64,000 nucleotides of DNA from Thermoflexales bacterium (GTDB lineage Bacteria > Chloroflexota > Anaerolineae > J036 > Brachytrichaceae). The notes beneath the pieces were generated by a model that did no database searches, was not told where the DNA came from, and saw only the letters and a list, made by a program, of their open reading frames with translations. The DNA is taken from the NCBI GenBank assembly GCA_025056965.1, contig JANWVF010000152.1:1-64000 (forward strand). The letters are read 5' to 3'. The translations under genes were made by a program, and so were the position numbers. Every line of letters starts with the position of its first letter. Position 1 is the first letter of the stretch. This document shows positions 1-64,000 of this stretch, piece by piece.

Positions 1-2
1 CG

Positions 3-278
3 CCCGCGAACCTTTTGCCCGGCGTCGCACGCGTGTGGCACGACTACCGGCACTATCGGTCACTATGGATGAGGCGAACGTCGTCGCGGCCACCGATCGG
101 GCTGTTTGCCTACGCGCGGGCCACCTCTGGACAGCCGACCAATCTGAACTTGCTGCGCCGCGCCTTACAACTAGTTCGGCGCGACGTGCCTACGTGGATC
201 GGTCGCATCGGTCAATTGCGCAGGGGCAAGCGACAGACCCGGCACACTCGCCCGTCAGGCTCCGCCGCGACTCAGTGA
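3..278 (+). CDS. 3' end of an unrecognised gene (partial at window edge)
   Basis: An open frame enters from the left edge and stops with TGA at 276-278, giving about 91 residues. The piece contains aromatic and arginine-rich helical stretches (WHDYRHYRSLW near its start) and a basic tail ending SAATQ. The family is not recognised. A C-terminal region of a glycosyltransferase or other membrane-associated enzyme is possible, but nothing decides this. Its stop overlaps the end of the convergent phosphofructokinase gene by 7 bp, which fits a real gene ending here in this compact genome. It could also be a chance open frame in GC-rich DNA. Confidence 0.35.
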   Translation, partial: PANLLPGVARVWHDYRHYRSLWMRRTSSRPPIGLFAYARATSGQPTNLNLLRRALQLVRRDVPTWIGRIGQLRRGKRQTRHTRPSGSAATQ

Positions 279-1246
279 CACAGCATCTCGGCGATGCGCA
301 GCAGCTCCGCCGAGAGTGGTTTCTGCTGCGACGTGGCGACCTCGAGCGGCACCAACGCGAGCTGGCCGCCGTGCAGCCCGACCATGTGGCCGATGCCGCT
401 GCCGTCCAGCAACGACTCGACGGCGCGCACGCCCATGCGCGTGGCCAACAAGCGGTCGAACGCGGTCGGCGTGCCGCCGCGCTGCACGTGCCCAAGCACG
501 ACCTCGCGCACATCGAAGCCTTCGTCCACATGGTTGGTGAGCAGATGCTGCTTCAGCGCCTGCATCCCGGGCGGCCACCCCTCGGCAACGATGATGATGC
601 AATGCGCTTTAGGGCTATGGCTCACCTCGACGATACGACGCGCGACGTCATCCGGTGAGGCCGGGCGTTCGGGAATGAGCACCATCTCTGCGCCGCAGAT
701 GATGCCGCTGGCCAGCGCCAGATATCCGCACCGTCGGCCCATCACCTCGATCAAGAAAGCTCGCCGATGTGATGATGCCGTGTCTTTAATGCGCCCCACT
801 GCATCGGCGATCGTGTTGAGGGCTGTGTCCACACCGATCGCCGTGTCGGTGCCATACTGATCGTTGTCAATCGTCTTGGGCACGCCGACCAACGGCACGC
901 CCAACTTGTAGAGTTGATACGCGCCGGCCAAAGTCCCGTTGCCGCCGATCACGACTAAGCCCTCGATGCCGGCGCGCTCCAACTGTGCCTTGGCGGCGCG
1001 GCGGCCCTCATCGGTCATGAACCGCTCGCTGCGCGATGTGCCTAGGATCGTGCCGCCTTTGCGCAGGACGCCGGCCACGTCGCGAGAGGTCATTTCGGTG
1101 AACTCGCCGGCGATTAAGCCTTCGTATCCGCGATGGACGCCGATCACCTGGACGCCATACGCCAGCGCCGAGCGCGTGACGGCGCGGATCGCCGCGTTGA
1201 GCCCCGGCACATCGCCACCGGAGGTGACTACTGCAATTCGCTTCAT
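272..1246 (-). CDS. pfkA: 6-phosphofructokinase (group III-like)
   Basis: Phosphorylates fructose 6-phosphate to fructose 1,6-bisphosphate in glycolysis; cytoplasmic, 324 aa, a normal length. The family start TSGGDVPG is at residues 8-15, the nucleotide loop GGNGT at 101-105, and the substrate/catalytic motif PKTIDND at 123-129, followed by the EVMGRRCG segment. Gly after the Asn of the loop is typical of ATP users, whereas Lys in PKTIDND (Gly in E. coli PfkA) is typical of group III and pyrophosphate-type enzymes. The Mg-binding Asp of GGDG is Asn here. Phosphoryl donor is therefore uncertain, with ATP more likely. The ATG is preceded by a GGAG close to the start. The gene stands alone, with a 115-bp leader. 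Confidence 0.93.
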   Translation of the reverse strand: MKRIAVVTSGGDVPGLNAAIRAVTRSALAYGVQVIGVHRGYEGLIAGEFTEMTSRDVAGVLRKGGTILGTSRSERFMTDEGRRAAKAQLERAGIEGLVVIGGNGTLAGAYQLYKLGVPLVGVPKTIDNDQYGTDTAIGVDTALNTIADAVGRIKDTASSHRRAFLIEVMGRRCGYLALASGIICGAEMVLIPERPASPDDVARRIVEVSHSPKAHCIIIVAEGWPPGMQALKQHLLTNHVDEGFDVREVVLGHVQRGGTPTAFDRLLATRMGVRAVESLLDGSGIGHMVGLHGGQLALVPLEVATSQQKPLSAELLRIAEMLCH

Positions 1247-1274
1247 TGCTCCACAAAGTCATAGTCAAGCGCGC

Positions 1275-1291
1275 GCCACGGGCTGGCGCAC
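1275..1291 (-). other. Short hairpin in the pfkA leader
   Basis: GCGCCA and TGGCGC flank a 5-nt loop about 30 nt upstream of the pfkA start. It could be a leader hairpin or an operator half-site pair, but there is no T-run and no clear promoter around it. GC-rich DNA makes six-base dyads common, so the weight is low. Confidence 0.2.
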
Positions 1292-1361
1292 ACTTTGCTT
1301 TCCAATCCTAAGTCGGAATGTTTAAACCCGCTTGATTATCCCGCTTGGATCGAGCCGCACA

Positions 1362-2507
1362 TCACGAGGACTTCGATGTGAGCGGACGTGCATACATGCG
1401 ATGGGTCTTGTAAAAGCATATGCCTAGGTGGCGCATCTCGCGCTGCATCGGCAAGTTTTCAACGCCGATCTGCACCAGATCGGCATGCTCGAACCCGCCC
1501 TCGATGATGCTGCGGCGCATCTCGCTGAACAGCACGGCCGTCCCACCACCGCCGCGGTGCTCCGGCAGGATGCCCATGCCGTTCACGTTGACCCATAAGG
1601 TGGACCTCAGCGCGCGCCACAGCGTGAACCACCCCAACGGCCAGAGCCGGCCGCGCACGCGCCGGATCGCTTCGGAGATGTCGGGATAGGCCAGCAGGAA
1701 TCCGATCGGCTTATCCGCCTTGTACACCAACTTGATCAAGCGCGGATCGGCAAACCAGATGATCTGGTCGGCCATGGTTTTGGCCTCGTCCGGCGTGAAA
1801 GGCACGTTGCCTTCGGCACGGCCGAGCGCGCCGTTATATAGGTTGAGCAAGTCCGACACAGCGCGGCGCAGCTCGCGGCGGCTGGTGAAGCGCACTACAC
1901 GCAGCCCGCGCTGCGCCCGCACGCGCTCGGCTACGCGGTCAATTCGGTCGAACGCCGCCTTGTTCAGCGTGCGCGGGCTGAGATAGCCGGAGACGATATC
2001 CCCTTGACCGACGAAGCCGGCGGCTGCCAGCAGCTTCGGGTAGTAGTCGCGGTTATAGGGGATGCCGAGTGCCGGACGATGCTCGAAGCCCGCGACCAGC
2101 AGGCCTAAGCCGTCGAGGGCGGTCATCCCTTTCGGCCCTTCGATGCGCTCGAGGCCACGTCGGCGCGCCCACCCGCACGCCGCGTCGAACAGGGCGCATG
2201 AGGTCACAACGTCGTCCTCGCACTCGAACAGGAAGAAATGAGCCGTGCGGCCAGCGTTGAATTGGTTGTAATGCCGATTGTTCAACACGCAGATGCGCCC
2301 GCAGACTTCGGCATCGCGATAGGCCAGGAAGAACGCCGCCTCGGAATGCCGAAAGAAGGGATGCCGCTTGCGGTCGAGCCAGCGCGCGGCATCGCCGGCC
2401 AAAGGTGGCACCCACTGCGGAACATCACGGTAAAGGTGAAACGGGAAGTCGAGGAATCGCCGCACCTGCGCGCGGTCGGCTGTATCTACTTCAACGACGC
2501 GAATCAT
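1362..2507 (-). CDS. GNAT-superfamily acetyltransferase-like protein
   Basis: A 381-residue protein of the group beginning MIRVVEV and continuing FPFHLYRDVPQWVPPL, seen in long single-copy GNAT-fold proteins. The C-terminal half holds an acyl-CoA-binding type loop, GILPEHRGGGGTAVLF, which is the R/Q-x-x-G-x-G/A motif A of N-acetyltransferases. An N-terminal segment with FFECEDD and EGPKGMTALDGLGLLV is also family-typical. The substrate is unknown. The ATG at 2507 is chosen because a longer frame (from 2624) would run into the divergent chelatase gene, and homologous proteins begin at this MIRVVEV. It is divergent from the chelatase locus across 78 bp. Confidence 0.75.
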   Translation of the reverse strand: MIRVVEVDTADRAQVRRFLDFPFHLYRDVPQWVPPLAGDAARWLDRKRHPFFRHSEAAFFLAYRDAEVCGRICVLNNRHYNQFNAGRTAHFFLFECEDDVVTSCALFDAACGWARRRGLERIEGPKGMTALDGLGLLVAGFEHRPALGIPYNRDYYPKLLAAAGFVGQGDIVSGYLSPRTLNKAAFDRIDRVAERVRAQRGLRVVRFTSRRELRRAVSDLLNLYNGALGRAEGNVPFTPDEAKTMADQIIWFADPRLIKLVYKADKPIGFLLAYPDISEAIRRVRGRLWPLGWFTLWRALRSTLWVNVNGMGILPEHRGGGGTAVLFSEMRRSIIEGGFEHADLVQIGVENLPMQREMRHLGICFYKTHRMYARPLTSKSS

Positions 2508-2585
2508 CCTGACGGTTGCCGCAATTGTGTCACCAAGCTCCAAAAGCGCAATCGCACAATGCCCATGTGATAGCATTGAAAAGGT

Positions 2586-3692
2586 ATGGCCATCATCTTC
2601 CCTTTCACTGCGATCGTCGGACAAGATCGCATGAAGCGCGCGCTCATCCTGAACGCGATCTACCCGCAGATTGGCGGCGTGTTAATTCGCGGCGAACGCG
2701 GAACGGCCAAGAGCACCGCGGCGCGCGCGCTGGCGGCCATCTTGCCGGAGATAGACGTGATCGAGGATGACCCGTTCTCATGCGACCCAGCCAATCCGGC
2801 TTCGTTCACCGAGGATCTTAAACGGCGCGCCGCCGCCGGCGAGCAGTTCAAGATCGTGCGGCGCAAGACGCGCTTCGTGAACCTGCCGGTCAGCGCCACA
2901 GAGGATCGCGTCGTCGGCACGTTGGATATCGAGAAGGCCATTCAGAAGGGCGAGAAACACTTCGAGCCGGGGGTGCTGGCCGCGGCCAACCGAGGCGTGC
3001 TCTACGTAGACGAGGTCAATCTGCTCGACGATCACGTGGTGGATTTGCTGCTGGACGTGGCAGCGATGGGGGTCAACGTCGTGGAGCGCGAAGGCATCAG
3101 CTTCAGCCACCCGGCGCGCTTCGTGCTAATTGGCTCAATGAACCCGGAGGAGGGCGACCTACGTCCTCAGCTCCTTGATCGCTTCGCGCTGTGCGTGGAC
3201 ATCACGGGCATTCGCGACCCACGCGCCCGCATGACCATCCTAGAACGCAACCTAGCCTTCGAGAGCGACCCGGTGGCCTTCGCGAAGGAATGGGAGCCTT
3301 ACGAGCGGGCATTGACGCTGGAGATCGCCGAGGCACGTGAGCGGCTGCCCTCGGTTAAATACACCCAGCGCGACCTGGCGACGATCGCCAACTTGGTCGC
3401 CAGCCTAGGGGTAGACGGCCACCGCGCCGATCTAGTGATCTTAAAGACGGCGCGCGCTCACGCCGCATTCATGGGCCGCGACGCGATCACCGAGCAGGAC
3501 ATCCTGCTGGCCGCCGAGCTGGCCTTGCCGCACCGCCTGAAGCGTCACCCCTTCCAAGATACGGAGCAGGCGATGGCTGTGCTAAGCGAGAAACTGCAAC
3601 AGATCGAACAACAAGCCGCAGCACAGGCCGCCGACTCGCAACAGCCACCGCCTCAACCGGACGCGACCGCAAAAAAAGCGAAGCGGGGCTGA
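2586..3692 (+). CDS. chlI: Chelatase AAA+ subunit, ChlI/BchI-like (zero-frame product)
   Basis: AAA+ ATPase of the magnesium/cobalt chelatase family, which drives metal insertion into a tetrapyrrole. The 368-aa zero-frame product has Walker A GERGTAKST at 36-44, Walker B VLYVDEVNL at 138-146, a sensor-type SMNPEEGDLRPQLLDRF segment near 188-204, and the helical lid ending around residue 330. A Gln/Pro-rich tail follows, with the A7 run at 3671-3677 just before the TGA. AAGG lies just upstream of the ATG, and a TAGCAT box at 2571-2576 may be its -10. The protein could serve cobalamin (with CobN) or bacteriochlorophyll (with BchH); neither large subunit is in the window. The same start probably also produces the fused ChlD-like protein described in the next entry. 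Confidence 0.9.
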   Translation: MAIIFPFTAIVGQDRMKRALILNAIYPQIGGVLIRGERGTAKSTAARALAAILPEIDVIEDDPFSCDPANPASFTEDLKRRAAAGEQFKIVRRKTRFVNLPVSATEDRVVGTLDIEKAIQKGEKHFEPGVLAAANRGVLYVDEVNLLDDHVVDLLLDVAAMGVNVVEREGISFSHPARFVLIGSMNPEEGDLRPQLLDRFALCVDITGIRDPRARMTILERNLAFESDPVAFAKEWEPYERALTLEIAEARERLPSVKYTQRDLATIANLVASLGVDGHRADLVILKTARAHAAFMGRDAITEQDILLAAELALPHRLKRHPFQDTEQAMAVLSEKLQQIEQQAAAQAADSQQPPPQPDATAKKAKRG

Positions 3693-4666
3693 ACGAGGCG
3701 CTCGACGACTCGGAAAGCCCCGCATACCCGATGCCCCAGACCATTCCCACGACGCCGCAGCGCGCCCAGGATTGGCAGGGCGGCCAGAAGACCGACCTAG
3801 GCGAGCAATTTCGCGCGCGCAAGCTGAATACACCGCTCGACAAGATCACCCGCAACTGCGCCGGCAAACGCAGCACCACCCGCACCAAGCGCAAGCGAGG
3901 GCGCTACATCAAAGCCTTGCCGTCCAAAGGGCGCATCGAAGACGTGGCCTTCGACGCCACGCTGCGCGCGGCAGCGATACACCAACGGGCGCGCCGCCAG
4001 CAGGCCGAAGCGCAGGCGAGCGACGGCGGCGGACCACCGGCCGCGCCCAGGCCGGCCTTATACGTGCGCCGAGCGGATATCCATCGCAAAGTCCGCGTGC
4101 GTCGGGCGGCAAATCTCATCCTGTTCGTCGTGGATGCTTCGTGGAGCATGGCCGTGGCCGAGCGCATGGCGGCGACGAAAGGCGCGATCATGTCGCTGTT
4201 GACGGACGCCTATCAACGACGCGATCGGGTCGGCTTGATCGTCTTTCAAAAGAACAGCGCCACGCTGGTGCTGCCGCCTACGTCATCGGTGGAGCTGGCG
4301 CAGAAGGCGCTGCGCGACATCCCGGTGGGCGGCAAAACGCCGCTCAGCGCCGGCCTCACCTTGTCGCTCCACGTCACGCAGCGCGAGAAGCGCCTGCACC
4401 CTGAGGTCATGCCGTTGTTGATCGTGTTGACCGACGGCGCTGGCAACGTCAGCATGAGCAACCTGCCTCCACAGGTCGAGGCACACCGCATCGCCAACCA
4501 GATTCGCGACGAACGCATCCGCTCGGTAGTGATCAACATGGAACACGTCGCGTTCGATCAAGGGTTGGCGCGCAAGCTGGCCGAGAACCTCAACGCCAGT
4601 TGCCTCTCGCTGCGCGAGCTGCGCGCCGAGGCGCTATACGAAGCCGTGAAGCGAGAGCTGCAGTGA
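2586..4666 (+). CDS. chlD: Chelatase AAA-VWA fusion (ChlD/BchD-like), predicted -1 frameshift product
   Basis: Reading 2586-3677 and then continuing in the -1 frame from 3677 gives one open frame of about 693 residues, the usual size of fused AAA-linker-VWA chelatase subunits. There is no stop in the -1 frame between the slip site and the VWA domain. The junction is an acidic Gln/Pro linker, as in BchD/ChlD. The VWA part has the MIDAS motif DASWS (about residues 517-521 of the fusion), a GKTPLSAGL Thr loop and LTDGAGN. If frameshifting did not occur, the VWA domain would have to start at ATG 3731, which has only a poor, distant ribosome site (GGAAAG 13 nt upstream). The domain calls are firm; the frameshift is a prediction from the sequence. 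Confidence 0.75.
3671..3723 (+). promoter_or_regulatory. Programmed -1 ribosomal frameshift cassette
   Basis: The slippery heptamer A AAA AAA (3671-3677) lies in the phase needed for tandem slippage (gcA AAA AAA). A 5-nt spacer (3678-3682) follows, then a perfect 8-bp stem: GCGGGGCT at 3683-3690 pairs with AGCCCCGC at 3716-3723. The 25-nt loop can add an inner CGAG/CTCG helix (3694-3697 with 3709-3712). The zero-frame TGA spans 3690-3692 at the top of the stem. Slippage by -1 leads without a stop into the VWA frame. All elements of a classical -1 site are present; function is inferred. Confidence 0.78.
3677..4666 (+). CDS. VWA-domain chelatase half (frame -1; possible separate start at 3731)
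   Basis: This is the second frame of the chelatase locus, listed separately because it could in principle be translated alone from ATG 3731 as 311 residues. It begins with a basic segment (SGK/RTKRKRGRYIKALPSKG type), then a von Willebrand A domain with MIDAS residues DASWS at 135-139 of the ATG-3731 numbering, and ends RELQ. BchD/ChlD proteins use this domain to dock onto the large chelatase subunit. It lacks its own AAA+ domain. The absence of a good ribosome site, and the open -1 frame back to the A7 run, favour it being the C-terminal half of the fusion. Confidence 0.85.
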   Translation, partial: SEAGLNEALDDSESPAYPMPQTIPTTPQRAQDWQGGQKTDLGEQFRARKLNTPLDKITRNCAGKRSTTRTKRKRGRYIKALPSKGRIEDVAFDATLRAAAIHQRARRQQAEAQASDGGGPPAAPRPALYVRRADIHRKVRVRRAANLILFVVDASWSMAVAERMAATKGAIMSLLTDAYQRRDRVGLIVFQKNSATLVLPPTSSVELAQKALRDIPVGGKTPLSAGLTLSLHVTQREKRLHPEVMPLLIVLTDGAGNVSMSNLPPQVEAHRIANQIRDERIRSVVINMEHVAFDQGLARKLAENLNASCLSLRELRAEALYEAVKRELQ

Positions 4667-4681
4667 TAGTCATTCGGCTCT

Positions 4682-4687
4682 TATAAT
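4682..4687 (+). promoter_or_regulatory. Candidate -10 box for the glutaredoxin-like gene
   Basis: A perfect TATAAT lies 54 nt upstream of the start at 4742, just after the chelatase stop. No good -35 is visible at 16-18 bp. It may give the glutaredoxin/DUF4230 pair its own transcript. Confidence 0.35.
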
Positions 4688-4741
4688 TTTGGCAAGGTTT
4701 CAGAGGTTCACGACTTTTTAAAAGAGGAGGGCGAAAGGGAG

Positions 4742-5035
4742 ATGTCCAACACTCAACCCCTGGTCAAGTTCTACGGTGCGATGTGGTGCGGCGATACGCG
4801 CCGCGCGCGGTCATGGTTCGACAACAACAATATTCCGTATGAGTGGATAGATGTGGACAAGAACAAGGAGGCTGAGGAATTCGTCAAGTCGGTCAACAAC
4901 GGCTTCCGCAGCATTCCGACGATCGTCTTCGCCGACGGCTCGCGGCTGACGGAGCCAAGCGTGCGCAAGCTGGAAGAGCACGCCCGAAAACTCGGCCTCA
5001 TCCCGCCGGCGCCTGAACCCGCCTCGAATGTCTGA
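4742..5035 (+). CDS. Glutaredoxin-like monothiol protein
   Basis: A 97-residue thioredoxin-fold protein of the glutaredoxin/mycoredoxin type, cytoplasmic. The active site is WCGDT at residues 15-19: the first Cys is kept and the resolving Cys is replaced by Thr. The cis-proline region is SIPTIVF near 57-63, followed by the usual helix for glutathione or mycothiol contact. A monothiol site suggests a role in disulfide isomerisation, deglutathionylation-type chemistry or Fe-S handling rather than dithiol reduction. It has a strong ribosome site (GAGGAGG plus AAAGGGAG) and is translationally coupled to the next gene by an 8-bp overlap. Confidence 0.8.
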   Translation: MSNTQPLVKFYGAMWCGDTRRARSWFDNNNIPYEWIDVDKNKEAEEFVKSVNNGFRSIPTIVFADGSRLTEPSVRKLEEHARKLGLIPPAPEPASNV

Positions 5036-5927
5036 CCCCACCCGGTCTGAGGGCGCGGCCCATGCCGGCCGCCAGCCGATGAGCGAGGCGCCGGCCGTTC
5101 AGCCATCGCTTCCGGCCCAGCGGCCACAGGAGCAGCGCGCACAAGCGCGCATCTCCCCATCCGCGCCCACCGGCCAAAACCGTGAACCGCATCCAGAGCC
5201 GCCCTCGCCGACTACAAGGCCGGCCGGCGGGCAGGCTCCACCGGGCGGCATATCCCAGACCACTCTTGGCTGCCTCATCGGCGCCAGCATCATCGCTCTG
5301 GCGCTGCTGATCGCCGGCCTGCTGGTTGCGTTCGCGCTGCGCGAATCCACGGAGCGGATGGCGGAGGCAATAGACCGCGCCAACCCGGCTAACGTCGTCC
5401 AGACAGTGCTCCCTCAACCCACACCAACCGTCGTCGTGCGGCCGCCGGCTCTGTTGCAGGTGCGCGCCATCGGCGAACTAGCTACCGCGCAATCACTGCT
5501 GTCCACCATCGTCGAGGTCAACCAGGCGCGCGTAGGCAACGTGCTGTACGAGAAGTTGGTGCTCATTGCATGCGGTCGGGTCAAGGCCGGTATTGATCTC
5601 ACCCAGCTCAAGGAGAGCGACGTTGAGGTTAGAGAAGACGGCAAGACGGTGCGCGTCAGGCTGCCGCGCGCCCAACTGCTCGATGCATATCTGATTGACG
5701 ACTCGACCCAGCCATGCACCACCCGCGTGTATGACCGCACCAACCTGCTCCTCATCCCCGAGAGCAAAGACCTAGAAGCCCAGGCGCGCGAGAAGGCGCT
5801 GGAGGCGATCCGCACCACTGCAATCGAGAGCGGACTGCTCAACGATGCGCGCCGCAACACACAGATCGCCATCGAGCGCATCCTGCTGAGTGCCGGCTAC
5901 GAACGCGTCGAGTTCATCGAAGAATAA
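5028..5927 (+). CDS. DUF4230 family membrane-anchored protein
   Basis: A 299-residue protein with a long Pro/Gln-rich disordered N-terminus (1-78), one transmembrane helix (about 80-104) and an extracytoplasmic DUF4230-type domain. The domain contains LLQVRAIGELATAQ and a strand-rich core ending in a helix with ARRNTQIAIERILLSAGYE. The family has no assigned function. The start ATG lies inside the end of the glutaredoxin-like gene (8-bp overlap), so the two are probably co-translated. It is convergent with the cytochrome gene, with 8 bp between stops. Confidence 0.75.
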   Translation: MSDPTRSEGAAHAGRQPMSEAPAVQPSLPAQRPQEQRAQARISPSAPTGQNREPHPEPPSPTTRPAGGQAPPGGISQTTLGCLIGASIIALALLIAGLLVAFALRESTERMAEAIDRANPANVVQTVLPQPTPTVVVRPPALLQVRAIGELATAQSLLSTIVEVNQARVGNVLYEKLVLIACGRVKAGIDLTQLKESDVEVREDGKTVRVRLPRAQLLDAYLIDDSTQPCTTRVYDRTNLLLIPESKDLEAQAREKALEAIRTTAIESGLLNDARRNTQIAIERILLSAGYERVEFIEE

Positions 5928-5935
5928 GTGCGCCG

Positions 5936-6799
5936 CTACTCCTCCGAAATTGTCACCTCGGCCGGCCCGCGCCCGGTCTCACGATGGCACTTCTCGCAAG
6001 CCGGCTTGACGACGCCTTGCAGATCGAGGAAGAGCGCAGTGTCTAGCGAACGGTGTGCCTGATGGCAGTTCGAGCACTGCAACGTCGTCTCGTAGCGGGC
6101 TAAGCCCAGCGCGATGATCGCCTGTGCATCCGGCGCATCCCTCGGCGCGATCAGCGGCGCACCGGCCTTCCAAGCCTCATATACGTCCGGCAACATGTTG
6201 TGCATGTGGTTGTCCATCCCCGCGACGAGCAGTTGCTCCCGATGGCAAGCGATGCAACCGGCATTGGACAGGTGCGGCGCGCGAAGGCCGAATGTCGTCT
6301 GGGGCACAGTGCGGGTTACCCCGTTGATCACCGTTGTGGTGATGGCCGTCTTCTCCAGCCGCTGATCGTCCTGGCCGGCCAACCAGAGCGTAGCCAACTC
6401 CGCGCTGAGGATCAAGGTGTCCACTCGGTGACGCACCCCGCCGTCCCCGCGATGGCAGTCAATGCAGCGCAGCTCACCTCCCTGGCCGTGAACCTGTTGG
6501 TAGTGATAGCTGGAGAGATCAGGCGCGAGGGCGCCGGCGATCGAGGCCTGGGCGCGATCCACATAGGCGCGGTGCTGCGCCGTGTGGCACGACAGGCAAA
6601 ATGAATCGCGCTCCTGGCGCTCGGAGACCGTGAACAGGCCGGCTATGCCGGCGCCGATGGCGATCAGCGCCACCATGGCGACGAGCGGGCCGGTGGGCGA
6701 CCGGCGCGGACGACGGTAGATTTTGCCCTCGTACGACCAATCGTCATCATCATCGTCGCCCGGCAGCTCGTATTCGTCGGTGATGCGATAGCGCGGCAT
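5936..6799 (-). CDS. Penta-haem c-type cytochrome, NapC/NirT-like
   Basis: A membrane-anchored multihaem cytochrome of 287 aa. The N-terminus is cytoplasmic and carries six consecutive Asp (15-20), then one membrane anchor (about 38-57). Five CxxCH haem sites follow on the outside: CLSCH 68-72, CIDCH 112-116, CIACH 182-186, CSNCH 242-246 and CEKCH 268-272. This layout suits a quinol dehydrogenase or an electron conduit to an extracellular or periplasmic acceptor. It ends the minus-strand complex I block, 6 bp after lgt, so it may be expressed with the respiratory genes. The partner reductase is not visible. Confidence 0.85.
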   Translation of the reverse strand: MPRYRITDEYELPGDDDDDDWSYEGKIYRRPRRSPTGPLVAMVALIAIGAGIAGLFTVSERQERDSFCLSCHTAQHRAYVDRAQASIAGALAPDLSSYHYQQVHGQGGELRCIDCHRGDGGVRHRVDTLILSAELATLWLAGQDDQRLEKTAITTTVINGVTRTVPQTTFGLRAPHLSNAGCIACHREQLLVAGMDNHMHNMLPDVYEAWKAGAPLIAPRDAPDAQAIIALGLARYETTLQCSNCHQAHRSLDTALFLDLQGVVKPACEKCHRETGRGPAEVTISEE

Positions 6800-6805
6800 A
6801 TCGTC

Positions 6806-7672
6806 TTAGGCGGAGACTGCTGCTCGAGGAGCAGAAGATGGCGGGCGGCGTATGCCGTGGTTGAAGAGCAATACGCCTACGCCGAAGATAATGGCGGCGA
6901 CGGAGATCAGCACGGCGGTCGGCAGCGGGCCGAACGTCCAGGCGTCGGGCCGGAAGAAAAGCTCGATCCAAGACCGGCCGAGCCCATACCAGATGAAGTA
7001 CATCCCCATGATGTCGCCATCGCACAGGCGATCTCGGAAGCGCCGCGCGATCCACATCAACCCGAGGAAACCGACGAAATTCCAGGCCGACTCGTAGAAG
7101 AAGGTAGGATGAAAGCGCGTCTCCGGGGGATAGCGCTGGAGATCGGTGAAATCCGCGTGCGGCGTGCGAATGCGAAAGGCAGGATCTATCGTAATTCCCC
7201 ACCACGACGATCCCGTCGGTCCGCCGTAAAGTTCTTGGTTGAAATAGTTGCCCCAGCGACCGATAGACTGGGCGAGGAGCACACCGGGCGCGGCGCTGTC
7301 CGCGAGCCGCCAGAAGCTGACGCGGTACTTCAAGCTGACAAGGATGGCGCCGACGATGCCGCCGATCAGCCCGCCGTAAATGCCTAACCCTCCATTCCAA
7401 ATGGCCAGGATCTGCAGAGGCTGCTGCCGATAGTAGTCCCAGCCGCTGTTGCTGCCGTCGTTGGGCGAAGAGAACACGTGATACAACCGCGCGCCGACGA
7501 TGCCGAGCACGATTACCCACAGCACCCCATCCCAGACCACTCCCGGGTTTTCGCCTCGGCGCTTCATCTCCCGCGCCGCGACATAGGTGCCGACGATCAT
7601 GCCGGCCGTGACGATGATGCCGTACCAATGTATACGCAGAGGGCCGAGTTCAAAGGCGATCCGCGAATCCAT
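6806..7672 (-). CDS. lgt: Prolipoprotein diacylglyceryl transferase
   Basis: Transfers diacylglycerol from phosphatidylglycerol to the lipobox Cys of prolipoproteins; integral membrane enzyme of 288 aa. The signature GRWGNYFNQELYG lies at about residues 138-150, preceded by the HWYGI N-terminal motif and followed by FHPTFFYES and the DGD / YGLGR segments of the family. Multiple hydrophobic helices span the protein. It follows nuoM by 21 bp and precedes the cytochrome by 6 bp, so it is likely in the complex I transcript. Lipoprotein substrates in the window include the family-5 binding protein near 50 kb. Confidence 0.95.
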   Translation of the reverse strand: MDSRIAFELGPLRIHWYGIIVTAGMIVGTYVAAREMKRRGENPGVVWDGVLWVIVLGIVGARLYHVFSSPNDGSNSGWDYYRQQPLQILAIWNGGLGIYGGLIGGIVGAILVSLKYRVSFWRLADSAAPGVLLAQSIGRWGNYFNQELYGGPTGSSWWGITIDPAFRIRTPHADFTDLQRYPPETRFHPTFFYESAWNFVGFLGLMWIARRFRDRLCDGDIMGMYFIWYGLGRSWIELFFRPDAWTFGPLPTAVLISVAAIIFGVGVLLFNHGIRRPPSSAPRAAVSA

Positions 7673-7693
7673 CCAAGCGTCGCTTCTCGCGCG

Positions 7694-9145
7694 TCACCTC
7701 GCAGCCAGCCCGCCGCCGGTCAACAAGCCGGCCACGCTGCCGCTCATCAGATTGAAGAAAGGCGCGGCATACAGTCCAATGATGAAGCACAAGACGATCA
7801 ACGGCACGACCGAGGCGATCTCCCGCCAGTTGAGATCGCGCAGTGCCTCGTTGGCCGGATCGCGGCTTTCACCCAGGAAGATCTTCTGGAACATGGTGAG
7901 CAGATACGCTGCGCTGAGCACCATGCCGAAGGCGGCGAAAGCCGTTGCCAGCGGGCTGGACTGAAAGGCGCCTTGAAGGATGACGAACTCGCCGACGAAG
8001 CCGTTGAGCGCCGGCAGGCCGGCCGAGCTGAGCACGAGGATCAGCGCCAGCGCACCGTAGATCGGCATCTTCGCCCACAGGCCGCCGAACTTGTTCATCT
8101 CGCGCGTGTGCCGACGCTCATAGATGAAGCCGATGATCAGGAATAAGCCACCGGTGCTGAGGCCGTGGTTGACCATCTGCAGAATTGCGCCCTGGATGCC
8201 GATCTGGTTGAGAGCGAAGATGCCCAACAGGATATAGCCCATGTGGCTAACCGAGGAATAGGCAACCAGCTTCTTCGCGTCACTCTGGGCAAAAGCGACC
8301 AATGCGCCGTACAAAATGCCGATGACCGCCAGCGCCATCATCAGGGGCGCAAACGTCGCGCTCGCTTCCGGAAAGAGCTGCAAGTTAAAGCGGATCAGGC
8401 CGTAGCTGCCCATCTTCAACAGCACCGAGGCTAGGATCACCGACCCAGGCGTGGGCGCTTCAACGTGCGCATCGGGCAGCCAGGTGTGGAACGGGAAGAC
8501 CGGCACTTTGATCGCGAAGGCGATCGCAAAAGCGAGGAAGAGCAGCGTATGCGCCGCGAAGGCGCCCTTTTCGCGCGCGATGGCTTCCAAGTCGAATGTG
8601 CCGACGCTAATCCCCAGCGCCAGGATGGCGACGAGCATCAGCACACTGCCGGCCATGGTGTAGATGAAGAACTTGACCGACGCATAGGTGCGCCGCTCGC
8701 CCCCCCACATGCCGATGATGAAATACATCGGCACCAGCGCGAACTCCCAGAACACGTAGAACAAAAACATGTCCAGGGCCAGGAACACGCCCAGCGTCGC
8801 CGTCTCCATCAACAGCATCAGCGCGTAGTAGGCCTTCTCGCGCTCGTGAATGGACTCGCCGGAGAACCACAGCGCGATCGGGAAGATGAACGTGGTGAGC
8901 AGCACCAGCCAGATGCTGACGCCGTCCACCCCCACCTTGTAGCCGATGCCGAACTGAGGGATCCACGGCACGGATTCGACGAACTGATAGCCGGCCTGGG
9001 TCGCGTCAAAGCCCGCCAGCAGCGCCAGCGAGAGGGCGAACGCAATCAGCGAGGCGACCAAGGCGACGATGCGCGCCGCGCGCTGCGGCGCCAACGCCAC
9101 GATCGCTGCGCCGATCAAGGGAACAAATGTGATCAGTGAGAGCAT
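7694..9145 (-). CDS. nuoM: NADH-quinone oxidoreductase subunit M
   Basis: Antiporter-like proton-pumping membrane subunit of complex I, 483 aa. Family features are visible: the TM Glu in FYVFWEFALVPMYFIIG, the broken-helix Lys region FAIKVPVFPFHTWLPDAH, and the C-terminal half QMVNHGLSTGGLFL. The ATG at 9145 is preferred over the in-frame TTG at 9148. It lies 3 bp downstream of the hydrolase stop, so translation is probably coupled. It is separated from nuoL by the hydrolase gene, and no nuoN follows. Confidence 0.95.
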   Translation of the reverse strand: MLSLITFVPLIGAAIVALAPQRAARIVALVASLIAFALSLALLAGFDATQAGYQFVESVPWIPQFGIGYKVGVDGVSIWLVLLTTFIFPIALWFSGESIHEREKAYYALMLLMETATLGVFLALDMFLFYVFWEFALVPMYFIIGMWGGERRTYASVKFFIYTMAGSVLMLVAILALGISVGTFDLEAIAREKGAFAAHTLLFLAFAIAFAIKVPVFPFHTWLPDAHVEAPTPGSVILASVLLKMGSYGLIRFNLQLFPEASATFAPLMMALAVIGILYGALVAFAQSDAKKLVAYSSVSHMGYILLGIFALNQIGIQGAILQMVNHGLSTGGLFLIIGFIYERRHTREMNKFGGLWAKMPIYGALALILVLSSAGLPALNGFVGEFVILQGAFQSSPLATAFAAFGMVLSAAYLLTMFQKIFLGESRDPANEALRDLNWREIASVVPLIVLCFIIGLYAAPFFNLMSGSVAGLLTGGGLAAR

Positions 9146-9148
9146 CAA

Positions 9149-9844
9149 CTAGGCTAAGTGCTTCTTGAAGAACGCCACGGCCCGCGCCCACGCATCTTTC
9201 GCCGCGTCGGCGACATACATCCCGTGGTCGGGGTTGTTAAAAGCATGACCGGCGTTCGGATAGATGCGCACCTCGATATCTTTGCCGGCCTCGCGGTAGA
9301 GCTTCTCGATCTTCTTTACCTGTGCCACCGGAATAGCGCCATCCAGCTCGCCATAGATGGCCAACACCGGCACGTTCACCTTGGCCACGTCCTCCGGACT
9401 AGGATCGTAGCCGCCACCATACCAAGGCGAGATGGCGCCCAGGTGGGGATAGCGCTCGGCGGTCTTAAACGTGAGCAGGCCACCCATGCAAAAGCCCATC
9501 AAACCGATCTTCTTGGGCTGCACGCCTGGATCGTTGCGCAGGTAATCTAGGGCCAGCGTGATCTCGTGAATGGCCTTGTCCATATTCTGCACGGTCGCCA
9601 TGAGCATCTTCTGCGCCTCGTTCGGCTCGGTCGCGATCTTGCCGTGATACAGATCGGGCACGAGCACCACAAAGCCGGAAGTGGCCAGGCGCTGCGCCAG
9701 CTCGCGGATGTGCGGTTCGATCCCCCACCACTCCTGGATGAGCACGATGCCGGGATAGGTCTTATCGTCGTCCGGCCGCACTAGGTAGCCCTGCGGCGCA
9801 GGGTCATTCGGATCGGTATGAACGGTCGAAGCTTGAACGATCAT
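9149..9844 (-). CDS. Dienelactone hydrolase family protein
   Basis: An alpha/beta hydrolase of 231 aa with the Cys-Asp-His triad of dienelactone hydrolases: Cys119 in GFCMGG, Asp168 in GELDGA and His200 in NAGHAF. The family-typical Glu is at 38 in IQEWWG. It has no signal peptide, so it is cytoplasmic. It could cleave lactones or esters; the substrate is unknown. A strong AAGGAGG site 6 nt before the ATG gives it good translation. It sits between nuoL and nuoM, an unusual position with no obvious biochemical link to complex I. Confidence 0.88.
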   Translation of the reverse strand: MIVQASTVHTDPNDPAPQGYLVRPDDDKTYPGIVLIQEWWGIEPHIRELAQRLATSGFVVLVPDLYHGKIATEPNEAQKMLMATVQNMDKAIHEITLALDYLRNDPGVQPKKIGLMGFCMGGLLTFKTAERYPHLGAISPWYGGGYDPSPEDVAKVNVPVLAIYGELDGAIPVAQVKKIEKLYREAGKDIEVRIYPNAGHAFNNPDHGMYVADAAKDAWARAVAFFKKHLA

Positions 9845-9863
9845 GACTGTCCTCCTTCGCGCC

Positions 9864-11759
9864 TCACCGCGCGTTCAGCACGAAATATGCCACAACCAAG
9901 ACGGCGCCGGCGAGCATGACCAGGCCGTAGTTGCGCACGAAGCCGGTCTGCAGGCCGCGCAGCGACGCACCCAAATCGCGGAATAGGCGCCCCACGCCGT
10001 TCACTGCGCCGTCAATGGCGCCGACGTCAATGACCTGCGCGCACACCGTGCTGATGACGTAAAAAGGCTTGACGACCAGCGCTTTATACGCTTCGTCGAA
10101 ATACCACGCCCGCGCCAAGAAGCGCCCTAGGGCGGTCTCGGCCTCGGTCTGAGCGCGTTCGGGGTTGCGGTAGAGCCACCACGCAGCGGCCAGCGCGCCA
10201 ATCGCCAACGCGCTGAACACGGCTGCCAAGGCGACGTCGAACTTCGGCGCTTCGCCGTGCCGCACAACCGGCGCCAGCCATTCGGTCAGCGGGTGCGTAG
10301 TCGGGAAGTTGAATAGCCCGGCGAACAGCGTGCCCACCGTGAGCGCAACGAGCGGCACGGTCATCAGCCAGTTCGACTCGGCAGCATGCGCGGCGGCATC
10401 GCTGCGCGGCCGTCCGCCGAACACCAAGGCGATTTGGCGCCCCACGTAGAACGCCGTCACCACCGAGCTGACGGCCAGCAGGGCGAACACCGGCAGGTTG
10501 TGTTTGAAGGCGTCCAGCAGAATCTCGTCTTTGGAGAAGAAACCGGACAGGGGCGGCACGCCGGCCAGCGCTAACCCGCCCAGCAAGAAGGCCACGAAGG
10601 TAATCGGCATCCTGCGCGCCAGCCCGCCCATGTGGCGCATGTCCTGCGCATCTACGTGCGCGCCATGCGCGGCGTGCATGCCGTGCTCCATGCCATGAAT
10701 CACGCTGCCGGCGGCCAGGAACAACGCAGCTTTGAAGAAGGCATGAGTGAGCAAGTGGAAGTCGGCCGCCACAAAGGCGCCCAGGCCACATGCGGCAACC
10801 ATGTAGCCGAGCTGGCTGACGGTCGAGTAGGCCAGCACCTTCTTGATGTCGAGCTGGCGCAGGGCGCTGGCGCCTGCGACCAACGCCGTCAGCGCCCCAA
10901 CGATGGCGACGATGGCCTGCGTCGTTGGCGCCAGCTCATACAGCACGCTGGCGCGAATCATCATGTAGACGCCCGCGGTCACCATCGTCGCAGCGTGGAT
11001 GAGCGCGGAGACCGGCGTTGGGCCAGCCATCGCATCCGGCAACCAGACGAACAGGGGGATCTGCGCGCTCTTGCCCGTGGCGCCGATGAACAGCAGCAAC
11101 GTAATCAACCCGATCGTGCCGGCCAGGGCTTCACCGCGTGCCTCGGCCTGCGCAAACACGTCGGCAAAGCTCAGGCTGCCGAAGGTGACGAAGATGAGCA
11201 AGATGCCCAGCAGGAAGCCGACGTCGCCGATGCGGTTGACGACGAACGCCTTGCGCCCAGCCTCGGCGTTCTTGAGATTTCTAAACCAGAAGCCGATGAG
11301 CAGATACGAGCACAAGCCGACTAACTCCCAGCCCATGAACAACACCAGGAAGTTGTCGGCCATCACTAGCACCAGCATGGACGCCAGGAACAGGTTGAGA
11401 TAGATGAAGTAACGCTGAAAGCGCTCGTCGCCGTGCATGTAGCCCACGCTGAACATGTGGATGAGCGTGCCGACGCCAGTGACGATCAGCATGATGACGA
11501 TGCTCAGCCGGTCTACCAAGAAGCCGAATGACACGTTGAGCGCGCCCGCGCTGATCCATGGCGCGATGGTCGCGGTCAAGCGCGCCTCTTCCGAGGCGGT
11601 CAACTGGCCGAACATCGCCAAGCAGACGGCGAATGATGCTGCCGCAGCCAGCGTGGCTACGCCGCCGATGGCGCGCTCGCTCATGCGACGGCCAAACGCT
11701 GCATTGATCAGCAACCCGAGCAGCGGGAACAGAATCGGTGAGAGGATGAATAGCTCCAT
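9864..11759 (-). CDS. nuoL: NADH-quinone oxidoreductase subunit L
   Basis: The large antiporter-like membrane subunit of complex I with the long lateral helix, 631 aa. FLVLFMGWELVGLCSYLLIGFW and GKSAQIPLFVWLPDAM are the conserved TM Glu and Lys segments, and a hydrophilic C-terminal region with FDEAY leads to the amphipathic helix. The ATG at 11759 is chosen; an in-frame TTG four codons upstream (11771) is the alternative. A His-rich insert (HGMEHGMHAAHGAHVDAQD) near the middle is a lineage feature in some NuoL proteins. Confidence 0.95.
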   Translation of the reverse strand: MELFILSPILFPLLGLLINAAFGRRMSERAIGGVATLAAAASFAVCLAMFGQLTASEEARLTATIAPWISAGALNVSFGFLVDRLSIVIMLIVTGVGTLIHMFSVGYMHGDERFQRYFIYLNLFLASMLVLVMADNFLVLFMGWELVGLCSYLLIGFWFRNLKNAEAGRKAFVVNRIGDVGFLLGILLIFVTFGSLSFADVFAQAEARGEALAGTIGLITLLLFIGATGKSAQIPLFVWLPDAMAGPTPVSALIHAATMVTAGVYMMIRASVLYELAPTTQAIVAIVGALTALVAGASALRQLDIKKVLAYSTVSQLGYMVAACGLGAFVAADFHLLTHAFFKAALFLAAGSVIHGMEHGMHAAHGAHVDAQDMRHMGGLARRMPITFVAFLLGGLALAGVPPLSGFFSKDEILLDAFKHNLPVFALLAVSSVVTAFYVGRQIALVFGGRPRSDAAAHAAESNWLMTVPLVALTVGTLFAGLFNFPTTHPLTEWLAPVVRHGEAPKFDVALAAVFSALAIGALAAAWWLYRNPERAQTEAETALGRFLARAWYFDEAYKALVVKPFYVISTVCAQVIDVGAIDGAVNGVGRLFRDLGASLRGLQTGFVRNYGLVMLAGAVLVVAYFVLNAR

Positions 11760-11832
11760 GCCGTGATCCAAACTCTACGCTTGCACGACAGCGCTCAGCA
11801 TGACGCGATCGCGGATGCCGTCGCGACCTGCG

Positions 11833-12135
11833 CTACCCTCGTAGCGCCGCCAGGTCATCTACATTCGTGCTCCGCTTGGTGCGGAAGATCGTGACGATCA
11901 GCGCCAAGCCAACGGCAACTTCTGCCGCGGCGACTGCCATGACGAAGAACACGAAGATTTGCCCGTCGAGCTGAGCCCAGCGATGCGCGTATGCGACGAA
12001 GGCGAGGTTGGCCGCATTCAGCATCAACTCGACTGACATGAAGATCAACAATGCGCTCCGGCGCAGCAATACGCCGAGCACCCCGATGATAAATAAGACC
12101 GAGGAGAGTAAGACGACGAAAGTTGTGGAGTCCAT
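11833..12135 (-). CDS. nuoK: NADH-quinone oxidoreductase subunit K
   Basis: Small three-helix membrane subunit of complex I, 100 aa, the normal length. The conserved Glu residues in [11 protein letters not shown] and [12 protein letters not shown] are visible. They belong to the E-channel that links quinone reduction to the antiporter-like subunits. Co-directional with nuoJ upstream and nuoL downstream. Confidence 0.95.
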
Positions 12136-12180
12136 AGCGAACCTGCAGCGCGCTGCGATTCCCAGGGATTGGCCGCACGT

Positions 12181-12681
12181 TCAGCGATTTCGCGTCAACA
12201 CGACCGCGCCGACCATGGCAACCAGCAGCAGGACGGACACGACCTCAAACGGGAAGACGTAAGGACCGAACAGGGATAAGCCGACGGCCAACGGGCTGGA
12301 ATCGGGCGGCGGCGCAGCCACCGCTGGCGGCTGGCGGGCAAATAGGACGTAGATCGCCAACCCCATCAGCAGGCCGCTGAGGGCGATTGCCAACGGGCGC
12401 TGGAAGGACGTCCCTGGCGGGTTCTCGCCCGGGCTCAGTCGCTCGGCGCCCAGCAACATGATGACGAAGACGAAGAGCACCATGATCGCCCCGGCATACA
12501 CGCTGACCTGGACGACGGCGATGAACGGCGCATTCAGGAGGAGGTAGATCACCGCCCCGACGCCGAAGTTCAGCACCAAGAAGAGCGCGGCGTAGATCGC
12601 GTTGCGGCTTAGCAACAGTCCGAGCGCAGAGGCAATGCTGACCGCGCCGAGCAAGACGAGGATAGGCAAGTCTGGGTTCAT
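12181..12681 (-). CDS. nuoJ: NADH-quinone oxidoreductase subunit J
   Basis: Membrane subunit of complex I with five predicted helices, 166 aa. The [18 protein letters not shown] segment is the conserved third helix (pi-bulge region) of NuoJ/ND6. The ATG overlaps the TGA of nuoI in an ATGA, so translation is coupled. Confidence 0.93.
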
Positions 12682-13202
12682 TGGCTTTCGTCAATCGGCG
12701 GGAAGGGAAGGATGGCGCGGTCGTATTTGCCCGGCGGCGTGCGCTGTGGCGTGGCCGGCACGTTGATCGGCGGCGACTCGAGCAGCATCTCTTTGGTGTA
12801 GATCATGCTCTCGCGCGTGTAGCCGGTCGGGAATTCGATCGGCTCGAGCACAATGGCGTTCGTCGGGCAGGCATCTTCGCAATAGCCGCAGAAGATGCAG
12901 CGCAACATGTTGATCTCATACGTCTTGGCGTAGCGCTCGCCCGGCGAGTAGCGTTCCTCGTTAGTGTTCTCGCCGGCCTCGACGTAGATCGCATCGGCCG
13001 GACAGGCCGCCGCGCACAGTGCGCAACCGATGCAGCGCTCCAGGCCGTCCTCGTAGCGCTTGAGCTGGTGGCGTCCTCGGAAGCGCGCCGACATCGGCTT
13101 CTGTTGCTCAGGATACTGAATCGTCACCGGTTTGCGCAGCACGGTCTTGAACACCGTCGCGAAGCCAACCGGGATGCGGGTAAGAACGTCTTTCAAGCCC
13201 AT
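12678..13202 (-). CDS. nuoI: NADH-quinone oxidoreductase subunit I
   Basis: Ferredoxin-like subunit of complex I that carries clusters N6a and N6b, 174 aa. Two 4Fe-4S motifs are visible: [12 protein letters not shown] and [12 protein letters not shown], the usual spacing. It passes electrons from NuoG to NuoB. Overlaps nuoJ by 4 bp and follows nuoH by 25 bp. Confidence 0.96.
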
Positions 13203-13227
13203 CGTTTTTGCAAATGAATCGCTAGCA

Positions 13228-14229
13228 TTACTTATACCCGGGCACGCCCAGGACGATCAACAACGCCGTCACGATCACGTTCGCAATCGCCACCGGCGTG
13301 AGCACCTTCCAGCCGAAGCTCATGAGCCGGTCGTAGCGCATGCGCGGCAGCGTCGCGCGCGTCCAAATCATCAACAGCAGGCAAGCGATGACCTTGATCG
13401 TGAAGTAGACGACGGAGAGGATCGGCACCTGATCCACGAACGGCCCGCTCCAGCCGCCCAGGAAGAACGTGGCGAACAAGGCGCTGACGGCGATCATCTT
13501 GACATATTCGCCCATGAAGAACAGCGCGAACTTCATGCCGCTGTATTCGGTCATGAAGCCGGCGGTGAGCTCTTGCTCGGCCTCGACCAGGTCAAACGGC
13601 GCGCGGGCCAGTTCGGCCATGGCTGTGATCGCAAAGATTGCCGCTGCGACCGGCTGCCGAAAGATAAACCAGCCCAGGATGTTGCCGGGCATCTGCGCCT
13701 CGACGATGTCGGCTAGGCTCGCGCTCGACGCCATCAGCACGACCGCGACGATGGACAGACCCATGCCGAGCTCGTAGGAGATCACCTGCGCCGAGGCGCG
13801 CAGGCCGCCCAGCGCGGCATATTTGTTGTTCGACGCCCAGCCGGCCAAGGTGATGCCGTATACCGCTACGCCCATCACGCCGACTACGTAGAGCGCGCCG
13901 ACGTTAATGTCGCTGGCAAGCTGGAAGGTCGGCCCTTGGCCGATTGGGATCACGGCGAACAGGATGAGCGCGGGCACGACCACGAGCACCGGTGCCATGA
14001 AGTACATCGGCTTATCCACGCCGGCCGGTGTGACGCTCTCTTTGAAGATCAGCTTAAGGCCGTCGGCTAGCGGCTGGAGCAGGCCCATTGGACCAGCGCG
14101 GTTGGGACCAATGCGCGCTTGCAAGCGTGCCAGCACCTTGCGCTCCATCAGCGTGAGGTAGGCGAAGCCGGTCAACAGCACGAAGAGCAGCACGGCCGAC
14201 TTCAGGGTAGCTTCGAGTAGAACGGGCAT
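13228..14229 (-). CDS. nuoH: NADH-quinone oxidoreductase subunit H
   Basis: Membrane subunit forming much of the quinone chamber, 333 aa. Family segments include [22 protein letters not shown], the acidic loop [20 protein letters not shown], and [19 protein letters not shown] near the C-terminus. Translated from ATG 14229. Normal length. Confidence 0.96.
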
Positions 14230-14303
14230 AGTCTAGGTGCTTCTTATCTCTGCAGCTTTCATCCTTGCGACTCTCGCATGCGGCCGGCACGCGCATTCGC
14301 CCA

Positions 14304-16577
14304 TCAGGCGATCGCCTGCCGTGGCACGATGTGCGCCGCCAGCACGGCGCTGCGGCGAATCAGTTCACCATCGCGGTAGAGCGGACGCGCACCGCGCTCT
14401 AGGCCGGCAATGGTTGGCTCGGGCACGACGACCTCGTAGGGGCGCACGACCGACGGATCGCGCTCGGCATCGCAGGCGTAGCGCACTCCCAGGCCGCCGG
14501 TGTTATCGTATACCGTGCCGCCGTAATACAGGTCATCGCGCCCCATCGGCGGCCATTGCGGCTCGCTCTTGCTGATCGCATCGTAGGACAGCTCGCCGTA
14601 GTGCGGGATGTTGCGCGCAAGATCGGCAAAGATGTGCTGTGGGCTCTGAAAACTCCACGAGTGACCCAGCCGCTTGGCGATTTCCTGCGCGATCCACCAG
14701 TCCGGTTTGGCTTCGCCCAGCGGTGGGAGCGCCCGATAGAAGCGCTGCACGCGCCGGTCGCCGCTGGTGAACGTGCCTTCGCGCTCGGCGAAACTCAGCG
14801 CGGGCAACACCACATCGGCGCGTCTGGCTATCTCGGTCATGAACAGCTCCTGCACGATGACGAAGTCGGCTTCCGGCACGTCACCCGCCTCGCCCACACC
14901 GATCAACCAGGCGACCTCGCGTCGCACATCCGGATCGAACTTGCCGTTGGCGCCGTGCGACGCTGCCGCGCTGCCCGAACCCACCGTCATATCGAAGACG
15001 CCTTGTGTGTTGGCGTGTGGGTAAAGCGCCAACAGGCCACTCTCGGCCTTGCCAGCGTGGCCGGTGGCGATCAGGATGTTTGCCAGGGACTGCGCCAGCG
15101 CGCGCGCACCGGGACCATCCAGTTGCTCGTCGCCGAAGACGATCAACAAATTACGGGCATCCTTTAGGTCCTTGGCGATCAGCTCCTCACTGCGCTCGGC
15201 AATCCACTGAGCCGCACGGCCGGGTTCATAGCGATAGATCGCGCGCGCATAGCGGTGCATCTTGGTGCTGCGCGCGTGCGCCATCACCAGCGCCGCGCCG
15301 CGGTCTACCACGGCTTGGCGCAGGCGCAGGAACCACACCGGCGCTTGCTCTTCCACGTCGCCATTCACTACTAAGATGACGTCGCCTTTGCCTAGCCGGG
15401 CAAAGTCGGTCTGCGCGGCCACGCCGAAGGCGCGCACGACGTCTGCATAGTAGGCCGGAACGGACGGTGACATGCCGACCGCGCCGTTCAGCGCGCGCAT
15501 CAGCTTGGCCACAAGATATGCGTCCTCGTTGGCAATGCGATCGCCGACGACGGCGGCCACATGCGCGCCTGCAGCCTTTAGCCGGTCGCCCACCAGTTGC
15601 AGGGCTTGTTCCCACGTCGCTTCGACCCAGCGGCCGTCGCGCCGGATCAGCGGATGGCGCAAGCGATCCTCGGCGCGCGTGAAGTGATGCACGTAGCGGC
15701 CTTTGTCGCAAATCCAGATCTCGTTCACCTGCTCGTTCTGGCGCGGCATCACGCGCTTGATCTCGTAGCCGCCGGTCTTCGTCTCTAGGCGGGTGTTGAG
15801 CGTGATGTTGCAACCCACCGGGCAGTGCGTACACAGGCTCTGCGTGCTGGCCAACTCCCACGGCCGTGCCTTGAAGCGGAAGTCGGCAGTGGTCAACGCG
15901 CCAACCGGACAGATGTCGGTGGTGTTGCCGCCGAAGTAAGAGTCGAACGGCGGATCGCTGAGGGTGATGATCTCCATGCCCCGGCCGCGGTCGTAGAACT
16001 GCAGCACGTGGTCATCGGCGATCTCATCTTGGAAGCGAATGCAGCGCGAGCATTGGATGCAGCGTTCGCGGTCGAGATAGATTAAGTCGCCGAGTGGCAC
16101 ATGCTTCTCGTTGTGGAATTTGGCGTCGTAGTCGAATCGGCTGACGCCGGGGCCGAAGCCGAGCGTTAAGTTTTGCAACGGACATTCGCCGCCCTTGTCG
16201 CAAATCGGACAGTCGAGCGGGTGAGAGGTGAGCAGGAACTCCAGGATATCCTCGCGCGCGGCGCGCACCTGCTCGGTCGCCGTGCGGACGACCATGCCCT
16301 CGCTAACCGGCGTCGTACAAGCGGTGGTCAGCTTGGGCATGAAGACGATCACCACGTTGCCTTGCTCGTCGCGCACCGGCTGCTTGGTCGCCGGGTCTAT
16401 CTTCGGCATGCCGATATCCACTAGGCACATGCGACACATGCCCACCGGCTTGAGCTTAGGGTGGTAGCAGAACACCGGGATGTCGTTCCCGATCTTCTTC
16501 GCTGCATCTACCACCAGCGTGCCTTTTGGCACCGACACAGGCACGCCGTCAATGGTCAAATTCACTAGGTCAGCCAT
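14304..16577 (-). CDS. nuoG: NADH-quinone oxidoreductase subunit G
   Basis: The large Fe-S subunit of the peripheral arm, 757 aa. The N-terminal domain has the 2Fe-2S ligands (CYHPKLKPVGMCRMC and the later Cys of TACTTP), the His-Cys 4Fe-4S motif HPLDCPICDKGGECPL, and CIQCSRC with its remote Cys. An additional C-x2-C-x3-C motif (CTHCPVGC), with a further Cys 33 residues later (EIWICDKG), resembles the off-pathway N7 cluster. The remainder is a molybdopterin-oxidoreductase-like domain without cofactor. It follows the OB-fold gene by 3 bp. Confidence 0.95.
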   Translation of the reverse strand: MADLVNLTIDGVPVSVPKGTLVVDAAKKIGNDIPVFCYHPKLKPVGMCRMCLVDIGMPKIDPATKQPVRDEQGNVVIVFMPKLTTACTTPVSEGMVVRTATEQVRAAREDILEFLLTSHPLDCPICDKGGECPLQNLTLGFGPGVSRFDYDAKFHNEKHVPLGDLIYLDRERCIQCSRCIRFQDEIADDHVLQFYDRGRGMEIITLSDPPFDSYFGGNTTDICPVGALTTADFRFKARPWELASTQSLCTHCPVGCNITLNTRLETKTGGYEIKRVMPRQNEQVNEIWICDKGRYVHHFTRAEDRLRHPLIRRDGRWVEATWEQALQLVGDRLKAAGAHVAAVVGDRIANEDAYLVAKLMRALNGAVGMSPSVPAYYADVVRAFGVAAQTDFARLGKGDVILVVNGDVEEQAPVWFLRLRQAVVDRGAALVMAHARSTKMHRYARAIYRYEPGRAAQWIAERSEELIAKDLKDARNLLIVFGDEQLDGPGARALAQSLANILIATGHAGKAESGLLALYPHANTQGVFDMTVGSGSAAASHGANGKFDPDVRREVAWLIGVGEAGDVPEADFVIVQELFMTEIARRADVVLPALSFAEREGTFTSGDRRVQRFYRALPPLGEAKPDWWIAQEIAKRLGHSWSFQSPQHIFADLARNIPHYGELSYDAISKSEPQWPPMGRDDLYYGGTVYDNTGGLGVRYACDAERDPSVVRPYEVVVPEPTIAGLERGARPLYRDGELIRRSAVLAAHIVPRQAIA

Positions 16578-16580
16578 ACC

Positions 16581-17558
16581 TCATCGTTTCACTTGCACAT
16601 CGCCGGGTAGCGCCACCTCGATGGCGACCCCTCTGCTCTTCGACGCTTTGACGCGTCCGATCACCTCGATCATGTCGCCCGGCTTCAGCTTGACACGCCT
16701 GGCCACTACCTGATACAGCCGCAGGCGCTGCGCAGAAGTCTCATCCCTGATCAACACCTCGATGCCCTTGTCAAACGGCTGAACACGAACGACCTCGGCG
16801 ATCACGCGCACAATCGCATTTTGGTCGTTGCCGCTGATCTCGGACAGGGCATACTGTTTCACGTCGCGCACCGGCGGCGCAACGACGTGAATCCGCTGTG
16901 CCGATCCGGGGGTGATCTCCAGGGCGCCGCGAAAGGCGTTCACCTCACCCGTCACGCGCAGGGTCGCCCCGACGTTGATCTGCTCCGGCTTGCTGAGCGC
17001 ATCAAACACGCGCTCGAAGATCGTGACCGTGATCCTGCCGGTGTCGTCGCGCAGGCCGAGCTTGAAGCCAGCGGAGAAGTTCGACGCCTCGTCCACCACG
17101 CCCTGCACGGTCACGGTCTTGCCGACGTCGCCGAGGCCAATCGTCCCGATAGCCGGAGACGCGATCGGCGGAGCGGGCTTCACGATGACTACGTCCGTCC
17201 CGCGCACCGGCACGATCTGCGCTTCCTTGTTGTAAAAGTCCACCTTGCCGGTGACCTTCACGGTTGCGCCCTCGATCAGTTGATCCGGCCCCGGAGCCTG
17301 CTTCAACGCCCGGTCAAAGAGCACCAGCGTGATCTCGCCGGTATCGTCGCTGACCGCGTAGCGCATGCCGGACTTGAATCGGCGCTCGCTCTGGATGACG
17401 CCCTCGATCGTGACGAATTTGCCTTTATGTCCAGCCGTGATCTTGCCGATAGGCGTGACGCCCCCTTCCACCGCATACACCGGCAACCCTGCGATGAGAG
17501 TCGCAACCAGCGATGCGATGATGGAGAGGTAGATCGTCCGCGCTGCGCTTGTGTTCAC
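16581..17558 (-). CDS. Exported protein with three OB-fold-like repeats
   Basis: A 325-residue protein, not part of standard complex I. Residues about 8-29 form a signal peptide or N-terminal anchor ending near GLPVYA. Three similar units follow, each with a V-x-G-V-V/I segment and a D-D-T-G-x-I-T-L-F-type strand (for example SDDTGEITLVLFDRA and RDDTGRITVTIFERV), then VKVTGKV / LRVTGEV closing strands. This is the repeated pattern of OB-fold domains. The ligand is unknown: nucleic acid, sugar or protein are possible. The start is GTG at 17558, 11 bp after nuoF. A relative lies at 34533-35525. Confidence 0.7.
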   Translation of the reverse strand: MNTSAARTIYLSIIASLVATLIAGLPVYAVEGGVTPIGKITAGHKGKFVTIEGVIQSERRFKSGMRYAVSDDTGEITLVLFDRALKQAPGPDQLIEGATVKVTGKVDFYNKEAQIVPVRGTDVVIVKPAPPIASPAIGTIGLGDVGKTVTVQGVVDEASNFSAGFKLGLRDDTGRITVTIFERVFDALSKPEQINVGATLRVTGEVNAFRGALEITPGSAQRIHVVAPPVRDVKQYALSEISGNDQNAIVRVIAEVVRVQPFDKGIEVLIRDETSAQRLRLYQVVARRVKLKPGDMIEVIGRVKASKSRGVAIEVALPGDVQVKR

Positions 17559-17569
17559 GGCGAAATCGT

Positions 17570-18934
17570 TCAGTGGCGGGCGATGACGCCGTCCGGACCG
17601 GCGATGACGCCTTCGCGGATCAGCTCGTCGGTGTAACCGTTCATCTTGCCGCCCTGATGGTTAGCGATGAACGCCTCATACTCGGCTCGGAAGTGCTTGA
17701 GCGTGCTTTGCATCGGCGATGTGGCAAACTCGCCCAGCAAGCAGAAGCATTTGCCGGACATTTGTGCGGCCACTTCGCCGATCATGTTGACGTCCTCGAG
17801 CGTGCCGCGGCCGGAGAGGATCTTGTCGTAGAGCTTCAGCGCCCAATACGTGCCTTCGCGACACGGGGTGCACTTGCCGCAGCTCTCATGCTTGAAGAAG
17901 CGCACCATTTTGCGCGCCGCCCATACGATGTCCACCGTGTCGTCCAGGATGACGAACGACGCCGAGCCGAGGATCGAACCGGCGGCCTGAACGCTTTCGT
18001 AGTCCAGCTTAGTGTCGAGCGCGCTGGCCGGCAGGATCGGCGCAGACGAGCCGGCAGGCAACACACCCTTCACCGGCCGGCCGTCTATGATGCCGCCGGC
18101 CATCTCGATTAGCTCGCGGACGGTGTATTTGCCCAGCGGCAGCTCGTAGTTGCCCGGGCGCTTCACGCGCCCGCTCACGCAGAAGATCTTCGTGCCCGGG
18201 CTTTTCTCCGTGCCGTACTGGCGATACCACTGCGCGCCGTTCAGCACGATGGGGGGCACGTTGGCCAGAGTCTCCACGTTGTTGATCACCGTCGGCTTGG
18301 CGTATAGGCCCTGCACCGCCGGGAAGGGCGGGCGTAGGCGCGGCTGGCCGAGCTGGCCTTCGAGCGACGATAACAGCGCCGTCTCCTCGCCGCAGATATA
18401 CGCGCCGGCGCCCATGTGGATGTACATATCTATGTCGAAGCCGCTGCCGAGCACGTTTTTACCCAGCATGCCGTGGGCGTAGGCCTCGTCTATGGCCTTC
18501 TGCAGCGTCTTGGCCGGCTCGTAGAACTCGCCGCGCAAATAGATGTAGCTGGTCTTGGCCTGCACAGCATACGCGCACAGCGCCACCCCCTCAATGAGCT
18601 GGTGCGGGTTGCCGTCAATGATTTGGTGATCCTTGAACGTGCCGGCCTCACTCTCGTCGCCGTTGACCACCACATACTTCGGGAAGACATCCTTGGGGAT
18701 GAAGCTCCACTTCACGCCGGTCGGGAAGCCTGCACCGCCGCGCCCACGCAGGCCACTGTCCTTGACGACGGCGGTCACTTCGTCCGGCTTCATCGTCGTC
18801 AATGCTTTCTTCCATGCTTCGTAACCGCCGTTGGCCACGTATACGTCGTATTCGCGAATATCCGGCACGTCAACGTCGCGCAGCAGCACGTGCCGATCCA
18901 TCGTCTTATTCTTTGTCCCGTAGAACCCAGCCAT
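17570..18934 (-). CDS. nuoF: NADH-quinone oxidoreductase subunit F
   Basis: The NADH-binding flavoprotein of complex I with FMN and cluster N3, 454 aa. GLRGRGGAGFPTGVKW is the FMN/NADH loop, GAGAYICGEETALL is the second nucleotide motif, and ESCGKCTPCREGTYW plus a distal Cys in KCFCLLGE are the 4Fe-4S ligands. The ATG at 18934 has GGAAGGAG immediately upstream; a longer in-frame extension has no such site. The OB-fold gene follows by 11 bp. Confidence 0.96.
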   Translation of the reverse strand: MAGFYGTKNKTMDRHVLLRDVDVPDIREYDVYVANGGYEAWKKALTTMKPDEVTAVVKDSGLRGRGGAGFPTGVKWSFIPKDVFPKYVVVNGDESEAGTFKDHQIIDGNPHQLIEGVALCAYAVQAKTSYIYLRGEFYEPAKTLQKAIDEAYAHGMLGKNVLGSGFDIDMYIHMGAGAYICGEETALLSSLEGQLGQPRLRPPFPAVQGLYAKPTVINNVETLANVPPIVLNGAQWYRQYGTEKSPGTKIFCVSGRVKRPGNYELPLGKYTVRELIEMAGGIIDGRPVKGVLPAGSSAPILPASALDTKLDYESVQAAGSILGSASFVILDDTVDIVWAARKMVRFFKHESCGKCTPCREGTYWALKLYDKILSGRGTLEDVNMIGEVAAQMSGKCFCLLGEFATSPMQSTLKHFRAEYEAFIANHQGGKMNGYTDELIREGVIAGPDGVIARH

Positions 18935-18954
18935 AACTCCTTCCACTCCACAAC

Positions 18955-19308
18955 TCAAGCTAAGGTCGCCCGCATCGGTTGTAGCGAGCACTTGAACGGA
19001 TCCAACACCAACCCCAACACTTCGAGGGTCACCGAACCGAGGAGCGCTTCATCGCCCGGCTCGCCTAGGATGACCGGACTCGTGCCATCCATGCCGGCCA
19101 GCGCGATGTGCGCCTCGGCGATTGGCCGGACAATCACCGTGCCGTCGGCCAGCGTGGAGGTCATCTGTCGCTTGGGGTGCAGCTCCAGCTCGCGCCAGAC
19201 CGAATCCGGCAGCAGCGTATAGGTTGCGCCGCTGTCCACCAAGAAATTCACGCGTGCCTGCTTGCCGCTCGGCCCGGTCACCAGGCCCTCGATGAAGGTC
19301 AGTCCCAT
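18955..19308 (-). CDS. Retropepsin-like aspartic protease
   Basis: A 117-residue clan-AA aspartic protease domain. The catalytic motif is FLVDSGATYTLLP with Asp25 in D-S-G-A, and the C-terminal pattern LLGSVTLEVLGLVLDP is the second conserved segment of single-domain retropepsins. Such proteins are active as homodimers. No signal peptide or membrane segment is visible, so it is cytoplasmic. Its ATG is 2 bp past the nuoE stop, and its stop is 20 bp before nuoF, so it is expressed with complex I. The substrate is unknown; a proteolytic role in complex I maturation is only a guess. Confidence 0.8.
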   Translation of the reverse strand: MGLTFIEGLVTGPSGKQARVNFLVDSGATYTLLPDSVWRELELHPKRQMTSTLADGTVIVRPIAEAHIALAGMDGTSPVILGEPGDEALLGSVTLEVLGLVLDPFKCSLQPMRATLA

Positions 19309-19310
19309 GT

Positions 19311-19787
19311 TCAGCTCCGCGAAAGCTCGTCCACCAATCGGTCGAACGACTCTTCGGTCAGGTCATAGTGATACTCGCGGTTCACCTGCGCCACCGGCGC
19401 GCGGTCGCACGCGGCGATGCACATGACGGTGTTCAGGGTGAACTTGCCGTCAGGCGTGGTCTGTCCGGCGCGAATGCCCAGCTTCTTCTCGCAGTGAGTC
19501 ACGAATTTGTCCGCGCCGCGCAACGCACACGGCAAATCATCGCACACGTCAATGACATATCGGCCGACCGGCTGCTTATAGAACATCGTGTAAAAGCCGA
19601 CGATGCTCCTCACCTCGGTCGGGTCGCAACCGATGATCTCGGCCACCTCGCGCACGGCTTCATCGTTGCAATAGCCATACTCTTCCTGGGCGATATACAG
19701 CAGCGGCATAACCGCGCTGCGCTTGCGCTCCGGCGGATATTTGGCCAGCACCTTTTCGATGTCAGCGGCTCGTTTCTCTTTCAACAT
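19311..19787 (-). CDS. nuoE: NADH-quinone oxidoreductase subunit E
   Basis: Thioredoxin-like 2Fe-2S subunit of the NADH module, 158 aa, carrying cluster N1a. The ligands are in the patterns C-x4-C (VCDDLPC) and C-x3-C (MCIAAC), as in the family. ATG 19787 is used; a TTG two codons upstream is possible. It is followed directly by the protease gene. Confidence 0.95.
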   Translation of the reverse strand: MLKEKRAADIEKVLAKYPPERKRSAVMPLLYIAQEEYGYCNDEAVREVAEIIGCDPTEVRSIVGFYTMFYKQPVGRYVIDVCDDLPCALRGADKFVTHCEKKLGIRAGQTTPDGKFTLNTVMCIAACDRAPVAQVNREYHYDLTEESFDRLVDELSRS

Positions 19788-19867
19788 AGTCAAATTTTGG
19801 TCAAGTCATAGGCGATGGATCGTCGCGCATCCATACTGGCGGATGACCGACGGCGCGCAACGCATCG

Positions 19868-21157
19868 CTAGCGGTCCACATCTCCTAAGACGATGTCAAT
19901 TGAGCCGATGATGGCGACGATGTCGGCCAGCAGGGCGCCCTTGCTGATCTCACTCAACGGCTGGAGATTGTGGAACGACGGCGCGCGGAAGTGCACTCGG
20001 CGCGGCTTGGGCGAGCCATCGCCGCTGAGCAACACACCGTACTCGCCCTTGCCGCTCTCCACGGCAAAATACACCTCACCTTCCGGCGCGCGGAAGCCCT
20101 CGGTCCACAGCTTGAAGTGATGGATCAGCGACTCCATTGAGTAGGCGATTTCGTGTTTGGGTGGCGGCGCCACTTTGCGATCATCGGTCATGACCGGGCC
20201 GGGCGGCAACCGTTTCATCGCCTGTCGGATGATCTTGAGCGACTGGTTGAACTCTTCCATCCGGCACTTATAGCGATCGTATACATCGCCGTTGCTGCCC
20301 AGTGGCACGCTGAAGTCGAAGTGATCGTAGCTGGAATACGGTTGTGCCTTGCGCACGTCGTAATTTACCCCGCTGCCGCGCAAGCACGGGCCGGTCATGC
20401 CCCAGGCGATGGCATCTTCGGCGCTGATTTTGCCGATGCCGACGGTGCGCTCCTTCCACAAGGGGTTTTCCTTGAGCAGCTTCTCGTACTCCAAGATGCG
20501 GCCCGGGAAGACGTCCAACACGCGCTGCACCAGCTGGGGAAAGTGCGCCGGCACATCCCGCCACAGGCCGCCGGGGCGGATATAGCTGCTCATCATGCGC
20601 GCGCCGCTTACGGCCTCGTAGATGTCCAAGATCATCTCGCGCTCGCGCATGCAGTAGAGGAACACACTCATCGCGCCGATGTCCAGCGCGTGCGTGCCCA
20701 GCCATACCAGATGGCTGTTCATGCGCGTCAGCTCCATGAGGATCACGCGCAGATACTGTGCCCGAATCGGCACCTCGATACCGACCAGCTTCTCGACCGC
20801 GCCGCAGAAGGCCAAATTGTTGCTCATCGGCGCCAGGTAGTCGGTGCGATCGGTGAGCGGGATGACCTTCAAGTAAGTCTTACCCTCGGCTGTCTTTTCG
20901 ATGCCGGTGTGCAGGTAGCCGATGTCGGGGATACAGCTGACGATGGTCTCGCCGTCCAGCTCGAGCAGCAGACGCAGCACGCCATGCGTGCTGGGGTGCT
21001 GCGGACCCATGTTGAGCAACATGGTTTCGCCGGTCAAGGCGCGCGGGCTGACCAGCTTCTTCAACTGCTCCAGCGTGATGTCAAGTTGCACGTCATCCAC
21101 CCGCACCGCGTTCAGTGGGGCGTCCTCAATTCGGATCGGGGGTTCTGCAATCGCCAT
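19868..21157 (-). CDS. nuoD: NADH-quinone oxidoreductase subunit D
   Basis: The 49-kDa-type subunit that lines the quinone-reduction site, 429 aa. It has the family segment NMGPQHPSTHGVLRLLLELDGE near the N-terminus and the conserved GDGSPKPRRVHFRAPSF and IGSIDIVLGDVDR C-terminus. Separate from NuoC, not fused. Lies 90 bp downstream of nuoC. Confidence 0.96.
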   Translation of the reverse strand: MAIAEPPIRIEDAPLNAVRVDDVQLDITLEQLKKLVSPRALTGETMLLNMGPQHPSTHGVLRLLLELDGETIVSCIPDIGYLHTGIEKTAEGKTYLKVIPLTDRTDYLAPMSNNLAFCGAVEKLVGIEVPIRAQYLRVILMELTRMNSHLVWLGTHALDIGAMSVFLYCMREREMILDIYEAVSGARMMSSYIRPGGLWRDVPAHFPQLVQRVLDVFPGRILEYEKLLKENPLWKERTVGIGKISAEDAIAWGMTGPCLRGSGVNYDVRKAQPYSSYDHFDFSVPLGSNGDVYDRYKCRMEEFNQSLKIIRQAMKRLPPGPVMTDDRKVAPPPKHEIAYSMESLIHHFKLWTEGFRAPEGEVYFAVESGKGEYGVLLSGDGSPKPRRVHFRAPSFHNLQPLSEISKGALLADIVAIIGSIDIVLGDVDR

Positions 21158-21247
21158 AGGTCGTGTGTTCAGCTTTTCATGTCATAGCTCGCGCGCTACG
21201 CATTAGGGTCAGCGCAGCGCTTGGCGGATTGTCGGCTGCCGATTTGC

Positions 21248-21757
21248 TCACTCCGTCGCGTAGGGTTTGGTCGCGTCAATGCGGGCGCGGTTGAACGAAA
21301 ATGCGTTCTCCTCCACGGTGACCGGCACTTCCTTGCGCAGCGGATGTCCCTGGTAATCCATCGGCAGCAAGATGCGGCGCAGGTCGGGGTGTCCCTCGAA
21401 GTGGATGCCGAATAGGTCGTAAATCTCGCGCTCCAGCCAGTTCGCGTTGCGATACACCGGCACGGCGGATGGGATGCTAGCATCGTATTCGCTCAGCATC
21501 ACCTTGACGCGCACGCGAATGTTGCGCGGGATCGAGTACAACTGATAGAGGATGCCAAAGCGAGGCTCGCGCGGGTAGTAATCCACGCAGGTCTCGTCGG
21601 TGAGCATGTTGAACTGTTGTACGTCGCGCAGGTGCGTCAGCACTTCGATGATGCGTTCGCGCGGCACGTGCAGGGTCACCTCATCGCGAAAGACGGTGAC
21701 CTGGCTAATCGCGTCGCCCAGCGCAGACTTCAACAGCTCACTTAGGGATTGACTCAT
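21248..21757 (-). CDS. nuoC: NADH-quinone oxidoreductase subunit C
   Basis: The 30-kDa-type subunit, 169 aa, that packs against NuoD and NuoB. The signature WLEREIYDLFGIHFEGHPDL and the following RRILLPMDYQGHPLRK are intact. The ATG is preceded by AAGGTG. Ends TATE; no fusion with nuoD. Confidence 0.96.
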   Translation of the reverse strand: MSQSLSELLKSALGDAISQVTVFRDEVTLHVPRERIIEVLTHLRDVQQFNMLTDETCVDYYPREPRFGILYQLYSIPRNIRVRVKVMLSEYDASIPSAVPVYRNANWLEREIYDLFGIHFEGHPDLRRILLPMDYQGHPLRKEVPVTVEENAFSFNRARIDATKPYATE

Positions 21758-21830
21758 CGGTTACACCTTATGAATTCAGATGGCGTTCGACGCGGCATGC
21801 CGCGCGGCGCCCGCTTGCCGGAAGCTACGC

Positions 21831-22313
<483 letters not shown>

Positions 22314-22376
22314 GCTCACACTCCTCTCAACAAAGTTGAGAACCGCAGACAACTCGCTTTCGCCAATGCCTCAGCC

Positions 22377-22751
22377 TCAGCTCTTATCCATAGTCTCCCA
22401 TTCCAGCGCACCCTTCTTCCAGATCCAGAAGTAGCCCACCAGCAAGATGCCGGCGAAGATCAACATCTGGACCAAGCCGAACCAGCCGAGTTGTCGGAAG
22501 GCGACCGCCCACGGGTAGAAGAAGATGACCTCGATATCGAACAAGATGAAGAGCACGGCGATGAGGTAAAAGCGCACCGAGAAACGCCGTTGTGCTTGGC
22601 CAATGGCGCGCATACCGCTCTCGTAGGGCTGGATCTTCATCGGGTGGTTCGCCCGGCGGCGCGGCCCGAACAAGATCGAGATGAAGATCACCAGCACCGC
22701 CAGCGCCGTCGAGAGAAACAACAGGATGAAGATCGGGAGAAACTCGTTCAT
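22377..22751 (-). CDS. nuoA: NADH-quinone oxidoreductase subunit A
   Basis: First gene of the complex I cluster: a three-helix membrane subunit, 124 aa. RFSVRFYLIAVLFILFDIEVIFFYPWAV is the conserved TM2 with its acidic residues, and KIQPYESGM is the conserved cytoplasmic loop. No strong sigma-70 promoter can be named in the 134 bp upstream, although a transcript start is expected there. Confidence 0.95.
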   Translation of the reverse strand: MNEFLPIFILLFLSTALAVLVIFISILFGPRRRANHPMKIQPYESGMRAIGQAQRRFSVRFYLIAVLFILFDIEVIFFYPWAVAFRQLGWFGLVQMLIFAGILLVGYFWIWKKGALEWETMDKS

Positions 22752-22825
22752 GACTTATTTCAGCTCGACGAGATGCGGCTCAAAGTCTCGTCATCGGATT
22801 TCCGCTTGAGAAGTTTATCACAAAT

Positions 22826-22846
22826 AGAGACGGCTCAGCCATCTCT
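22826..22846 (-). terminator. Weak terminator-like hairpin between the FAD/Fe-S dehydrogenase and nuoA
   Basis: AGAGA and TCTCT enclose GGC-TCA-GCC with a C/A mismatch. On the minus strand it is followed by TATTTGTG rather than a real T-run. It lies 40 bp after the dehydrogenase stop. It may end that transcript or be a leader element for nuoA. The evidence is weak. Confidence 0.35.
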
Positions 22847-22885
22847 GGCGCGTTGTCAAATGTAGCCGCAGCGCGTGCGCAGCGA

Positions 22886-25800
22886 TCACGAAATCGGCGG
22901 TAGGCCGTCTGCGTCGCTGGCCTGTGCCGGCCTGCGCCCGGCCTCACGGCGTTCTGCTAAGCGTCGGGCGACTACCTCGACCGGATGCAGCGCAGCGCGA
23001 CCGGTGAAATGCGAGATTTGCTCGCGGCAGGATGTGCCCGGCGCGACGATCAACGTCTCGCGGTCGGCAGCGCGCACGGCCGGTAGCAACGCCAATTCGC
23101 CGATGCGCTGCGACAGCGCGTAGTGCTCGGCCTCGTAGCCGAACGCGCCGGCCATGCCGCAACAGCTCGCCTCTATCTCGCGCACATCGTATCCGGCAAA
23201 CGTCAAGAGCGCGCGCGTTGCCTGCGTGCCCCAGAGCGCCTTTTGATGGCAGTGACCGTGCAGCAAGACCTTCGGTCGCTCGCCGTTGGTCTCTGACCGG
23301 CCATCGGCCAACCCGGTGAAGGGTAGTCCGCGCGCGATGAGGAACTCTTCGACGCTCTGCGTCATCTGCGCGACGACTTCGGCGTCCTCGCCGGGGAGCA
23401 AGTCACGGTAGTCATCGCGCAGGGCGCTCACGCAGCTTGGCTCGAGGCCGAGGATCGGCACGTTCTGCCGAGCCAGTGGAGCAAGCTGAGCCAGGTTAAA
23501 GCGCGCCCACGACAACATGGCCCGCGGCTGACCTTGCGACAGCAGCGGTCGGCCGCAGCAGCGCCACGGTGGCACGCTCACCTCGTAGCCGGCCGCCGTG
23601 AGCACCTGCACCGCCGCAATGGCTACCTGCGGATGGTTATAGCGCGAGAAGGTATCCACGAACAGCACCACGCGCGGCTTCGTCCCATCGGCCGGGCGCG
23701 AACGCCGCCAGTGCGCCCACCACCGATCGAACGTCTGGCGCTGGAACACCGGCAGCATGCGTTCCGGCGCGATGCGCAGCGCGCGCTTGACCACGGAGCG
23801 ATTGGCCAGCCAGTTGGAGAGCGGCGCCAGCGCCGACGCCAGCGGCGCGAAGGACGCGATGCGCCCCAGCAACCATGGGCGCAGCGGCAGGCCGCGCGCA
23901 TCATAGAAGTGCGCGAGAAACTCGCTCTTCAGCTTGCTCATGTCAACTCCGGCGGCACATTCGGTCGCGCAGGCTTTACAGCTCAGGCACAGATCCAGCG
24001 CGGCCTTGACCTCATCCAACGAGGGTTTAGGCGATGCATGGCCGGCTGCCAGTCGCTTCTCGGAGAGAAACTCGCGCAGCAGGTTGGCCCGCCCGCGGGT
24101 GCTGTGCAGCTCCTCGCGCGTGGCGCGATAAGAAGGACACATGACGCCACCTTCGAGCTTGCGGCACACGCCGCTGCCGTTACATTGCTCCACCAGCGCC
24201 GCGAAGCTACCGTTGTGGTGGAAGGCAAAGGTCGTGCGCATCGGGCGGGTGGCGTAATCCGGGCCGTAGCGCAGGTGAGCCTCCATCTCGACGGCGCGCA
24301 CCTTCTTGCCGGGGTTGAGCAAACCGCGCGGGTCGAAGGCATCCTTCAACTCGCAGAACGCTTGATATACGCGCGGTCCGAAGAGCGCCTCGTTCTGGTG
24401 AGAGCGCTCGTAGCCGTCACCATGCTCGCCGCTCATCGCGCCGCCCAGTTCGCGGCACAGCGCCAGCGCATCGCGGGCGATGCCTTTGAGTTGGGCGACG
24501 CCGTGCGCCGTATGCAAGTTCACCAGCGGCCGCACGTGCAACACGCCGGCGCTGGCATGAGCGTAGAAGGCGCCCTCGGTACCGTAGGCGGCGAAGATCG
24601 CGCTCAACCGCTCAACGTATTCGGCCAGCCGCTCCACCGGCACGGCCACGTCCTCCACCACGCTGACCGGCTTGGCCTGGCTGCGGATGCTGGTGAGCAC
24701 GTTCAAGCCGATCTTGCGCACATACCACACATCAGCTTGCGCCGCCGGCTCGAACAGCGGGCGCAGCGCGCAAGCCAGATGCTCGCGCGCCACCAAACGC
24801 TGTAGGCGCTCAACGCCGGCGCGCACTTCGGCCTCGCATTCGCCGTCGAACTCGATCACCAGCAAGCCTTCCAGCGTAGCTTGGCCGTCCAGCCAGCCGA
24901 TGCGCCCGCGACACTCCGGCAGCTCGCGGGCGAGGCGGATGAACATGCCGCCAATGAGCTCGATGGCGGCCGGTTCGGTAGTGAGCAAGGCCGGCACGGC
25001 GCGCATCGCCTCGGTCAACCCATCAAATGCCGTGATGACCAGCGCCGTGTGTTTCGGCTTGGGGAATAGGTGGAGTGTCGCCTCGACGACCACGCCGAGC
25101 GTGCCCTCGGCGCCGGCAAACAGAGGCGCCAGGTTGAGCCGGCTGATCTGCCGGAGGTGGTTCTCCAGGTTGCTGCCTTGGCGCCGGGCGTTGGCTTCAG
25201 TCAGGCAAGCAGTGGGGCGCGCCGGATCATAGGCCAGCATCTCGACCATGTAATCCAGGTTGTAGCCGCTGGCGCGCCGCCATACCTTCGGGAAGTCGCG
25301 GCGAATGGCATCGGCGTGGGTGTGGGCAATGCGCGTTACATCGGTGATGAGGCGATTGACCTCCGGCGCTGAGCCCTCCCCTACCCCGCTGGGGCCGAAC
25401 TCGGCCAGCGTGCCATCCGCGAGCACTGCTTTGAGCATGGTGACGTTGTCGGCAGTCATGCCATAGCGGATGGAGTGCGAGCCGGTCGCGTTTGCGCCGA
25501 TGACGCCGCCGATGGCAGCGCGTTCGGCGCTGGCCGGGTCAGGGCCGAACTGCAGCCCGTGCTGGGCTAGGCGTTTGTTCAATTGGCCCAGGACGATGCC
25601 GGGTTGTACGCGCACCGCGCGCCCGCCCGTGTCTAGGTCGAGCAGCGCGTCCATGTATTTGGTGAAGTCAATGACGACGCCTGGGCCGATGGCCGAGCCG
25701 CACAAGCTGCTGCCGCCACCGCGCGGGGTGACCGGCACGCCGTGTTCCGCGCAGAGCGTCACCGTCGCTATCACATCGTCGGTCGTCTTGGGCAGCACCA

Positions 25801-25936
25801 CACCCAGCGGCAGCGTCTGATAGTTGCTGGCATCGGTGCTGTAGATCAACCGCGTAGGTGTATCGAAGCGAACCTCGCCGACCACGTGGCGCGCGAGCGA
25901 TCGCGCCAGCGGATGACCATCGGTAATCGCGGACAC
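22886..25936 (-). CDS. FAD-binding / Fe-S D-2-hydroxyacid dehydrogenase, YdiJ-like
   Basis: A 1016-residue protein with the layout of E. coli YdiJ (about the same length), a membrane-associated D-2-hydroxyglutarate/D-lactate-type dehydrogenase. In order: a PCMH FAD domain (PRGGGSSLCGSAIGPGVVID around residue 75), an FAD-oxidase C-terminal domain, two Fe-S regions (GVCRKLEGGVMCPS and CLSCKACATECAAGVDMSK), and two CCG domains (WRCCGRPLLSQG and ASCCGMAGAFGYE). It should feed electrons from a 2-hydroxyacid to the quinone pool or another acceptor. Start GTG 25936 has a TAAAAT box 7 nt upstream and no Shine-Dalgarno site. It lies directly upstream of nuoA. Confidence 0.85.
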   Translation of the reverse strand: MSAITDGHPLARSLARHVVGEVRFDTPTRLIYSTDASNYQTLPLGVVLPKTTDDVIATVTLCAEHGVPVTPRGGGSSLCGSAIGPGVVIDFTKYMDALLDLDTGGRAVRVQPGIVLGQLNKRLAQHGLQFGPDPASAERAAIGGVIGANATGSHSIRYGMTADNVTMLKAVLADGTLAEFGPSGVGEGSAPEVNRLITDVTRIAHTHADAIRRDFPKVWRRASGYNLDYMVEMLAYDPARPTACLTEANARRQGSNLENHLRQISRLNLAPLFAGAEGTLGVVVEATLHLFPKPKHTALVITAFDGLTEAMRAVPALLTTEPAAIELIGGMFIRLARELPECRGRIGWLDGQATLEGLLVIEFDGECEAEVRAGVERLQRLVAREHLACALRPLFEPAAQADVWYVRKIGLNVLTSIRSQAKPVSVVEDVAVPVERLAEYVERLSAIFAAYGTEGAFYAHASAGVLHVRPLVNLHTAHGVAQLKGIARDALALCRELGGAMSGEHGDGYERSHQNEALFGPRVYQAFCELKDAFDPRGLLNPGKKVRAVEMEAHLRYGPDYATRPMRTTFAFHHNGSFAALVEQCNGSGVCRKLEGGVMCPSYRATREELHSTRGRANLLREFLSEKRLAAGHASPKPSLDEVKAALDLCLSCKACATECAAGVDMSKLKSEFLAHFYDARGLPLRPWLLGRIASFAPLASALAPLSNWLANRSVVKRALRIAPERMLPVFQRQTFDRWWAHWRRSRPADGTKPRVVLFVDTFSRYNHPQVAIAAVQVLTAAGYEVSVPPWRCCGRPLLSQGQPRAMLSWARFNLAQLAPLARQNVPILGLEPSCVSALRDDYRDLLPGEDAEVVAQMTQSVEEFLIARGLPFTGLADGRSETNGERPKVLLHGHCHQKALWGTQATRALLTFAGYDVREIEASCCGMAGAFGYEAEHYALSQRIGELALLPAVRAADRETLIVAPGTSCREQISHFTGRAALHPVEVVARRLAERREAGRRPAQASDADGLPPIS

Positions 25937-25943
25937 GCGCCCG

Positions 25944-25949
25944 ATTTTA
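25944..25949 (-). promoter_or_regulatory. -10-like box 7 nt before the dehydrogenase GTG (leaderless candidate)
   Basis: TAAAAT on the minus strand ends 7 nt before the GTG at 25936, so transcription could start at or next to the start codon. No ribosome site is present. This is one of several such cases in the window. Confidence 0.5.
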
Positions 25950-25955
25950 TGCGCG

Positions 25956-27545
25956 TCACGCCGGCGCCTGAGCGGGCCTTTCCTCGGCGGCCAAGCGAGG
26001 CGCAGGCTGCTTCTCGCGCCGGCCGGATTCGATGATCGCGCGCGCCACGTCCACGGTCAACAAGATCGCTAGGCCGACGACGAAGAAGATCACTACCGAG
26101 AGGATGGCCGGGCGCAAGTTGCCGACGACTTGATTGACAAAGCCGAACAGGAAGGGCCCCAACCACGACGTGCCGCGCTCGCTGATTTCGTAGATCGAGA
26201 AGAATTCGGCCTCTTTGTCCTTTGGAACCATCTGCGCGAACAGGCTGCGGCTGAGCGCCTGGCTGCCGCCGAGCACGGTGGCAATCAGCGCGCCAAGCAC
26301 CCAGAACTCCAGCTCGGCCTGTGGAATACCGAACGCCGCGGGGTCATAGTTGCGCATCCCCAAGAAGGCATAGATCACCACCCCGCTCCAGATCACCAGG
26401 CTCACTAACAAGGCGCGCTTGCTGCCTAGGCGGCCGGCCAGCCAGCCGAAGAACAATGCGCCGAAGAACGCGACGAACTGGATCATCAAGATCAGCAGGG
26501 TCAGACGATCAACCGGGATGCCCAGGCCGCCGCGGACGACGGGCGCCGCCGCGAACAGCGCAGCCACGCTGATCACGGTCTGAATGCCGTCGTTGTAGAT
26601 CAGATAAGCCAACAAGAACTTGGCAGTCTGCGGCAAGCTGCGCGACTTGCGCCACAGGAAGATGCCGATCATGATCAACGGGCCGAGCACCGCGACGAAG
26701 ATCACTTCCAGCGGCAGTCCGAGCACCGCGACGACCGGGAAGAGGATCAACACGAGCAGCGGCGAGAGCATTAGGCCGGCGACCGTGCGCGGCGGGGTCT
26801 CCATCGTCTCGCCAAGCTGATCGAATGCGACGCGCAGGATGCCGCTGCCGGGTGGAAGCCGTCGCGCGCGGTGGCGCGGCCGCAGCGTCAGCCATGTCCA
26901 GACTGACCAGCCCAGCCACCAGATGCCTGCCGAGGCAAGGTTGATGCGCACGGCCAAGCCACTATCCAGGCCGAGCCGCTCACGCATTAGGAAGATGATC
27001 AGGTTGATGAGCAGTAACAGCCCACCCCCCAGGTAGCCCATCGCCCAGCCGAAAGACGACACGCGATCGCGCGTCTCTTCACTGGCGATGTCGGGCAGGT
27101 AGGCGTTGTAGAAGACGATCGCCGCTCCGAAGCACAAGTTGGCGATGATGAACAGGATGCCGCCCAGCCACCACAAATCGCCCTGCACGAAGAACAGCAG
27201 CGTCGTCGCCAACCCGCCGATGATGGCGAAGAGCTGCATCATCCTCTTGCGGCGATGCGAGTAATCGGCAATGGCGCCTAGGATGGGTAAAAATCCGGCC
27301 TGAAGCACGACCGAGAATGCGATGCAGTATGGCAGAAACGAATCTGGCGCGATCGGCAAGCCGAAGAAGCGCGCTTGACCATCAGGGCTGGCCTTGGCGG
27401 CTGCGTCGGCCAGCGAGGCTAGATATGGTCCGAGGAACACCGTGCCGACGGTCGTGCTGAAGGCGCTATTCGCCCAGTCGTAGATTGCCCAACCGACGAT
27501 CTCGCGGCGATTATTGGTAGGTTGCTCAAGCGGAATCTCGGCCAC
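25956..27545 (-). CDS. MFS transporter, UMF1/Atg22-like
   Basis: A 529-residue major facilitator protein with about 12 membrane segments. The N-terminal GWAIYDWANSAFSTTV motif identifies the UMF1 (vacuole effluxer Atg22-like) family, and RKRMMQLFAIIGG and GGSQALSRSLFAQMVPKDKEAEFF are further family segments. The substrate in bacteria is not established; amino acids are the eukaryotic cargo of Atg22. Start GTG 27545 has GGAGGGAAC 6 nt upstream, so a ribosome site is present here. Confidence 0.88.
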   Translation of the reverse strand: MAEIPLEQPTNNRREIVGWAIYDWANSAFSTTVGTVFLGPYLASLADAAAKASPDGQARFFGLPIAPDSFLPYCIAFSVVLQAGFLPILGAIADYSHRRKRMMQLFAIIGGLATTLLFFVQGDLWWLGGILFIIANLCFGAAIVFYNAYLPDIASEETRDRVSSFGWAMGYLGGGLLLLINLIIFLMRERLGLDSGLAVRINLASAGIWWLGWSVWTWLTLRPRHRARRLPPGSGILRVAFDQLGETMETPPRTVAGLMLSPLLVLILFPVVAVLGLPLEVIFVAVLGPLIMIGIFLWRKSRSLPQTAKFLLAYLIYNDGIQTVISVAALFAAAPVVRGGLGIPVDRLTLLILMIQFVAFFGALFFGWLAGRLGSKRALLVSLVIWSGVVIYAFLGMRNYDPAAFGIPQAELEFWVLGALIATVLGGSQALSRSLFAQMVPKDKEAEFFSIYEISERGTSWLGPFLFGFVNQVVGNLRPAILSVVIFFVVGLAILLTVDVARAIIESGRREKQPAPRLAAEERPAQAPA

Positions 27546-27611
27546 GGTGTTCCCTCCAGTCTAGAACGGTATCGAGCTTGTAGTGTGCCAGTTTCGTTTG
27601 AAGGGTGGTTT

Positions 27612-27646
27612 AAAAAAGCTTCCGAAGTCCTCACGACTTCGGAAGC
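27612..27646 (-). terminator. Rho-independent terminator after the sulfite-oxidase-like gene
   Basis: A 12-bp perfect stem (27618-27629 pairing with 27635-27646) with a 5-nt loop is followed on the minus strand by six T (27617-27612). It lies 9 bp downstream of the stop at 27656. It separates this gene from the MFS gene. Confidence 0.9.
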
Positions 27647-27655
27647 CTCGCTGCC

Positions 27656-28303
27656 TTACCACTGACCCTCGAATCGCTCTTCATGCCATACGCGGGCAAT
27701 GTTATGGTAGCCCGCCTGTTCCCAGAAGCCCGGTCGGTCGGTCTGGGTGAACTCCAGCGCGCGCAGCCACTTGCCGCCCTTCCAGAAGTAGCGCGTGTCC
27801 GGGTCTCTGGCGTTCTCCTTGGTTGCCCCCACCACCACACGCAGCGGATAGCCATGGTCTGGGTCGAGGGGCTTGCCGTCGTACTCGATCGCCAACAATG
27901 TCGTGGGCTTCATGAAGTGCTGCAAGTCGAGGTTGGTTGTGAAGCCATATTCGCAGTGCTCGATGACGAAGCGCGCCGTGGGCTTGAGCTTGATGATGCC
28001 CTGCTCGATCAAGTCCGGCAGCCACACCCCCTTCCACCTCGTGTCGAACTTGCTCCAGCGCGTGACGCAGTGGATGTCCATGGTGACTTCGCGCATCGGT
28101 AGCTTGAGGAACTCCTCCCAGGTCCACTGCTTGGGTTCCTCGACCTCGCCGTAGATGCGGAAGGTCCACTTGGACATGTCGTAGCGCGGCACCGGGCCGT
28201 AGTGCAGCACGGGGAACTTCTCGGTCAGCGATTGGCCGGGCGGCAATCGCCCCATGGTCTTAATCTCGTTTTCGCGCTCTTTGCGCGGGTTAAAAAGGTT
28301 CAT
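27656..28303 (-). CDS. Sulfite-oxidase-like molybdopterin-dependent oxidoreductase
   Basis: A 215-residue molybdopterin-binding domain of the SuoX/YedY superfamily. The Mo-ligating Cys is in DIHCVTRWSKFDTRWKGV (about residue 79). Downstream segments HPxxT-like and GYPLRVVVGATKENARD match the family. No Tat or other signal sequence is seen and no transmembrane helix, so this is a cytoplasmic member of about the normal length. The physiological substrate is unknown. GAGGAGAGG precedes the start. Confidence 0.88.
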   Translation of the reverse strand: MNLFNPRKERENEIKTMGRLPPGQSLTEKFPVLHYGPVPRYDMSKWTFRIYGEVEEPKQWTWEEFLKLPMREVTMDIHCVTRWSKFDTRWKGVWLPDLIEQGIIKLKPTARFVIEHCEYGFTTNLDLQHFMKPTTLLAIEYDGKPLDPDHGYPLRVVVGATKENARDPDTRYFWKGGKWLRALEFTQTDRPGFWEQAGYHNIARVWHEERFEGQW

Positions 28304-28376
28304 AGCCTCTCCTCACACTCCAGAGATTAGCATTCGGACTGACGGCGCGCCATCGAGCATACTCGACGCGGCGCGC

Positions 28377-29660
28377 TTACGGCGAGCGCTTGAGCGACGG
28401 CGCAGTCGGCTCTTCGCGCTCGCGCATGGGCGGCATGTCGGGCGATCGCGCGCTGCGCGTTGGCTGCGCCGTCATCGGTTCGACCAGCTCCTCTGGCCGA
28501 TCGGATGCCTCCGGCAGTCCTTCGGCCTTGCGACGCCGCGGCAGGTAGAAGTCGAAGACGAGCGCATACACGGCACCGACGAACGGCACACCGAAGATCA
28601 CACCCCAGAAGCCGAGCAGCTGCACCCCGACGCTAATAGCCAACAGCGCGACCAGGCCGGGCACGCCGACCATGTCCTTCATCAAGCGCGGCATGACGCC
28701 ATAGGCGATGAACTGATCGAAGGCAAACATCAGCAGCGTCACCGGCAGCGCAGCATCCGAGTTAACGATCAACGCCACGATGATCGCAAAAGCGATGCCG
28801 ATCGGTCCGCCGATCAGCGGCACGAACGACGACAGCGCAAAGACGATAGCCACGACCACGCCGAACTTGACCTGGAACAGGCCGAAGACGATGAGCGTGA
28901 ACAAGCCACGCAACACCGCGCCGATGAACTGGCCGCGCAAATAGCCGCTGAAGGCGCGATCCACCGCCGCTAACATCGCTTTCGCCGTCTCGTGAGTGCG
29001 CCGTGGCAACACCATGAAGAGCTGACGGATCAGCAAGCGATCTTCAACCACGATGTAGAGGCTGAGGATGAGCACCAGAAAGAATTGACCGATGAAACCA
29101 GCAGTCAACGCAGCGACGTTCAGCACCTGCGCCGCGGCGATGCCGGCGGCTTGCGTCACCGCACCGGGGATGTTCTGACTGGCGATGAACTGTTCCAGCG
29201 CCGCCGGATCAAGCCCGAAACGCTCGGCGAAACCGACCCAGAATTCGGCCAGCAGCCCGGGCAGGGTAGCGGCAAAGCCCGGAATTCGACTGATCAGTTC
29301 GGACGCTTGCGGAATGATCGTCACCGTGGCGATGGTCACGCCGCCGATCAGAGCAACGAGAAAGATCACATACGCGACGATGACGGCCACCGACATCGGC
29401 AGCCGAATGAGACGAAGCTTGTCGGCCGGCAACGCCGGATAGTGCTGCGCCAGCCACGTGATCACAATCGGCGGGATGATGCCCGACTGTAGATGGACGA
29501 CGAGAGGTCGGATGAGAAAGGCCACGAACCAGGCAGCGACGATGGTCGAGAGCACGCCGCCGATGAACTGCCCGAACATCCACACGCGCTCGGCGATGAA
29601 CAGCAGCAGCGCGATGATCGCGAGGATCAACGCAATGCGGATCAGGCGAGAGTGTCCCAT
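28377..29660 (-). CDS. AI-2E family transporter
   Basis: A 427-residue membrane protein with the AI-2E layout: two N-terminal helices, a soluble loop, then a bundle of helices including the conserved GQFIGAVLRGLFTLIVFG and SFVPLIGGPIGIAFAII segments. Members export autoinducer-2 or other small solutes or exchange ions; the cargo is not decided by sequence. The C-terminus is a long Pro/Arg/Glu-rich tail (about residues 385-427), absent from many members. Confidence 0.85.
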   Translation of the reverse strand: MGHSRLIRIALILAIIALLLFIAERVWMFGQFIGGVLSTIVAAWFVAFLIRPLVVHLQSGIIPPIVITWLAQHYPALPADKLRLIRLPMSVAVIVAYVIFLVALIGGVTIATVTIIPQASELISRIPGFAATLPGLLAEFWVGFAERFGLDPAALEQFIASQNIPGAVTQAAGIAAAQVLNVAALTAGFIGQFFLVLILSLYIVVEDRLLIRQLFMVLPRRTHETAKAMLAAVDRAFSGYLRGQFIGAVLRGLFTLIVFGLFQVKFGVVVAIVFALSSFVPLIGGPIGIAFAIIVALIVNSDAALPVTLLMFAFDQFIAYGVMPRLMKDMVGVPGLVALLAISVGVQLLGFWGVIFGVPFVGAVYALVFDFYLPRRRKAEGLPEASDRPEELVEPMTAQPTRSARSPDMPPMREREEPTAPSLKRSP

Positions 29661-29667
29661 CGCATCA

Positions 29668-30753
29668 TCAGACGACGGCGCCTCGGAGCAGGGCCAGCTC
29701 GGAGCTAAACCCCGGCCCTAGCGCGCCCATCAAGGCATGTTCTCCCGGCGCAACACGATCGGCATGCAGCACGCGCTGCAAGACAAAGAGCACCGTCGGC
29801 GAACTCATGTTGCCGCACTCATATAAGACATCGCTCGACGACTGCAAGGCGGCTTCGCTTAACTCGAACGCTTCGTGGTAGGCGTCAATGACGCGCGCAC
29901 CGCCGGGGTGAAGGACGTAGTGGGACAGGTGGCTTAAGTTTAGTCGGCATTCGTTCAGGAAGTCCTCCACTACCGGTCTCATGTCGCGCGCGATGCGCGC
30001 CGGAATCTCCGGCGCGAAGACCACCGAGAAACCGGTGTCTACGATATCCCAGCCCATCACGTGTTCCGAGTTGGGGAAGATATAAGAGTGAGAAGCGACA
30101 TACTGCAGCGCGACCTTGCCGGTCCGCCCGGCGCGTCGCATCCAGTCCGCGCCGCCGATCAAGGCAGCTGCCGCGCCATCGGCGAAGATCGCCGTGGCCA
30201 CAAAGTTCTTCTTCGAGAAGTCATGGAACTGGAACGTAATGCTACAGGTCTCCACCGACACCAGCAGCGCCAGTTTGTCGGGATAAGCGCGCACGAACTC
30301 GGCGGCTCGCGCTAGGCCGGCGACGCCGCCGGCACAACCCAGACCCCATACCGGCAGTCGTTTAGCGTCGGGGCGCATGCCCAGCTTGGCGATCAGCCGC
30401 GCATCCATGCTAGGCGTCGCCAGCCCGGTCGTCGAGACGAAGACGATGAAGTCCACCTCATGCGGCGCGACGCCGGAGCAATCGAAGGCTTGCCGCGCAG
30501 CCGCTATGCCGAGTGCCTCGGCGCTGCAGATATACAGATCGTTGCGCTCTTTCAGGCTATGGTGAGGCGTAGAGAACCATTCGAGCGGGGCGACGAAGTG
30601 GCGTTTGGCGATGCGCGCGTTGGTGAAGATGCTCATCAATTGGCCGTGGCGCGCAAGCCGGCCTTCAAAGTGGCGCAACGAAAAGGCCGCAGCTTCTTCC
30701 TGGGTTACAACATAGGGGGGGAGCGCCGTGCCAACGGACAGAAGATAGGCCAT
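29668..30753 (-). CDS. Type III polyketide synthase
   Basis: Chalcone/stilbene-synthase-like enzyme of 361 aa. It condenses malonyl-CoA onto a starter acyl-CoA to form alkylpyrones, resorcinols or phloroglucinol-type products. The catalytic triad is visible: Cys140 in GLGCAGGVAGLARAAE, His282 in LHPGGARV and Asn315 in CGNMSSPT. The product is unknown. A usual neighbour (a membrane methyltransferase or cytochrome P450) is not seen. It follows mutS2 in the same direction with a short gap, and precedes the AI-2E gene by 7 bp. Confidence 0.9.
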   Translation of the reverse strand: MAYLLSVGTALPPYVVTQEEAAAFSLRHFEGRLARHGQLMSIFTNARIAKRHFVAPLEWFSTPHHSLKERNDLYICSAEALGIAAARQAFDCSGVAPHEVDFIVFVSTTGLATPSMDARLIAKLGMRPDAKRLPVWGLGCAGGVAGLARAAEFVRAYPDKLALLVSVETCSITFQFHDFSKKNFVATAIFADGAAAALIGGADWMRRAGRTGKVALQYVASHSYIFPNSEHVMGWDIVDTGFSVVFAPEIPARIARDMRPVVEDFLNECRLNLSHLSHYVLHPGGARVIDAYHEAFELSEAALQSSSDVLYECGNMSSPTVLFVLQRVLHADRVAPGEHALMGALGPGFSSELALLRGAVV

Positions 30754-30779
30754 CGCTATGATAACTTCACATCACACCA

Positions 30780-33173
30780 CTACATCGCTTTCAGCTTCAC
30801 CACCGTCACGCCGTCGCCTCCTTCACCCTCTAGACCGGTTTCAAATGACTGCACTGCGGGGTCTAGTTTGATCGCATCGCGAATGGCGCGGCGCAAAGCA
30901 CCCGTCCCCTTGCCGTGGATCAAGCGCACGAACGGCAAACCGGCCCGCCATGCGCGGTCCAGGTAGTCGCGCACGCGAGCCACACCTTCTTCGGCCGTTA
31001 GGCCGCGCAGATCAAGTTCAAGCGGGGGCGGCGCAACGCGTGGCAGCGCGACGAGGCCATCGTACGCCTCACGCTGAGCCTTGCGCAGCAACTCGCCCTT
31101 GCTCACGCGCTCCAAGTCGTCTAGGCGCGCGCGCATGCGCATGCGGCCGATTTGTATGTCGGCCTCTTCGCCGTCCACTGCGTTCACTTCGGCGGTCGCG
31201 CCAAGTGACCTGACGCGCACGACGTCGCCGGGCTGAATGCCGCGCCTGCGCTGTGGCGCGCGCGGCAGCGGCTTCGGCTTGTGCGCCGCGGCTGCTTCGG
31301 CCAGACCCTCAATCTCTTGCTCGATGCGCTTTACTTCATCGAGAGAGCCGCCGGCGGCCACGATGCGATTGCGCAGGCGACGTATCTCAGCCCTCAGGTG
31401 TTCGGTCTCGCGCAGGGCCTCTTCTCGCGCCTGCTCGATCAGCGCCTTACGTTCGTCCTCGATCGCATTCAGGCGAGCGCGAATACGCGCGGCATCGGCT
31501 TCAGCCGCCTGCTGCGCGTCACGCGCCGCTTCGAGCGCGCGCTCGGCTTGCTGCTGCAACCGACCGATCTCGGCCAACATGTCTTCCGACCGGGCGATAT
31601 TCGCGTCTAGATAACGTCGTGCCGCGGACACAATCTCGTCGGGCACGCCGAGCCGCTGCGCAATGGCAAACGCGTTCGACCGACCGGGCAGGCCGATGGA
31701 CAACCGATACAGCGGGCGCAGCGTCTCATAGTCAAAAGCGACGTTCGCGTTGGCCGCGCCCGGCGTCACAGATGCCCAGGCTTTGAGCTCGGGATAGTGC
31801 GTGGCCACGACGCACAGCGCGCCGGCTTGCAGCAGGTACTCCAAGATCGCGCGTGCCAGAGCCGCGCCTTCCGCCGGGTCGGTGCCGGCGCCTAATTCAT
31901 CCAGCAGCACCAACGTGCGCTCGTTTACCTGTTCCAAAAATGAGCGCAGGTTGGTCAGGTGCGCGCTGAATGTCGAAAGGCTCTGCTCGATGGACTGCTC
32001 GTCACCGATGTCGGCGTAGATCGCCTCGAAGACGGGCATGCGCGCGCTTTTGCAGGGAAGATGCAGGCCGCACTGCGCCATCAGTGCCAGCAGGCCGATC
32101 GTTTTGAGCGCGACGGTTTTGCCGCCGGTGTTCGGCCCGGTGATAACCAGGACTCGGACGCCTTCAGGCAGCGTCACGTCAATCGGCGTCACCGTATCGG
32201 GGTTCAACAGCGGATGTCGCGCCTGGATGATGGTGATACGCCCTTCCGATGAACTGGCCACCGCGCCGTTGGCACTCGACTTCGCCCATCGCTCGATGTG
32301 CGGCTTGACGCTGCGCGTCGCCTCGGCATATTTGGCCTTGGCCAACGCGAGATCGAAGCGCGCAATTGCCTCAACCGTGCGCACGATGCTCTCCGCTTCG
32401 GCGCCAACCCGGCCGGACAATGCGGTCAAGATGCGGCGCACTTCGCGTTCCTCGGCCAGTTGCAGTTCGCGCCACTCGTTGTTGAGCTCGAGCGTAGCCA
32501 ACGGCTCGACGAACAGCGTCATGCCGCTCGCGCTTTGATCATGTACGACGCCGGGGATGCGTCCCTTGAAATCGGCTTTAATCGGGATGACGTAGCGGCC
32601 GCCGCGCTGGGTGATGATCGCTTCCTGCAAATACGGCGCGTTAGCAACATCGGTGACCATGCGCTGTAGCTTGGCCAGCAGCCGATCATGCACCATGCGC
32701 ACCTCGCGACGAATAGCAGCCAGTTCCGGCGAAGCCGTATCGCGCACCTCGCCGCCGTCATCAATGCAGCGATTGATCTCAGCTACGAGCGCACCACTCG
32801 GTTCGATGGCGTTCGTGATTGCTGTGAGCTGCGGGTAAAGCGCGCCGAGACGCGACAAGGCGCGCTGGATGTTGCGCCCGCTCAATAGCGTATCGCGGAT
32901 TTCCAGGAGAGTCTGCGGCTCGAGCACACCGCCACGCGCGGCCAATCGCACCGGCTCGCGCACGTCGCGCGCCGCGCCCACGCCGAGTTGATCTTGCTTG
33001 CTAAGCACGTCGCGCGCCTCACTTGTCTCGTTCAGCCGGCGCTCTACTTCGGCCGGCTCTGTTGCCGGCTGCAGGCTGCGCGCCAGCGCAGCGCTTGCTG
33101 AAAACGAGCAGTAAGTCGCCAGGCGGTCGAGAATTTTCGGCAACTCGAGCGTGTGAAGGTGCTTAGCGATCAC
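30780..33173 (-). CDS. mutS2: Endonuclease MutS2
   Basis: A MutS-family ATPase of 797 aa without the mismatch-recognition domain but with a C-terminal Smr nuclease domain. It has Walker A TGPNTGGKTVALKT, Walker B LVLLDELGAGTDPAEGAALA, a long coiled-coil region, and the Smr motifs LDLRGLT and HGKGTGALR at the end. MutS2 proteins suppress recombination and split collided ribosomes. The GTG at 33173 is preferred, giving the usual N-terminus VIAKHLHTLELPKIL. It has a TACAAT box ending exactly 6 nt upstream and no Shine-Dalgarno site. Confidence 0.93.
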   Translation of the reverse strand: MIAKHLHTLELPKILDRLATYCSFSASAALARSLQPATEPAEVERRLNETSEARDVLSKQDQLGVGAARDVREPVRLAARGGVLEPQTLLEIRDTLLSGRNIQRALSRLGALYPQLTAITNAIEPSGALVAEINRCIDDGGEVRDTASPELAAIRREVRMVHDRLLAKLQRMVTDVANAPYLQEAIITQRGGRYVIPIKADFKGRIPGVVHDQSASGMTLFVEPLATLELNNEWRELQLAEEREVRRILTALSGRVGAEAESIVRTVEAIARFDLALAKAKYAEATRSVKPHIERWAKSSANGAVASSSEGRITIIQARHPLLNPDTVTPIDVTLPEGVRVLVITGPNTGGKTVALKTIGLLALMAQCGLHLPCKSARMPVFEAIYADIGDEQSIEQSLSTFSAHLTNLRSFLEQVNERTLVLLDELGAGTDPAEGAALARAILEYLLQAGALCVVATHYPELKAWASVTPGAANANVAFDYETLRPLYRLSIGLPGRSNAFAIAQRLGVPDEIVSAARRYLDANIARSEDMLAEIGRLQQQAERALEAARDAQQAAEADAARIRARLNAIEDERKALIEQAREEALRETEHLRAEIRRLRNRIVAAGGSLDEVKRIEQEIEGLAEAAAAHKPKPLPRAPQRRRGIQPGDVVRVRSLGATAEVNAVDGEEADIQIGRMRMRARLDDLERVSKGELLRKAQREAYDGLVALPRVAPPPLELDLRGLTAEEGVARVRDYLDRAWRAGLPFVRLIHGKGTGALRRAIRDAIKLDPAVQSFETGLEGEGGDGVTVVKLKAM

Positions 33174-33179
33174 GCTGGG

Positions 33180-33185
33180 ATTGTA
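33180..33185 (-). promoter_or_regulatory. -10-like box 6 nt before the mutS2 GTG (leaderless candidate)
   Basis: TACAAT on the minus strand ends 6 nt before the GTG at 33173. This is where a -10 element of a leaderless mRNA would sit. No Shine-Dalgarno motif is present. Confidence 0.55.
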
Positions 33186-33249
33186 GCATTCGCCCCCACC
33201 GTGCCGCTGAAGGTCGCTTCGAGTAGGGCTTTCGGATGAAGGCCGGTCG

Positions 33250-34182
33250 CTACGGCGAAGTTTTGCGGACAATCAAGCGCGCTGCGGCCAAATCCCATAG
33301 CGCATGGCCGACGCTCTTGAAGACGATCGGCGCAGGTGGCGCTGAATCCGACATCGCCTGCGGCGCCTTCGTGATGGCTTCTTCTAACGGCGCCACGCGA
33401 GACCAATCAATGCCAGCTTGGATGAGATCACCGGCTTCGGCGCGCGCGCCCTCCAGCGTATCTACGAAGACTCGTGCGCGGCGCACGAGCTCGGCGGGCA
33501 ACTCGGCCATCTCATGCGAATAAGCGCCGACGGCAATCACAAGCGCATCTTCGCGCACGCGATCCACGAGCACGGGGCGCCGGCTGGTCGTGGCCGTCAC
33601 GATGATGCCGCAGGTCGGCAGCATGTCGCTGATCGTTCCGATCGCCTGCGCGTTGATGCCGAGCATGCGCCCGTGGTGCGCTAACGCCTCAGCATCGGCG
33701 AAGGTGCGTGAGAAGATGAAGGCATCGCAGGCCGGCAGCCACTGACCAAGAGCTTCGAGGTGCGCTTTGCCCTGCACGCCGGCGCCGATGATCAGCAGCG
33801 GGCCGCGCTTGGCCTCTGCGGACGCGAGCGTCTGTGCTGCGAGCAGCGAGAGCGCCGCCGTGCGCCGAGCCGTGACCGCTCGACCGTCAAGGATCATCAA
33901 GTGTTCGCCAGTGTGTGCGTTCATCACCACCACCTCGCCGTGGATGCTCGGTAGGCCGCGCTCGGCATTGCGCGGATGCACGGTGACGAGCTTGGTGATG
34001 GCGAGGTTCTGATCGGCGGCGGGCATGACGAGCAGCACGCCGCCATCGCCGATCGGCAAAGCCAACCGCTGAGGCGCCGCAGCGAGGCCGGCACGCTTGT
34101 CGTGCAGCACAGCGCGCAGCTCCTCGGCTAACTCCGAGTAGGGCAGGAGCTGATGGGTGATCGCAAAGTCGAAGATACGCAC
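33250..34182 (-). CDS. Ornithine cyclodeaminase / mu-crystallin family dehydrogenase
   Basis: An NAD(P)-binding protein of 310 aa. LIIGAGVQGKAHLEAL is the Rossmann motif, and MPAADQNLAITKLVTVHPRN and SIHGEVVVMNAHTGEHLMILDGRAVTARRTAA are family segments of OCD/mu-crystallin proteins. Members include ornithine cyclodeaminase, alanine dehydrogenase and ketimine reductases, and the sequence does not decide among them. The GTG at 34182 has a TACAAT box exactly 6 nt upstream, the same arrangement as mutS2. Divergent from the Trm112-like gene. Confidence 0.85.
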   Translation of the reverse strand: MRIFDFAITHQLLPYSELAEELRAVLHDKRAGLAAAPQRLALPIGDGGVLLVMPAADQNLAITKLVTVHPRNAERGLPSIHGEVVVMNAHTGEHLMILDGRAVTARRTAALSLLAAQTLASAEAKRGPLLIIGAGVQGKAHLEALGQWLPACDAFIFSRTFADAEALAHHGRMLGINAQAIGTISDMLPTCGIIVTATTSRRPVLVDRVREDALVIAVGAYSHEMAELPAELVRRARVFVDTLEGARAEAGDLIQAGIDWSRVAPLEEAITKAPQAMSDSAPPAPIVFKSVGHALWDLAAARLIVRKTSP

Positions 34183-34188
34183 ACGACG

Positions 34189-34194
34189 ATTGTA
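34189..34194 (-). promoter_or_regulatory. -10-like box 6 nt before the cyclodeaminase-family GTG (leaderless candidate)
   Basis: TACAAT on the minus strand ends 6 nt before GTG 34182, the same spacing as upstream of mutS2, with no Shine-Dalgarno site. Confidence 0.55.
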
Positions 34195-34223
34195 TGTTGC
34201 CGAGCACAAACGCGCAGCGCGAT

Positions 34224-34229
34224 TACAAT
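34224..34229 (+). promoter_or_regulatory. -10-like box 7 nt before the Trm112-like ATG
   Basis: TACAAT on the plus strand ends 7 nt before ATG 34237. It is divergent from the box at 34189-34194, so the 54-bp intergenic region would hold two overlapping, outward-facing leaderless promoters. Confidence 0.5.
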
Positions 34230-34236
34230 CGGATGC

Positions 34237-34485
34237 ATGGCATCACCGATCAGCCCTGAACTCCTAGAGATCCTGCGTTGTCCATACTGCGTGAGCACGT
34301 CCACCCGTCAACCGGGCGAGGATCCGGGCCGGCTCATTCTCTACAAGGATTGCTGGCTGATCGAGCCGGTCTACGGTCGCAAGTACCCGATCAAAGATGG
34401 CATTCCGATTATGTTGATCGAAGAGGGCGAGAAGTGGATGCACGTAAAGCCGGAGGACCTGCCCGTGCCACCCCCTGCCGATTGA
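34237..34485 (+). CDS. Trm112 / YcaR-like zinc-ribbon protein
   Basis: An 82-residue small protein with the Trm112-type layout: LEILRCPYC for the first Cys pair, a later single Cys in KDCWLIEP, and YPIKDGIPIMLIEEG, the conserved end of the domain. Bacterial members (YcaR type) commonly keep three Cys. Eukaryotic Trm112 activates methyltransferases; the bacterial role is unclear. It has no ribosome site but has a close -10-like box. Confidence 0.85.
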   Translation: MASPISPELLEILRCPYCVSTSTRQPGEDPGRLILYKDCWLIEPVYGRKYPIKDGIPIMLIEEGEKWMHVKPEDLPVPPPAD

Positions 34486-34518
34486 CGGTTGCTGGCGAGA
34501 CACGCACCGCATACGGCT

Positions 34519-34524
34519 TATAAC
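34519..34524 (+). promoter_or_regulatory. -10-like box 8 nt before the second OB-fold gene
   Basis: TATAAC ends 8 nt before ATG 34533, with no ribosome site in between. A very short leader or leaderless transcript is possible. Readthrough from the Trm112-like gene is the alternative. Confidence 0.35.
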
Positions 34525-34532
34525 GCTTCCCT

Positions 34533-35525
34533 ATGCGCTTGCTCAAAGCCCTCACGCTGCTGCTGGCTGCGAGCAGCGTCATTGCCCTCATCGTCGCCTC
34601 GCGCGCGACGCCGCGCCCGCTGACCACCATCGCCGCCGTGCAGCCGATGATGAACTTCGGCTACGTGCGCATCGAAGGCGTCGTGGTGGCCTTTCCCAGC
34701 TTGTCGGCGCAGGATAGGTTTCTCTCATTTCGCGTGTGGGACGCCAGCGGCGAGCTGCGCGTCTCGGCCTATCGCGCGGTCGTTGAGGAACTGATGGCCG
34801 ATCGGCGCATCCCCCTGCCCGGCGATCGCGTCCGCATCGAGGGCACGCTGCGCATCCGCGATGACGAGCCGTCGCTCATTTTGAACGCTGCCGAAGGCAT
34901 GACGATTGAAACACCTCCGGCAGCGGAGATTCGCCTTGAAGGGCTGCAAGCGAGGGCGCTCGGTGAGCGCGTGCATCTAGCCGCCCAAGTGCGTCACGTC
35001 CGCGATGTCGGTGGGCGACTGCGCATCGTCCACGTCCGCGATGGCAATGCAACTGCCGATGTGGTGCTTTCGCTCGATCTGCCGGCGCTCATCGCCTCGC
35101 CTCCGCTCAGCCCGGGCGAGTGGATCAGCATCACGGGCGCGGTGGGGGAATATCGAGGCGCGAAGCAAGTGTTGGCGTTGCACGTCGCCCCTTTGTCAGA
35201 AGCCACGCGGCCTGCGGCGGAGCACTTCCGACCGATTGCCGAGCTCGATGACCGCTTGATCGGCCGGTGGGTCGGCATCCGAGGCGTGGTGAGCGACCTT
35301 CGACCGTTCAGGCAAGGGATGCGCGTTGACGTGACCGATGCATCCGGCGCCTCGATCGTCGTCGTGCTGTTCGATTCGGTGTGGCAGCGGCTACCCTTCT
35401 CAATGACGCTCGACGTGAACGACCGCGTGCGCGTAGAGGGCGAGCTGACCGAGTATCGCGGACGGATCGAGCTGCTGCCCGAGCTGCCAACGGACGTGAG
35501 GCGCGAGCGAGACGGCGGCGCGTGA
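34533..35525 (+). CDS. Exported protein with OB-fold-like repeats (second copy)
   Basis: A 330-residue protein with a signal peptide or anchor at about 4-24, then OB-like units with the patterns WDASGELRVSAYRAV, RVRIEGTLRIRDDEPSLIL and TDASGASIVVVLFDSV followed by VRVEGELTEYRG. It has the same construction as the protein at 16581-17558 inside the complex I cluster: an N-terminal export signal and three units of the V-x-G-V plus D-x-S/T-G-x-I pattern. Function is unknown for both. It ends 10 bp before the convergent FecR-like gene. Confidence 0.65.
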   Translation: MRLLKALTLLLAASSVIALIVASRATPRPLTTIAAVQPMMNFGYVRIEGVVVAFPSLSAQDRFLSFRVWDASGELRVSAYRAVVEELMADRRIPLPGDRVRIEGTLRIRDDEPSLILNAAEGMTIETPPAAEIRLEGLQARALGERVHLAAQVRHVRDVGGRLRIVHVRDGNATADVVLSLDLPALIASPPLSPGEWISITGAVGEYRGAKQVLALHVAPLSEATRPAAEHFRPIAELDDRLIGRWVGIRGVVSDLRPFRQGMRVDVTDASGASIVVVLFDSVWQRLPFSMTLDVNDRVRVEGELTEYRGRIELLPELPTDVRRERDGGA

Positions 35526-35535
35526 AGCCGTTGCC

Positions 35536-36804
35536 TCAATTCAGCACGAGCAGCTCCACGGCGTGAATCTGCGTGCGCACGGCGTGGCCCTCAGCATAGA
35601 TTTTGACGGCCTCGATCGTTCGCACGTCGGGCAAATAGGGCAACAGGTTTTCCGATTCCCAGCGCATGCGCTGGCCGAGCGGCACCTTGATGTGCTTGCG
35701 CTGCGGATTGGTCAAGATGGCATCCGGCAAGATCAAAGCGCCCGGCTGCATCTGGGGGCTGCCGGCGGCGTAGAAGCCCTGAATCCATTCGCGCGCGCCA
35801 CCTTTGGAATCGCGCCAAGCGATGGAGACGAAAAGGGGACACTCACTCCCCACGCTGGCGCACACGGGCAACTCTTGAAAGAGAATCGCGAAGTCCAACA
35901 CCACGCGCAGATCACGCTGGCGACTCACCCCGGCATCCAGGGACTGGATGACGCCGGTGCGCCCCCAACCCAGGCCTTCTCCCATGCGCTCGAGGAGCAG
36001 CGACCGAGACTTGCCCTCCTCGACGATTCGCACTGTGCCCGGCGGCGCGCCGGACTGGGCGACCACCGCTTCCACCTGCCAAGCCGACGCAATGTCGTCT
36101 TGGAACCGTCCGTTGCGGATGAGATTGGCCGGCGGGGGTAACACGCCGGCGATGGCCGAATTCGTCACCGCCGTTCGTTGGCCGGACGACAAGTTGAGCG
36201 ACATGTCATCGCTGCGCGTCGCAACCGATGCACTGCCCTCGACTACCGTGAGCCACAGCGCATCGTTGGCACGCTCGATGACGTATACGCCGGGCATGGC
36301 GCTCGTCACGCTGCCGTAGTCACTGAGGACGCGCAGGTTAAGCTTGCGATCCGCCGCATGGGCCGTGGCTTGGATGCGCCCACCGGTTAAACGGAAGACG
36401 AATTCATCGCCCACGGCGCCGGCATGGAAGCGCGGAAGGCGCGCCCGTTCGACGCGCAGTTGCGTGTTGGGATACAACTGCACGGTCAACAACGGGCGCG
36501 CCGGAGATGAAGCGTTATCCAGCACGGTGAGCAGGCCGGTAGAGTCGGCCGCGAGCACGATTCGGCTCCCTTCGCTGATCTCATATCCGTCCAGCGACAC
36601 GACGCTAGGCGGGTCATCGTCGGTCTGCGTCGGTCGCCACACACTCATTTGGCCGGCCTGCAGCTTGACGTTGATCACCGCTTCGGAAGTTGCGGTGTTG
36701 TAAAAGGTTAGCGCGGCCGCCGGAATGCCGACGGCAAGCGCGCAGCACGTGAACAACGACGCAAACAGAACAAGCCACGCTGTTTGTTCGGGTGAGCGCT
36801 TCAC
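35536..36804 (-). CDS. Membrane-anchored FecR-domain-like protein
   Basis: A 422-residue protein with one N-terminal membrane helix (about 10-35), an exported FecR-like beta-rich region (about 40-215, including LSDYGSVTSAMPGVYVIE and VVEGSASVATRSDD), and a C-terminal carbohydrate-binding-like domain (from about 228: NLIRNGRFQDDIASAWQV, as in discoidin- or CBM-type modules). FecR proteins relay envelope signals to sigma factors in other bacteria, but no such partner is adjacent. Start GTG 36804 is used; TTG 36813 is an alternative. It follows the biotin carboxylase gene by 35 bp. Confidence 0.6.
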   Translation of the reverse strand: MKRSPEQTAWLVLFASLFTCCALAVGIPAAALTFYNTATSEAVINVKLQAGQMSVWRPTQTDDDPPSVVSLDGYEISEGSRIVLAADSTGLLTVLDNASSPARPLLTVQLYPNTQLRVERARLPRFHAGAVGDEFVFRLTGGRIQATAHAADRKLNLRVLSDYGSVTSAMPGVYVIERANDALWLTVVEGSASVATRSDDMSLNLSSGQRTAVTNSAIAGVLPPPANLIRNGRFQDDIASAWQVEAVVAQSGAPPGTVRIVEEGKSRSLLLERMGEGLGWGRTGVIQSLDAGVSRQRDLRVVLDFAILFQELPVCASVGSECPLFVSIAWRDSKGGAREWIQGFYAAGSPQMQPGALILPDAILTNPQRKHIKVPLGQRMRWESENLLPYLPDVRTIEAVKIYAEGHAVRTQIHAVELLVLN

Positions 36805-36839
36805 GGGCGTCAAAAGTCAGGGCCAGAAGGCAGCACGGC

Positions 36840-38336
36840 CTACTCCCAGTGCTTGCGCAAGCTCCAGCGCCACGGCGAAACCCGGCCCTGATCGGTGCGC
36901 TCGATGCGCTCGGCTGCCTCGCGCCCTTGGCGGTGCGCGATCAACGTGGCCGCAATAGCCGCCACGTCGCTATGCGCCTGGGAGAGTTCCTCGATCTCAA
37001 AGCGATCCTCGACGAAGCGCGTGTCGAACTGTCCGGCTTGGAAGCGCGTCGAGCGGAATAGTTGTTGATGGAACGGCACATTCGTCTTCACGCCCATAAT
37101 GCGGAACTCGTTCAACGCGCGCTTCATGCGCAAGATGGCTTCGGCGCGCGTGTCGCCCCAGCAGATCAGCTTGGCGATCATCGAATCGTAGTAAGGCGTG
37201 ACCTCATAGCCTTCATATACTCCGCTCTCGACGCGCACACCCGGGCCGGTGGGGAAGTTGATGCGCTTGATTAAGCCGGTGCTGGGCATGAAGTTGGCGA
37301 ACGGATCCTCGGCGTTGATTCGGCATTCGATCGCCCATCCGTTCATCTTGATGTTCTTCTGCTTGTAACGCAGCGGGCGTCCGCGCGCGATGCGGATTTG
37401 CTCTTTGACGATGTCCACCCCCGTCACGCGCTCGGTGATCGGATGTTCCACCTGCAAGCGCGTATTCATCTCCATGAAGTAGAAGTTACCTTGTTTGTCG
37501 AGTAGACATTCAATCGTGCCGGCATTCACGTAGTTCACTGCCTGCGCCGCGCGCACCGCCATCTCGCCCATCTTGGCGCGTAGTTCGGGAGTCATCGCCG
37601 GCGAAGGGCACTCCTCGACTAACTTTTGGCGGCGACGCTGGAGGCTGCACTCGCGCTCGCCCAGGTGGATGATGTTGCCATGGTGGTCGCCCAACAATTG
37701 AAATTCGATATGGCGCGCGCCTTCGACCAACTTCTCCAGATACACCGAGCCATCGCCGAAAGCCGATTCGGCTTCGCGTCGCGCGCTGGCCAGCATAGCC
37801 GGCATCTCCTCCAGGCTATGCACCTCGCGCTGCCCCTTGCCTCCACCCCCGGCGCTGGCCTTGATCAGCAGGGGAAAGCCGATCTTCGGCGCGATGTTCA
37901 ACAGTTCCTCGTCGGACAGATCGGCCTCGCCCTCCGTGCCCGGGATGACGGCGACGCCGGCGCGCTGGACGGTAGCACGCGCCACGGCTTTATCGCCCAT
38001 CTTGGCAATGGCGCTCGGCGATGGACCGATGAAGACGATGCCCTCATCGGCGCAGGCCTGAGCGAAATCCTCGCGCTCGGCCAAAAAGCCATAGCCGGGG
38101 TGAATCGCATCGGCTTCGGCTTTCTTGGCAACCTCCAAGATTTTGTCAATGCGCAGATACGAGTCGCGCGAGGGCGGCGGGCCGATGTGATAGGCCTCAT
38201 CGGCGAAGCGCACGTGCAGCGCGTTGCGATCTACGTCGGAATACACGGCAACCGTGCCGATGCCCAGCTCATGGCAGGCGCGGATGATGCGCACGGCAAT
38301 CTCACCGCGGTTGGCAATCAGGACCTTCTTGAACAT
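36840..38336 (-). CDS. accC: Biotin carboxylase (acetyl-/propionyl-CoA carboxylase subunit)
   Basis: An ATP-grasp enzyme of 498 aa that carboxylates biotin on its carrier. [23 protein letters not shown] is the N-terminal signature, [12 protein letters not shown] the glycine-rich ATP loop, and [22 protein letters not shown] the catalytic C-terminal segment. It is about 50 residues longer than E. coli AccC, with a C-terminal extension rich in Ala/Arg, as in the separate subunit A of archaeal-type pyruvate or acyl-CoA carboxylases. No carboxyltransferase or biotin carrier gene is adjacent. ATG 38336 is chosen. Confidence 0.93.
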
Positions 38337-38347
38337 GGCGCGCCTTA

Positions 38348-38353
38348 ATGTTA
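38348..38353 (-). promoter_or_regulatory. -10-like box 11 nt before accC
   Basis: TAACAT on the minus strand ends 11 nt before ATG 38336. It would give a leader of about 4-5 nt. AAGG in between is too far upstream to be a normal ribosome site. Confidence 0.35.
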
Positions 38354-38434
38354 ACACCTCCCACGCAAGCGGAGCGCACGGCCAGACGATCGCCCGCTGT
38401 TCAATCCGGCGTTTCGCGGTTTAATACAAATCCT

Positions 38435-39514
38435 ATGAAGCTAAGAATCGCCGTTTTTCCAGGCGACGGCATCGGGCCCGAAGTGTGCGCCGAGGCCGTC
38501 GCCGTGCTCCAAGCGCTGAACCTCGATCTGGAGCTGCACACGGCCATGGTCGGCGGATGTGCAATTGAAGCGCTGGGCACAGCGCTGCCCGACCAAGCGT
38601 TGAGCATGGCGCAAGATGCCGACGCCGTGCTGTTCGGTGCCGTCGGCATGGCCAAATTCGACCGCGACCCCACGGCCAAAGTCCGTCCGGAGCAGGCGAT
38701 CCTCGGCCTGCGCAAAGGGCTAGGGTTGTTCGCCAACCTGCGACCCGTGAAGGCCTATGACGCGCTGCTCGACGCCTCGACGCTCAAACCCGAGGTGATC
38801 CGTGACGTAGACCTAATCATCCTGCGCGAATTGACCGGCGGCGCCTATTTCGGCAAGCCGCAAGGACAATCCGGCGAAGCGCCCCATCGTCAGGCGGTGG
38901 ACACCACTGCCTACACCGAAGAGGAAGTGCGGCGGCTCATGATCATGGCCTTCGAGCTGGCGCGCGCTCGCAAGAAGAAGGTGACCCAGGCCGATAAGGC
39001 CAACGTCATGGCGACCGGCCGGTTGTGGCGGCAGATCGCGCACGAGATTCGCGATGAATATCCCGACGTGGAATACGAAGACATGTATGCTGACGCCTGC
39101 GCGATGTATCTGCTGCGCAACCCGCGCGCCTTCGACATCATCGCCACGGAGAACTTATTCGGCGACATCCTCAGCGACGAGGCCGCGATGCTGACCGGCT
39201 CGATGGGCATGTTGCCCAGCGCATCTCTCGGCGACGCGATCAACCGGCACGGTTACCGCCGCGGGCTCTACGAGCCGATCCACGGCGCGGCGCACGACAT
39301 CGCCGGCCAGGGCGTGGCTAACCCACTGGCCATGATCTTGAGCGCGGCTCTCATGCTGCGCTGGTCGTTCGGGCGACATCAAGAGGCCGAGCGCATCGAG
39401 CGCGCGGTAGAACGCGCGCTGAACGACGGCCTGCGCTGCAGCGACATCAAGCAGCCCGGGACAACCGTGCTCGGCACGCGCGAGATGGGCCAGGCCGTCA
39501 TCGCACGCCTGTAG
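38435..39514 (+). CDS. leuB: 3-isopropylmalate dehydrogenase
   Basis: NAD-dependent decarboxylating dehydrogenase of leucine synthesis, 359 aa, cytoplasmic. FPGDGIGPEV at the N-terminus, LRKGLGLFANLRPVK, and the metal/cofactor segment NLFGDILSDEAAMLTGSMGMLPSASLG are intact, then EPIHGAAHDIAGQGVANP. The start at 38435 (MKLRIAVFPGDG) fits; no ribosome site, but TTTAAT ends 9 nt upstream. Divergent from accC. Confidence 0.95.
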   Translation: MKLRIAVFPGDGIGPEVCAEAVAVLQALNLDLELHTAMVGGCAIEALGTALPDQALSMAQDADAVLFGAVGMAKFDRDPTAKVRPEQAILGLRKGLGLFANLRPVKAYDALLDASTLKPEVIRDVDLIILRELTGGAYFGKPQGQSGEAPHRQAVDTTAYTEEEVRRLMIMAFELARARKKKVTQADKANVMATGRLWRQIAHEIRDEYPDVEYEDMYADACAMYLLRNPRAFDIIATENLFGDILSDEAAMLTGSMGMLPSASLGDAINRHGYRRGLYEPIHGAAHDIAGQGVANPLAMILSAALMLRWSFGRHQEAERIERAVERALNDGLRCSDIKQPGTTVLGTREMGQAVIARL

Positions 39515-39614
39515 GGGATTCAAACCCATTAAGCGGATAACTTGCCGTTAACCGCGAGGCAAGCCAACCTTAACGTAGACACGCTATCTTTCCCAGAAGG
39601 AAGGGCTGGCAACC

Positions 39615-40247
39615 ATGACTTATCCCGCTGCATCCGGCCAGGTCACGCCGGAAGCACTCTTTGTCCCCACGTTGCGCCAACCGCGCCTCGATCGCGTCGC
39701 CAGCTGGGTCTCCAACGCCACTCATCCCCCTATCGTCGGAGTCTTCAGCGTGATCATCGCCGCCTTGGTCTCGGCCAAATTGGTCGCCTGGGCCTGGGGT
39801 ATCGGATACCTGGCGCTCGCCGTCCTGCTGCCTACGCTTTACGTGGCCTGGCTGGTGCGGCAAGGCGAGATCACCGACATGCAGTTACCCGATCGTCGCC
39901 AGCGCCTCAAGCCATACTGCGTCGCGATTGCCTGCATGAGCCTGGCCGCGCTGGCGCTGCAATGGATGCATGCGCCGCGACTGCTGCAACAGATCGCCTT
40001 AATTAACGTCATCCAATCGGCCGCGCTGCTGGTAACCACCCTGCGCTGGAAGGTCAGCGCACACTGCGCTTCGATGGGCGCGCTGGCCGTGCTGACGTGG
40101 ACGTTGTTCGGCGCCGGCAGCTTGCCGTTCTGCGCTGCTGTGCCGGCAGTCGCATGGGCGCGCGTGCGCATGAAGCGACACGACGCGCCCCAGGTGCTGG
40201 TCGGCGCGCTGCTCGGCGTCGCCGCCGCTTGGATTGTGCTGCGCTGA
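39615..40247 (+). CDS. PAP2-like membrane protein
   Basis: A 210-residue membrane protein with five or six hydrophobic segments. [12 protein letters not shown] and [20 protein letters not shown] resemble the two C-terminal phosphatase motifs of the PAP2 family (S-x-H and R-x5-H-x3-D). The first PAP2 motif is not clear, so activity is uncertain. It could act on a prenyl-phosphate or phosphatidic acid. It starts an apparent envelope cluster with a glycosyltransferase 11 bp downstream. A GAAGGAAGG stands upstream of the ATG. Confidence 0.6.
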
Positions 40248-40258
40248 GACTCAAGGCC

Positions 40259-41443
40259 ATGCGTATCGCCCTGTTTACCGAAACCTTCCTGCCGCGCGTG
40301 GATGGCGTGACGAACACGCTGTGCCGATTGCTGGATCATCTGGCGGCGCGCGGCCACGAGAGCATCCTCTTTGCGCCGGAAGGAAGCCCGCCGCGCTACG
40401 CGCATACGCCGGTGATCGGGTTGCCCGGTCGGCGCCTGCCGATGTATCCCGACTTCAAGCTGATCTCGCCGTTTGCACCCATCGCCGAGCCGCTCCGCAA
40501 CTTCGCGCCGGATTTGGTACATACGCTCAATCCCGTCACGCTGGGCTTGGCGGCCATACGAGAAGCGCGCAGCATGGGCGTGCCGATTGTTGCGTCGTAT
40601 CACACCGATGTGCCCGGGTTCATGGTGCGCTGGGGCTATCGCCTGCCTGCCAAACTGATGGCGCGTTACATGCGCTGGGTGCACAACCAGGCCGACCTCA
40701 ACCTATGCCCGTCATCGGTTACGTTGGAAGCACTCGCGCGCCAAGGTTACCGGCGGCTAAAGATATGGGGGCGCGGGGTAGACACCACGCTGTTCAACCC
40801 AAACAAACGGAGCGCTGATTGGCGCACCCGCCTGACGCGCGGCCAATCAGATCATCCTTTGCTGCTGTTTGTCGGCCGGCTCTCTCACGAGAAGCGGGTG
40901 CATTGGATTCATCGCGCGCTGAACGCGCTGCCCGGCGTGCGGCTGGCGATCGTCGGGGACGGTCCGGCGCGCGAAGCATTGCAGCGCCTGTTCTTCGACG
41001 CGCCGGTTGTCTTCACCGGCGTGCTGCGCGGCGAAGACCTGGCTGCCGCCTATGCCAGCGCAGACATCTTCGTCTTCCCCGCCGCAAACGAAACGCTAGG
41101 CAACGTGGTGTTGGAAGCGATGGCTTCCGGCCTGCCGGTGATCGCGCCGCGCTCGGGTGGTTTGCTCGATCATGCCGTGCACGGCGAGACGGCGCTGCTA
41201 TTCGAGCCGGAAGATTGCCAGGCGATGATCGCTGCCGTGCGCGAACTGGTGCAGAACCCGGCGCGGGCGAGGCAAATGGGCCAGGCCGGCCGTGCGCGCG
41301 TCGAGCCGCGCACCTGGGCGGCGGTGTTGGATGGCCTGCTCGACGATTACCGTGCACTGCTGGCCACACAGCCGGCTCCCAGCACGCAGCGCTCAGCCGC
41401 TCTGCGCCAGTTGCAACAAGTTGACCGCGGCAGCCTCGCGTAA
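40259..41443 (+). CDS. Glycosyltransferase family 4
   Basis: A retaining GT-B glycosyltransferase, 394 aa. [21 protein letters not shown] is the typical GT4 N-terminus shared with SqdX and MgtA-type glycolipid or mannosyl transferases. [16 protein letters not shown] and the E-x7-E motif in [22 protein letters not shown] mark the donor site. The acceptor is unknown; a membrane lipid is likely given the PAP2-like neighbour. The ATG at 40259 is used; a frame open further upstream is a shadow of the previous gene. Confidence 0.9.
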
Positions 41444-41455
41444 CCTTCCCGGCTA

Positions 41456-42784
41456 ATGCCCCCTGACCTGAAGACCGAGACGCGCTTGACCTTACTGCGG
41501 CTGGCCGCCATCGTCGCCGTCAGCTTCGGGCTTACCCTCGTCAGCAGCGCGCTCGAGCCGGCGCTACTGGGTAGCAAAGTCATCGCCCTCGTCCCTGAAC
41601 GTTCGGCGGACGCTGTCGTGTTCGGCGCGGTTACGTTCGGTGGCTTGCTGGTAGCCGTCTTTGCCCAGCCGCTGATCGGGGCGTGGTCGGATCGGACGCA
41701 GACGCGCCTAGGGCGTCGGCTGCCGTTCATGTTGGCCGGCGCCGCCGGCGTCGTCGTCGGCCTGACCCTGATCGCCGCGGCGGACTCGATCACGTTGTTG
41801 GTGGCCGGCCTGCTCCTCACCCAGCTCAGCACGAATAGCGTCCTCGCGTCGTGGCAGCCGATCATCGCCGAAGGCGTGCCACAGGCGCAGCGCGGCTTGG
41901 CCTCGGGTTTCAAGGCTGGTTTCGATTTACTGGCGGCGGTCGTCGGCCGGCTGGCGGCTGCCGAGCTGGTGAGCCTTCAACCGGAATGGGGCAGCGCGGC
42001 GCTTTACGCCACTATCAGTGTCCCGATCATCGGCCTGCTGCTCACCCTGCTGGTCACCGTTTGGGCAATGAACAGGGAGCGGACGACGCCGAAGCCCGAA
42101 GCATCTTTGCCAATCGCGAGCGCGCTGCGCCAGGCGTTTACCGTGGACGTGCGTGCGCGCCCGCTCTTCGGTTGGTGGTTCGCAAACCGTGTCCTTTTTT
42201 GGGCTGGGATGATCGGGTCGAGCGTCTTCTTGCTGTTCGCCGCGCGCGACGTATTTGGGATGAGCGAAGCCGAGGCACAACGCCTGATCGGTCGGGTGAT
42301 CGTTGTGCTTGGTGCGGCGCTCGGGCTGGTGATTCTGCCGGCCGGATGGCTGGCGGATCGCGTGGGACGACGCCCAATGGTCATCGTTGCAGGGCTCATG
42401 GCCGCCAGCGGTGCAGTGCTCGCCGTGCTTAACTTCAACCTGATCTTGCCGGTGGCGATCTTGATCGGCGCCGGCACAGGCATCTACCTGAGCAGCAGTT
42501 TGGCGCTGATCAACGACATCGTGCCAAAAGTGGATGCAGCGCGCTATTTGGGCGTCGCCAACATCGCGACGGCCAGCGGCAGCGCGCTGGCTCGGCTAGG
42601 AGGTGGCGCGCTCATCAGCGGCCTCAACGGTGCGACTGGCTCCACGGTAGTCGGTTACCAGGCGCTCTACGCAGTAGTCGCAGCCCTGTTCCTACTCAGC
42701 GTGGTTGTGATGGTGCTCGCGCCGACGACGCATCCGACCAGTAGCCCCAGTCGCGCCCGCGCCAGCGCGACGGCAGCAGATTGA
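41456..42784 (+). CDS. MFS transporter, GPH/SLC45-like
   Basis: A 442-residue major facilitator protein with about 12 helices. QPLIGAWSDRTQTRLGRRLPFMLAGA is the loop-2 region of the glycoside-pentoside-hexuronide / sucrose-transporter relatives. LADRVGRRPMVI is the second-half repeat. Sugar transport fits the context, but the substrate is not determined. Its last 89 bp overlap the convergent GT2 gene. Confidence 0.8.
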   Translation: MPPDLKTETRLTLLRLAAIVAVSFGLTLVSSALEPALLGSKVIALVPERSADAVVFGAVTFGGLLVAVFAQPLIGAWSDRTQTRLGRRLPFMLAGAAGVVVGLTLIAAADSITLLVAGLLLTQLSTNSVLASWQPIIAEGVPQAQRGLASGFKAGFDLLAAVVGRLAAAELVSLQPEWGSAALYATISVPIIGLLLTLLVTVWAMNRERTTPKPEASLPIASALRQAFTVDVRARPLFGWWFANRVLFWAGMIGSSVFLLFAARDVFGMSEAEAQRLIGRVIVVLGAALGLVILPAGWLADRVGRRPMVIVAGLMAASGAVLAVLNFNLILPVAILIGAGTGIYLSSSLALINDIVPKVDAARYLGVANIATASGSALARLGGGALISGLNGATGSTVVGYQALYAVVAALFLLSVVVMVLAPTTHPTSSPSRARASATAAD

Positions 42785-43442
42785 AGTACAGCAGGAAACA
42801 GCGCAGCGAGGAATGCAGCACCTTGCGCATCACGCCGCGTTCCAGCCGGCGGTGGTCGCAGGCATAGACGACCAAGCTGGGCGCGAACATCGTGCGGTAG
42901 CCACGCCGCTGGATGCGCCAGGCAATCTCAGAATCTTCGTTGCAGGTCAGGCGCAGGTCGAAGCCGCCCGCGTCGCGGAAGGCCGCGCGACTGATGAGCA
43001 AGTTCGAGCCGGTCGCTGCGGGAATGCGCAGCGCAGCGAAGAAGCCCTGCGCACGGGTGAACCAGCGATGGTAGGCGACAAAGCGATCGCAGGCTTTCTT
43101 CGCGCCATAGATCGCGCCGAGACGCGGATCGCTAGTGTCCAGGCGCGCCAGGTCGCTGAAGTAAGTTAGTGAGAAGATCACGTCGGCGTCGGTGAAAAGC
43201 AGCCAGGGGGTGTTAGCAGCTTCTGCGCCGATCTGGCGCGCGGCTACGACGTTGCACGGTCGCTGGATGACCGTGGTAGCGTGCGGCCGGATGTCTCTTA
43301 TGAGCTGAGGCGTCTCGTCGTCGCTGGCGTCCACCACGATGAGCTCAACCTCATCGGGCAACGACGCGAGGAAGGCGCGGATGTTGCGGCGCTCGTTGCG
43401 CGTCGGCACGATGACGGTCAGCTCCTCGATCTGCACGGTCAA
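42696..43442 (-). CDS. Glycosyltransferase family 2
   Basis: A GT-A glycosyltransferase of 248 aa: TVIVPTRNERRNIRAFLAS at the N-terminus, the DXD in FTDADVIF and NEDSEIAWRIQRRGY as the acceptor helix. A C-terminal helix (SLRCFLLYFNLLP) may associate with the membrane. The start appears to be a TTG in a TTGA overlap with the next upstream gene, or a GTG two codons later. Its 3' end lies antisense to the MFS gene for 89 bp. The product sugar is unknown. Confidence 0.85.
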   Translation of the reverse strand: MTVQIEELTVIVPTRNERRNIRAFLASLPDEVELIVVDASDDETPQLIRDIRPHATTVIQRPCNVVAARQIGAEAANTPWLLFTDADVIFSLTYFSDLARLDTSDPRLGAIYGAKKACDRFVAYHRWFTRAQGFFAALRIPAATGSNLLISRAAFRDAGGFDLRLTCNEDSEIAWRIQRRGYRTMFAPSLVVYACDHRRLERGVMRKVLHSSLRCFLLYFNLLPSRWRGRDWGYWSDASSARAPSQPR

Positions 43443-43660
43443 TCGTCCTCTTCGGTTAACAGCCAGTTAGCCAGCCGACGTTCCAGCACCAGCTGCGCCG
43501 CGTCCGCGGCATCGCCTGCCTGCACCGACGGTCGAATGGTAATTTGACACACGCGCCAGCCCTGTCGTCCCCACCTGTTGAGCACTTCCGCTAACTGCTC
43601 ATCGGCCGGCTTGGCGCGCTCAATCGCGACAGTCTCAATCCGATACTCAAAACGCTGCAC
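43439..43660 (-). CDS. DUF4177-like small protein
   Basis: A 73-residue protein, MQRFEYRIETVAIERAKP, with a W-G-R-Q-G-W turn and a short C-terminal LLTEEDD tail. This resembles the DUF4177 pattern (a K/R-W/F-E-Y strand, then a helix, then G-x-E/Q-G-W). The family has no function. Start GTG at 43660; it is coupled to the GT2 gene by a 4-bp overlap. Confidence 0.6.
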   Translation of the reverse strand: MQRFEYRIETVAIERAKPADEQLAEVLNRWGRQGWRVCQITIRPSVQAGDAADAAQLVLERRLANWLLTEEDD

Positions 43661-43691
43661 ACTCGGATCATCGGCCGAACTGATTGCGCCA

Positions 43692-43697
43692 AGATTA
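43692..43697 (-). promoter_or_regulatory. Candidate -10 box for the DUF4177/GT2 pair
   Basis: TAATCT on the minus strand, with TTCATC 17 nt further upstream as a weak -35. It would give a leader of about 30 nt to the GTG at 43660. Low weight; the surrounding DNA is locally AT-rich. Confidence 0.25.
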
Positions 43698-43773
43698 AGA
43701 AAATATGAAGAGAAGATGAAGACCTAAGTCGTGCCAGCTTTTGCGCCGCGCTCTCCGCTCGCCCACGCATCGT

Positions 43774-44457
43774 CTAGGCGAGGTTGGCGATTCGCCCGAG
43801 CACTGTAGCCGCTTCGGCGATCTTCGGCGCCAGCGAAGGCATAGGCGTTCCGGGAATCAGGAAGGCGATCTTCTGCGCGCCGATCTCGATCCATCCAAAG
43901 CCGGACATGTCGGCCAAGGCCGTCAGGCTGCCGGTTCGACCGCCGATCCAGCGTCTACGCAGATCAAGGATCGCCGCGCGCACGTCGTCATTGCATAGCC
44001 GCGCGGCGGCAGCACTGTCCGTCGCCGTCACGCGGAAGGATGCCCGGAACTCATCATCGTCCAGGTCTACTTCCGGCATATCGCCAAAGCGGACATCGAG
44101 TAGTTCGCCGCGCAGCCGCGGCTCAATCACGATCTGCGGCAGGCTAATGGTTGCAGCGACCGGCCGCACGACCATGGTGTATATCTTGATGTTCTCCTGG
44201 CGCGGCAGCGGGTTATAGCGAATCCTGCGCTGCCAGATTTGCAGCAGCTGACCGTTGAAAGTGCCTTCGAGTTCTTTCGACTGCCATCCCTCGCCGCGCC
44301 CCTGAACCCGCTCTTCGATGCGTTCATTCGGCGCCGACAGACCGAGCCGCTTGCCCAGCGCTTGCAGGTCGCCCTTGTTCGAGCGGTATAGCCAGAAGAG
44401 AATCGCGGCAATTGCGACTAGGCCGATGACGAATATGATCAGTCGCTCTGTGTCCAT
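43774..44457 (-). CDS. Membrane-anchored protein of unknown family
   Basis: A 227-residue protein with one N-terminal helix (about 6-22), a charged linker and a beta-rich C-terminal region ending in ATVLGRIANLA. The family is not recognised. The segment LLQIWQRRIRYNPLPRQENIKIYTMVV suggests a soluble beta domain. It follows the ABC importer ATPase gene by 26 bp, so it may be the last gene of that operon. The start ATG at 44457 (MDTERLIIF) is preferred over a TTG seven codons upstream. Confidence 0.55.
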   Translation of the reverse strand: MDTERLIIFVIGLVAIAAILFWLYRSNKGDLQALGKRLGLSAPNERIEERVQGRGEGWQSKELEGTFNGQLLQIWQRRIRYNPLPRQENIKIYTMVVRPVAATISLPQIVIEPRLRGELLDVRFGDMPEVDLDDDEFRASFRVTATDSAAAARLCNDDVRAAILDLRRRWIGGRTGSLTALADMSGFGWIEIGAQKIAFLIPGTPMPSLAPKIAEAATVLGRIANLA

Positions 44458-44483
44458 GTCAGTTTGTTTATTAAGCAAAGAGT

Positions 44484-45497
44484 TTATGCTGGCAACATCT
44501 CGCTCAGCCGCTCGCGCTCAACAATCGGTTGCTGTTCATACAGATAGCACGCGGCGACCTGCTGCGGGGCAACCTGGTATAGCGGAGGCGGCGCTTGCCG
44601 GCAGCGTTCCATGGCAAATGGGCAGCGCGAAGTGAACTTGCAGCCGGTCTCGATGCTGCCATGTTCCTGCTCCCGCGCTGCGATCTCGGTCTGTCCCCAC
44701 TTGCGATTGATGTCCGGCCAGGGAATCGAGTCAATTAACAGGCGCGTATAGGGATGTTGGGGTTCACGGATCACACGGTCAATGCTGCCGGCCTCCATCA
44801 CCGAGCCACGGTACAGCACGATGATCGAGTTAGCTACGTGGTAGGCCGTGGTCAGATCGTGCGTGATGTAGATGATGGAGATGCCATACTCGCGGTTGAG
44901 GTTGCGCAGGCTCTCCAGGATCGTCGCGCGCAGGCTGGCGTCCACCATCGAGACCGGCTCATCGGCGACCAGCAAGCGCGGCTTGAGCAGCAGCGCACGC
45001 GCGACGTTGATGCGCTGACGCTGGCCGCCTGAGAGCTGATGGGGGAAGCGCCCCAGGACGTCTTCGGGGCGCAGGCCGACGGCGCGGAGCGCCTCTTCCA
45101 TCTTGTCGCGCGCTTCGCTCTTACTCCGCGCCAGCTTGAACTTGTCAATCGGCACGGTCAACAGATGGTCTACCGTGTAGAAGGGATTGAACACCGCGAA
45201 GGGGTCTTGGAAGACGGCCTGCACTTCCCTGCGAAAGGTGATTTTCTCCTCACCGCGCAGCTTGGTAATGTCTTTGCCCTTGTAGAGGATCTGTCCGCGG
45301 GTGGGCGTGATGAAGCCCAGCAGCAGCATTGCCAGCGTTGTCTTGCCGCTGCCGCTCTCGCCGGCAACCGTCAGAATCGTCGGCTGATCATCCTCGATTT
45401 TGAGCGACACATTGTCGAGCGCCGTCGTCGCTGCGCGAGAAAGCAATCCTTTCGTGTAGATCTTCGTGACGTTACGAAATTCCAGCAGGGGTGTCAT
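44484..45497 (-). CDS. dppF: Peptide/nickel-type ABC transporter ATPase (DppF-like)
   Basis: An ABC ATPase of 337 aa: Walker A GESGSGKTT, signature LSGGQRQRINVARAL, Walker B LLVADEPVSMVD, then the oligopeptide_HTP C-terminal domain with its Cys-rich FTSRCPFAMERC motif. It pairs with the DppD-like ATPase. Fifth in the order A-B-C-D-F. The Cys in the C-terminal motif are those that bind an Fe-S cluster in some members. Confidence 0.93.
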   Translation of the reverse strand: MTPLLEFRNVTKIYTKGLLSRAATTALDNVSLKIEDDQPTILTVAGESGSGKTTLAMLLLGFITPTRGQILYKGKDITKLRGEEKITFRREVQAVFQDPFAVFNPFYTVDHLLTVPIDKFKLARSKSEARDKMEEALRAVGLRPEDVLGRFPHQLSGGQRQRINVARALLLKPRLLVADEPVSMVDASLRATILESLRNLNREYGISIIYITHDLTTAYHVANSIIVLYRGSVMEAGSIDRVIREPQHPYTRLLIDSIPWPDINRKWGQTEIAAREQEHGSIETGCKFTSRCPFAMERCRQAPPPLYQVAPQQVAACYLYEQQPIVERERLSEMLPA

Positions 45498-45540
45498 AGG
45501 TTTGTCTAAGCACGCGGTAAGCTACGGGGCTCGCCCACCT

Positions 45541-46544
<1,004 letters not shown>

Positions 46545-46548
<4 letters not shown>

Positions 46549-47468
46549 TCGGTCCTCCGCACGCGCGGATTCGCCAGCTCATCGAGGCCGACGTTGATCA
46601 GCGTCAACGACACGAAGATCAGCACGAGCGCCAACGATGGCCACAAGGGCCACCACCACCAACCGTTGAAGAAGGCCGCCTGTTGCTGCGCGAACCAGAT
46701 CGTGTTGCCGATCAGCGGCTCGCGCAACGGACCAAGGCCGAGCACCGACAGGCCAAATGAGCCAAAGATACCTGCGAACACGCCGCTGACGAAGCTGGCC
46801 AGGATGAACGGCAGCATGTTCGGCAAGATTTCTTTAAAGATGATCTCCAGGTTGCTCATGCCGGAAAGGCGCGCCACGTTGACGAACAAACGCTCTTTGA
46901 GCGTGAGCACCTGCGCACGCATGATGCGCGTCGGGCCCATCCACGCCAGCAGCGACACGATGAGGGCCATCGTGTAGATGGTGACCGACTTGCGGTCTAT
47001 CGAGCCGGCGATGATCACCAGGATCAGGAAGGCGGGGATCGGCAACAGCACCTCGGTGATGGCGCGAATGGCCGTATCTACGATACCGCCGTAGTAGGCC
47101 GAGAGGAAGCCGAGGATCACACCGACGCCGGTGCCGATGGCGCCGGCAATCAGCCCGATCACTGCCGTCTGCCAGACGCCCCGCACCATGACGGCCAGCA
47201 GATCGCGGCCGAAGAAATCGGTGCCGAGCGGATACTCGGCGCTAGGGGGTTGCCGGGGCTTGACGGCCAGTGGATAGGCGCGCTTCTCGGTGTCAATCGT
47301 CAACGAGCCGATCACCGTGAACAGCGTGAGCGCCACTACGATAGCCAAGCCCAAGACCAGGCTTTTGTTGCGCCGCAGGTAGCGCCAAGTGAGCTTCAAC
47401 CGCGAAGGGTGCTCGTAGCGAGCCTCTTGGGCGTCCGGTTTGGATCCAACTGCAGCGATCTGTGTCAT
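46545..47468 (-). CDS. dppC: Peptide-type ABC transporter permease (DppC-like)
   Basis: A 307-residue inner-membrane permease with the N-terminal cytoplasmic arm, HPLGTDxFGRD-like segment (EYPLGTDFFGRDLLAVMV), and the EAA loop (VARLSGMSNLEIIFKEILPN). Overlaps dppB by the ATGA 4 bp. Confidence 0.93.
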
Positions 47469-48469
47469 CTTGATTCGTAGCGTATCCGTGGATCGAGCAA
47501 CGGATAGATGAGATCAACCAGGAACATCAGGATGGCGATCGAAAGAATCACGAAGAGCGTAATGCCGTAGATGACGAAGTAGTCATTCTTCAGGATGGCG
47601 TCGCCGAGCAAACCACCGAGGCCGGGCAAGCCATACAGCTGCTCGACCAGCACACCGGAGACGATGACGCTGCCAAACGCCAGGGCGAGGCCGGTGACCT
47701 GGGGCAACAGCGCGTTGCGCACATAGTACTGGCTGAAGATCGTGCGGGGATGCAGCCCTTTATGCTCGGCGAAGTTCACATAGTCCTCGCCTTGGATGGT
47801 GATGCCCATGCCGCGCATGCCCAACGCCCAGAAGCCAAGCGACGCAAGGATAAGGGAGATGGCCGGCAGGATCTGGTGGCGTGCCGCGTCGAGGATGAAC
47901 TCCAGCGTCAACGACGGCGTAATGCCCTGCGAGTATGCTCCCCCCATCGGCAGCAGCTTGAGGCGGAAGGCGATGAAGAAGATCAGCAACAGGCCAAGCA
48001 AATAGGCCGGCACGGCTTGCAGCATCATCAGCGGCGCCATCAGGCCTTTCACGAACCCCGGACTGCGCGGCCATGAGGCAAGCGCGCCGAGCAAATTGCC
48101 GAGGACGAAGGAAATTAACGTCGTCAGCGAGAGCAATACGATCGTCCAGGGCAGCGCCGATAAGATCAACTCCATCACCGTCTTGGGGAAGCGCGTCAGC
48201 GATGGCCCCAGATCACCGCGCAACACACCGCTCATGTATTCGACGTATTGCTCGAGCAGCGGCTTGTTCAGGCCGAATTTCACCTCGTAGGCCGCAATGA
48301 TCTGCTCTAGATCTTTCGGCGCAAAGCCTGTCGAGCGGGCGATCTCGGCGAAGCGTTCACGGATCGGATTGCGTTCGGACAGGCGCGGGATGAAGAAGAC
48401 GATTGTCGCAGCGACCCACACCACTGCGATCAGAAAGAGAATGCGTCTTATGAGGTATCCCAGTCTCAT
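47465..48469 (-). CDS. dppB: Peptide-type ABC transporter permease (DppB-like)
   Basis: A 334-residue permease: N-terminal RRILFLIAVVWVAATIVFFI helix, then GDLGPSLTRFPKTVMELI as in DppB, and the EAA loop (VNFAEHKGLHPRTIFSQYYVRN). Lies 135 bp downstream of the binding-protein gene, across a strong hairpin that may lower its expression relative to the binding protein. Confidence 0.93.
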   Translation of the reverse strand: MRLGYLIRRILFLIAVVWVAATIVFFIPRLSERNPIRERFAEIARSTGFAPKDLEQIIAAYEVKFGLNKPLLEQYVEYMSGVLRGDLGPSLTRFPKTVMELILSALPWTIVLLSLTTLISFVLGNLLGALASWPRSPGFVKGLMAPLMMLQAVPAYLLGLLLIFFIAFRLKLLPMGGAYSQGITPSLTLEFILDAARHQILPAISLILASLGFWALGMRGMGITIQGEDYVNFAEHKGLHPRTIFSQYYVRNALLPQVTGLALAFGSVIVSGVLVEQLYGLPGLGGLLGDAILKNDYFVIYGITLFVILSIAILMFLVDLIYPLLDPRIRYESR

Positions 48470-48534
48470 CGAACTACGCGCATCACGACGGAAGGCTCAC
48501 GGTCAAGAGCAAGCCGTGATACAGTGACGATGAA

Positions 48535-48565
48535 GCCCTGGTCTCCCTCGAGGGGAGACCAGGGC
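48535..48565 (-). other. Intercistronic hairpin between the binding-protein and permease genes
   Basis: A perfect 13-bp stem (48535-48547 with 48553-48565) around a 5-nt loop, 39 bp after the dppA stop, without a T-run. Such hairpins after solute-binding-protein genes commonly stabilise the upstream mRNA or partly terminate. A smaller stem (CACGG/CCGTG) stands next to it on the side toward dppB. Confidence 0.75.
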
Positions 48566-48604
48566 ATCGCACATGGCTTCGGTTTTCTGAGCGCACGGGC
48601 GAAT

Positions 48605-50431
48605 TTAGCTGGCCGGCTTCAGCGCAGCGATGACGCGCGGACCGGTCCAGTGCCAGAACGCACCGTTGTAGCCCTCGCCGACGTTCGTCTCGGTTGGCCA
48701 GTTCACCCAGTAGGTTTGGTTGTAGGCAATGCGGTGCAACCACTGGATAATCGGCACGTTGATGACGTCCTTGTAGTAGAACTCCATCGCCTGCAGCGCC
48801 AGCTCGTCAAAGCGCGGGTCACCCGCGGGATACTTCGCCATCTCCAGCACTAGCTTCTCGAACTCGGGGTTGTTGTAGCGAGAGAAGTTGTTGCTGCCGG
48901 CGACGTTGCCCGTCGGTTTGGTGTTAAACAGCTCGAACACCGCGAACGGGTCGCGCAGGCTGGCGCCGTGACCGAACATGTAAAGCCCGGGGCGGCCTTG
49001 AGCCATGTTGTTGTATGCCTCCGGCGAGAAGTCCGGGCCTTCGCCGGTATCGAATCCGGCCTGGCGCAACATCTCGGCCAAGACCGGCACGATGTCGGCG
49101 TGAATGTTGGCGAAGCCGCTGATCTGCGCCGGCACGGTCTTGCCGTCCTTTTCCCACAGGCCGTCAGCATTCTTCTTGTAGCCGGCCTCCTCCATCAGCT
49201 TGGCCGATTCCTCCAGGTCGAACTTGCGCGGCTGGTACTTCTCGACGATGGCTTGGACGCCGGGCGAGTCGGCGAACTTCTGCAGCGGCGGATACAGCGG
49301 GAAGGGGTAGATGGTGCTGACTTTCGCGCCGTTGTAGACCACCTCGTCAATTTGGTCGCGGTTCACTGCGCGGTTGATGGCGCGGCGCACGCGCACATCG
49401 TTGAACGGCTCGATCTCCAGGTTCATCCACAGGGCGTTGGGCCACCAGTCGAGATAACCGTGCGGCTCGTTTTGGCCGGTGTGGGTGGTGACTTTGGGGT
49501 TCTGCTTCAGGATGTTGGCGATGATGTCGTTGCGGAAGTCCAGCGCCGTGTCCAGCTCATTGTTCACCACGCGCTGGGCGACCACGCCCATGTCGTCGCC
49601 GATGCGCTGCATGATCACGCGCTTGACCTCGGGCATAGGTTGGAAGCCGGTCTTGATCGCCCACCAATCCTCGCGCAAGTCAAAGATCTTCTGATTGTTC
49701 GTCCAGGATACGATCTTGTATGGGCCGGAGTGCGGCATGTCCAGGCCACCGGGGAAGGCAGTGACGTCGGCTTCCTTCTCCAGCACGTGGGCAGGCACGA
49801 TGGGGCGACCGGTGTCGAAGTGCGCAGTAAGCACATCGAACACGAAGCGCGGCGACGGCTGCTTGAAGATAATCTTGACCGTCTTGTCGTCAACGGCGAC
49901 CGCCTCCTTCACATACGGCGCGACGCGGCTGTGATAGTCCAGCTTGTCGTTGTCGCGCCAAGAGTTTACCGTGAAGACCACGTCCTTCGAGGTGATCGGC
50001 GTGCCGTCGCTCCACTCGATGCCATCGCGCAGCTTGATCGTTACCTCGGTGAAGTCGGCGTTGTATTCAGGATCGCCGGCCGCCAGCCAAGGATACACCG
50101 TGTCCGAGAAGGCGGCCCAGTAATACAGCGGTTCCCAGAGCGACGAGTTGAAGTTCTGATGGTTGTGACCCGCCGCGAACGGGTTGGTCAGGCCGATATT
50201 GTCGAAGTCGCTGGTGCTCCAACCCATGATCACGGTGCGGTTGCGAGGCACCTCTGGGATTTGTGCTGCCGGTGCCGCCGTGGCCTCGGCAGCAGGTTGG
50301 GCCGGTTGTTCACCAGCCGGCGCGGCTGGTGCGGCGGGAGTAGCGGGTGCACACGCGGCAATTACGGCGCCGCTACCGGCGAGAGCTGACAATCGCAGCA
50401 ATTGCCTTCGGGTGATTTTGTTCTTGGTCAT
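48605..50431 (-). CDS. dppA: Family-5 extracellular solute-binding lipoprotein (DppA-like)
   Basis: A 608-residue substrate-binding protein that captures peptides or oligosaccharides for the DppBCDF-type importer. The N-terminus has RR at 8-9 followed by a hydrophobic stretch and a lipobox VIAAC with Cys27. This looks like a Tat-type or Sec lipoprotein signal. An Ala/Pro-rich linker (28-60) precedes the family-5 domain (LWEPLYYW, FTEVTIKLRDGIEWSDGTPITSKDV, and MNLEIEPFNDVRVRRAINRAV). Several Trp in the C-terminal part (NWPTETNVG, FWHWTG) suit sugar stacking, so an oligosaccharide ligand is possible. ATG 50431 is chosen; AGGAGGAT is 11-13 nt upstream. Confidence 0.92.
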   Translation of the reverse strand: MTKNKITRRQLLRLSALAGSGAVIAACAPATPAAPAAPAGEQPAQPAAEATAAPAAQIPEVPRNRTVIMGWSTSDFDNIGLTNPFAAGHNHQNFNSSLWEPLYYWAAFSDTVYPWLAAGDPEYNADFTEVTIKLRDGIEWSDGTPITSKDVVFTVNSWRDNDKLDYHSRVAPYVKEAVAVDDKTVKIIFKQPSPRFVFDVLTAHFDTGRPIVPAHVLEKEADVTAFPGGLDMPHSGPYKIVSWTNNQKIFDLREDWWAIKTGFQPMPEVKRVIMQRIGDDMGVVAQRVVNNELDTALDFRNDIIANILKQNPKVTTHTGQNEPHGYLDWWPNALWMNLEIEPFNDVRVRRAINRAVNRDQIDEVVYNGAKVSTIYPFPLYPPLQKFADSPGVQAIVEKYQPRKFDLEESAKLMEEAGYKKNADGLWEKDGKTVPAQISGFANIHADIVPVLAEMLRQAGFDTGEGPDFSPEAYNNMAQGRPGLYMFGHGASLRDPFAVFELFNTKPTGNVAGSNNFSRYNNPEFEKLVLEMAKYPAGDPRFDELALQAMEFYYKDVINVPIIQWLHRIAYNQTYWVNWPTETNVGEGYNGAFWHWTGPRVIAALKPAS

Positions 50432-50451
50432 GGTGGGTCTTAATCCTCCTG

Positions 50452-50464
50452 GTTCAAATTGAAC
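50452..50464 (-). promoter_or_regulatory. Palindromic operator candidate upstream of dppA
   Basis: GTTCAA-A-TTGAAC, a perfect 6-1-6 palindrome, lies 20-33 bp upstream of the dppA start. A GC-rich dyad (GGCGGC-TCG-GCCGCC, 50479-50493) is next to it. A repressor site in the leader is plausible; no regulator gene is adjacent. Confidence 0.4.
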
Positions 50465-50619
50465 TGAGAAATCTATTCGGCGGCTCGGCCGCCAGGAGCG
50501 CAAACATGTAGCTGGCGCGTAGCTAGCCTTCCTACTGTTCTAGCACAAGCTAACCAAATGAGCAAACCCAACTGACGATGCGGCTTAGCCTGACCCAACT
50601 CGCATCTTCCGCGGCAAGG

Positions 50620-52098
50620 TCAGCCTTTTGCGCCGCGCAGCGCATTCAGCAATTGATTCACCCACACACCGCCGAAGCCCAGCGCGTAGATCAACATCGG
50701 CGCAACCGCCAGCCACGATCCGAACTGCAAGATCGAGATCACCATGCCGGCGATGTAGAGCGCCAGCCCCAACTCGATCCACATCGTCCAATCCGGCCGG
50801 ACGAGGTAGGCCTTCGGCGCAGTGCGCGAGGCACTCCGATGCAGCTTGGGCGTGCGCGCGAAGTCGCCGGTTTGTTTCTCGAACACGGCTGCGAGCATGG
50901 CGACGGTGTTCGAGAAAGAGACGCCGACACCCAGCATGAGCGAGATCGGCAGATCGCGCAAGAATTGAAGCGATGATCTCCCACGCGCCGCATGCGCCGT
51001 GAACATCGAAGCGATCGGCGCGAGGCTGAGCAAGCTTATGGCGTTCACCCACACGGGCAGGCCGACGGATGCGCCCTGCTGGACGTTCAGCACAGAATGC
51101 AGCACCAAGAGCGGGGCAGTCACGCTGATCAGCAAGATGATCGGGTGGATGAAGTAGCCCGTCAGGTGCATCCCGGCAGCGAGCTTTTGGCGCAGCGGCA
51201 GCGCCGAGGCGAGGATAGCCGGTAGCAGCTTGCGCACCGTCTGCAAGGTGCCGCGCGCCCAGCGCGCCTGCTGGCGCTTGTAAGCGAGGACATCATTGGG
51301 CAGCTCACTCGGAGCCGATTCATCAGCCAAGTAGACGCCTCGCCAACCGCGTAGTTCGGCACGATAGCTCAGGTCGAGGTCTTCCGTCAACGTGTCGTGT
51401 TGCCAGCCACCGGCATCCTCGATGCACGCGCGGCGCCAGACGCCGGCGGAGCCGTTAAAGTTCATGAGCAGGCCATAGCTGCTGCGCACCGGTTGTTCGA
51501 CGATGAAATGCACATCTAGGGTCATGGCCTGTGCTCGCGTAAGCAAGCTGGCATCACGATTCAGGTAATCCCAGCGCGTCTGCACGAAGCCCACGCGCGG
51601 GTCGTCGAAGACGCGCCGTTCACAGATCAGTCGGCGCAGAAAGTCCGGCGCGGGCAGAAAATCCGCGTCGAAGATGGCGATGAGCTCACCCATCGCACGC
51701 GCCAGCCCGGTGGCCAGCGCGCCCGCCTTGTAGCCCGTGCGGTGTGGACGGTGAATCAGTTCAATGTGCACGCCGGCGCAGCGCGCGCGCGCCACAGCTC
51801 GGCGCGCGATCTCCGTCGTGTCATCCGTCGAGTCATCCAGCACCTGAATCTGCAGCTTATCAGGTGGGTAGTCTTGTGCAGCGGCTGCCGTGATGATCCG
51901 CTCGGCAACGTACCGCTCGTTGAACAGAGGAATTTGCACGGTGACGCTCGGCACATCATCGCAGGTCTGGCTTCGCAGCATCGGCTGCGGATCGGATGGG
52001 CGCGCGCGCAGATACAGCGCCAGCAATACGCCCTGGTGCAACGCGTAGGCCGAGAGCAGGATCAGGCAGAGCGCGTATAGGGCAACGACGATCTCCAT
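50620..52098 (-). CDS. Processive family-2 glycosyltransferase (cellulose/mannan-synthase-like)
   Basis: A 492-residue GT2 with membrane helices at both ends. It has an N-terminal helix (about 3-28), then DDST, FDADFLP (DXD), [10 protein letters not shown] and [11 protein letters not shown] (Q-x-x-R-W), the full set of processive GT2 motifs. Several transmembrane helices follow. It would polymerise a beta-linked glucan or mannan across the membrane; the polymer is unknown. No BcsB-like partner is next to it. Confidence 0.9.
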
Positions 52099-52130
52099 GC
52101 GGGTAGTGCGGCCGGTGATGACAGGGAGGC

Positions 52131-52182
52131 AAACAAAAAGCCACGCAAGCGTTCATCCGACGTGAATGAACACGCGTGGCTT
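52131..52182 (-). terminator. Rho-independent terminator after the first BFN gene
   Basis: On the minus strand AAGCCACGC (52182-52174) pairs with GCGTGGCTT (52147-52139), with an inner GTTCAT/ATGAAC helix. It is followed by TTTTTGTTTG. It lies 21 bp after the stop at 52203 and separates it from the GT2 gene. Confidence 0.88.
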
Positions 52183-52202
52183 GTCTCACTGTGCGCTAGA
52201 GG

Positions 52203-52688
52203 CTATTTCTTATCTAGATCGTCTAAATCGAGTGTGCTTAGGAAGTCCTTGAAAGCGCCCAGGTCTTCTTCTTGGCCGGCCTCTTCTTCAGGTTGTTGTC
52301 CATGTTGTGCCATGATGTCGTCGTCCACGTAGATCGAGCAGCCGACGCGCACCGCAATGGCGATCGCATCACTCGGGCGCGAATCTATGCTCAAGTCTTT
52401 GCCGTCGCGCGTCCTCAAAACTAGCCGGGCATAGAACGTCTCTTCGCGCAAATCGTTGACGATCACATAGCGCACCGTAGCCCCGAGCTCGCGAATGGCG
52501 TTCACGATCAGATCATGCGTCAAAGGACGAGCGACTCGCGTGTTGGTGAGATGAATGGTGATTGCCTCGGCTTCCGGCTGGCCGATCCAAATCGGCAGAA
52601 AGCGCTCGGACTCTAGATCTTTTAGGATGACCACACGATGCGAACTCATGGAGTAGACGCGCACGGCATCCACCTTTACTTCCACCAT
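52203..52688 (-). CDS. Bifunctional nuclease-domain protein (BFN)
   Basis: A BFN (DUF151) protein of 161 aa, a small possibly nuclease domain known from plant defence and bacterial homologues. LPIWIGQPEAEAITIHL and SRPSDAIAIAVRVGCSIYVDD are the conserved segments. The C-terminal acidic tail EDLGAFKDFLSTLDLDDLDK is nearly the same in its neighbour. GAGGAGG stands before ATG 52688. Paralogue of the next gene, about 100 bp away in the same direction. Confidence 0.88.
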   Translation of the reverse strand: MVEVKVDAVRVYSMSSHRVVILKDLESERFLPIWIGQPEAEAITIHLTNTRVARPLTHDLIVNAIRELGATVRYVIVNDLREETFYARLVLRTRDGKDLSIDSRPSDAIAIAVRVGCSIYVDDDIMAQHGQQPEEEAGQEEDLGAFKDFLSTLDLDDLDKK

Positions 52689-52792
52689 ATGTCTTCGCCT
52701 CCTCGTGTCTATTTCATTATGGTCAGCATGACCACGCACTGCCAAAAATGTCATCCCTAACGGGCGACCCACCCGCTTACCAAAGCTGGGGA

Positions 52793-53293
52793 TTACTTGT
52801 CCTTGTCTAGATCGCTCAAGTCGAGCGAGCTGATGAAGTCACTGAAGGCGCCTAGGTCTTCCTTACTGTCGGCCTCTGCTTCATCTGTTAGCTCGACCCC
52901 GGCCACTTCGAGGACATGCTCATCTACGAAGATCGGACAATCCAAGCGCACCGCGATGGCGATGGCGTCGCTCGGTCGGGCGTCGAGCACGATCTCCTGC
53001 TCATCCTCTCCGAGGTGCATGACGATGGATGCGTAGAAGTGTTGGTTGCGCAGATCGTTGATGAGCACGTAGCTCAGGCGCGCGTTGAGCTTGCTGAGGA
53101 TGCTGGCTGCCAGATCATGGGTGAGCGGGCGAGGAACGCTTACGCCGTTCAAGTGGAACGAGATCGCATCTCCCTCCGTTTTGCCGATGAAGATCGGCAG
53201 ACGACGCTCGCCATCTAACTCCTTTAGGATGACCACCTGCTGATTAGTGCTCATCAGGCTTATGCGAATACTCTCGATCTTCATCTCGATCAT
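52793..53293 (-). CDS. Bifunctional nuclease-domain protein (BFN), tandem paralogue
   Basis: A second BFN protein, 166 aa, with the same core (LPIFIGKTEGDAISFHL, ARPSDAIAIAVRLDCPIFVDE) and the same C-terminal tail EDLGAFSDFISSLDLSDLDK. This is a tandem duplication. GGAGG is about 12 nt before the ATG and TATAAT about 33 nt before it. The two may form heterodimers or act on different nucleic acids. Confidence 0.88.
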   Translation of the reverse strand: MIEMKIESIRISLMSTNQQVVILKELDGERRLPIFIGKTEGDAISFHLNGVSVPRPLTHDLAASILSKLNARLSYVLINDLRNQHFYASIVMHLGEDEQEIVLDARPSDAIAIAVRLDCPIFVDEHVLEVAGVELTDEAEADSKEDLGAFSDFISSLDLSDLDKDK

Positions 53294-53326
53294 GTCTGGG
53301 CAGCCTCCGACTCGACGTCAAGCAAG

Positions 53327-53332
53327 ATTATA
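53327..53332 (-). promoter_or_regulatory. -10 box for the BFN pair
   Basis: TATAAT on the minus strand, 34 nt upstream of ATG 53293. The -35 at 17-bp spacing is poor. It is divergent from the TACAAT box of the permease gene at 53387-53392, so this 111-bp region likely holds two promoters. Confidence 0.45.
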
Positions 53333-53386
53333 TATGGCGTATCGCAAGGTGAGATGGCTGCGACCACGGCGGCTGGCCCGGGGCAT

Positions 53387-53392
53387 TACAAT
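53387..53392 (+). promoter_or_regulatory. -10-like box 12 nt before the permease ATG
   Basis: TACAAT on the plus strand ends 12 nt before ATG 53405, giving a predicted leader of about 5 nt, with no ribosome site. Confidence 0.4.
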
Positions 53393-53404
53393 CTTGCAAG
53401 ACGC

Positions 53405-54472
53405 ATGAGTCAACGGCGGCTGTCCGCTCTTCTCCTAGTTGCGCTGGCCATCCTGCTTGGCACGATCGCGCTGGACGTCCTACTCCCTTTCGTGCGCTTG
53501 CCGGTAGCGCCACTCCCCGACCTGCTGCAGAACTACGTCACGATCTTTCTCGGCATCTTTATCGAGGCAGCGCCGTTCCTGTTGCTCGGCAGCCTCACTT
53601 CGGGGCTGATCGCCGAATTCGTCAGCGCCGACGACGTAGCGCGCTTCTTCCCGCGCCATCGGTTTGCCGGCACAGTAGCCGGCGCGCTGCTGGGGGTGAT
53701 CTTCCCGGTGTGTGAGTGCGGAGTGGTGCCGGTGGTGCGGAGGCTGTATCAGAAGGGCTTTCCCATCTCGGCCGGCATCGCATTTTTACTGGGCGCGCCT
53801 GTTTTGAATCCGATCGTCATCGCCAGCACCTACGCTGCCTTCGGCCTTGGACCGGTCTTCTGGGGGCGCATCCTCTTCACCCTGTTGATCGCGACAGGTA
53901 TCGGCCTGGTGTTCAGCACACAGCCGAACCTGGCACGTGTGATCGCGCCACGCACGCTTGTGCCAATCATCGGAGGGGTAGACGGTCCACAGGTCCCTCT
54001 GCACGGTTCGCCCGCTTCTGTTTCGCCGCTGCCTCTTCCAAGACAGGTCGCTCGCTCGATTCCCTCACGCCTGCAAAATGCCTTCAGCATCGCCACAGAC
54101 GAACTCTTCGACATGGGGCGGTTTCTGGTCATCGGCTCGTTGATGGCCACCACGCTCCAGACATTCATCCCGCAGCCGGCCTTGATCGGCATCGGTCGCG
54201 ATTCGGTTACTTCGGTGATCGCCCTACAACTGCTGGCGTTCATGCTCTCGGTATGCAGCACCGTAGACGCTTTTCTAGCGCTCTCGTTCGTCAACACGTT
54301 CACCGTCGGCTCGATCATCGTTTTCCTGGTGTTCGGGCCGATGGTGGACATCAAGAGCACCACGCTGTATTTAAACGTCTTCCGCCCGCGCGTGGTGTTC
54401 TACGTCGTCACGCTCTGCTTCCTGTCCACGCTGCTCATTGGGGTGTTCATTAACTTGAACGTCGCTTGGTAA
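53405..54472 (+). CDS. DUF318/YraQ family permease
   Basis: A 355-residue integral membrane protein with the conserved FPVCECGVVPVVRRL motif (about residues 99-113) and the matching second-half segment SVCSTVDAFLALSF, both typical of the YraQ/DUF318 permease group. Members are linked to metal or arsenical export. The substrate is unknown here. ATG 53405 (MSQRRLSAL) is chosen. Followed by tgt after 19 bp. Confidence 0.8.
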   Translation: MSQRRLSALLLVALAILLGTIALDVLLPFVRLPVAPLPDLLQNYVTIFLGIFIEAAPFLLLGSLTSGLIAEFVSADDVARFFPRHRFAGTVAGALLGVIFPVCECGVVPVVRRLYQKGFPISAGIAFLLGAPVLNPIVIASTYAAFGLGPVFWGRILFTLLIATGIGLVFSTQPNLARVIAPRTLVPIIGGVDGPQVPLHGSPASVSPLPLPRQVARSIPSRLQNAFSIATDELFDMGRFLVIGSLMATTLQTFIPQPALIGIGRDSVTSVIALQLLAFMLSVCSTVDAFLALSFVNTFTVGSIIVFLVFGPMVDIKSTTLYLNVFRPRVVFYVVTLCFLSTLLIGVFINLNVAW

Positions 54473-54485
54473 GGCGATGGATTGA

Positions 54486-55613
<1,128 letters not shown>

Positions 55614-55660
55614 CGTCGCGTCTAACATGCTCTAATGCTCCCTCCCTACGATGCAAATTG

Positions 55661-55685
55661 AATTTGGCGCCCGAGGCGCCAAGTT
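55661..55685 (+). promoter_or_regulatory. Inverted repeat in the hsp20 leader
   Basis: TTGGCGCC-CGA-GGCGCCAA, 8 bp perfect, extendable to 11 bp with one G-U pair, lies 34 bp upstream of the hsp20 ATG and 48 bp after tgt. It is neither CIRCE nor HAIR. It could be a repressor operator or a temperature-responsive leader hairpin. It is also a possible terminator of tgt, but there is no T-run. Confidence 0.45.
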
Positions 55686-55718
55686 AGAAAGATTCGTTCA
55701 TAACTAGGAGGGAGAGCT

Positions 55719-56183
55719 ATGGCAACCTATCTGACTCGCAGGACTTGGAATCCGGCCGGTGAGATGCTCGCGCTGAGCGAGGTGATGGATCAGCTGATGC
55801 GCAACGCCTTCGTCAACACCAGCCGCTGGCTAGAGAACGGTTTCAACTTCGAGGCACCGGCGATTGATGTCGTGGAGACGCCGGAAGGCTTCACGATCAA
55901 GGCGGCGCTGCCCGGTTGGAAGCCGGAGGACGTGGATGTGACGGTGGAGAATGGCACGCTCACCCTGAAGGGCGAGTGGAAGCACGAGGAAGAGAACAAG
56001 GACGACAAGAGCCGCTGGCATCGCCGGGAAATTCGCTATAGCTCCTTCGAGCGCAGCATCGCGCTGCCCACCGAAGTAGAGGCGGACAAGGCGAAGGCGG
56101 AGTTTGAGAACGGCATCCTCACCCTGACGATTCCGAAGGCTGAGGTCGTCAAGCCGAAGCAGATTAAGATCGCTGTAAAGTAA
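55719..56183 (+). CDS. Hsp20 / alpha-crystallin small heat-shock protein
   Basis: A 154-residue small heat-shock chaperone, cytoplasmic, forming oligomers that hold denaturing proteins. The alpha-crystallin domain runs from about 46 to 148, with PAIDVVETPEGFTIKAALPGW, DVDVTVENGTLTLKGEW and FENGILTLTIPKAE (the conserved I-x-I/V-type strand end). GGAGGGAG sits directly before the ATG. A dyad lies upstream. Confidence 0.95.
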   Translation: MATYLTRRTWNPAGEMLALSEVMDQLMRNAFVNTSRWLENGFNFEAPAIDVVETPEGFTIKAALPGWKPEDVDVTVENGTLTLKGEWKHEEENKDDKSRWHRREIRYSSFERSIALPTEVEADKAKAEFENGILTLTIPKAEVVKPKQIKIAVK

Positions 56184-56252
56184 ACCTCGCGGTGCGTCGC
56201 GCAACGCGATCACCGGCGGATGGGGCGGTGCGGAGTTACCGCGCTGCCTGCG

Positions 56253-56281
56253 AACCGGCCATCAGGCCGGTTCATTATTTT
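56253..56281 (+). terminator. Terminator of hsp20
   Basis: AACCGGCC-ATCA-GGCCGGTT, an 8-bp stem with a 4-nt loop, followed by CATTATTTT. It lies 70 bp after the hsp20 stop and 20 bp before the convergent selB stop. Confidence 0.7.
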
Positions 56282-56300
56282 CCGCTGCCCATCCTAGGCG

Positions 56301-58241
56301 CTATCGCTTGAGCACGCGCGCATCGCCGACGCGGCGAGTGACGCCTATCGCGTCAAGGTGCTCCATCAGCGCCAGGGCATATTTGCGCGTGGTGCGGAAG
56401 AGGTCACGCGCCTGAGCCGCGGTCATTGAACCCTCACGCGCGATAAAGTCCTGCACGCACGCCACAGCCTGGGCATAGGTCTCCGGCAATAGGATGACTT
56501 CGTCGTTCAATTGAACCAGCATGTGTCGCCGGAGCATTGCTTCGTAGACCGGGTCGCCGACGGCAGCGCGCGCCTCTTTGACCGACGGCGTGGCCCATGG
56601 ATGAGCCCGGCATCGTGCTAACAGGGCATCTATCGCCGCTTGCTGATCGGCATCGAAGCGGACGTCGTGTGCGGCCAACCGCACCACTCCCCCGGAGTCC
56701 ACGAACGCGGTCGCGTCTGATGGGTCGCCGTATAACCTGAGCATGGCATCAAAGACATCCACCGGTAGGTTCAGTCGGCTGCGCAAGGTGTCACGCGGCA
56801 TGCCTTCGGCGAGCGGGTGTGCTTTGTGGTAGGCGTCGAGCGTCTCTTGCGCGCTGCGACGCACGGCCTGCCACGTCTCACGGCGCGCGAGGACGCTTCC
56901 GCCCTTAGCGTCCTGCGCGACGATAACTGCACCTTGGCTGGATAGATCTGCCAGAGCCGCCTGAAAGTCCTCGGCTTCCAACTGCGCCCGAGCGGCCGCC
57001 TCAGCAGGTGTGGCGAATCCGAGCTCCTGTAACGCTTCCAAGAGGCGCTCAGTGGGTGAGCCGCGTCGCAAGGTCGCCAGCCGATTCAACACCTGTGGGT
57101 CGGCGCGCCCGGCTCTACGCCGGTAGCGCGTGCGCGGATGCGCGTCGGCGATCATCCCGCCGCCGATGGTGACCGACGGCGAAGGCAGGCGAACGATGAA
57201 GCGATCGCCGTTAGCCAGCGCCATCGGCGCAGCCAGTTGCAATTGCGCCCAGCCGGATTCACCCGGCGCGAGTGCATCCCCTTCCAGCAACCGGACACGC
57301 GCGACGCTGTGAGCGGCGCCACTGAAGATCTTCACCTCGGCATTGTGGCGTAGCGCGAACGCGCGGCGCGCACCTGCGGCCCACCGCGTATCGTTGCTCA
57401 GCATCTCCAACCAGACGTCCACCAGCGTAGTCGGGGCGAGCGTGCCGGGCCGCGCGACGACGCTGCCGCGCGCGATGCGCTCCGCTTCGACGCCGGAAAG
57501 ATTGACGGCCAGCCGGCTGCCCATTTGTGCACGCGCGATCTTCTGCTTGTGAGTTTGGAGGCCGCGGATGCGCGCAGGCAGAACCTCGCCACGCTGATTG
57601 ATCACCTCGACTTCGTCGCCAACCGCGAAGATGCCATCGCTCAGCGTGCCGGTGACGATCACGCCAAAGCCCGGCAAGGTAAAGACGCGATCCACCGGCA
57701 GGCGCGGCCGCCCTAAGTCCCGGCGCGCCGGCGCATCCGCCAGCGCGCGCACCAAGGCCGCCCTCAGCGCATCTAAGCCTTGGCCGGTCTTCGCGCTCAC
57801 CGGCACGACGGACGCACCTGCTAAGGACGTTCCTGCCAGCAGCCGATGGATCTCGTCGCTCACCAGATCAACCCATGTGGAATCGGGGGCGAGATCTACC
57901 TTAGTGAGCGCAACTACGCCGCTGCGCACCTGGAGCAGGTTGAGGATGGCGAGGTGCTCGACGGTCTGAGGCATTGGACCTTCGTCGGCGGCGATGATCA
58001 GCAGAGCGGCGTCTATGCCGCCGACGCCAGCCAACATGTTCTCGATAAAGTCTATGTGGCCGGGCACATCTATCACGCCCACCGGTTCGCCGTTCGGCAG
58101 CGTCATCCACGCGAAACCGAGGTCAATCGTCATCTCGCGCTGCTGTTCTTCGCGCAGGCGATCGGGGTTGATGCCGGTCAACGTGCGCACCAAGGTGGAC
58201 TTGCCGTGATCAACGTGGCCGGCGGTAGCGATGACGCGCAT
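56301..58241 (-). CDS. selB: Selenocysteine-specific elongation factor SelB
   Basis: A 646-residue translational GTPase that carries Sec-tRNA(Sec) to UGA codons. G1 is AGHVDHGKST, G3 DVPGH, G4 TKVD. An EF-Tu-like domain 2 (LPGFGVIVTGTL) and the C-terminal winged-helix repeats follow (SMTAAQARDLFRTTRKYALALMEHLD at the end), which bind the SECIS RNA. SelA, tRNA-Sec and selD are not adjacent, nor is any selenoprotein recognised in the window. ATG at 58241 overlaps the upstream gene stop by 1 nt (TAATG). Confidence 0.94.
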   Translation of the reverse strand: MRVIATAGHVDHGKSTLVRTLTGINPDRLREEQQREMTIDLGFAWMTLPNGEPVGVIDVPGHIDFIENMLAGVGGIDAALLIIAADEGPMPQTVEHLAILNLLQVRSGVVALTKVDLAPDSTWVDLVSDEIHRLLAGTSLAGASVVPVSAKTGQGLDALRAALVRALADAPARRDLGRPRLPVDRVFTLPGFGVIVTGTLSDGIFAVGDEVEVINQRGEVLPARIRGLQTHKQKIARAQMGSRLAVNLSGVEAERIARGSVVARPGTLAPTTLVDVWLEMLSNDTRWAAGARRAFALRHNAEVKIFSGAAHSVARVRLLEGDALAPGESGWAQLQLAAPMALANGDRFIVRLPSPSVTIGGGMIADAHPRTRYRRRAGRADPQVLNRLATLRRGSPTERLLEALQELGFATPAEAAARAQLEAEDFQAALADLSSQGAVIVAQDAKGGSVLARRETWQAVRRSAQETLDAYHKAHPLAEGMPRDTLRSRLNLPVDVFDAMLRLYGDPSDATAFVDSGGVVRLAAHDVRFDADQQAAIDALLARCRAHPWATPSVKEARAAVGDPVYEAMLRRHMLVQLNDEVILLPETYAQAVACVQDFIAREGSMTAAQARDLFRTTRKYALALMEHLDAIGVTRRVGDARVLKR

Positions 58242-59533
58242 TACTCGATGAGGTCGGCTGCCAAGTCCACATCATCGGGCGCATCGGGCAGCGCTGCCTG
58301 AGCCTCGGCTTGTGCCTGGCGCTTCTTGCGCTGTCGGCGCGAGGGCCTGATTTCACTCGGCACGTTGATCTTGGCCTGATCGAGCAGCCGGTTAGCTTCG
58401 GCCAACCATTCCCGGCCGGCGTTGGCGTAGGCCTGCGAGAATGCCTCGATGATGTTGTAAAGCGGCGTGATCTGCGGCTGAAGCTTGGGCAGTTCTTCTT
58501 CCATCTCCGCGATGCGCGCCTCTAGGTCGCTGATGCGCCGATCGCGCTCGAACCACTTCTCGTCTTGGGCAACGGCAAACGTGCGCCATTCCTTCTCGAT
58601 ATGCTCGCGGAAGGCTTCAGCAGCACGTTTGACGCGCTCCTCAGCGTCACGCTGGATCTCAAACAACTCGTTGATGCGCACTTCCAGGCGTTCCTGAAAG
58701 TCCGGCAGCGCAGCAAGCTCGCGCTTGACCTCTTCACGCAGTTGGATGAAGCCGGTCACTTGTTGGCTGATCTCATCGGCGCGCGCCTTCATCCGCTCGA
58801 TGATCTCGGCGTACTCTGCGAACTGTCGCTCGCGACGGACGTCGGCCACGCGTTGGGCCTCGATGAGCTGGCTCTGTGCCTCCAGCAACTTAGCCGCCTC
58901 TTCGATCTCGGTCTGCTTGCGACGGATCGCTTCATCGAGCAAGAGCAGCCGTGGAGGGAATTGCTCGATCTTCTTCTTGATGTCGGGGATCTCTTGCTCA
59001 ATCGCCGCGATGCGCTTGGCATCCTGGCGGCGCTGCTCTTCGAGGAAGGAGATTTGGGTCGTTGGCTGGTCGAAGCGCCGGTCAAGCTCCATCACCTGCA
59101 CTTGCACGCGCCCGATTAACTCGGCCAGCCGGCCATCTTCGGCTTTGCGTGCCTCAATCTGCTCGGCATAGCCGGCATACGACTTGGTCTCCTTCTTCAA
59201 TTCGTTCAGCTGGCGCACGATGGATTCAATCTCGATTTGGCGGGTGCGCGACAGTTCGCGCTCGGCCTTAGCGCGCTGATCCTCGATCCGCGCGATGATC
59301 TGGTTGAACTCCTCGCGCAACTGCGCCGTCGCGGACGTCCAGCCCATCGCGCGCGTGAGCTGCACCTTCAACTCGTTTAGAGTGACCTCAAGCGATTGGG
59401 CGTAGCGCGAGCGAGCCTCTGCCTCGCGCGAGAGGCTATCTACGCGCTCCTGCAACTGAATGATGAGGGCGCGATCTTTGCGCCGCTCCTCGTCAATGTA
59501 TTGGACAAGCTTGGTCAGTTGAGTCAGATCCAT
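58241..59533 (-). CDS. Long coiled-coil protein of unknown function
   Basis: A 430-residue protein that is mostly coiled coil (about residues 20-370), rich in E/R/K/Q heptads, with a basic segment near the end (PSRRQRKKRQAQ) and an acidic terminus. No membrane segment, no signal. Unknown family; it resembles bacterial coiled-coil structural or chromosome-associated proteins only in composition. It is translationally coupled to selB by TAATG, but this need not mean a shared function. Confidence 0.75.
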   Translation of the reverse strand: MDLTQLTKLVQYIDEERRKDRALIIQLQERVDSLSREAEARSRYAQSLEVTLNELKVQLTRAMGWTSATAQLREEFNQIIARIEDQRAKAERELSRTRQIEIESIVRQLNELKKETKSYAGYAEQIEARKAEDGRLAELIGRVQVQVMELDRRFDQPTTQISFLEEQRRQDAKRIAAIEQEIPDIKKKIEQFPPRLLLLDEAIRRKQTEIEEAAKLLEAQSQLIEAQRVADVRRERQFAEYAEIIERMKARADEISQQVTGFIQLREEVKRELAALPDFQERLEVRINELFEIQRDAEERVKRAAEAFREHIEKEWRTFAVAQDEKWFERDRRISDLEARIAEMEEELPKLQPQITPLYNIIEAFSQAYANAGREWLAEANRLLDQAKINVPSEIRPSRRQRKKRQAQAEAQAALPDAPDDVDLAADLIE

Positions 59534-59574
59534 TGCCGATCATAAAGGCGTGTGGGCGCACCGGCGCTCGCACG

Positions 59575-60327
59575 CTACTGATGTTGCCACATTCGCCCAC
59601 CGTCAAGCATGATGCAATCACCGTTGATGAACTGCGGGCCGGTGAGCAGAAAGAGGACGATCTCACCCACTTGCTCGGCTGTGCCAAGCGCTCGAAGCGG
59701 GTTCGTCTGTCGCAGCGCTTGCCATTCCTCCTCGGTGTAGTCCGGCGGCTTCAAGATCGGCCCCGGACAAATGGCGTTGACGCGCACCTTCGGCCCAAAG
59801 TTCAGCGCTTGCGATCGGGTGAGCGCCAACAGCGCCGCCTTAGATAGGCTGTGGGCGACGTATTGCCGCCACGGGAAGAAGGCGCCTTCGTCTACGATGT
59901 TAATGATGTTGCCGCAGATGCCCGTGCTCTGCTCGTCCATCATGGCGCGCGCGATGACCTGGCTGAGCACAAAGGGCCCCTTCACGTTGACGTCAAAAGC
60001 TCTGTCAAAGTCAGCTTCAGTCGTCGAGAAGTAGTCGTTCGGGACAAAGCTCGAGGCGCTGTTGATCAGAATGTCCACTTTGCCGAAATGGGCTAATGCA
60101 CGGCGGCCCAGTTCAGCAGCTTGATTCCAGTCGGCCATGTCGGCCTGATGCAACAGCACGCGTCGGCCGAGCGCCTCGATCTCACGCGCCGTCTCCTGTG
60201 CCGCACTCGCGCTGCTGCCGTAATGCACGACGAGATCAGCGCCTTCGCGCGCCAGCATCAGCGCGATGACCTTACCGACGCGATGCGCAGCGCCGGTCAC
60301 TAATGCCACTTTTCCCTGTAGTCTCAT
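59575..60327 (-). CDS. Short-chain dehydrogenase/reductase (pteridine-reductase-like), catalytic Tyr replaced
   Basis: A 250-residue SDR. The N-terminal TGAAHRVGK nucleotide loop (11-19) and the NSAS segment are of the type found in pteridine reductases (PTR1/FolM). The position of the catalytic Tyr in the Y-x-x-x-K motif is His159 (HSLSK, 159-163); Lys163 is kept, and a Tyr lies 3 residues earlier. The Ser position is Asp (IVDEG), as in pteridine-reductase relatives. The C-terminal ICPGPILKPPD loop is conserved. Activity is therefore uncertain. Confidence 0.85.
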   Translation of the reverse strand: MRLQGKVALVTGAAHRVGKVIALMLAREGADLVVHYGSSASAAQETAREIEALGRRVLLHQADMADWNQAAELGRRALAHFGKVDILINSASSFVPNDYFSTTEADFDRAFDVNVKGPFVLSQVIARAMMDEQSTGICGNIINIVDEGAFFPWRQYVAHSLSKAALLALTRSQALNFGPKVRVNAICPGPILKPPDYTEEEWQALRQTNPLRALGTAEQVGEIVLFLLTGPQFINGDCIMLDGGRMWQHQ

Positions 60328-60391
60328 GTGCCCAGCCTCTCAACCGACTATCACTCGGCCTCTGCAGCAGCCGAGGGCGAGCGAGATGCTA

Positions 60392-60397
60392 TATACT
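60392..60397 (+). promoter_or_regulatory. -10-like box 9 nt before the DUF6391 ATG
   Basis: TATACT ends 9 nt before ATG 60407, with no ribosome site. A leader of 2-3 nt is predicted. Confidence 0.45.
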
Positions 60398-60406
60398 GGA
60401 TTTTAG

Positions 60407-60916
60407 ATGCTCAGGGAAATCGTCGAGCGCGTCCGGCGCAACCACGCTTTGGAGCATGCGACGCTCCATATCTTGGAAGCCCAACAGCCTAACCTAAGGG
60501 CAGGCGGACGTGCGACTGCGCAAGGGTTCTATCTTTATGGCGACCTGCCCGACGAAGCGACGGTATGTGCAGCGGTTGGCGAGGCCATCCGGCGCATGAA
60601 CGCCGGGGAGCGCGAGTTAGCCGTCCATCCCCGTTGTGGCACGAACGTTGTGGCAACAGGCATCCTAAGCGGCGTGCTGGCTACGCTAAGCATCCTTGCC
60701 GCGGGCAAGCGTGCACCTTGGTACGTCCAACTGCCAAACGCCATCCTCGGCGCGATGATCGGCGCGCTATTGGCCCAGCCACTGGGTCCTTGGGCGCAGG
60801 CCAACATAACGACTTCAGCAGAGATGCACGGCGTGAAGGTGCGCAGCATCCGCAGCCGGCGAGCGGGACGCATGGTCGCGCATTTTATCGAGACCAACCA
60901 TGCGCCGACGCCTTGA
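60407..60916 (+). CDS. DUF6391-like membrane protein
   Basis: A 169-residue protein with a conserved N-terminus NHALEHATLHIL (about 12-23), a His/Cys pair (HPRCGTN) and two hydrophobic segments (about 83-100 and 112-130). The pattern HALEH is an H-x-x-E-H motif, which in M16 peptidases binds zinc, but no other M16 feature is seen, so this may be coincidence. Function is unknown. Convergent with the TPR gene, 6 bp between stops. Confidence 0.6.
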   Translation: MLREIVERVRRNHALEHATLHILEAQQPNLRAGGRATAQGFYLYGDLPDEATVCAAVGEAIRRMNAGERELAVHPRCGTNVVATGILSGVLATLSILAAGKRAPWYVQLPNAILGAMIGALLAQPLGPWAQANITTSAEMHGVKVRSIRSRRAGRMVAHFIETNHAPTP

Positions 60917-60922
60917 GGCAGT

Positions 60923-61462
60923 TTAAAGCGCGCTTAGCTTCTCCAGCATCCGCTGAGCATCGCGGTCGTAGGGATCGGCAAGCACCGCTCGACGAAAGGC
61001 GGCGATGGCGAGATCAATCTCCCCTCGGTCTCGATGGATCAAGCCGATGTTATAGGCAACGCTGCGCGCCAGCGGATCTATCTCCAGCGCACGATTGAAC
61101 GCAGCTAGAGCCCGCCGTTGGCGTTCGTCGGTGGCGGTAATCGGGTTGCCTAGGTAAGCCGCACCCAGGTTAATCCACAGCTGGGCGTTATCGGGTGCAC
61201 GCTCCACTGCGCTCTCAAGCACAGACACAGCGAGCTTATGCCGGCCAATCATGATGTAGGCACCGCCAAGGTTAAGCGCAGCATCGGGGTTGTCTGGCTT
61301 GAGCCTATGCGCGCGCTCCAGAAAGGGGAGCGCATCGGCCGGTTTGCGCTCGCTGAGCAGTCGCGTGCCGTGAGTTAGGCTTTCGCGGAATTGCTGCTCG
61401 TGACGATGCCTGAGCCAGGAATTCAGCCGTTCTTGTTCGGAATCGTGCGCTGAGTCGTTCAT
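60923..61462 (-). CDS. Tetratricopeptide repeat protein
   Basis: A 179-residue protein with about three to four TPR units (for example ADALPFLERAHRLKPDNPDA and VLESAVERAPDNAQLWINLGAAYL), a helical protein-interaction scaffold. The N-terminus is charged, with no signal peptide. The partner is unknown. Same direction as the glycyl-tRNA synthetase gene, which lies 27 bp upstream. Confidence 0.8.
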   Translation of the reverse strand: MNDSAHDSEQERLNSWLRHRHEQQFRESLTHGTRLLSERKPADALPFLERAHRLKPDNPDAALNLGGAYIMIGRHKLAVSVLESAVERAPDNAQLWINLGAAYLGNPITATDERQRRALAAFNRALEIDPLARSVAYNIGLIHRDRGEIDLAIAAFRRAVLADPYDRDAQRMLEKLSAL

Positions 61463-61489
61463 AGCGAGATCATCACGGTCGGAATGTCG

Positions 61490-64000
61490 TCAGAAGCCTT
61501 CCAGTTTGGTCAGGTCGGCGATGCCTTCGGCCTGGGACACGATCCGTCGAAGCAGAGACAGACGCGACGCGCGTAAGCGCGCGTCCTCGGCCATCACGAG
61601 CACCTCGTCGAAGAAGCGCGTGATCGGTGAGACGAGCAACTGGAGGTTGGCAACCAGCGCGCTCACGTCTAACGGCGGCTCTTGCCTCGCTAGGGCTTGT
61701 GCCAACGCCTGCGCAGCGGGTTCAGGATCTTCAGCCGAGGTGTCCGGCACATGCGCCTGCGTCCGCACGATGCGCGCGCAGCGCGCGTAAGCATCCAGGA
61801 TCGTCGGCCAGTCCTCGCGCGCCATCGCCTCGCTCAGTTGAACCAGGAATCGCTTGGCGCGCGCCGGATCATCGCCGACGGCGGTCACGATCGCTTCAAC
61901 AGCGTCATGCCGGTAACCTTCGTCGAGGAATTGTTGGCGTTCGCGGTCGAGGATGAAACGATGCGCGGCTTCGAGCGCCTCGGCGCTCGGCGCGACCGGC
62001 AAGTGCGACATTGCGCTTTCCAGACCGCTCCGCAAGGAGAACGATTTGTCGCCGGCTATCAAATTCTGCACTACGCCGATGGCAGCGCGACGCAACGCGA
62101 ATGGGTCGGCGCTGCCTTTGGGGGCAAGCCCCACGGCGAACAAGCCGGCAATGCTATCGAGCTTATCGGCCAGCGAGACGACGAGGCCGGCAACCGTTCG
62201 CGGGGTGGCATCGCCAGCAAAGCGCGGCAGATAATGCTCGAAAATCGCCTCGGCTACAGCGTCCTTGTCCGCGTCGTCGGCCGTGCGTCGGTGATATTCG
62301 CGTCCCATCACGCCCTGCAGCGCGGTGATTTCGACCACCATACTGGTCGCCAGGTCGGCCTTGCATAAGCGGGCAGCCTTGCGCGCGATTTGCAACTCTC
62401 GGCTTCCGATTCCTAACCGTGCGCCGATCGGGTCAACGAGCGCCTCTATGCGCTTCGTCTTGTCCAGCATCGAGCCGAGCTTAGCCTGGAAGGTGATCGT
62501 GTCGAGACGCGGCAGATAAGCTTCGAGTGGTTTGCTAATGTCTTGACGGAAGAAGTAGCTGGCATCAGCGAAGCGGGCGCGCACTACGTCCTCGTTACCC
62601 TTGCGCACCTCGTCCAGGTGCGCATCGTTGCCGTTGCGCACGGTGATGAAATAGGGCAGCAGCGCCTCGCCGTCGTTGCGCAGTACGGTAAAGTAACGCT
62701 GTTTTTTGCGCATCACTGCAGTGAGCACGGCGGGAGGTAGGGCAAGAAATTCCTCCTCGAATGCGCAGCACACCGCTGTGGGCTGTTCGACCAAGTCGGT
62801 TACTTCCTCGAGCAAATCGTCGTCTGGGGCAATGCGTCCACCGACGCTGGCCGCCGCGGCTTCAACCTGGCGCGCAATTTCGGCCTTGCGCGCTGCGCGG
62901 TCGCCGATGATGTGGTGTTGTGCGATGAGCGCCAAATAGTGATCGGCGTGATTCACCGCGAACTGCGGCGAGCCTTCGCCGCGCGGACCGAAGCTGACGT
63001 TGCCGCTGGGGACGCCCGCGAATGTGAACGGAATGACTTGGTCCCCCAACAAGGCGACGATCCAATTAATCGGTCGCGAAAAGGCGACGTTGCTGGCGTT
63101 CCAGCGCATGGTCTTCTCGAAGGTAATTCTTCCGATGGCCTGAGGCAGCGCGTCCGCCAGCACCTCGATGGCCGGCCGGCCGGTCTCGCGCTTACGCACA
63201 TAGACGTAAGCTCCACTGGCATCTTCCTTCACCACCAGCTCGCGCACATCTACGTTAAAGCGTTTGGCAAAGCCAATCGCCGCTTGTGTCGGATTGCCGC
63301 CCGCGTCGAATGCCGCCTTGGCCGGCGGGCCTTTCACCAGCTCATCAATATCTCGCTGTCGCGGCGCTACTTCTTTCACCAAAACGGCCGTGCGGCGCGG
63401 CGTGCCGATTAGCGTCACGTTGCCGTGGTCGAGGCGCGCCGCATCCAGCGCTTCGACGACGTAGCGGCCAAGTTGCTCTTGGCACGCAGGCACGTCACCG
63501 GCTGGCAGCTCCTCGGTGCCGATTTCGATCAGCAACGTCGCAGGTTCAGAGGTGAGAGAAGCAAAGGAGGATGAAACTTGCAACCGGTCCGCTTGCTGCT
63601 CCGTCCCGTCACGCTTGTCAACGCGCCACGGAAAGCCCAGCTTCTCTCGTTGCGCGACATAGCGGAGCGCCACCTCGCGCGCCAGGTCGCGCATGCGCCC
63701 GAGGTAGCGTTGTCGCTCGGTCACGCCAATGGCGCCGCGTGTATCAAGCAGGTTAAAGGTGTTAGAGCATTGCAGCACATAGTCGTGCGCCGGAAGCACC
63801 AGGGCATGCTCAATCGCGCGCTTGCATTCACGCTCGTAAATGTCGAACAACGCGCGCAGCGCCTCGACATCGGCGCAGTCAAAGGCGTAGGCACTGCGCT
63901 CCTGCTCGTCGGAGAGCCTCACGTCGCCGTAGGTGCGGTCGGTGCTCCACTTAAGGTCGAACACGTTGCGCACGCCCTGCTGCGCCATAGCGATGCGCTC
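61490..64000 (-). CDS. glyQS: Fused glycyl-tRNA synthetase alpha-beta (5' end outside the window)
   Basis: The right-hand 836 residues of a single-chain glycyl-tRNA synthetase; the frame runs off the window. The first part is the C-terminal portion of the alpha chain: ERIAMAQQGVRNVFDLKW at the edge, then AYAFDCADVEALRALFDIYERE and NTFNLLDTRGAIGVTERQRYLGRMRDLA. A linker of about 25 residues is followed by the beta chain, TLLIEIGTEELPAGDVPACQ, with DATPRTVAG and the C-terminal anticodon-binding helices. In most bacteria these are two genes (glyQ, glyS). The catalytic core of the alpha part lies beyond the edge. Confidence 0.93.
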   Translation of the reverse strand, partial: ERIAMAQQGVRNVFDLKWSTDRTYGDVRLSDEQERSAYAFDCADVEALRALFDIYERECKRAIEHALVLPAHDYVLQCSNTFNLLDTRGAIGVTERQRYLGRMRDLAREVALRYVAQREKLGFPWRVDKRDGTEQQADRLQVSSSFASLTSEPATLLIEIGTEELPAGDVPACQEQLGRYVVEALDAARLDHGNVTLIGTPRRTAVLVKEVAPRQRDIDELVKGPPAKAAFDAGGNPTQAAIGFAKRFNVDVRELVVKEDASGAYVYVRKRETGRPAIEVLADALPQAIGRITFEKTMRWNASNVAFSRPINWIVALLGDQVIPFTFAGVPSGNVSFGPRGEGSPQFAVNHADHYLALIAQHHIIGDRAARKAEIARQVEAAAASVGGRIAPDDDLLEEVTDLVEQPTAVCCAFEEEFLALPPAVLTAVMRKKQRYFTVLRNDGEALLPYFITVRNGNDAHLDEVRKGNEDVVRARFADASYFFRQDISKPLEAYLPRLDTITFQAKLGSMLDKTKRIEALVDPIGARLGIGSRELQIARKAARLCKADLATSMVVEITALQGVMGREYHRRTADDADKDAVAEAIFEHYLPRFAGDATPRTVAGLVVSLADKLDSIAGLFAVGLAPKGSADPFALRRAAIGVVQNLIAGDKSFSLRSGLESAMSHLPVAPSAEALEAAHRFILDRERQQFLDEGYRHDAVEAIVTAVGDDPARAKRFLVQLSEAMAREDWPTILDAYARCARIVRTQAHVPDTSAEDPEPAAQALAQALARQEPPLDVSALVANLQLLVSPITRFFDEVLVMAEDARLRASRLSLLRRIVSQAEGIADLTKLEGF

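Follow-up and report, generated by a model that had tools for sequence, protein, structure and literature searches.

A retropepsin-like protease gene between nuoE and nuoF in a Thermoflexales bacterium is probably a lineage-specific operon passenger

The protease gene and its place in the nuo operon

The window analysed here, 64,000 nucleotides in all, belongs to the draft genome (165 contigs) of a hot-spring bacterium closely related to Candidatus Roseilinea (Thermoflexales). A small gene lies between two complex I genes on the same strand, and the features of the locus are the following.

17570..18934, minus strand: nuoF, FMN-binding subunit, 454 aa (profile matches; start taken from homologues)
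18955..19308, minus strand: single-domain retropepsin-like (clan AA) aspartic protease gene, 117 aa (Pfam, NCBIfam, alignment, AlphaFold, Foldseek)
19036..19044, minus strand: Leu-Leu-Gly, residues 89-91, the clan AA hydrophobic-hydrophobic-Gly element (at least 90% conserved, 35 homologues)
19225..19236, minus strand: catalytic motif Asp-Ser-Gly-Ala, residues 25-28 (no variation at D, S or G among 35 homologues)
19311..19793, minus strand: nuoE, NADH-quinone oxidoreductase subunit E, 160 aa (profile matches)
19315..19318, minus strand: GGAG, a putative Shine-Dalgarno-like element within the nuoE 3' end, 6 nt ahead of the protease ATG (read from the sequence)

The nuoE stop codon occupies 19311-19313, leaving a gap of 2 bp to the protease gene, and 20 bp separate the latter from the nuoF start at 18934, which was set by homologues (the longest nuoF ORF would begin at 18991). 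The first-pass annotation had described a compact DSGA-type protease at these distances, and the gaps, the Pfam matches and the structural model all agree with it. Its further claim, that the gene must be co-transcribed and probably co-translated with the NADH module, stands in softer form: the placement fits co-transcription, which is likely, and with GGAG inside the end of nuoE translational coupling is probable.

Two Pfam families match the protein above their curated cut-offs (PF13650, E = 1.4e-9, 38.9 bits vs 24.3; PF13975, E = 1.7e-9, 38.6 bits vs 28.2). The NCBIfam model TIGR03698, 'clan AA aspartic protease', also matches (E = 1.3e-12), but at 48.0 bits, or 47.5 in a search of the whole genome, the score is under the cut-off of 57.35 and the protein falls outside the family as curated; all 35 aligned homologues match this model at E <= 0.001. 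In the 35-sequence alignment D25, S26 and G27 are invariant, A28 is conserved to at least 90% like L89, L90 and G91, and the window protein thus carries both the D-T/S-G-A/S motif and the hydrophobic-hydrophobic-Gly motif, the latter named as in PMC2761423. It departs from the consensus at two nearly invariant positions (F51 is Ser and R107 is Cys, in window numbering), yet retains the catalytic motif. Unlike curated TIGR03698 members, it is part of a tight subfamily with a ILGEPGDEALLG stretch.

Predicted fold and relationship to known proteases

The AlphaFold model, built on 35 sequences and predicted as a single chain, has a pLDDT of 90.4 and a pTM of 0.80. Foldseek matched it best to HIV-1 protease (E = 9.8e-6) and almost as well to Ddi1, and VIA-align gave Z = 11.7 for HIV-1 protease and about 11 for Ddi1 entries, from a fold-library list that leaves room for other folds. 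A retropepsin fold is supported by Pfam, the predicted model and Foldseek alike. By analogy with retropepsins, the protease would work as a homodimer with one catalytic Asp per subunit.

In ORF length (about 120 aa), D-S/T-G motif and fold, the protein resembles the prokaryotic single-domain clan AA peptidases of COG5550 and TIGR03698 (for instance, A. fulgidus AF_0612), and we take the window-type proteases to belong to COG5550. The best reading is that the gene is a member of this already known clan AA family. Such prokaryotic single-domain peptidases, COG5550 and an A. fulgidus member included, are among those treated in PMC2642776. The fold is shared with the RVP domain of eukaryotic Ddi1/Ddi2 and with HIV-1 protease; however, sequence identity is just 9-20% in the structural match list, and unlike Ddi1/Ddi2 and retroviral proteases the window protein has neither extra domains nor a surrounding retroelement. 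Retropepsin-like enzymes are also present in bacteria as RC1339/APRc of Rickettsia (structure 5c9b, Z = 10.9 against our model) and RimB of Pseudomonas, both presumably of families different from the window protease. RimB strips glutamates from polyglutamylated RpsF, according to PMC11957791. The Pfam scan showed no rim genes among the scanned neighbours of the window protease.

Selection on the gene and its linkage with nuo in the Brachytrichaceae

Orthologues 81-88% identical occupy the same site in six other genomes, and dN/dS of the protease is 0.046-0.147 over 21 pairs, compared with 0.029-0.124 for nuoE and 0.033-0.087 for nuoF. The conserved site and these ratios argue that the ORF is not a chance one. 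Moreover, the purifying selection shows, as far as codon comparison goes, that it encodes a working protein retained for function. Between the two genera that carry the gene, dS of the protease is 1.3-2.0, so that synonymous sites are near saturation.

A close orthologue was found in 7 of the 28 family genomes, the window genome included, and in all seven it lies between nuoE and nuoF, very tightly packed in one genus and closely in the second. The remaining 21 genomes lack a close orthologue, while a nuoF-type match is present in 28/28. Among 30 fetched nuoF loci, 26 are of the complex I type and seven of these have the protease gene; one locus (L031) starts inside nuoF, where the nuoE-nuoF gap cannot be judged. 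Divergent second retropepsin-like copies (L008, L009 and L010; 27-28% identity) occur in three members of the genus (G019, G020 and G021), with none of the window nuo genes near them.

Two genomes placed inside gene-bearing lineages on the nuoE+nuoF tree, G017 and G022, retain both ends of the gene region in their nuoE-nuoF gap, about 20 bp at the 5' side and about 30 bp at the 3' side, with the middle gone. In comparison with the closest relatives, this similarity was reached in 0 of 500 shuffles. Since both ends are kept without the middle, the gap sequences indicate that these two genomes once had the gene and lost it, with complex I retained. A single gain followed by several losses seems the most plausible history for the family, but carriers and non-carriers interleave on the tree, at least four changes are needed, and the nuoE-nuoF gaps of G016, G018 and G012 hold no clear scar.

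Homologues outside the family

A search across the class gave matches in 37/396 genomes (E <= 1e-6), and 54 loci came from a scan of one genome per species. Five of these (L065-L069) adjoin nuo genes and, by their contig sizes, apparently belong to family genomes. At the remaining 49 genome-contig loci no homologue lies beside nuo genes, nor at any of 23 class loci outside the family (the genomes are partly shared). The first-pass annotation had held that lack of conservation in relatives, or a conserved position unrelated to nuo, would speak against its linkage. By this standard the linkage is refuted outside the family, where the homologues occupy other positions; among the seven family orthologues it is complete.

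These homologues, about 40-70% identical, are spread over many phyla and follow or split other operons, such as sdhC/sdhA in Thermoflexus, ubiX/ubiE in other Chloroflexota, and pheS/pheT. Further neighbours are deoC, etfA, acs, a radical-SAM activase-like gene, rmlD, dus and acyl-CoA dehydrogenase. The names rest on Pfam names and inspection by eye (30 proteins picked by eye from ORFs around the 49 loci were scanned), and some loci at contig ends (e.g. L055, L081 and L104) have one neighbour out of sight. Additional copies, placed by eye without a Pfam scan, adjoin recA, pyrG, a trpG/pabA-type gene and tilS, sdhB/sucC, gltB and, in a Methanophagales archaeon, an A-ATPase subunit pair, where the copy is a divergent paralogue (about 33% identity).

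In a protein tree of 54 rows selected among the loci, with contexts labelled by hand and several settings represented by one row, most multi-row settings form one clade each (nuo 100/97, sdh 97/88, ubiXE 97/94, deoC 100/98), the pheS rows being an exception. This sequence-based pattern is what horizontal spread of the gene with many independent landings would produce. The gene is rare, being found at E <= 1e-25 in 10/400 genomes of the phylum and in 11/294 of the phylum of G742; this genome itself has 12 copies at E <= 1e-12, divergent paralogues included.

Possible traces of integration and mobility

At two loci, the 3' end of the upstream gene recurs in part behind the homologue. One locus (L082, 6001-6450) has a second copy of the final pheS codons, the other (L092, 2033-3926) a second copy of the 3' half of rmlD with 77% identity; on sequence grounds these partial copies are probable traces of integration. 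Repeats of this type would be expected after one-sided homologous recombination of incoming DNA. The nuo site showed no flanking repeat of this kind. Flanking repeats elsewhere are mostly short, dispersed and of low complexity, or distant from the gene, for instance a 68-bp repeat at one locus recorded twice (L046/L075), taken as dispersed, and a 125-bp repeat over 500 bp from the homologue (L086). Short dispersed repeats of the CACAGAGG, ACGCAGAG and GACAAGGTG types were observed near four homologues (L048, L056, L074 and L093).

We found no preference for operons. A gene on the same strand lay within 120 bp upstream at 15/29 protease loci vs 64/173 controls (p = 0.15), and there were such neighbours on both sides at 7/29 vs 36/173 (p = 0.63), in a control built on crude gene calls from which 15 loci sharing a kept setting and loci with <800 bp on a side had been excluded beforehand. 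Hence, as far as this control goes, the nuo position calls for no particular explanation. A link with flavoprotein genes (nuoF, sdhA, etfA, ubiX, acyl-CoA dehydrogenase and dus), suggested by the first set of neighbours and stated in advance of the test, was dropped because the neighbours at 34 further loci did not follow the pattern. Those nameable by eye were pyrG, trpG/pabA-type and tilS, recA, sdhB/sucC, the A-ATPase pair and gltB, and L169, L171 and L186 repeat places already counted, with L122 near L108.

No phage record and no viral contig held a homologue, PHROGs and the PADLOC defence models gave no matches, and plasmid records gave only two, in Synechocystis at about 32% identity; by occurrence in such records, the gene does not belong to phages, plasmids or viruses. 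No partner gene recurs across the homologue neighbourhoods compared.

It is conceivable, if unlikely, that these genes form a one-gene mobile family, in which a strongly conserved retropepsin would repeatedly cross between phyla, settle at housekeeping gene 3' ends and so enter essential operons, with nuoE, sdhC, pheS, ubiX, recA and A-ATPase subunit E as targets and the host gene end brought along or duplicated. We regard it as quite improbable that a selfish single-gene element, inserting at gene 3' ends and duplicating part of its target, has the protease as its payload. The duplicated pheS and rmlD ends, the many neighbourhoods in distant phyla and the multiple copies in some genomes, such as G742, would fit this; however, the clear duplications are only two and equally explained by one-sided recombination, the other repeats are of the kinds described above, no companion gene recurs, and the setting is stable within clades once placed.

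A role in complex I?

The first-pass annotation had suggested that the protease might process a complex I subunit or control assembly. The lengths of 14 neighbouring operon proteins do not distinguish genomes with the protease gene from those lacking it (one NuoB row was badly called), nor do diagnostic columns exceed those of many other splits; NuoG came lowest, with 33/330 splits as high, in a count made without one NuoL and four NuoM rows cut by contig ends. By title and start of abstract, the open-licence literature searched yielded no report of this gene inside a nuo operon.

We weighed a complex-I-specific maturation or quality-control protease, which would trim or degrade NuoE, NuoF, NuoG or another subunit and owe its place in the operon to this activity. 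The tight packing between nuoE and nuoF and the purifying selection are what such an enzyme would show, but G017/G022 lost the gene and kept a scar, it is missing from other genomes that keep nuo, operon proteins do not track it, and the linkage, seen in one family and there in 7/28 genomes, is not that of an accessory or assembly factor, which should recur with nuo across lineages. We consider this role very improbable. The protease could still act on complex I in the gene-bearing lineages and on other targets elsewhere.

That it is half of a toxin-antitoxin or defence module is hardly credible: the distribution is patchy (10/400 phylum genomes) and some homologues adjoin PIN, HEPN-like or Uma2 genes (PIN and HEPN by eye), but there is neither a constant partner nor a match in PADLOC, PHROGs or phage records.

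The protease as a probable operon passenger

The hitchhiker, the third option of the first-pass annotation, is favoured by the family-limited linkage, the loss with a scar and the different settings elsewhere. We consider it probable (about 0.82) that the gene is an operon passenger, a horizontally spread clan AA retropepsin with its own cytosolic substrate and without a special role in complex I. The gene would have entered the nuoE-nuoF junction a single time, in an ancestor of this Thermoflexales lineage, and been carried in the operon since, with several later losses in which nuo was kept. Read-through from the nuo promoter, probably together with translational coupling, would supply its expression, and the homodimer may cleave a cytosolic peptide or protein rather than a complex I subunit. 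What speaks against a mere passenger is that the linkage has lasted until synonymous sites were nearly saturated, and some benefit of the nuo position is therefore possible.

Function should accordingly be read from operon position with caution, as the insert between nuoE and nuoF appears to be a lineage-specific passenger. The little-studied and well-conserved bacterial subfamily may also be of use for tracing the origin of clan AA proteases.

Other genes near the nuo operon

Between nuoF and nuoG lies a gene for a 325-aa OB-fold protein (16581-17558, minus strand; PF01336 in three stretches) with an apparent N-terminal signal segment, judged by eye. It is found at 19 of the 26 complex-I-type family loci, more constantly than the protease, and in the rest of the class it has weaker matches, often within larger ORFs. 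Upstream of nuoA on the same strand, 22886-25936 (minus) encodes a 1016-aa fusion of an FAD-linked oxidase with 4Fe-4S/CCG domains. Near the nuoM end, 5936-6799 (minus strand) encodes a 287-aa protein with several CxxCH motifs, by eye probably a multihaem cytochrome.
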